Part shown: piece after piece, positions 1 through 23,879 of the stretch | Numbering within the stretch: position 1 is the stretch's first letter | How the letters are laid out: each line of letters opens with the position of its first letter | From: an uncultured Burkholderiales bacterium | GTDB lineage: Bacteria > Pseudomonadota > Gammaproteobacteria > Burkholderiales > Burkholderiaceae | DNA: 23,879 nt | Direction: 5' to 3' | Assembly (NCBI GenBank): GCA_946480465.1 | Contig: CAMLJY010000081.1 | Span: 1 to 23,879 of the forward strand | The notes under the pieces: model-generated | What the model was told of the DNA's origin: nothing | Seen by the model: only the letters and a program-made list of their open reading frames with translations | Databases searched by the model: none | Made by a program: the position numbers and the translations under genes

Positions 1-457
1 GCGAGCTGTTGCGGCCGGTGCGGAAGATGTACTTGTTCCACTTGTCGCCGGTGATCGCATCGGCCACGGCAGGCTCGACCAGCAGGATCTTCTTCGACTC
101 CTCCGCCACCGGCAGCATCGCCAGCGCCACACCCGAGGACGTGGGGCCGACCGCGATGTCCGCCTTGTCGTCGTTGTAGGCCGCGGCCAGCAGGCTCTTG
201 CCCAGGTCCGGCTTGCCCTGGTCGTCCTTCTCGATCACGACCAGCTTCTTGCCGTTGACGGCCATCGTGCCCTGCGTGGCGTATTCCAGGCCCATCATGA
301 AACCGAGCGCGGTCTGCTTGCCATAGGCTTCCAGCGGCCCGGTCTTGCTGTAGATGTGGGCGATGCGGATTTCGGACTGCGCCGAGGCGGCACCGGCGGC
401 CAGGCCCAGCACGGCGGCGGCAAGCACGGAACGGCGGGCGAGCGGGAATCGGATCAT
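1..457 (-). CDS. Branched-chain amino acid/amide-type ABC transporter substrate-binding protein (LivK-like), 3' part missing
   Basis: The N-terminal 152 codons of a periplasmic binding protein are present; the rest lies beyond the left edge. Residues 1-22 form a signal peptide (MIRFPLARR, hydrophobic core, ASA-Q cleavage site). The mature start EIRIAHIYSKTGPLEAYGK and the later DDQGKPD and VGPTSSGVALAM segments are typical of type I periplasmic binding proteins that feed Liv-type ABC transporters. ATG at 457 is supported by an AGGAGA site six bases upstream. Such proteins bind amino acids, amides or urea. The sequence does not look like canonical UrtA, so urea as substrate is only suggested by the nearby urease genes. 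A sigma-54-like promoter lies about 50 bp upstream of the start. The gene is divergent from the LuxR-type regulator. Confidence 0.88.
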   Translation of the reverse strand, partial: MIRFPLARRSVLAAAVLGLAAGAASAQSEIRIAHIYSKTGPLEAYGKQTALGFMMGLEYATQGTMAVNGKKLVVIEKDDQGKPDLGKSLLAAAYNDDKADIAVGPTSSGVALAMLPVAEESKKILLVEPAVADAITGDKWNKYIFRTGRNSS

Positions 458-508
458 GAAGTCTCCTGGGTGGACTGATCGGGTTCGAACGACCCGGCGG
501 CAGGACAG

Positions 509-524
509 TGCAATGCCGATGCCA
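509..524 (-). promoter_or_regulatory. Candidate sigma-54 (RpoN) promoter of the binding-protein gene
   Basis: Read on the minus strand the site is TGGCAtcggcaTTGCA. The consensus is TGGCACG-N4-TTGCW, with GG at -24 and GC at -12 separated by 10 bases. Both invariant dinucleotides, their spacing and the A after TTGC are present; only C6 and G7 of the -24 element differ. Transcription would start near 498, giving a leader of about 40 nt that contains the AGGAGA ribosome binding site. Confidence 0.6.
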
Positions 525-625
525 GTTCGCACCGGCCTGGGGCAAACCCCGAGGCCAGCGCACCGGGACCCGGCACGACGGCCCGATCCAGCGGACCGCC
601 GCGGGCACAGGCCTGCTGTATCCGT

Positions 626-636
626 CCGAACTTCGG
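626..636. promoter_or_regulatory. Palindrome 1 (CCGAA-C-TTCGG), candidate activator site
   Basis: A perfect 5-bp inverted repeat around a single central base at 631. It shares the core pattern CYGAASTTCRG with the longer palindrome centred at 663. The two centres are 32 bp apart, about three helical turns. It lies about 133 bp upstream of the predicted sigma-54 start, within the usual range for enhancer-binding activators. Confidence 0.5.
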
Positions 637-654
637 TCATTCATCGCCACGAGA

Positions 655-671
655 TGCCTGAAGTTCAGGCA
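655..671. promoter_or_regulatory. Palindrome 2 (TGCCTGAA-G-TTCAGGCA), candidate activator site
   Basis: A perfect 8-bp inverted repeat around one central base at 663. In a 17-base alignment it matches palindrome 1 at 11 positions. It is about 165 bp upstream of the predicted sigma-54 start and about 300 bp upstream of the LuxR-type gene. It could bind an NtrC-family activator or the neighbouring LuxR-type protein; the sequence does not decide. Confidence 0.55.
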
Positions 672-972
672 ATGACCAACCGGCAGACACTTGACTTCTC
701 GCCAACCGCGTCCGGCGTCCGGGCGCCAGGAGCCCGCGCGGCAGGGTTCTGGGCCCGCACCGATCCCTGCCGCGCAGGCTCCCAGCCCCGCCGTGCCGTC
801 CATCGCGTCCCGGGGCAGCGGAGCCGCGCTGAATCGCCCGTCAAAGCCGGTGGCCTTGGCCGAGCTCAGCCTGCGCCGATGCCGACCGGTCCTGCCGCGC
901 GACCGCCTGTCCAGGCACGGTGTCGATGCCGCACGCGCGCCTCTAGCATCGCGCCAGCGGTACCGGGAGGGG

Positions 973-1722
973 ATGGTGGTTGAAGGCAACGGGCATGGCG
1001 GCGCGGTCGGATTGCGCGAGGACTGTCTGCGGGTGACAGAGGCCACCAGCCGCGAAGAACTGCTGCTGCAGACCATCGCCTTCGCGCGGCAGCTGGGTTT
1101 CGAGACGGTGGCGACGATGGTGGTGCTCGACCGACCCTGCGGCGATCCGGCATTCCACACGCTGCACAACACCCCGCCGTCGTACCGGGACGAGTTCCAG
1201 GACATGGAACAGGGGCGGCGCTGCCCGGTGATGCAGCACTGCAAGCATTCGGCCCGGCCCCTGGCCTGGAACCAGCACACCTACACCGCCGCGGGCCTGG
1301 GCGAGATGTGGGAGGGCCAGGCCGCGCACGGGCTTGGCGTCGGCCTGGCCGTGGCCTGGCACCTGCCGCGCGGCCGGCACTTCTTCATCGGCGTGGACCG
1401 CGACCAGGCACTGCCCGCCTGCCGCGTCGAGCTGACCCGGCTCACGGCCGAGTTGCAGCTGTTCGGCGCCCATGCGCAGGAGGCGGCGCTGCGCCTGCTG
1501 GACCCGCGCGAAACGCCGGCCGTACGGCCCGAGCTGACGGCGCGCGAGCGCGAGGCGCTGTGCTGGACCATGGAAGGCAAGACGGCCTGGGAGGCCGGCC
1601 GCATCCTCGGCATCAGCGAGCAGACCGTGGCGCGGCACCTGCAGAACGCCATCCGAAAGCTGGATGCGGTGAACAAGCACCAGGCGGTGATCAAGGCGCT
1701 GCGCCTCGGCCTGCTCGGCTGA
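973..1722 (+). CDS. LuxR-family transcriptional regulator with autoinducer-binding-like domain (LuxR solo)
   Basis: A 249-residue protein, the normal LuxR length. Residues about 10-165 form an autoinducer-binding-like domain. Residues about 185-248 are a LuxR helix-turn-helix (LTAREREAL, EGKTAWEAGRILGISEQTV, KLDAVNKHQAVIKA). By alignment to TraR positions W57, Y61, D70, P71 and W85, this protein has Tyr71, Phe75, Cys84, Pro85 and Trp99. Pro and Trp are kept, but the Asp that contacts the AHL amide is Cys (CPVMQHCKHS). No luxI-type synthase is in the window, so it is probably a solo sensing a non-AHL ligand; this is inference. The open frame runs back to 691, but conservation begins near 973. 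A GGGAGG sits very close to the ATG, so GTG at 976 is also possible. Confidence 0.85.
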   Translation: MVVEGNGHGGAVGLREDCLRVTEATSREELLLQTIAFARQLGFETVATMVVLDRPCGDPAFHTLHNTPPSYRDEFQDMEQGRRCPVMQHCKHSARPLAWNQHTYTAAGLGEMWEGQAAHGLGVGLAVAWHLPRGRHFFIGVDRDQALPACRVELTRLTAELQLFGAHAQEAALRLLDPRETPAVRPELTAREREALCWTMEGKTAWEAGRILGISEQTVARHLQNAIRKLDAVNKHQAVIKALRLGLLG

Positions 1723-2013
1723 TCCTGGCCTGAACCTTCCGATCCTGGCGTTCCGCTGCCCCCGCCATTCCCGCCATTCCCACCACTCCCCGCCGTTCGG
1801 CCGCCCACCGCCGCCGCCGATCGGCGCAATAACACAGGACCTGCTCGGCCCACAAGTACCGAGGCTTCGGCATGTGCCGCCGCCATGGGCCTGCGTAGGC
1901 TGCGCCAGCCCGCGGAAGTGGCCGACGCACCGCACGTCCGCCGGGCGGCCACCCCGTCCGCGGGAGGCCGCTGCACCGCGGCGCGCTACACGTCCAACCC
2001 ACCGGAGTACCCG
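1723..2013 (+). other. Intergenic region between LuxR-type gene and beta-helix lipoprotein
   Basis: No gene is supported. A degenerate 9-bp tandem run (CCGCCATTC twice at 1762-1779, then CCACCACTC at 1780-1788) lies shortly after the LuxR-type stop. A ribosome binding site (CGGAG at 2003-2007) serves the next gene. I see no clear terminator or promoter. Confidence 0.4.
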
Positions 2014-3579
2014 ATGCCCGAACAGTCCCCATCCCGCCTGCCCCGCTCCCTGTCTCTCAGTTGGCTGGCCGCGGCCGTGCTCGCCGGCTGCGGCGGTGGC
2101 GAATCAGCGCTGGACACCGACGCTGCCGCCAGCAGCCGCGCCCAGGCCCTGCAGTCAGGCGGCACCACCGCCATCACCTGGAAGCGCATCGCCGGCGAAG
2201 GCCAAACGTTCTGGGTCGGTGCGAACAGCACCGTGCGCTACGGCGCCAACGGCAAGTACGTCAAGAAGACCGTGTCCGGCAATGGCTACTGCACGAACAA
2301 GTTCTTCGGCAGCGATCCGGCGCCCGGCATCCTCAAGTCCTGCGAGGTGCTGCTGGCCTCCCCGGCCCCGGCTCCCGCCCCGGCCCCGGCCCCGGCCCCC
2401 GCGCCCGCCCCCACGCCGATCCCGCCCAACACCTACTACTTCTCGGACTGCCAGGAAGGCGCGGCAGCCGGTTGCGTGCCGGGCAACAACGCCAACGCCG
2501 GCACCACGCCCGCCACCGCCAAGCGCACGCTGGAAGGCTTCAGCGTCAACACGCTGCCGGCAGGGGCGCGCCTGCTGTTCGCCCGCGGCGGCGCCTGGGC
2601 GCAGTTCAGGGTCGCGCCGCTGGAGAACGCGCAGGCCACGCGCGAGCAGCCGCTCACCTTCGACGCCTACGGCACCGGCCCCGTCCCCTGGCTGAAGACC
2701 GCCAGCGGCACCGCCTTCGAATTCGGCCGCTGGCAAAGCCAGGTCAATGACGGCGGCTACGTGCTGCGCAACCTGAAGCTCGACGGCCTGGGCACCGGCA
2801 CCTGGGGGCTCTGGCTGCGCGACAACGTGCACGACATCCTGATCGAGAACGTCGAGATCACCGGCTTCGCGCTTGGCATCCACACGCAGAGCGGCGCGCC
2901 CCACGGCGTGCGCAACGTGCGGCTGCTGCAGTCGCGCCTGGCGCACAACCGCGAGATGGGCATCCTGGGGCACTTCAACGACTCGGTGATCGAGAACACC
3001 ACGTTCGAGCGCAACAACTTCAGCGGCAGCGTGTTCCACCACGCGATCTACCTGTCCCACGGCAACAACATCACCATCCGCGGCAACCGCTTCCTGCACA
3101 ACTCCGTCGTCAACGGCGAATGCACCGGCGGCAACGTGACCTTCCACGGCGTGATGGACAACGTGCTGATCGAGAACAACCGCATCGAGCAGGTGGCCTC
3201 CACCGGCGGCTGCTACGGCTTCTCGGTCACCGCGGGCTACGACACGGCCGAAAGCTTCACGCGCTTCGTGCTGCGCAACAACACGGTGATCAACCTCGGC
3301 AACTGCAGCTTCTGCATCAACTCCGCCCCGGGCGTGGTCGTCGAGGGCAACCTCAGCATCGTCGACCGCGTGCAGTACCACTCGGCGGTCAACATCGGCG
3401 GGCCGGTGGATGCGGGCGACGCGGCCGACACCGGCGCCATCGTGCGCAACAACCGCGCGTGCTATCCGGCCAACGGCGCCTACCAGTTCGGCGAGACGGT
3501 TCAGAGCCCTGGCGGCGAGGTCAGTGGCAACGTGGTCTTCCGTGCAACGGACGCCAACGCGCAGAACTGCCCGAGATAA
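2014..3579 (+). CDS. Secreted right-handed parallel beta-helix lipoprotein
   Basis: A 521-residue protein with a lipoprotein signal (lipobox VLAGC, Cys26, then GGGES; outer-membrane anchoring likely because +2 is not Asp). Residues about 45-115 are a small module with [28 protein letters not shown] and [13 protein letters not shown]; similar modules precede catalytic domains in secreted betaproteobacterial polysaccharide lyases (recollection). A (PA)n-rich linker follows at about 117-138. The remainder has repeated short beta-strand units ([69 protein letters not shown]) typical of pectate-lyase-like helices. It may bind or cleave a polysaccharide; no catalytic residues are assigned. ATG 2014 has CGGAG upstream; the frame stays open back to 1885 but lacks a signal peptide there. 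Confidence 0.85.
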
Positions 3580-3703
3580 GCGGCGCACCCGGATCCGCGG
3601 AGCAGGCGGGTCCGCCCGCGGGGCGGCCGCGCGGCGGCCTTCGGCGGCCGGGCGTCGCCGCGATGACCCACCCCGATGTGGCGAGCCCGCGGCATCGCGC
3701 GGC

Positions 3704-3719
3704 GGGCACGGCCCTTGCG
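3704..3719 (+). promoter_or_regulatory. Candidate sigma-54 promoter ahead of ureA
   Basis: GGGCACGgcccTTGCG matches TGGCACG-N4-TTGCW except at the first and last base; GG and GC have the required 10-base separation. The predicted start near 3730 leaves a leader of about 38 nt before ureA. Sigma-54 control fits nitrogen-regulated urease. No NtrC-type site was found upstream. Confidence 0.5.
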
Positions 3720-3753
3720 GCTAACGCCTATAGGAGCGGCGCCCGCCGCTCGC

Positions 3754-3759
3754 CAGAAT
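3754..3759 (+). promoter_or_regulatory. -10-like hexamer (CAGAAT) just before ureA
   Basis: CAGAAT ends 8 nt before the ureA ATG, and no Shine-Dalgarno sequence is close to that ATG. The arrangement recurs before several other genes here and would give a leaderless mRNA. No good -35 is visible, and this competes with the sigma-54 site as the explanation of ureA transcription. Confidence 0.3.
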
Positions 3760-3767
3760 CCGCCCCC

Positions 3768-4066
<299 letters not shown>

Positions 4067-4070
<4 letters not shown>

Positions 4071-4249
4071 GCCGCACCATGAAGCAGCTTTTCAGCACCC
4101 CGTTCGCCCTGTTCCTGTGCGCCGCCGGGCAAGCGCATGAAGGCCACGGCCTCTCCGGCAGCAGCCACTGGCACGCCACCGACACGCTGCTGATGATCGG
4201 CGCGGCCGCCGTGGCCGCCGCCGGCCTGTGGTGGTCGCGCCGCAAGTGA
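4067..4249 (+). CDS. Small His-rich single-span membrane protein between ureA and ureB (UreJ/HupE-like N-terminus?)
   Basis: A 60-residue protein overlapping the ureA stop by 4 bases. An N-terminal signal sequence ([19 protein letters not shown]; initiation at the internal Met of codon 5 is also possible) is followed by a histidine patch ([17 protein letters not shown]) and one membrane segment ending WWSRRK. HupE/UreJ nickel transporters begin with a cleavable signal and an AHxGHG motif and then have several membrane spans. Here only the beginning resembles them, so it may be a miniature or decayed ureJ, or an unrelated metal-binding peptide. Its position inside the urease operon suggests a link to nickel. 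The overlap and typical codon bias support it as a real gene. Confidence 0.7.
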
Positions 4250-4263
4250 GCGAGGCCTGAATG

Positions 4264-4339
4264 AAGCCCCCACGCTCACTTCGTTCGCTGCCCCCCAAGG
4301 GGGCGCATCAGTACCTTCGGAACGGCCGGGCGGTACTGA
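4264..4339. repeat. REP-like intergenic repeat with two hairpins
   Basis: The stretch contains CCCCCACGCTCACTTCG..., then the hairpin GCCCCC-caa-GGGGGC (4290-4304), then TCAGTACC (4308-4315) paired perfectly with GGTACTGA (4332-4339). Very similar GC-rich elements are scattered between genes in Comamonadaceae and relatives (recollection). It lies between the small membrane-protein gene and ureB and ends one base before the ureB start. It may dampen transcription or stabilise mRNA ends. Confidence 0.65.
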
Positions 4340-4340
4340 C

Positions 4341-4645
4341 ATGATCCCCGGCGAACTGCTCACCGACGACGGCGACCTGCCGCTCAACCCCAACCGCCGC
4401 ACCATGACCCTGGTGGTCGAGAACACCGCCGACCGGCCGATCCAGGTCGGCTCGCACTACCACTTCGCCGAGACCAACGCGGGCCTCCACTTCGACCGCG
4501 AGGCCAGCCGTGGCATGCGGCTGAACATCGCCAGCGGCACGGCGGTGCGCTTCGAACCGGGCCAGCAGCGCACGGTCGAGCTGGTGGACTACGCCGGCGC
4601 ACGCGAGGCCTGGGGCTTCCGCGGCCTCGTCCAGGGGAAGTTGTA

Positions 4646-4646
<1 letters not shown>
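4341..4646 (+). CDS. ureB: Urease beta subunit
   Basis: A 101-residue protein of normal UreB length. It starts [20 protein letters not shown] and contains the conserved [45 protein letters not shown] and [10 protein letters not shown] segments. It is the middle structural subunit of the (alpha-beta-gamma)3 urease trimer. Its stop codon shares one base with the ureC start (TAATG), a classic coupled junction. No strong ribosome binding site precedes the ATG; instead the REP-like hairpin ends right at the start, so the repeat may influence UreB translation. Confidence 0.97.
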
Positions 4647-6403
<1,757 letters not shown>

Positions 6404-6499
6404 GCGGCCACCGCGCGGCCGGAGGACCCGCCGCCGGCCGGCCGTCTTCGCGGCCGCTGGCCCCCGCCCGGCGCGCGACGCCGCGCAGCCGCGGCACGT

Positions 6500-6505
6500 T
6501 ACAGT
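6500..6505 (+). promoter_or_regulatory. -10-like hexamer (TACAGT) before the SPOR-domain gene
   Basis: TACAGT ends 7 nt before the TTG start codon chosen for the next gene, and no Shine-Dalgarno sequence is present. It supports that start if the transcript is leaderless. No convincing -35 is visible. Confidence 0.35.
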
Positions 6506-6512
6506 CGCGCCA

Positions 6513-7892
6513 TTGCAAAAATCCGCACCGCCAGACCCGAGCTTCTTGGCCGATGTCGCCGCCCAGGTGGTGGCGTGGCACAACCGCCACCCGCTGGCGC
6601 GGCGGATTGCGCGCACGGACGTGCAGGGCATCGGTATCGTCAGCGCGCCCTTTGCGCGGCCTGCGCAGCCGCACTGGAACGAGGTCCAGCCCAAGCGCGG
6701 CCTGCTGGCGCTGATGTTCCCGAAGCGGGTGGATCGCCGGCCGTGGGCCGTCTTCAGCGAAGATGCGCTGCCCGACATCGGCGTGCGCAGCCTCGCGAAG
6801 TTCGCGCTGCAGCGCGGGTGGATCGAGCGGCCCGGGCCGGTGGACCTGCCGGAACGCGTGCTGCACGTGGACGACGGCCTGCTCGCCACGCCGCGCGGCC
6901 GCCCCGCGTCCGAACTGCCGCCGGAACGCCTGGACCGCTTTCTCGTCACTGCCGCGATCGACCTGGGCCCGACGCGCCCCCGGCTGCTGCTGGGTCGCGG
7001 CCGCCGCATGCCGGTGCTGGGGCGGCGGCTGTGGAGCCTGCCCCGCATCGCGACGCTGGGCGGGGCCGTGCTGGCGACGCTGGTCGTCGGCGTGGCCGGC
7101 CTGTGGCTGGCCGCGACCAGCCGGCCGGCTGACGCACCGCGGATCGCCGCGCCGGCTGCGTCCGCGGCCTCGGCCTCGACGGCGCAGCCGGCCACGCCCG
7201 CGGCATCGATGACGGCAGCGTCGCCTGGGCCTGGACCTCGGCCTGCGCCGGCGCCAGTTCCGGGGTTGGCGACACCGACACCGACTCCGTCGGCCGCGAG
7301 CGCCGTGCCGCCCTTCCCCACGCCTGCCAGCGCGGCAGCGGCTTCCACGCCGCCGCCTCCGGCCAGCGCGGCGGCGGCCACGGCACCGCCGCCGCCCCCC
7401 GCGCCGATGCCACCCGGTCCGGCTCCGGCGGCCGTGCCGCCGCCGACCATCCTGCAGCGCGCCTCGGCGCCACTGGTGCCCTCGCTGCGGCCGGACCTGG
7501 CCGCTTCCGCGCGCGCCGAGGCGGCCCGCCATCCCGGCCTGCCTCAGCGCCCGCCGCCCACGGGCAGCGCACCGGCGGCGACGCCCGGCATGCCCCCGGC
7601 GGAGGCGGCCCCGGCACCGCGCGACGCCGCATCCGCAGCCCTCACACCGGCCCGGTTCTATGCCCTGGTGAGCCGTCCCATGCGCAGCGAGGCCGAAGCC
7701 AACGCGCTGCTGAAGCGCCTGCGCGCCGAGACCCAGCGCATCGGCCATCCGACCGCGGTCGAGACCGGACTGCAGCGCACTCCGGAGGGTTGGCGCGTGA
7801 CCTGGTGGCCCTTCACCCACCCCCGCCAGGCCGAGAATGCGCGCGCGGCGCTGGCGGCGCGCCGCGTCGAGCTGGAGATGGTCGAGTTCTGA
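6513..7892 (+). CDS. SPOR-domain-like single-pass membrane protein embedded in the urease operon
   Basis: A 459-residue protein if translation starts at TTG 6513, the first usable codon. Residues 1-175 are an unrecognised, probably cytoplasmic domain rich in Arg near its end (LLLGRGRRMPVLGRRLW). A single membrane helix spans about 179-200. A long Pro/Ala/Thr linker fills about 205-375. Residues about 380-459 resemble a SPOR peptidoglycan-binding fold (FYALVSRPM, EAEANALLKRLRAE, GWRVTWWPFTHPRQAENARAAL). The layout (cytoplasmic N-terminus, one helix, disordered linker, periplasmic SPOR) resembles FtsN or DedD. It has no known role in urease maturation. It may be a passenger, or may tether something at the envelope. 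Base composition matches the neighbours. Confidence 0.75.
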   Translation: MQKSAPPDPSFLADVAAQVVAWHNRHPLARRIARTDVQGIGIVSAPFARPAQPHWNEVQPKRGLLALMFPKRVDRRPWAVFSEDALPDIGVRSLAKFALQRGWIERPGPVDLPERVLHVDDGLLATPRGRPASELPPERLDRFLVTAAIDLGPTRPRLLLGRGRRMPVLGRRLWSLPRIATLGGAVLATLVVGVAGLWLAATSRPADAPRIAAPAASAASASTAQPATPAASMTAASPGPGPRPAPAPVPGLATPTPTPSAASAVPPFPTPASAAAASTPPPPASAAAATAPPPPPAPMPPGPAPAAVPPPTILQRASAPLVPSLRPDLAASARAEAARHPGLPQRPPPTGSAPAATPGMPPAEAAPAPRDAASAALTPARFYALVSRPMRSEAEANALLKRLRAETQRIGHPTAVETGLQRTPEGWRVTWWPFTHPRQAENARAALAARRVELEMVEF

Positions 7893-7917
7893 CCGGCGCC
7901 GCCCCATCCCCCACAAT
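7889..7917 (+). promoter_or_regulatory. Candidate promoter for ureE
   Basis: CTGACC (7889-7894), a 17-base spacer, and CACAAT (7912-7917) ending 6 nt before the ureE ATG. There is no Shine-Dalgarno sequence. The -35 overlaps the end of the SPOR-domain gene. It would allow separate, leaderless expression of the accessory genes. Confidence 0.4.
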
Positions 7918-7923
7918 CGGCCG

Positions 7924-8568
7924 ATGCTGACGATCAACAAGCTGATTCCCCGCGGCCGCGGGCTCGCGAAGGTGCTGCTGCAGCGCGCGCCGACCATCGC
8001 GCTGGACTGGGACGTGCGGCAGAAGAGCCGCTTCGATGGCACCGACTCCAGCGGCCGTGCACTCGCCGTCTTCCTGCCGCGCGGCACGCAGGTGCGCGGC
8101 GGCGACGTCCTCGTGGGCGAGGACGGCTCGCTCGTCGTCGTGCAGGCCGCCCCGCAACCGGTGCTGGTGGTGCGCCACTGCAGCGAGCACGGCTCGCCCT
8201 TCGACCTGATGCGCGCCGCCTACCACCTGGGGAACCGCCACGTGGCGCTGGAGCTGCAACCCGATCACCTGAAGCTCGAGCCGGACCACGTGCTGGCCGA
8301 GATGCTGCGCAACCAGCACCTGACCGTCACGGAAGCGCAAGCCCCGTTCGAGCCGGAGGGTGGTGCCTACGGGCAATCGCATGGCCACGGCCACGGCCAC
8401 GGGCAAGACGGGGCCGAGCCCCAGGGCGTCGCGATCCAGATCCACCCGCGCGGAGCACATGGGCACGGTACGCAGGCCGGGCATGGCGCCGGCCAGCAGC
8501 ATCGGCATGGCCACGTGCACGGCCCCGGCTGCGGCCACGACCACGACGACCACGGCCATTCGCATTGA
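7924..8568 (+). CDS. ureE: Urease accessory protein UreE (nickel metallochaperone) with long His-rich tail
   Basis: A 214-residue protein. The N-terminal domain (MLTINKLIPRGRG, DWDVRQKSRFDGTDSSGRALAVFLPRG, GGDVLVGEDGS) and the metal-binding domain (HCSEHGSPFDLMRAAYHLGNRHVALEL, VLAEMLRNQHLTV) match UreE. The tail from about residue 146 carries 17 histidines in roughly 68 residues (SHGHGHGHG, QHRHGHVHG, CGHDHDDHGHSH), as in the nickel-storing Klebsiella protein, plus one Cys. UreE hands nickel to the UreG-UreF-UreD complex for insertion into apo-urease. Its stop overlaps the ureF start by four bases (TTGA). The product is longer than tail-less UreE, consistent with nickel storage. Confidence 0.96.
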   Translation: MLTINKLIPRGRGLAKVLLQRAPTIALDWDVRQKSRFDGTDSSGRALAVFLPRGTQVRGGDVLVGEDGSLVVVQAAPQPVLVVRHCSEHGSPFDLMRAAYHLGNRHVALELQPDHLKLEPDHVLAEMLRNQHLTVTEAQAPFEPEGGAYGQSHGHGHGHGQDGAEPQGVAIQIHPRGAHGHGTQAGHGAGQQHRHGHVHGPGCGHDHDDHGHSH

Positions 8569-9272
8569 GCGCCCCGCCCGGCCTGGCGGCCGCGTCGTTG
8601 ATCGCTGCACTGCGCCTGGCTTCCCCCGCGCTGCCGGTGGGTGGCTTCAGCTACTCGGAGGGACTGGAGGCGGCGGTCGACAGCGGTCTCGTGCATGACG
8701 AAGCGAGCACACGCGCCTGGCTGCTCGACCAGCTGGCCCTGGGCCTGCAGCGCGCTGAGCTGCCGCTGGCCGCGGCCGCTCACTTCGCATGGCAGCAATC
8801 GGACCTCGCACGCATCCGCGCCCTCAACGACTGGGCGCTGCAGACGCGTGAGTCGGCCGAGCTGCGGCTGCAGACCGAGCAGACCGGCCGCTCGCTTGCC
8901 GACTGGCTGCGCCAGCGCCACCCTGACGATGTCCGGGTCACCGCGCTGCTCGCGCTGCGTCCGGCACCCGCCTGGCCAGTCGGCTTTGCACTGGCCACGG
9001 CCTGTGCTTCGCTGCCTCCGGCTGAAGCACTGCTGGTGCACGGCTTCGCCTGGGCCGAGAACATGGTGCAGGCCGCCTTGAAGGCGGTGCCGCTCGGGCA
9101 GAACGCAGGCCAGCGGCTGCTCGACACGCTGGGCTTCGCCTTGCCAGCGGCGGCGGATGCCGCGCTGCGGAACGCCGCGGCAGGCGACGCAGCACGGCAA
9201 AGCTTCGCTCCGATGTGGGCCATCCTGTCGGCCCGGCACGAGGCGCAGTATTCACGCCTCTTCCGCTCCTGA
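8565..9272 (+). CDS. ureF: Urease accessory protein UreF
   Basis: A 235-residue protein with the all-helical UreF pattern: LRLASPALPVGGFSYSEGLEAAVDSG near the start, LNDWALQTRESAELRLQTEQTGRSL in the middle and PMWAILSARHEAQYSRLFRS at the end. UreF joins UreD and UreG on apo-urease and acts as a checkpoint on GTP hydrolysis during nickel insertion. The start codon is TTG at 8565, overlapping the ureE TGA, which implies coupled translation. No later Met lies before the conserved ALPVGGF region. The partner UreD is not in this window. Confidence 0.95.
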   Translation: MSAPPGLAAASLIAALRLASPALPVGGFSYSEGLEAAVDSGLVHDEASTRAWLLDQLALGLQRAELPLAAAAHFAWQQSDLARIRALNDWALQTRESAELRLQTEQTGRSLADWLRQRHPDDVRVTALLALRPAPAWPVGFALATACASLPPAEALLVHGFAWAENMVQAALKAVPLGQNAGQRLLDTLGFALPAAADAALRNAAAGDAARQSFAPMWAILSARHEAQYSRLFRS

Positions 9273-9304
9273 GCGCCACGCCCCGCCCGCCGCGACCCGC
9301 CCTC

Positions 9305-9310
9305 TACACT
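9305..9310 (+). promoter_or_regulatory. -10-like hexamer (TACACT) before ureG
   Basis: TACACT ends 7 nt before the ureG ATG in the 45-base ureF-ureG gap; there is no Shine-Dalgarno sequence. No -35 is recognisable. Confidence 0.35.
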
Positions 9311-9317
9311 GAGCGCC

Positions 9318-9962
9318 ATGAGTTCACTGCACAGCATCGCCGGCCGCACCAAGAAGCTTCCCCCTTTGCGCGTGGGCGTCGGCGGACCGGTGGGTTCGGG
9401 CAAGACGACGCTGGTCGAGATGCTGTGCAAGACCATGCGCGAACGCTGGGACCTGGTCGTCATCACCAACGACATCTACACGCGCGAGGATCAGCGGCTG
9501 CTCACCGTCGCCGGCGCGCTGGCGCCGGAACGCATCATGGGTGTCGAGACCGGCGGCTGCCCGCACACCGCCATCCGCGAGGACGCGTCGATCAACCTGG
9601 AAGCGGTGGACCGCATGCTGGAGCGCTTTCCGGACGCGGACATCGTCTTCATCGAGTCCGGCGGCGACAACCTCGCCGCCACCTTCAGCCCCGAGCTGAG
9701 CGACCTGACGATCTACGTGATCGACGTCGCCGCCGGGGAGAAGATCCCCCGCAAGGGCGGGCCGGGCATCACCAAGAGCGACCTCTTCGTGATCAACAAG
9801 ACCGACCTGGCGCCGCATGTCGGGGCCGACCTGTCGGTGATGGAGGCAGACACGCGCCGCATGCGGCCGAACCGACCGCACGTGATGACCAACCTGCGCA
9901 CGCGCACCGGCCTGGACGAGGTGGTCCGCTTCATCGAGACCAAGGGGCTGCTGCAGGCCTGA
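9318..9962 (+). CDS. ureG: Urease accessory GTPase UreG
   Basis: A 214-residue SIMIBI-class GTPase. It has the P-loop GPVGSGKT (residues 23-30), the nickel-binding CPH motif (81-83, in [14 protein letters not shown]), [17 protein letters not shown], and the guanine-specificity NKTDL. GTP hydrolysis by UreG drives transfer of nickel from UreE into urease, in complex with UreF and UreD. It is the last gene of the cluster and is followed by a strong hairpin 19 bases past the stop. Length and all motifs are those of an intact UreG. Confidence 0.98.
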
Positions 9963-9980
9963 GCCTGCGCGGCGCGGCGC

Positions 9981-10000
9981 GGCGCCTCAGACGAGGCGCT
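9981..10000. terminator. Hairpin at the end of the urease operon
   Basis: GCGCCTC-agac-GAGGCGC is a perfect 7-bp stem with a 4-base loop, extended by one G-T pair. It lies 19 bases after ureG and 38 bases before the convergent end of bfd. There is no U-run, so the call rests on position and stem only. Confidence 0.45.
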
Positions 10001-10037
10001 CGTACGCGGCCGGGCGGGCGGCGCTCGCGGCAGCCGC

Positions 10038-10277
10038 TCAGGCGCCGGCCAGCGCCGGGGTCAGATGGACCACCTGGGACGCCGGATGACAGTGCCCCGC
10101 GCAGCCCGTGTGGGCGGCATGGGCCTCACGGAAGACGTCGTGCGCGCAGTCGTGGCAGGCGCCGCAGTGGCTGGCCACACCGGTCTCGTCTTGGAGCACC
10201 TCGAAGTCGCTGACGCCCTCGCGCACGGCACGCTGGATGTCGCGGTCGGAAACGCGGCGGCAGATGCAGACGATCAT
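10038..10277 (-). CDS. bfd: Bacterioferritin-associated ferredoxin
   Basis: A 79-residue [2Fe-2S] protein. The four cluster cysteines are Cys4, Cys6, Cys38 and Cys41 (MIVCICRRVSDRDI, HCGACHDC), at the same positions as in E. coli Bfd. The tail is longer than usual and rich in His and Cys (REAHAAHTGCAGHCHPASQ). Bfd reduces ferric iron stored in bacterioferritin so that it can be released when iron is short. A Fur-box-like sequence overlaps its promoter, the expected logic. bfr lies upstream on the same strand but has its own start region. An upstream extension to 10442 in the same frame is not conserved and would read through the promoter. Confidence 0.95.
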   Translation of the reverse strand: MIVCICRRVSDRDIQRAVREGVSDFEVLQDETGVASHCGACHDCAHDVFREAHAAHTGCAGHCHPASQVVHLTPALAGA

Positions 10278-10314
10278 GGCGAGACGGCGGAGCAGCGGCG
10301 GATGAATGCTGCGC

Positions 10315-10343
10315 AGTCTATCGAAAATGCGAATTGTTCTCAA
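10315..10343 (-). promoter_or_regulatory. Promoter of bfd
   Basis: On the minus strand: TTGAGA (10343-10338), a 17-base spacer, TAGACT (10320-10315). Transcription would start near 10308, about 30 nt before the bfd ATG. The -35 and spacer are covered by the Fur-box-like sequence at 10328-10342. Confidence 0.6.
10328..10342. promoter_or_regulatory. Fur-box-like operator at bfd
   Basis: TGCGAAT-T-GTTCTCA matches the 7-1-7 Fur consensus TGATAAT-N-ATTATCA at 10 or 11 of 14 positions. It overlaps the bfd promoter, so iron-bound Fur would block transcription. Confidence 0.6.
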
Positions 10344-10484
10344 TCGCCCCTGCATCTGCCGGGGTTCATCCGGCGTGCGTTCGATCACGCGCGCCGACGC
10401 CGCGTGGCGCCATGCACTGGCGGGCGCCGTGCCGCGCCGCACCGCGTGACGGCGCGACTCCCGGTCCGCCGTCCGGCCGAAGGC

Positions 10485-10961
10485 TCAGCTGCCCTCGCCC
10501 ATCTGGGTCTGCAGGTAGTTCTGCTCGCCCACCGCGGCCACCAGCGCGATCTGCGTTTCGAGGTGGTCGACGTGCTCCTCGGTGTCACCGAGGATGTCTT
10601 CCAGCAGCTCGCGGCTGACGTAGTCGCGCACGCTTTCGCAGTAGGCGATGGCTTCCTTCAGGTGCCCGACCGAGGCCGACTCGATCTTGAGATCGCATTC
10701 CATGACCTCGATCGCGTTCTCGCCGATCAGCAGCTTGCCCAGGTCCTGCAGGTTGGGCAGGCCTTCGAGCACGAGGATGCGATCCATCAGCCGGTCCGCA
10801 TGCTTCATCTCGTCGATCGACTCCTCGTACTCGTGCTTCGCCATGCGGGCGAAGCCCCAGTTCTTCAGCATGCGGTAGTGCAGGAAGTACTGGTTGATGG
10901 CGGTCAGCTCCATCTTCAGCTGGGCATTCAGGTAGTCCAGCACCTTGGCGTCACCCTTCAT
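10485..10961 (-). CDS. bfr: Bacterioferritin
   Basis: A 158-residue four-helix ferritin that oxidises and stores iron in a 24-subunit haem-containing shell. Ferroxidase ligands Glu18, Glu51, His54, Glu94 and His130 and the haem ligand Met52 are at their E. coli positions. At position 127, where E. coli has the ligand Glu, the sequence reads GDTEEH, so Thr127 with Glu128 and Glu129. The C-terminus [11 protein letters not shown] is typical. ATG 10961 has AGGAGA eight bases upstream; an in-frame ATG at 11000 would add an unusual extension. The downstream bfd product is its iron-release partner. Confidence 0.96.
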
Positions 10962-10994
10962 CGCTTGTTCTCCTTGATCGCGCGAGCCCCGCAT

Positions 10995-11011
10995 TCTCAC
11001 CCCCGGTGAGA
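10995..11011. promoter_or_regulatory. Inverted repeat between bfr and corA
   Basis: TCTCACC-ccc-GGTGAGA is a perfect 7-bp inverted repeat in the 109-base divergent gap. On the minus strand it overlaps a plausible bfr -10 (GAGAAT, plus-strand 10993-10998) with ATGACG 18 bases upstream as -35. It may be an operator; the regulator is unknown. Confidence 0.4.
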
Positions 11012-11070
11012 GCAGGCGTCATGCCAAGATCGCCGCCCGAACACGCTGGCTCGTCAGGAGGTGCCGCCCC

Positions 11071-12039
11071 ATGCTCGTCAACTGCGTCGCCTACCAGGAA
11101 GGGACCAAGCTGGCCGACATCCCGGTCGATGCGATCAGCGACCACATCGCGAAGCCGGACTGCTTCGTCTGGGTGGCGCTGCGCGACGGCACCGAGGATG
11201 AGCTGGCGCAGATGCAGGAGGAATTCGACCTGCACGACCTGGCAGTCGAAGATGCGCACCACGGCCACCAGCGCCCCAAGATCGAAGAGTACGGCGACAT
11301 GCTGTTCGTCGTGCTGCACATGGTGGAGCTGAGCCCGACCGACGAGCTGCGCATCGGCGAGGTGCACATCTTCGCCGGACGCAACTTCATCCTCTCGGTG
11401 CGCAACCGCTCGACGCAGGGCTTCCTGGGCGTGCGCTCCCGCTGCGAGCGCGAACCCCAGCTGCTGCGCCAGGGCACCGGCTTCGTGCTGTACGCGCTGA
11501 TGGACGCGGTGGTCGACCGCTACTTCCCCATCGTCGACGCGCTGGAAACCGAGCTGGAAACCATCGAGGGCCAGATCTTCGAGCGCGGCGCCGCGCGCGC
11601 CAACATCGAACGGCTGTACGAACTGAAGCACCGCGTGACGATGCTGCGCCATGCGGTATCGCCGCTGATGGACGCCGTGGGCAAGCTGCACGGCGGCCGC
11701 GTGCCGGCGGTGTGCGCCTCCAGCGAAGCCTATTTCCGCGACGTCAACGACCACCTGGCACGGCTGCAGACCTCGATCGACACCATCCGCGACACCATCT
11801 CCACCGCCATCCAGGTCAACCTGTCGATGGTGACCATCGAGGAGTCGGAGGTCACCAAGCGCCTGGCGGCCTGGGCGGGCATCTTCGCCGTCGCCACCTT
11901 CTTCGTCGGCGTCTGGGGCATGAACTTCGAGCACATGCCGGAACTGAAGAAGCCCTGGGGCTACCCGGCGGCACTGGGGCTCATCGTCGCCACCTGCGGC
12001 GTGATGTGGTGGCGCTTCCGCAAGGCGCGATGGCTGTGA
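11071..12039 (+). CDS. corA: CorA-family magnesium/cobalt (nickel) transporter
   Basis: A 322-residue protein with the CorA layout: a soluble N-terminal domain, a long helical stalk (about 145-260), and two C-terminal membrane helices (about 266-286 and 300-316). The signature GMN is at 283-285 in VWGMNFEHMPEL, the conserved pore loop. CorA forms homopentameric channels for Mg2+ that can also pass Co2+ and Ni2+. Adjacency to urease might hint at nickel supply, but housekeeping Mg2+ uptake is the simpler reading. ATG 11071 has CAGGAGG upstream. It is divergent from bfr. Confidence 0.94.
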   Translation: MLVNCVAYQEGTKLADIPVDAISDHIAKPDCFVWVALRDGTEDELAQMQEEFDLHDLAVEDAHHGHQRPKIEEYGDMLFVVLHMVELSPTDELRIGEVHIFAGRNFILSVRNRSTQGFLGVRSRCEREPQLLRQGTGFVLYALMDAVVDRYFPIVDALETELETIEGQIFERGAARANIERLYELKHRVTMLRHAVSPLMDAVGKLHGGRVPAVCASSEAYFRDVNDHLARLQTSIDTIRDTISTAIQVNLSMVTIEESEVTKRLAAWAGIFAVATFFVGVWGMNFEHMPELKKPWGYPAALGLIVATCGVMWWRFRKARWL

Positions 12040-12126
12040 CCGGGGTGTGATCGGCGCGCCGCGGGCTTGACGCCGCTCAAATCCCGCCATGTCCGCCGTC
12101 CGGATGCGCGCGGAAACGGATCTGTT

Positions 12127-12141
12127 TGCGAATCATTCTTG
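12127..12141. promoter_or_regulatory. Fur-box-like operator upstream of fbpA
   Basis: TGCGAAT-C-ATTCTTG resembles the 7-1-7 Fur consensus; its first eight bases (TGCGAATc/t) repeat those of the bfd site. It lies directly against the -10 region of fbpA, and further A/T-rich hexamers continue to about 12150. Confidence 0.6.
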
Positions 12142-12148
12142 TTATGAT
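12140..12148 (+). promoter_or_regulatory. Extended -10 promoter of fbpA
   Basis: TG-t-TATGAT is an extended -10 element. No good -35 stands 17 bases upstream, as is common for extended -10 promoters. The start would be near 12155, about 28 nt before the fbpA ATG. Confidence 0.5.
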
Positions 12149-12182
12149 TTTTGCCCGATCCATTTCCCCCTCATCCAACACC

Positions 12183-13217
12183 ATGTCCCGCCTGCTGCCC
12201 GCTCGTCTCCCCCTCCTCGTTGCCCTGGCCGCCGCAGCCGGCGCGCTGGCGCCCGCGCAGGCCCAGGAGAAGGTGCTGAACCTGTACTCGGCCCGCCACT
12301 ACCAGACGGACGAGGCGCTGTACGCCAACTTCACCAAGGCCACCGGCATCAAGATCAACCGCCTCGATGGCAAGGAGGACGAGCTGGTCGAGCGCATCCG
12401 CAACGAAGGCGCATCGAGCCCGGCGGACATCCTGATCACCGTCGACGCCGCGCGCCTGGAGGTGGCCGATTCGATGGGCCTGTTCCAGCCGGTGAAATCG
12501 GCGGTGCTCGAGCAGCGCATCCCCGCCACGCTGCGCACGCCCACCTGGTTCGCCTTCTCGACCCGCGCCCGCGTCATCGTCTACAACAAGTCCGCCGTCA
12601 AGGCCGATCAGGTTCGCAGTTATGCCGACCTGGCCTCGCCGGCGCTGAAGGGCCAGGTCTGCGTGCGCTCGGGCGGCCACCCGTACAACCTGTCGCTGGG
12701 TGCGGCGATGATCGCGCACGAAGGCGAGGCCAAGACGGAAGCCTGGGCCAAGGGCCTCGTGGCCAACTTCGCGCGGGCACCCAAGGGCGGCGACACCGAC
12801 CAGATCAAGGCGGTCGCGGCGGGTGAATGCGGCGTCGCGATCTCGAACAGCTACTACCTGGCGCGCCTGATGCGTTCGACGAAACCGGAAGACCAGCGGA
12901 CCATGAACGCGGTCGGCATCATGTGGCCCAACCAGTCCAGCTGGGGCACGCACGTCAACGTCTCCGGCGCCGGCGTGCTCAAGCACGCACCCAACCGAGA
13001 GGCGGCGGTCAAGTTCCTCGAGTACCTCGCCAGCGACGAGGCGCAAAGCTACTTCGCCAACGGCAACAACGAGTGGCCGGCAGTGCCGACGGTGAAGGTC
13101 AACAACAAGGAACTGGCCGCGATGGGCACCTTCAAGCCCGACCAGCTGCCGATCGGCGACCTCGCCAAGACCACGGTCCAGGCCCAGAAGGTCTTCGACC
13201 GCGCCGGCTGGAAGTGA
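12183..13217 (+). CDS. fbpA: Ferric iron ABC transporter, periplasmic binding protein
   Basis: A 344-residue protein with a signal peptide cleaved after AQA (residue 27). The mature start EKVLNLYSARHYQTDEALYANF and later DILITVDAARL, KGQVCVRSGGHPYN and VAISNSYYLARLM are typical of FbpA/FutA ferric-binding proteins. The paired Tyr224-Tyr225 correspond to iron-ligating tyrosines of the family. It captures Fe3+ in the periplasm for the FbpB/FbpC importer encoded just downstream on other strands. A Fur-box-like site overlaps its promoter, which fits iron repression. ATG 12183 is chosen as the start of the signal peptide; no Shine-Dalgarno sequence is evident. Confidence 0.93.
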   Translation: MSRLLPARLPLLVALAAAAGALAPAQAQEKVLNLYSARHYQTDEALYANFTKATGIKINRLDGKEDELVERIRNEGASSPADILITVDAARLEVADSMGLFQPVKSAVLEQRIPATLRTPTWFAFSTRARVIVYNKSAVKADQVRSYADLASPALKGQVCVRSGGHPYNLSLGAAMIAHEGEAKTEAWAKGLVANFARAPKGGDTDQIKAVAAGECGVAISNSYYLARLMRSTKPEDQRTMNAVGIMWPNQSSWGTHVNVSGAGVLKHAPNREAAVKFLEYLASDEAQSYFANGNNEWPAVPTVKVNNKELAAMGTFKPDQLPIGDLAKTTVQAQKVFDRAGWK

Positions 13218-13251
13218 TCCTTCCGCGGGAGCGCGAAGCGAAAGGCGGCGC

Positions 13252-14928
13252 TCAATGGGCCGAGACGGACTGCCCGCGCGCGATCTGCCGGCACAGGATC
13301 ATCATCGGCAGCAGACCGACCGCGACGATCGCCAGGGCCGAGGTCGACGCCTCGGCCAGGCGTTCGTCGGACGCCAGCGTGTAGGCCTGCGTCGCCAGCG
13401 TGTCGAAGTTGAAGGGCCGCATCACCAGCGTCGCAGGCAGTTCCTTCATCACGTCGATGAAGACCAGCAGCGCCGCGGTCAGCACGCTGCCGCGCAACAG
13501 GGGCAGGTGCACGCGGCGCAGCGTCTCGGCCGGCCCGTGGCCGAGCGAGCGTGCCGCATCGTCCATGTGCGTCGTGATCTTGGCCAGCCCCGCATCCACC
13601 GCCTGCAGCGCTGCGGTGAGATAACGCACGAGGCACGCGTACACCAGTGCAGCGATGCCGCCAGTGAAGACCAGGCCGACCTCGACCTGCAGCGTCTCGC
13701 GCAGCAGCGCGGCGATCGCATGGTCGAGCCGGGTGACCGGGATCAGCACACCCACCGCGATCACGGAGCCCGGCAGCGCATAACCCAGGCCGGCCACGCG
13801 GTGCGCCCAGCGTGTCGCCAAACCGGCATGGCTGCGCGCCGCATAGGCAATCAGCAGGGCCAGCGCCACCGCGGCCAGGGCGGTCAGGCCGGAGACGAGC
13901 ACGCTGTTGCGGGCCAGCAGCAGGAAGCGCGCGCCGAACTGGGCGTCGCCATCGGTCAGGGCCATGTCCAGCAGCAGTCCCGCCGGCAGCAGGAAACCCA
14001 GCAGCAGCGGCAGCGCGCAGGCCAGCAACGCGGCCAGCGCCTTGGCGCCTTGCAGGCGACGCCGGGCGACGTTGCCACGCCGCAGCGTGGTGTCATGGAA
14101 GCGCGAACGCCCGCGCGACAGGCGCTCCAGCACCAGCACGCCGATCACGAAGGCCAGCAGCGCCAGCGCCAGCTGGGCCGCGGCCACGCGGTCGCCCAGC
14201 GAGAACCAGGCGCGGTAGATGCCGGTGGTGAAGGTCTGCACCGCGAAGTAGGAGACCGTGCCGTAGTCGGCCAGCGTCTCCATCAGCGCCAGCGCCACGC
14301 CAGCGGCGATGGCGGGCCGCGCCAGCGGCAGCGAGACACGCAGGAAGCCCTGCCAGGGCGTCAGCCCCATGGCCCGCGCCACCTCGACCAGACCGCCGGC
14401 GCGCTCGATGAATGCCGTGCGCGCCAGCATGTAGACATACGGGTACAGCACCAGCACGAACATCACCACCGCCCCGCCGGTGGAACGCACGTCCGGAAAC
14501 CAGTAGTCGGCGCGGCGCCAGCCGAAGGCCTCGCGCAGCGCGGTCTGCACCGGGCCGACGTACTGCAGCAGGTCGGTGTAGGTGTAGGCCATCACGTAGG
14601 CCGGCATCGCCAGCGGCAGCACCAGCGCCCACTCGAACTGCGCGCGCAGCGGGAACTCATGCCGCGTGACCAACCAGGCCGCACCGACACCCAGGGCCGC
14701 GACGCCGATGCCGACGCCGGCACACAGCCACAGCGTCGTCGCCACGTAGTCGGGCAGCACGGTGGCCGCCAGGTGCGACCAAGTGCCGCTCGTGCCGCCG
14801 GAAAACACGTGCGTCGCCACCGACAGCAGCGGCGCCGCGATCAGCACCGCGGCCAGCAGCGCGACGAACTTCAACCAGGGCAGCGAACGAACCGCGCCGC
14901 GCGGTGCAGACAGGGCGATGGGGGACAC
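13252..14928 (-). CDS. fbpB: Ferric iron ABC transporter, fused permease
   Basis: A 558-residue inner-membrane protein made of two homologous permease halves, each with about six membrane helices, as in FbpB/SfuB. Each half has the cytoplasmic loop that docks the ATPase: EVARAMGLTPWQGFLRVSLP in the first and DAARSLGHGPAETLRRVHLP in the second. It passes Fe3+ from FbpA into the cytoplasm. The gene runs opposite to fbpA, converging with only 34 bases between the stops, and is divergent from fbpC. The start is GTG 14928, with TACACT 6 nt upstream on the minus strand and no ribosome binding site, consistent with a leaderless mRNA. Confidence 0.92.
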   Translation of the reverse strand: MSPIALSAPRGAVRSLPWLKFVALLAAVLIAAPLLSVATHVFSGGTSGTWSHLAATVLPDYVATTLWLCAGVGIGVAALGVGAAWLVTRHEFPLRAQFEWALVLPLAMPAYVMAYTYTDLLQYVGPVQTALREAFGWRRADYWFPDVRSTGGAVVMFVLVLYPYVYMLARTAFIERAGGLVEVARAMGLTPWQGFLRVSLPLARPAIAAGVALALMETLADYGTVSYFAVQTFTTGIYRAWFSLGDRVAAAQLALALLAFVIGVLVLERLSRGRSRFHDTTLRRGNVARRRLQGAKALAALLACALPLLLGFLLPAGLLLDMALTDGDAQFGARFLLLARNSVLVSGLTALAAVALALLIAYAARSHAGLATRWAHRVAGLGYALPGSVIAVGVLIPVTRLDHAIAALLRETLQVEVGLVFTGGIAALVYACLVRYLTAALQAVDAGLAKITTHMDDAARSLGHGPAETLRRVHLPLLRGSVLTAALLVFIDVMKELPATLVMRPFNFDTLATQAYTLASDERLAEASTSALAIVAVGLLPMMILCRQIARGQSVSAH

Positions 14929-14934
14929 CGGCGC

Positions 14935-14940
14935 AGTGTA
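14935..14940 (-). promoter_or_regulatory. -10-like hexamer (TACACT) before fbpB
   Basis: Read on the minus strand, TACACT ends 6 nt before the GTG start of fbpB. No Shine-Dalgarno sequence and no clear -35 are seen, and no Fur box lies in the fbpB-fbpC gap. Confidence 0.4.
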
Positions 14941-14983
14941 TCGGCGCGTGTCTTCCCGGCCCGAACCTCGATCAGGCCACGCT

Positions 14984-14989
14984 TATGAT
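14984..14989 (+). promoter_or_regulatory. -10-like hexamer (TATGAT) before fbpC
   Basis: TATGAT ends 7 nt before the ATG at 14997. It includes the alternative ATG at 14985, which argues for the downstream start. No ribosome binding site is present. Confidence 0.4.
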
Positions 14990-14996
14990 CCCCGCA

Positions 14997-16100
14997 ATGA
15001 CCGCCGTGCCCCACTGGCTCGCCGTCGACCAGATCAGCGTGGGCTACGGCCGCCGCGCGGTCGTCGAGCAGCTGAGCATCCGCCTGCCCGCCGGCACCAT
15101 CGGCTGCCTGCTCGGGCCCTCGGGCTGCGGCAAGACGACCGTGCTGCGCGCCATCGCCGGCTTCGAGCCGCTGCGCGACGGCCGCATCGATCTCGGCGGC
15201 GAGACGGTCGCCAGCGCCGGCCGGCAACTGCCGCCGGAGGAACGCCGGGTCGGCATGGTGTTCCAGGACCACGCACTCTTCCCCCACCTGACCGTTGCCG
15301 ACAACGTGCGCTTCGGCCTGCGCCACCACAGGGATGCCGCCGCGCGCACGCAGCGCATGCTGGAAACGGTGGGGCTGGCACATGCCGCCTCACGCTATCC
15401 GCACGAGCTGTCGGGCGGCCAGCAGCAGCGCGTCGCGCTGGCGCGCGCCCTGGCCCCGGAGCCACGGCTGCTGCTGCTGGACGAGCCCTTCGCCAACCTC
15501 GACGTCGAGCTGCGCGAGCGCCTGGGCCTGGAGCTGCGCCAGCTGCTCAAAGCCGCCGGCATCACCGCGCTGATGGTCACCCACGACCAGCACGAAGCCT
15601 TCGCGATCGCCGACGACATCGGCGTGATGAGCGACGGCCGCATCCAGCAATGGGACTCGGCCTACAACCTCTACCACCGGCCGGCGAACCGCTTCGTCGC
15701 CGACTTCGTCGGCCAGGGCGTGTTCCTGCCAGGCGTGGTCGCCGCGGACCACCACGTGCTGATGGAACTGGGCCGCATCCAGAGCCCGCAGCCCGTGCGC
15801 TGCACCGAGCATGGCGACCTCTGCCCCGACGGCTGCCGTGTCGACGTGCTGCTGCGCCCGGACGACGTGGTGCACGACGATGCCAGCCCGGTGACGGCCG
15901 AGGTGCTGGGCAAGGCCTTCCGCGGCGCCGAGTTCCTCTACACGCTGCGCCTGGCCAGCGGCGCCACGGTGCTGTCACTGGTGCCCTCGCACCACAACCA
16001 CGCGATCGGCGAACGCATCGGAATCCGCCTGGAGCTGGACCACGTGGTCGCCTTCAAGCGCGAGGGCGTGGAAGCCGCCGCCGCGCTGGACTGCGCCTGA
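14997..16100 (+). CDS. fbpC: Ferric iron ABC transporter, ATP-binding protein
   Basis: A 367-residue ATPase. Walker A is GPSGCGKTT (Lys46). The signature LSGGQQQR starts at 138, Walker B is LLLLDEPFANLD (Asp162, Glu163), and the switch histidine is in LMVTHDQHEAF. The C-terminal third (about 240-367) is a TOBE-like regulatory region (RPDDVVHDDASPVTAEVLGKAFRG). It powers Fe3+ import with FbpA and FbpB. It is transcribed divergently from fbpB. ATG 14997 is preferred over 14985 because a -10-like box covers the latter; conservation starts at HWLAVDQISVGYG. Confidence 0.92.
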   Translation: MTAVPHWLAVDQISVGYGRRAVVEQLSIRLPAGTIGCLLGPSGCGKTTVLRAIAGFEPLRDGRIDLGGETVASAGRQLPPEERRVGMVFQDHALFPHLTVADNVRFGLRHHRDAAARTQRMLETVGLAHAASRYPHELSGGQQQRVALARALAPEPRLLLLDEPFANLDVELRERLGLELRQLLKAAGITALMVTHDQHEAFAIADDIGVMSDGRIQQWDSAYNLYHRPANRFVADFVGQGVFLPGVVAADHHVLMELGRIQSPQPVRCTEHGDLCPDGCRVDVLLRPDDVVHDDASPVTAEVLGKAFRGAEFLYTLRLASGATVLSLVPSHHNHAIGERIGIRLELDHVVAFKREGVEAAAALDCA

Positions 16101-16106
16101 CGCCAT

Positions 16107-16136
16107 CCGCCGCAGCGCTTCGCGCGACAGCGGCGG
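16107..16136. terminator. Possible bidirectional terminator between fbpC and the TPR lipoprotein gene
   Basis: CCGCCGC (16107-16113) pairs with GCGGCGG (16130-16136), with an inner GCG-cttcg-CGC hairpin. It lies in the 40-base gap between convergent stops. No U-run is present. Confidence 0.4.
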
Positions 16137-16140
16137 CCCA

Positions 16141-18942
16141 TCAACCGCCGTCGAGTTTCTTCAGCAGCTGCTCGGCCTCGGCCTGGCCGGCGAAGTCCTT
16201 CATCTGGGCCAGCGCCGCCAGCTCCTGGCGCGCCTGCGTCTTGTCGCCGGCCGCGAGCTGGATCTTCGCGAGGTTCAGGCGGAAGCCCGGCATCTGCGGC
16301 GCCTTGGCGACGACCTGCTTCTGCAGCTCCTGCGCGCGGGCATGCTGGCCCGCCGCCGAGAGCACCATCGCCAGCGTGTCCATCAGCGCCGGCTGGTTCG
16401 GCGCCGCCTTCACCGCGCGCTCGGCATAGTCCAGCGCCCCGGGCTTGTTCTGCTTCATCTTCAGCCAGGCGACGTTGTTCAGCGCCAGCGCATGCTCGGG
16501 CTGGGCCTTCAGCACGTCCAGGTAGCGTGCCTCCGCCAGCGCCAGGTCGCCGGCCGCCAGCGCTGCGTCGCCCAAATGGAAGCGGAAGGTCAGGTCCTGC
16601 GGCCGGTCTTTCAGCCAGCCCTCGGCGAAACGCGCGGCTTCGGGCGCGCGGCCGGCCGCGACCAGGGTGGCGTGCATGCGCAACGCGGCGGCGCCCGGCT
16701 CGCTCTTGCCCAGTGCCGTCTTGTAGGCCGCCAGCGCCGCGTCCCAGCGCTTTTGCGAGCCCTCGATGTCGCCTTCCGCGATGAAACCGGCGCCATCGCC
16801 CGGTCGGCGCTGCTGCAGCTGGCGCGCCGCTTCCAGCGCCTTCTGCGGCTGCTTGGCCTGCATCAGCACAGCGATCATCAGGCGGTTGGCGGCCACCGAA
16901 TCGGGTTCGGCCTCGATCGCCTTGCGCACTGCGCGAAGCGCCGCATCGACATCGCCGGACGCCAGGTGCACCGAGGCGACCCCGACGTGGCCCGTGGCCC
17001 GGTCGGCCTGCGCCGAAGCGATCTTGCCGAACGAGCTGAGCGCCTGTTGCCGGTCACCGGAGGCCAACTGCATCCGGCCCAACCGCTCCAGTACCTCGAA
17101 GTTGTTCGGCAGCGCGCTGACGGCCGCCTGCGCGGCATTCAGCGCCGCGGCCTGCGTGTCCTTCGAGCGCGCCAGGTGGTCGATCTGCGCCAGCCGCAGC
17201 TGCGGATCGGAAGGATCGGCCGCGACGGCATCGGCGTACAGCTTGCTCACTTCGACCTCCGGCGCGCCGATGCGCTGCTTCAGGTCGGCGAAGGCGAGCA
17301 TCGCTCGGGCGTTCTTCGGATCAGCCTTCAGCAGGTCCTCGAAGCGCTTGCTGGCACCGGCACTGTTCTTGTCCTGCAGGTCCAGCGCTGCCAGCGCGCC
17401 GACGGCGGGCAGGTATTTCCCATCCTTGGACAGCGCCGCCTCGAACGCCTTGCGCGCAGCGGGTACGTCTCGCTTGGCCATCAGTACCTGGCCGCGCAGC
17501 AGCGCGGGCACCGGGCTGTCCGGCTGCTTGCGCGCCAGCGCCTCGATGGCGGCCAGCGCACTGTCGAACTCGCGCCGCTGCAGCCGTGCGGTGATCAGCG
17601 CCAGGTCGACCGAGCGGCCCTGGTCCGCCGCGGCCAGTCTTTCCAACTCGGAGAAGGCCGCATCGGCATTGCCCTTGTTCAGCTGCGACAGCGCGACCGC
17701 AGCATTCAGCCGCTTGTCGTCCGGCTTCATCTGCGCCGCCTTCGTGAAGAGCTGCTGCGCGGACTTGGCGTCGCCATTGAGCAGCTGCGCCTGCGCGGCC
17801 AGTGCCAGCACCTCGGCCAGCGGCGCCGGGGCCTCCAGCAAGGGTTTCAGCACCGCCAGCGCCTTGGCCGGCTGGCGCTGCCGCAGGTGCACCTCGGCGA
17901 GCAGGCGGCGCGCGTCGACCGAACCGGGCGCCAGCTGCAGCACCCGCGAGAGACTGGCCTCGGCCTCGGTCAGCGCGCCGAGCTGGAACTCCACCGCGCC
18001 GCTCAACTGCAGCACGCGCAGGTTCTCGCCGGCGCTGCGGCGCAACACGTTCAGCAGTTCGCGCGCCTGCTTGAACTCGCCGCTGGCGTAGGCCATCTGC
18101 GCTTCCATGAAGCGGGTGCGCGGGTGGTTCGCGCGGGTCTTGCGAACCTCCTCCAGCTGCTTCCTCGCACCCTCCAGGTCCTTGTCGGCGAGCAGCACGT
18201 TGAAGATCGACACCTGCGCGTCGAACAGGTCCTTGCGCAGCTCCAGCGCGCGCCGGTACAGCGCCAGCGCAGCCGGGCGATCACCCTTGGAGAACAGCAG
18301 CAGGTCGGCCTTGAACAGCAGTGCGTCGGTGTTGTCGGGCGCGCGCCCCAGCAAGGCATCGGTCGCGGCCAGCGCGCCGTCGCGGTCGCCGGAGGCGGCC
18401 TTCAGGCGCGCGTCCATCAGCACCGCCGGCGCATAGACGGACGAGATCGCCAGCGCGCGATCGACGGCCGCGCGCGCATCGTCGCGCGAGCCCAGGGCCG
18501 CGTGGGCCTGGGCGAGCGTGACCTGAAGCTCGATGTCGACCAGCGGGTCCTTCAGGTCGAGCGAGCCGAATTCGTCCAGCACCTTGCGCGGCTGCCCCAT
18601 CGCCAGCAGCGCCCGGGCGCGGACCGGCGCCACCGCGCTTTCGGGATGGCGGTACTCGAGCGCGCGCTTGAGTTCGACGTCGGCGCCGACCGGGTCGCCC
18701 GACTCGAGCAAGGCCTGGCCGAGCAGGAAGCGCGCCTCACCGGACCGCGGGTTTTTCTCGAGCAGGTTCTTCAGCTCGATGATCGCGGCCTTGGCGTCGC
18801 GCTTCTCGATGTACTGCTTGGCCGAGGCCATCAGCGCCGCCTCGTCCTTGCCGCCACAGGCGCCCAGCAACGCCAGCGTTGCCGCCAGCGCCAACGTGGC
18901 GCCGCGCCGCGCCGCGCCAGACCACCGAACCCGATCCGTCAT
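16141..18942 (-). CDS. prsT: PEP-CTERM-system-type TPR-repeat lipoprotein (PrsT-like)
   Basis: A 933-residue lipoprotein with lipobox LLGAC (Cys29, then GGKDEA). The rest is an almost unbroken array of about 34-residue TPR helices, for example AKQYIEKRDAKAAIIELKN, ARFLLGQALLESGDPVGA and LDYAERAVKAAPNQPALMDT. Length, the short lipoprotein start and the continuous TPRs match PrsT, a protein linked to exosortase (XrtA) and exopolysaccharide clusters, where it probably scaffolds export at the envelope. No exosortase, PEP-CTERM substrate or polysaccharide gene is in this window, so it stands apart from its usual neighbours. ATG 18942 is chosen for the lipoprotein signal; an in-frame upstream start at 18984 adds residues that would spoil it. 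Confidence 0.82.
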   Translation of the reverse strand: MTDRVRWSGAARRGATLALAATLALLGACGGKDEAALMASAKQYIEKRDAKAAIIELKNLLEKNPRSGEARFLLGQALLESGDPVGADVELKRALEYRHPESAVAPVRARALLAMGQPRKVLDEFGSLDLKDPLVDIELQVTLAQAHAALGSRDDARAAVDRALAISSVYAPAVLMDARLKAASGDRDGALAATDALLGRAPDNTDALLFKADLLLFSKGDRPAALALYRRALELRKDLFDAQVSIFNVLLADKDLEGARKQLEEVRKTRANHPRTRFMEAQMAYASGEFKQARELLNVLRRSAGENLRVLQLSGAVEFQLGALTEAEASLSRVLQLAPGSVDARRLLAEVHLRQRQPAKALAVLKPLLEAPAPLAEVLALAAQAQLLNGDAKSAQQLFTKAAQMKPDDKRLNAAVALSQLNKGNADAAFSELERLAAADQGRSVDLALITARLQRREFDSALAAIEALARKQPDSPVPALLRGQVLMAKRDVPAARKAFEAALSKDGKYLPAVGALAALDLQDKNSAGASKRFEDLLKADPKNARAMLAFADLKQRIGAPEVEVSKLYADAVAADPSDPQLRLAQIDHLARSKDTQAAALNAAQAAVSALPNNFEVLERLGRMQLASGDRQQALSSFGKIASAQADRATGHVGVASVHLASGDVDAALRAVRKAIEAEPDSVAANRLMIAVLMQAKQPQKALEAARQLQQRRPGDGAGFIAEGDIEGSQKRWDAALAAYKTALGKSEPGAAALRMHATLVAAGRAPEAARFAEGWLKDRPQDLTFRFHLGDAALAAGDLALAEARYLDVLKAQPEHALALNNVAWLKMKQNKPGALDYAERAVKAAPNQPALMDTLAMVLSAAGQHARAQELQKQVVAKAPQMPGFRLNLAKIQLAAGDKTQARQELAALAQMKDFAGQAEAEQLLKKLDGG

Positions 18943-19038
18943 TCCCGTCCCCCAGGCCCGGCATCCATCACCCGGCCGCTCCACACAAGTGTTTCCGTGC
19001 CGGACCGAGGCCCTCGCACGGCCATCCCCACCGACGGC

Positions 19039-20067
19039 TCAGCGGCGAACGCCGGCCCAGCCCAGGCTGCGCACCGCGCCTTCACCGATGGCCGCGCCGA
19101 AGCGCTTGGCCAGGCGTTCGGCCACGTTCTCGCGCGGCGTGTAGTCGATCACCTCTTCGGCCTTGACGATGTCGCGGGCGACGAAGTCGAGGTTACCGAA
19201 GCTGTCGGCCAAGCCGAGCTTGACCGCATCCTCGCCGTTCCAGAAGAGGCCGGAGAACATCTCCGGCGTCTCCTTCAGGCGGGCGCCGCGACCGGCCTTG
19301 ACCACCCCGATGAACTGCTGGTGGATCTGGTCGATCATGGCCTGGGCATAGGCCTTGTGGCGGGCGTTCTGCGGTGAAAACGGATCGAGCATGCCCTTGT
19401 TCTCGCCCGCGGTGAGCAGGCGGCGCTCGACGCCCAGCTTGTCCATCAGGCCGGCGAAGCCGAAGCCGTCCATCAGCACGCCGATGGAGCCGACCAGGCT
19501 CGCCTTGTCGACGTAGATCTCGTCTGCCGCGACGGCGATGTAGTACGCGCCTGAAGCGCAGATCTCTTCGACGACGGCATACACCTTCTTCTGGTGCTTG
19601 GCCTTCAAGCGGCGTATCTCGTCGTTGACGATGCCGGCCTGCACAGGGCTGCCGCCGGGGCTGTTGATGCGCAAGACCACGGCCTGCGCGCCGACATCCT
19701 CGAAGGCCTGGCGCAAGGCGCCGATCAGCTGCTCGGCGCTGGCCTCGGTGTCGGGCGCGATCTCGCCGCGCACGTCCACCAGCGCCGTGTGCGGGCCACT
19801 GGGCGCGGCGGGGTGCAGGCGCTGCGAGAACAGCGTCCACGCCACCATGCCGGCCAGCAGCAGCCACGCCAGGCGGATGAAGACGCGCCAGCGGCGCTCG
19901 GCGCGGCGCTCGAGCAGCAGTTCACGCGCCAGGTGCTCGAGCGTGTGCTCGACCGCCGGCTGCAGCACCGCGGGGGCAGGCGCGGCGGCAGGGGCCGCGG
20001 CGGCGGGCGCGGCCGGCGGCAGCGGCTCGGCCGGGCCAGGGGACAGGGCGTCTTCGGGGGAACTCAT
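19039..20067 (-). CDS. sppA: Signal peptide peptidase SppA (S49 family)
   Basis: A 342-residue short-form SppA. A Pro/Ala-rich cytoplasmic start (1-35) is followed by a membrane helix (about 62-81) and a single S49 protease domain. The Ser nucleophile is Ser172 (EEICASGAYYIAVAADEIYVD) and the likely Lys base is Lys224 (TAGENKGMLDPF). RINSPGGSPVQAG and GSIGVLMDGFGF are family motifs. It degrades cleaved signal peptides in the membrane. It starts 10 bases after the Rieske gene stop and closes the rluC-HAD-Rieske-sppA run. ATG 20067 is preferred; an upstream in-frame start at 20190 lies inside the Rieske gene. Confidence 0.95.
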   Translation of the reverse strand: MSSPEDALSPGPAEPLPPAAPAAAAPAAAPAPAVLQPAVEHTLEHLARELLLERRAERRWRVFIRLAWLLLAGMVAWTLFSQRLHPAAPSGPHTALVDVRGEIAPDTEASAEQLIGALRQAFEDVGAQAVVLRINSPGGSPVQAGIVNDEIRRLKAKHQKKVYAVVEEICASGAYYIAVAADEIYVDKASLVGSIGVLMDGFGFAGLMDKLGVERRLLTAGENKGMLDPFSPQNARHKAYAQAMIDQIHQQFIGVVKAGRGARLKETPEMFSGLFWNGEDAVKLGLADSFGNLDFVARDIVKAEEVIDYTPRENVAERLAKRFGAAIGEGAVRSLGWAGVRR

Positions 20068-20077
20068 GGTGAACCGA

Positions 20078-20533
20078 TCAGACCGCGGGAAACGCGGACG
20101 GTGGAGCGGAAGGAGGGTTGGGGGCGCTGGCCGCAGGGACAGGCCGGATGTCGCGGGAAGGATACCAATACACCTGCCCGCCGGCCTCACGCACTTCCAG
20201 GGGCATCAGGCGGCTGCGGCCGCAGGGACCGCCGATGCAGCGGCCGTCGGCGGGCTCGTAGGTAGCGCCATGGATCGAGCAGACGATCCAGCGCCGGTCG
20301 AGGTCGAGAAACTCGCCGGGCTGCCAGTCCATCTCGACCGGCACGTGCGCGCAGCGGTTCAGGTAGGCGACGACCCGGCCTTCGAAGCGCAGCGTGAAGG
20401 CGCGCGCAGGATGGCCCCACAGCAGCACGTCGAACACCAGCGCCCGACCGCGGTCCGCCAGGGCGGACGAGGCGCACAGCGCGTGCGCCTCGCGCTCGGC
20501 AGCGCCGGGGCCAGGCGCGGCGGAGTCAGGCAT
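20078..20533 (-). CDS. Rieske [2Fe-2S] ferredoxin-like protein
   Basis: A 151-residue soluble Rieske protein. The cluster ligands are Cys61 and His63 (RCAHVPVEMDW) and Cys85 and His88 (VCSIHGATYEP), the C-x-H and C-x2-H pairs. A second short Cys pair (GRCIGGPC) follows the second box. No membrane helix or signal peptide is present, so it is a cytoplasmic electron-transfer or redox protein of unknown partner. Its ATG overlaps the end of the HAD phosphatase gene by 8 bases, so the two are co-translated. The same gene sits in this spot in many Burkholderiales genomes (recollection), but its role is not established. Confidence 0.9.
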   Translation of the reverse strand: MPDSAAPGPGAAEREAHALCASSALADRGRALVFDVLLWGHPARAFTLRFEGRVVAYLNRCAHVPVEMDWQPGEFLDLDRRWIVCSIHGATYEPADGRCIGGPCGRSRLMPLEVREAGGQVYWYPSRDIRPVPAASAPNPPSAPPSAFPAV

Positions 20534-21191
20534 GGTCGGCCAGCCAGCGCGCCAGCTCGGCGGTGGAATGTGCGACGTGCAGCGGCCCCAGGTCCGCGAA
20601 GGTCGCGTGGTCGTGGGCGCCGAAGGACACGCCAACCGACGCCGTGCCGGCATTGACCGCCATCTGCAAGTCGTGCGTGGTGTCCCCGATCATCAGCGTG
20701 CGCTGCGGCTCGGCGCCGAATTCGCGCATCAGCTGCTGCAGCATCAGCGGATTGGGCTTGCCCGCGGTTTCATCGGCCGTGCGCGTGCCGTCGAACAGGC
20801 CTTTCAGCTGCGCGGTCTGCAACGCCTCGTCCAGGCCGCGGCGGCTCTTGCCGGTGGCCACCGCCAGCCAGTGGTTGCGCGCCTTCAGCGCGTGCAGCAT
20901 CTCGAGCGTGCCAGCGAAGAGCACCAGCTCATGCTGGCTGGCGAAGTAATGGTGACGGTAGCGCTGGCCGAGCTCGGGGTAGCGCTCTCGCGGCAGACCG
21001 GGCACGGCGTGCTGCAACGCGTCGTGCAGGCCCAGGCCAATGACGTAAGCCGCCTGCTGCTCGCTCGGCACGGCAATGCCGAGGTCGCGGCACGCGGCCT
21101 GGATGCAACGCACGATCAGCGCAGTGGAATCGAAGAGGGTGCCGTCCCAGTCGAACACGACGAGGTCGAAGCGGCGCGGGCGCAAGGTCAT
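20526..21191 (-). CDS. HAD-superfamily hydrolase (phosphoglycolate phosphatase-like)
   Basis: A 221-residue HAD enzyme. Motif I is FDWDGTLFDS (Asp14 nucleophile, Asp16), motif II is the Thr of VATGKS, motif III is Lys in AGKPNP and motif IV is MIGDTTHD. The helical cap between motifs I and II puts it with Gph/PGMB-type phosphatases; the substrate cannot be read from sequence. It lies 34 bases after rluC on the same strand and overlaps the Rieske gene. No ribosome binding site is obvious before ATG 21191. Confidence 0.9.
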   Translation of the reverse strand: MTLRPRRFDLVVFDWDGTLFDSTALIVRCIQAACRDLGIAVPSEQQAAYVIGLGLHDALQHAVPGLPRERYPELGQRYRHHYFASQHELVLFAGTLEMLHALKARNHWLAVATGKSRRGLDEALQTAQLKGLFDGTRTADETAGKPNPLMLQQLMREFGAEPQRTLMIGDTTHDLQMAVNAGTASVGVSFGAHDHATFADLGPLHVAHSTAELARWLADHA

Positions 21192-21225
21192 CGGAAGGAG
21201 CGGCCGGAGCAGCAGGCCCGGAACG

Positions 21226-22176
21226 TCAGTGAGGCTCGCAGAGCCGGGTGACCAGTGTGACGCATTCAGGTGGCAAGGGCGCTTCGAGCGTCAGCCGCTC
21301 TCCACTGGCCGGATGGTCGAAGGCCAGGCGCCGCGCATGCAGGAACATGCGCCCGAAGCGCAGGCCGGCCAACCCCTCGCCACGGGCGAACTGCTTGTTC
21401 AGCTCGAAGTCCCCATACTTGGGATCGCCGACGATCGGGTGGCCGCCGTGGGCCAGGTGCACCCGGATCTGGTGCGTGCGGCCGGTCTTCAAGGTCACGT
21501 CGAGCAGCGTGAAGCCCTCGAAGGTCTGCGCCACCCTCACCAGCGTGATCGAGCGGCGCCCTTCCGCATGGTCGGCCGCCACCGCGCGGACGTGGCGCTC
21601 ACCGGCCGCATCGAGGGTCTTGTGAAGTGCGACGTCGATGACTTTCAGCGACGCCGGCCAGTGTCCGATCACCAGGGCCGCGTACGTCTTGCCCGTGTCC
21701 CGGGCGCGGAACTGGTCCTGCAAGGCCGTCAGCGCGCTGCGTTTCTTGGCCAGCAGCAGCACGCCCGAAGTTTCCTTGTCCAGCCGGTGCACCAGTTCCA
21801 GGAACTTGGCCTGCGGCCGGGCGCGTCGCAGCTGCTCGATGACGCCGAAGGCAACGCCTGAGCCGCCGTGCACCGCCACGCCAGCCGGCTTGTCGATCGC
21901 CAGCAGGTGCTCGTCTTCGAACAGCAGCGGGAATTCGCGCGGAGGCACCGGCGCCGCGGCATCGGCGGTCCGTTCAGCCACACGCACCGGAGGGACGCGC
22001 ACCTCGTCCCCGATCGCCAGGCGGGTGTCAGCGGCGGCCCGGCCCTTGTTCACCCGCACCTCTCCAGAACGGATGACCCGGTAGACATGAGTCTTCGGCA
22101 CGCCCTTGAGCAGCCGCAGCAAAAAGTTGTCCAGCCGCTGGCCCTCCCCTGCTTCGTCCACCGTGATGCGGCGCAC
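21226..22176 (-). CDS. rluC: Ribosomal large subunit pseudouridine synthase C
   Basis: A 316-residue enzyme if started at GTG 22176, which has GGAG six bases upstream. An S4 RNA-binding domain (about 8-65: QRLDNFLLRLLKGVPKTHVYR, GEVRVNKGR) precedes the RluA-type catalytic domain with Asp133 in HRLDKETSGVLLLAKK. KTYAALVIGHWP, RTHQIRVHLAHGGHPIVGDPKYG and FLHARRL complete it. It makes pseudouridines in 23S rRNA (955, 2504 and 2580 in E. coli). The frame remains open far upstream, through the rne leader, but has no conserved residues there; GTG 22161 is an alternative. It is divergent from rne, as in many proteobacteria. Confidence 0.93.
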   Translation of the reverse strand: MRRITVDEAGEGQRLDNFLLRLLKGVPKTHVYRVIRSGEVRVNKGRAAADTRLAIGDEVRVPPVRVAERTADAAAPVPPREFPLLFEDEHLLAIDKPAGVAVHGGSGVAFGVIEQLRRARPQAKFLELVHRLDKETSGVLLLAKKRSALTALQDQFRARDTGKTYAALVIGHWPASLKVIDVALHKTLDAAGERHVRAVAADHAEGRRSITLVRVAQTFEGFTLLDVTLKTGRTHQIRVHLAHGGHPIVGDPKYGDFELNKQFARGEGLAGLRFGRMFLHARRLAFDHPASGERLTLEAPLPPECVTLVTRLCEPH

Positions 22177-22231
22177 CGCTGGCTCCGCTGGCGCCTCGGA
22201 CCCGCGACGACCGGGCGGTGAGAGTTTGCTG

Positions 22232-22239
22232 CTTATAAT
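22232..22239. promoter_or_regulatory. Overlapping divergent -10 boxes for rne and rluC
   Basis: Plus strand TATAAT (22234-22239) is a perfect -10 for rne. Minus strand TATAAG (22237-22232) would start rluC transcription near 22225, about 50 nt before GTG 22176. No strong -35 is seen on either strand. Confidence 0.45.
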
Positions 22240-22314
22240 CCCGCGGACCACGATTTCGCCGTAAGTGCTTGATTTTGCAGAGTTTACCCGGGCATCCCCC
22301 GGCGAACCCGTGGC

Positions 22315-22336
22315 GGTGGACCCAACCAGGTCCGCC
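22315..22336 (+). other. Hairpin in the rne leader
   Basis: GGACC (22318-22322) pairs with GGTCC (22329-22333) around a 6-base loop, extended by a T-G and two G-C pairs. It sits about 70 nt into the predicted leader. It could be a structural signal for RNase E autoregulation; this is inference. Confidence 0.35.
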
Positions 22337-22816
22337 AACAAGCGTTGATGCAACACCCGCGTGACAGCGGCAGGCGCCCTCGCCAGAGCGACGGCGCGGC
22401 TGACGAGAGCCGGGTGGAAGAGACACGTCGCAACAGCCGTCCCGTCATGGGAAGAAACCAGCTCATGGGCGGCAGAGCGGGCCTGATCACCGGCCTGGTC
22501 TGTCACCCGCGTCGAAGCCTTCGGTTCGCATGCCTGCCCTCCGTCTTGCCCGATCCAGCGCCGTCGACGGCGCGGCGCGCCCTGTCGCGCCCGGCGAGCC
22601 CGGACCTCGCCGGCCTGACGTCCGACGCGACGACGCACGCGGCCCCGCTGCACCCTTGATCGCTTGACGATCACACCGCAGTCCAGGGCGATTCCTCCAC
22701 CGGCCGTTACCGCGTTTCTCATGCATCGGAAAGGAGTCGCCAGCCCGTCCGCGGGCCGGTGACCGGACCGACACGCGCCTGCCTTGCAAGCGGGGCGCGT
22801 GCGATGAGGAGTGCAC

Positions 22817-23879
22817 ATGAAGCGCATGCTGATCAATGCCACGCAGTCGGAAGAACGGCGGCTGGCGATCGTCGACGGGCAGAAGCTGCTCGATTTCGAA
22901 ACCGAGATCGAAGGCCGCGAGCAACGCAAGGGCAACATCTACAAGGCCGTCGTTACCCGCGTCGAGCCTTCGCTCGAAGCCTGTTTCGTCGACTACGGCG
23001 AGGATCGCCACGGTTTCCTGCCGTTCAAGGAGATTTCCCGGCAGTACTTCCGCGACGGCATCGAGCTGAAGAACGCGACCATCAAGGACGCGATCCGCGA
23101 AGGCCAGGAACTGCTGGTGCAGGTCGAGAAGGAAGAACGCGGCAACAAGGGCGCCGCCCTCACCACGTTCATCTCGCTGGCCGGCCGCTACCTGGTCCTG
23201 ATGCCGAACAACCCGCGCGGCGGCGGCGTGTCGCGCCGCATCGAGGGCGAGGACCGGGAAGAGCTGAAGGAAGCGCTGGACCAGCTCGAGTACCCCAAGG
23301 GCATGAGCCTGATCGCCCGCACCGCCGGCATCGGCCGCTCCGCCGCCGAGCTGCAGTGGGACCTGAACTACATGCTCAAGCTCTGGACGGCGATCTCCGA
23401 CGCCGCCGAGCCGCAGTACGAGCTGGAAGAGGACGATCCGAAGAACCCGGGCAAGAAGCGCACGCGCATCGTCGCCACGCCCACCGGCCCTGACGGCCGA
23501 AAGCTCAAGCGCCTGAACGCCGGCGCCTACCTGATCTACCAGGAAAGCTCGCTCGTCATCCGCGCCATCCGCGACTACTTCACGTCGGACATCGGCGAGA
23601 TCCTGATCGACACCGACGACATCTTCGATCAGGCCCACCAGTTCATGAACCACGTGATGCCGGAGTCGGCACCACGGGTGAAGCGCTACCGCGACGACGC
23701 GGCCCTGTTCAGCCGCTTCCAGATCGAGCACCAGATCGAGACTGCGTTCTCGCGCACGGTGAACCTGCCCTCCGGCGGCGCCATCGTCATCGACCACACC
23801 GAGGCGCTGGTGGCGGTGGACGTGAACTCCGCCCGCGCCACGCGCGGCGGCGACATCGAGGAAACCGCGACCCGCACCA
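22817..23879 (+). CDS. rne: Ribonuclease E, N-terminal part
   Basis: The first 354 codons of RNase E; the rest lies beyond the right edge. It opens [21 protein letters not shown], as in E. coli. The S1 domain (about 35-120: [31 protein letters not shown]) is followed by [20 protein letters not shown] and the DNase I-like region. Asp335 ([14 protein letters not shown]) corresponds to catalytic Asp303; the second catalytic Asp is not reached. Between Trp190 and YLIYQESS there are about 34 more residues than in E. coli, with an acidic then basic run ([16 protein letters not shown]). RNase E starts decay and processing of most RNAs and scaffolds the degradosome. GAGGAG lies 6 bases before ATG 22817. 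Confidence 0.97.

Follow-up and report, generated by a model that had tools for sequence, protein, structure and literature searches.

Activators of the sigma-54 class open their promoters by ATP hydrolysis, and the sigma-54 consensus box reads TGGCAY-N5-TTGC. NtrC sites have the form TGCACC-N5-GGTGCA, and the NifA site is TGT-N10-ACA. HbcR (PA2005) of Pseudomonas is described as a sigma-54 activator that responds to (R)-3-hydroxybutyrate (PMC10482368), with a PAS domain at residues 17-123 (PMC8694187). The locus analyzed here lies in a window of 23,879 nucleotides, by which we mean the whole stretch of DNA under study, from an uncultured Burkholderiales bacterium. It resembles NtrC-controlled promoters in having a sigma-54 promoter with tandem dyads upstream and an NtrC-like dyad beside the -24 element, but its enhancer palindromes have another sequence, TGTCTGAAWTTCAGACA. 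With NifA and other Fis-HTH sigma-54 activators it shares a TGT...ACA dyad and the AAA+ and Fis-HTH layout of the linked regulator; unlike the NifA site, the dyad here is TGT-N11-ACA. As in the HbcR system, a PAS-bearing sigma-54 activator occurs in a 3-hydroxybutyrate (3HB) gene context (PMC10482368, PMC8694187), whereas, HbcR being compared by description only, the activator found here in Burkholderiales is linked to an operon for a depolymerase, an ABC transporter and an oligomer hydrolase, and to a TonB receptor. We consider it likely, with a probability of about 0.8, that the locus contains a sigma-54 promoter and two enhancer sites of a dedicated, HbcR-like activator for the use of extracellular polyhydroxybutyrate (PHB), a natural plastic, and 3-hydroxybutyrate.

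The window has a GC content of 70% and includes a urease cluster. At its left edge, the first 152 codons of a gene for a Liv-type ABC substrate-binding protein (2..457, minus strand; Peripla_BP_6, Pfam 79 bits) start from an ATG at 457 and run off the end of the sequence; this is the first gene of the controlled operon, and the remainder, beyond the window, presumably matches that of the relatives. The part of the protein that aligns is 94% identical to its ortholog in Aquabacterium terrae, the closest named relative. Divergent from the binding-protein gene is a gene for a LuxR-family solo regulator with autoinducer-binding and GerE domains according to Pfam (973..1722, plus strand), which is probably a bystander in the window. 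The A. terrae locus (L003), the best relative found through the LuxR gene (60% identity), has the same layout of binding protein, divergent LuxR gene and lipoprotein-like ORF, the ORFs being judged alike by eye. In the window (973-3579), the ORF behind the LuxR-type solo gene is proline-rich and lipoprotein-like and matches no Pfam family; the arrangement in L003 (3848-6459) is similar. Since urease genes follow in the window, their control by the sigma-54 promoter was considered and rejected, the promoter being oriented away from them and the binding-protein ortholog of a related locus, L104, scoring 58 bits with the UrtA model against a cut-off of 493. An Rfam match to the 5' ureB sRNA (window 4810-5108, minus strand, 132 bits), antisense to the urease alpha gene, probably reflects cross-matching with the conserved coding sequence of urease.

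The sigma-54 promoter that the original prediction had placed at 524-509 (509..524, minus strand; TGGCAT-N5-TTGCA, read as TGGCATCGGCATTGCA) scores 14.0 of 15.5. Its -24 GG and -12 GC, in a TGGCAY-N5-TTGC-type box, have the N10 spacing claimed for them, and the -12 GC lies 52 bp from the ATG. Judged by the position of the promoter, transcription would start at about 498. The two palindromes were found where they had been placed, CCGAA-C-TTCGG centered at 631 and TGCCTGAA-G-TTCAGGCA at 663, and a hand count of the minus-strand sequences reproduced the stated agreement at 11 of 17 positions. The distances of 133 and 165 bp given for their centers are those to the predicted transcription start; to the ATG the distances are 174 and 206 bp. 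Scored in bits by a weight matrix from whose training the window, L003 and L018 were excluded, the distal candidate enhancer site TGCCTGAACTTCAGGCA (655..671, minus strand) is strong (23.5 bits; 14/16 to the consensus) and the proximal candidate TGACCGAAGTTCGGACG (623..639, minus strand) is weak (13.9 bits; 12/16). These are the only two positions of the 23.9-kb window that reach 10 bits, and among 724,421 background positions of 43 loci, true promoters among them, 51 score as high as the proximal and 10 as high as the distal site. Taken alone the proximal site is weak; a second or third site is common in the corresponding stretch of the relatives. The shared motif that had been proposed is real, but its consensus over the relatives is TGTCTGAAWTTCAGACA, and the window sites are variants of it with a higher GC content. 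The spacing by three helical turns, to which attention had been drawn, is no conserved feature (phase vector 0.14 over 80 gaps in relatives).

Of 249 related genomes, 91 have a close ortholog of the A. terrae binding protein (E <= 1e-120), a number that includes A. terrae itself. We collected 85 upstream regions besides the window and later added three, giving 88; partial binding-protein matches (G006, G007, G022) and the second G087 copy were left out before counting. A sigma-54 box scoring at least 12.5 lies upstream of the binding-protein ortholog in 79 of the 88 relatives, and in the first set, which includes the window, 78 of 86 sequences have a box no more than 130 bp from the start. The palindrome TGTCTGAA-N-TTCAGACA matches at 11 or more of 16 positions in 70 of the 88 regions; this tally and that of the boxes include two short regions, L065 with 59 bp of upstream sequence and L120 with 207 bp. 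L065 was omitted and the window included in a count over 85 regions; in 69 of these at least 11 of the 16 positions of TGTCTGAANTTCAGACA are matched, compared with about 5 of 85 in shuffles. The same was done for a leave-one-out matrix, which finds sites of at least 12 bits in 71 of 88, compared with 1% of shuffles. An inverted-dyad search of the 78 promoters anchored at -24 was topped by the motif of the original prediction, CTGAA-N1-TTCAG occurring in 10 promoters and GTCTGA-N3-TCAGAC in 7, against largest counts of 7 and 3, respectively, over 20 shuffles. Two or three sites are present in 56 of the 78 promoters, most commonly separated by gaps of 18-19 or 24 bp. The commonest place of the nearest site is 59-60 bp upstream of the -24 T; the window sites lie at -139 and -107. 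A. terrae has only degenerate sites (best 11/16, 14.9 bits). The prediction would have failed had the palindromes not been conserved upstream of orthologous genes; they are. The promoters in which matches were counted are also those that served to choose the consensus; more independent checks come from the genome-wide searches and from six of the TonB-receptor promoters described below.

Searching relatives for the motif near sigma-54 promoters had also been proposed, and the sites proved to be concentrated in the operon promoter. With up to one mismatch, TGTCTGAANTTCAGACA matched eight sites in 159 genomes, seven in the operon promoter, with none in the reversed control; the exception is a site in G205 (L130). 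The search for TGHCTGAAWTTCAGDCA, again with up to one mismatch, covered 72 of the 75 genomes in which the activator described below and the operon occur together. It gave 38 sites and none in the reversed control, 27 being in the operon promoter, 3 in a TonB-receptor promoter and 8 elsewhere by hand tally. A two-mismatch pattern in eight genomes gave 55 sites, 13 in the operon promoter, compared with 21 in its reversed control, and did not recover the operon promoters of A. terrae and G028. Of the seven outside sites inspected among the eight, all except those in L138 and L142 lack a sigma-54-like box within 100 bp. These two loci (L138 7123-7217, L142 7429-7527) each have a single palindrome with a sigma-54-like box (14.0 and 13.5) within that distance and are possible further targets. 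Two more isolated palindromes (L155, L156) have no clustered partners.

Sigma-54 activator genes of one homologous group are linked to the palindromes. Of 16 annotated 20-kb loci, 13 encode a protein of one cluster, about 480-620 aa long, upstream of the binding-protein gene, sometimes with other predicted ORFs intervening. The L104 member has PAS, Sigma54_activat (PF00158, 222 bits) and HTH_8 (PF02954, 44 bits) domains. Its AAA+ domain with a GAFTGA-type loop (GAYTGA in L104, GAFTGA in the L133 sequence) and its Fis-type HTH are those of a sigma-54 enhancer-binding protein. The scores of the L104 protein with models of named activators fall below their cut-offs (NtrC, well below, with 282 against 558.6 and 228 against 620 bits; NifA, 303 against 529 bits), and the database names found for members of the group are generic, for example 'sigma-54 interaction domain-containing protein'. 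The recognition-helix region is conserved across the orthologs and different in paralogs such as that of L128. Activator matches at E <= 1e-115 occur in 85 of the 249 genomes. Of the 75 genomes holding activator and operon, many of them draft assemblies, 46 have the activator match on the strand of the operon and no more than 1.5 kb upstream of it; 20 have it at a greater distance upstream, with strand and contig still shared, and 9, A. terrae included, on a different contig. A sigma-54 box is present in all 75 activator-positive compared with 4 of 13 activator-negative genomes. The palindrome is present in 66 of 75, nine lacking a site of at least 11/16, compared with 4 of 13 (Fisher P 4e-5, indicative only, because the relatives share ancestry and are not independent). 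Box and palindrome occur together in the activator-negative genomes G010, G011 and G016. No such activator was found among the window proteins scanned.

Several loci vary this arrangement. In G115 (L103 11639-12868), the best enhancer-like sites near the operon lie about 1 kb from the promoter and adjoin the stop codon of the activator gene, and an ORF without a Pfam match, which may be spurious, lies in between. In G119 (L133 11419-11513), two sites and a sigma-54 box lie downstream of the activator gene; the binding-protein gene is on another contig, where its promoter has the motif too. In L128 (8326-11993), a paralogous sigma-54 activator gene stands between a binding-protein gene and a gene for 3-hydroxybutyrate dehydrogenase (TIGR01963, 350 bits), a further likeness to HbcR; the palindrome of this locus is at 8326, its sigma-54 box at 8428.

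The operon in L104 starts with genes for the binding protein, a depolymerase, two ABC ATPases and two permeases, and ends with those for a 3HB-oligomer hydrolase, a second binding protein and an alpha/beta hydrolase. The depolymerase is assigned to the type-2 short-chain-length polyhydroxyalkanoate (PHA) depolymerases (405 bits, above the cut-off), and the oligomer hydrolase matches the Pfam family 3HBOH (PF10605, 1063 bits). The depolymerase cluster is present in 7 of the 16 annotated loci and the hydrolase cluster likewise in 7, and gene sets vary. Judged by these domain assignments, the gene context in relatives is that of PHB and 3-hydroxybutyrate use, a correction to the original prediction. 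A second target promoter, found through sites outside the operon, precedes a TonB-dependent receptor gene that is present in 8 of the 249 genomes (E <= 1e-150). All eight receptor promoters have a sigma-54 box (13.0-14.5) and palindromes, the best of 13.5-26.3 bits; they were kept out of matrix training, and the motif had led to those of G108 and G135 but not to the other six. The G108 promoter comes from the end of a contig in which 100 bases are identical to bases of the receptor contig. The findings also suggest 3HB or its oligomers as the cargo of both the TonB receptor and the Liv-type ABC system.

Abutting the -24 element at 528..546 on the minus strand is the dyad TTTGCCCC-N5-GGTGCG, 11/12 to TTTGCAC-N7-GTGCG. 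The original prediction was right that the palindromes do not follow the NtrC consensus but overlooked this dyad, which is the only NtrC-like one; upstream dyads of the NtrC consensus were not found. A dyad of this kind (at least 9/12) is present in 26 of the 78 promoters, the window included, and in 25 it is centered 11-13 bp upstream of the -24 T. An IHF-like site (at least 8/9) is present in 28 of the 78 and centered 12-14 bp upstream in 23; these counts were made without a shuffle control. Both elements are present in only 2 of the 78 promoters, about 9 being expected by hand arithmetic if they were independent, and neither is present in 26; they mostly occupy the same place and seldom co-occur. 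TTTGCMC is found upstream of the sigma-54 box in 6 of the 8 TonB-receptor promoters. An exact dyad-plus-sigma-54 pattern, so strict that most dyad promoters are missed, gave eight matches in 32 genomes, six in the operon promoter.

The dyad raises the alternative that NtrC is the activator and the palindromes have another role. The resemblance of TGCCCC-N5-GGTGCG to an NtrC site and its recurrence in a third of the promoters speak for this; however, the dyad abuts -24 rather than lying upstream of it and is absent from 52 of the 78 promoters, the two exact matches of the strict pattern outside the operon promoter have no palindrome in 12 kb, and NtrC alone leaves the linked activator unexplained. 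We regard control by NtrC as unlikely. Another candidate is the divergent LuxR-type solo, which could bind the palindromes and control both the transporter and itself; gene and operon are divergently oriented in the window and in L003. Conservation of the sites extends, however, to loci without this gene as a neighbor: among the 16 annotated loci, the LuxR ORF of the A. terrae locus (L102) has no cluster partner in the other 15. LuxR-type regulators are not known to be sigma-54 activators, and lux boxes are of even length, both of which count against this candidate; its role as the regulator appears quite unlikely.

Two further readings deny the palindromes a function in binding protein. Terminators or remnants behind the activator gene would explain their place at its stop codon in relatives such as L104. 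In the window, however, the loop of the palindromes is a single base and a T run is absent; they recur as two or three sites in most promoters and are also found with no adjacent activator gene in the window, in A. terrae (weakly) and in the TonB-receptor promoters, making this origin highly improbable. Chance inverted repeats in GC-rich DNA have in their favor that short palindromes are common and that the proximal one is weak; the conservation of the palindromes, their excess over shuffles and their genome-wide concentration in the operon promoter contradict chance, which we consider exceedingly improbable.

The reading as enhancer sites of a dedicated activator agrees with the main proposal of the original prediction, that the palindromes are sites of an undescribed activator controlling the transporter through sigma-54. 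Conservation of the palindromes in orthologous upstream regions and linkage of a sigma-54 activator gene support that proposal. The activator, with its N-terminal PAS, AAA+ sigma-54-interaction and Fis-type HTH domains, would bind the tandem dyads TGTCTGAAWTTCAGACA, and its PAS domain would be switched by (R)-3-hydroxybutyrate or a related product of PHB breakdown. A signal of the 3HB type is plausible because HbcR responds to (R)-3-hydroxybutyrate (PMC10482368). The bound activator would loop onto RNA polymerase-sigma-54 and hydrolyze ATP to open the promoter; IHF or some other factor would assist beside -24. The operon so controlled would encode the binding protein and the Liv-type ABC transporter, joined in many relatives by a 3HB-oligomer hydrolase and an extracellular PHA depolymerase. 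In the window organism, the activator gene is expected elsewhere in the genome, as in A. terrae.

Among the matches listed in literature searches, no title or abstract opening describes the motif or the regulon. A DNA code and a target operon can be proposed for an apparently unnamed sigma-54 activator, together with a likely signal, and the control of extracellular PHB-degrading enzymes becomes testable. The case also shows that regulatory sites in many genomes can be predicted from a motif noticed in a single raw sequence. More tentatively, the Burkholderiales activator could sense 3HB or 3HB oligomers and run a regulon that cuts, imports and hydrolyzes PHB, with two interchangeable promoter architectures, an IHF-like site or an NtrC-like dyad with some bound factor beside -24. 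If such a regulon exists, the depolymerase, TonB receptor, ABC transporter and oligomer hydrolase would together provide for uptake across both membranes.
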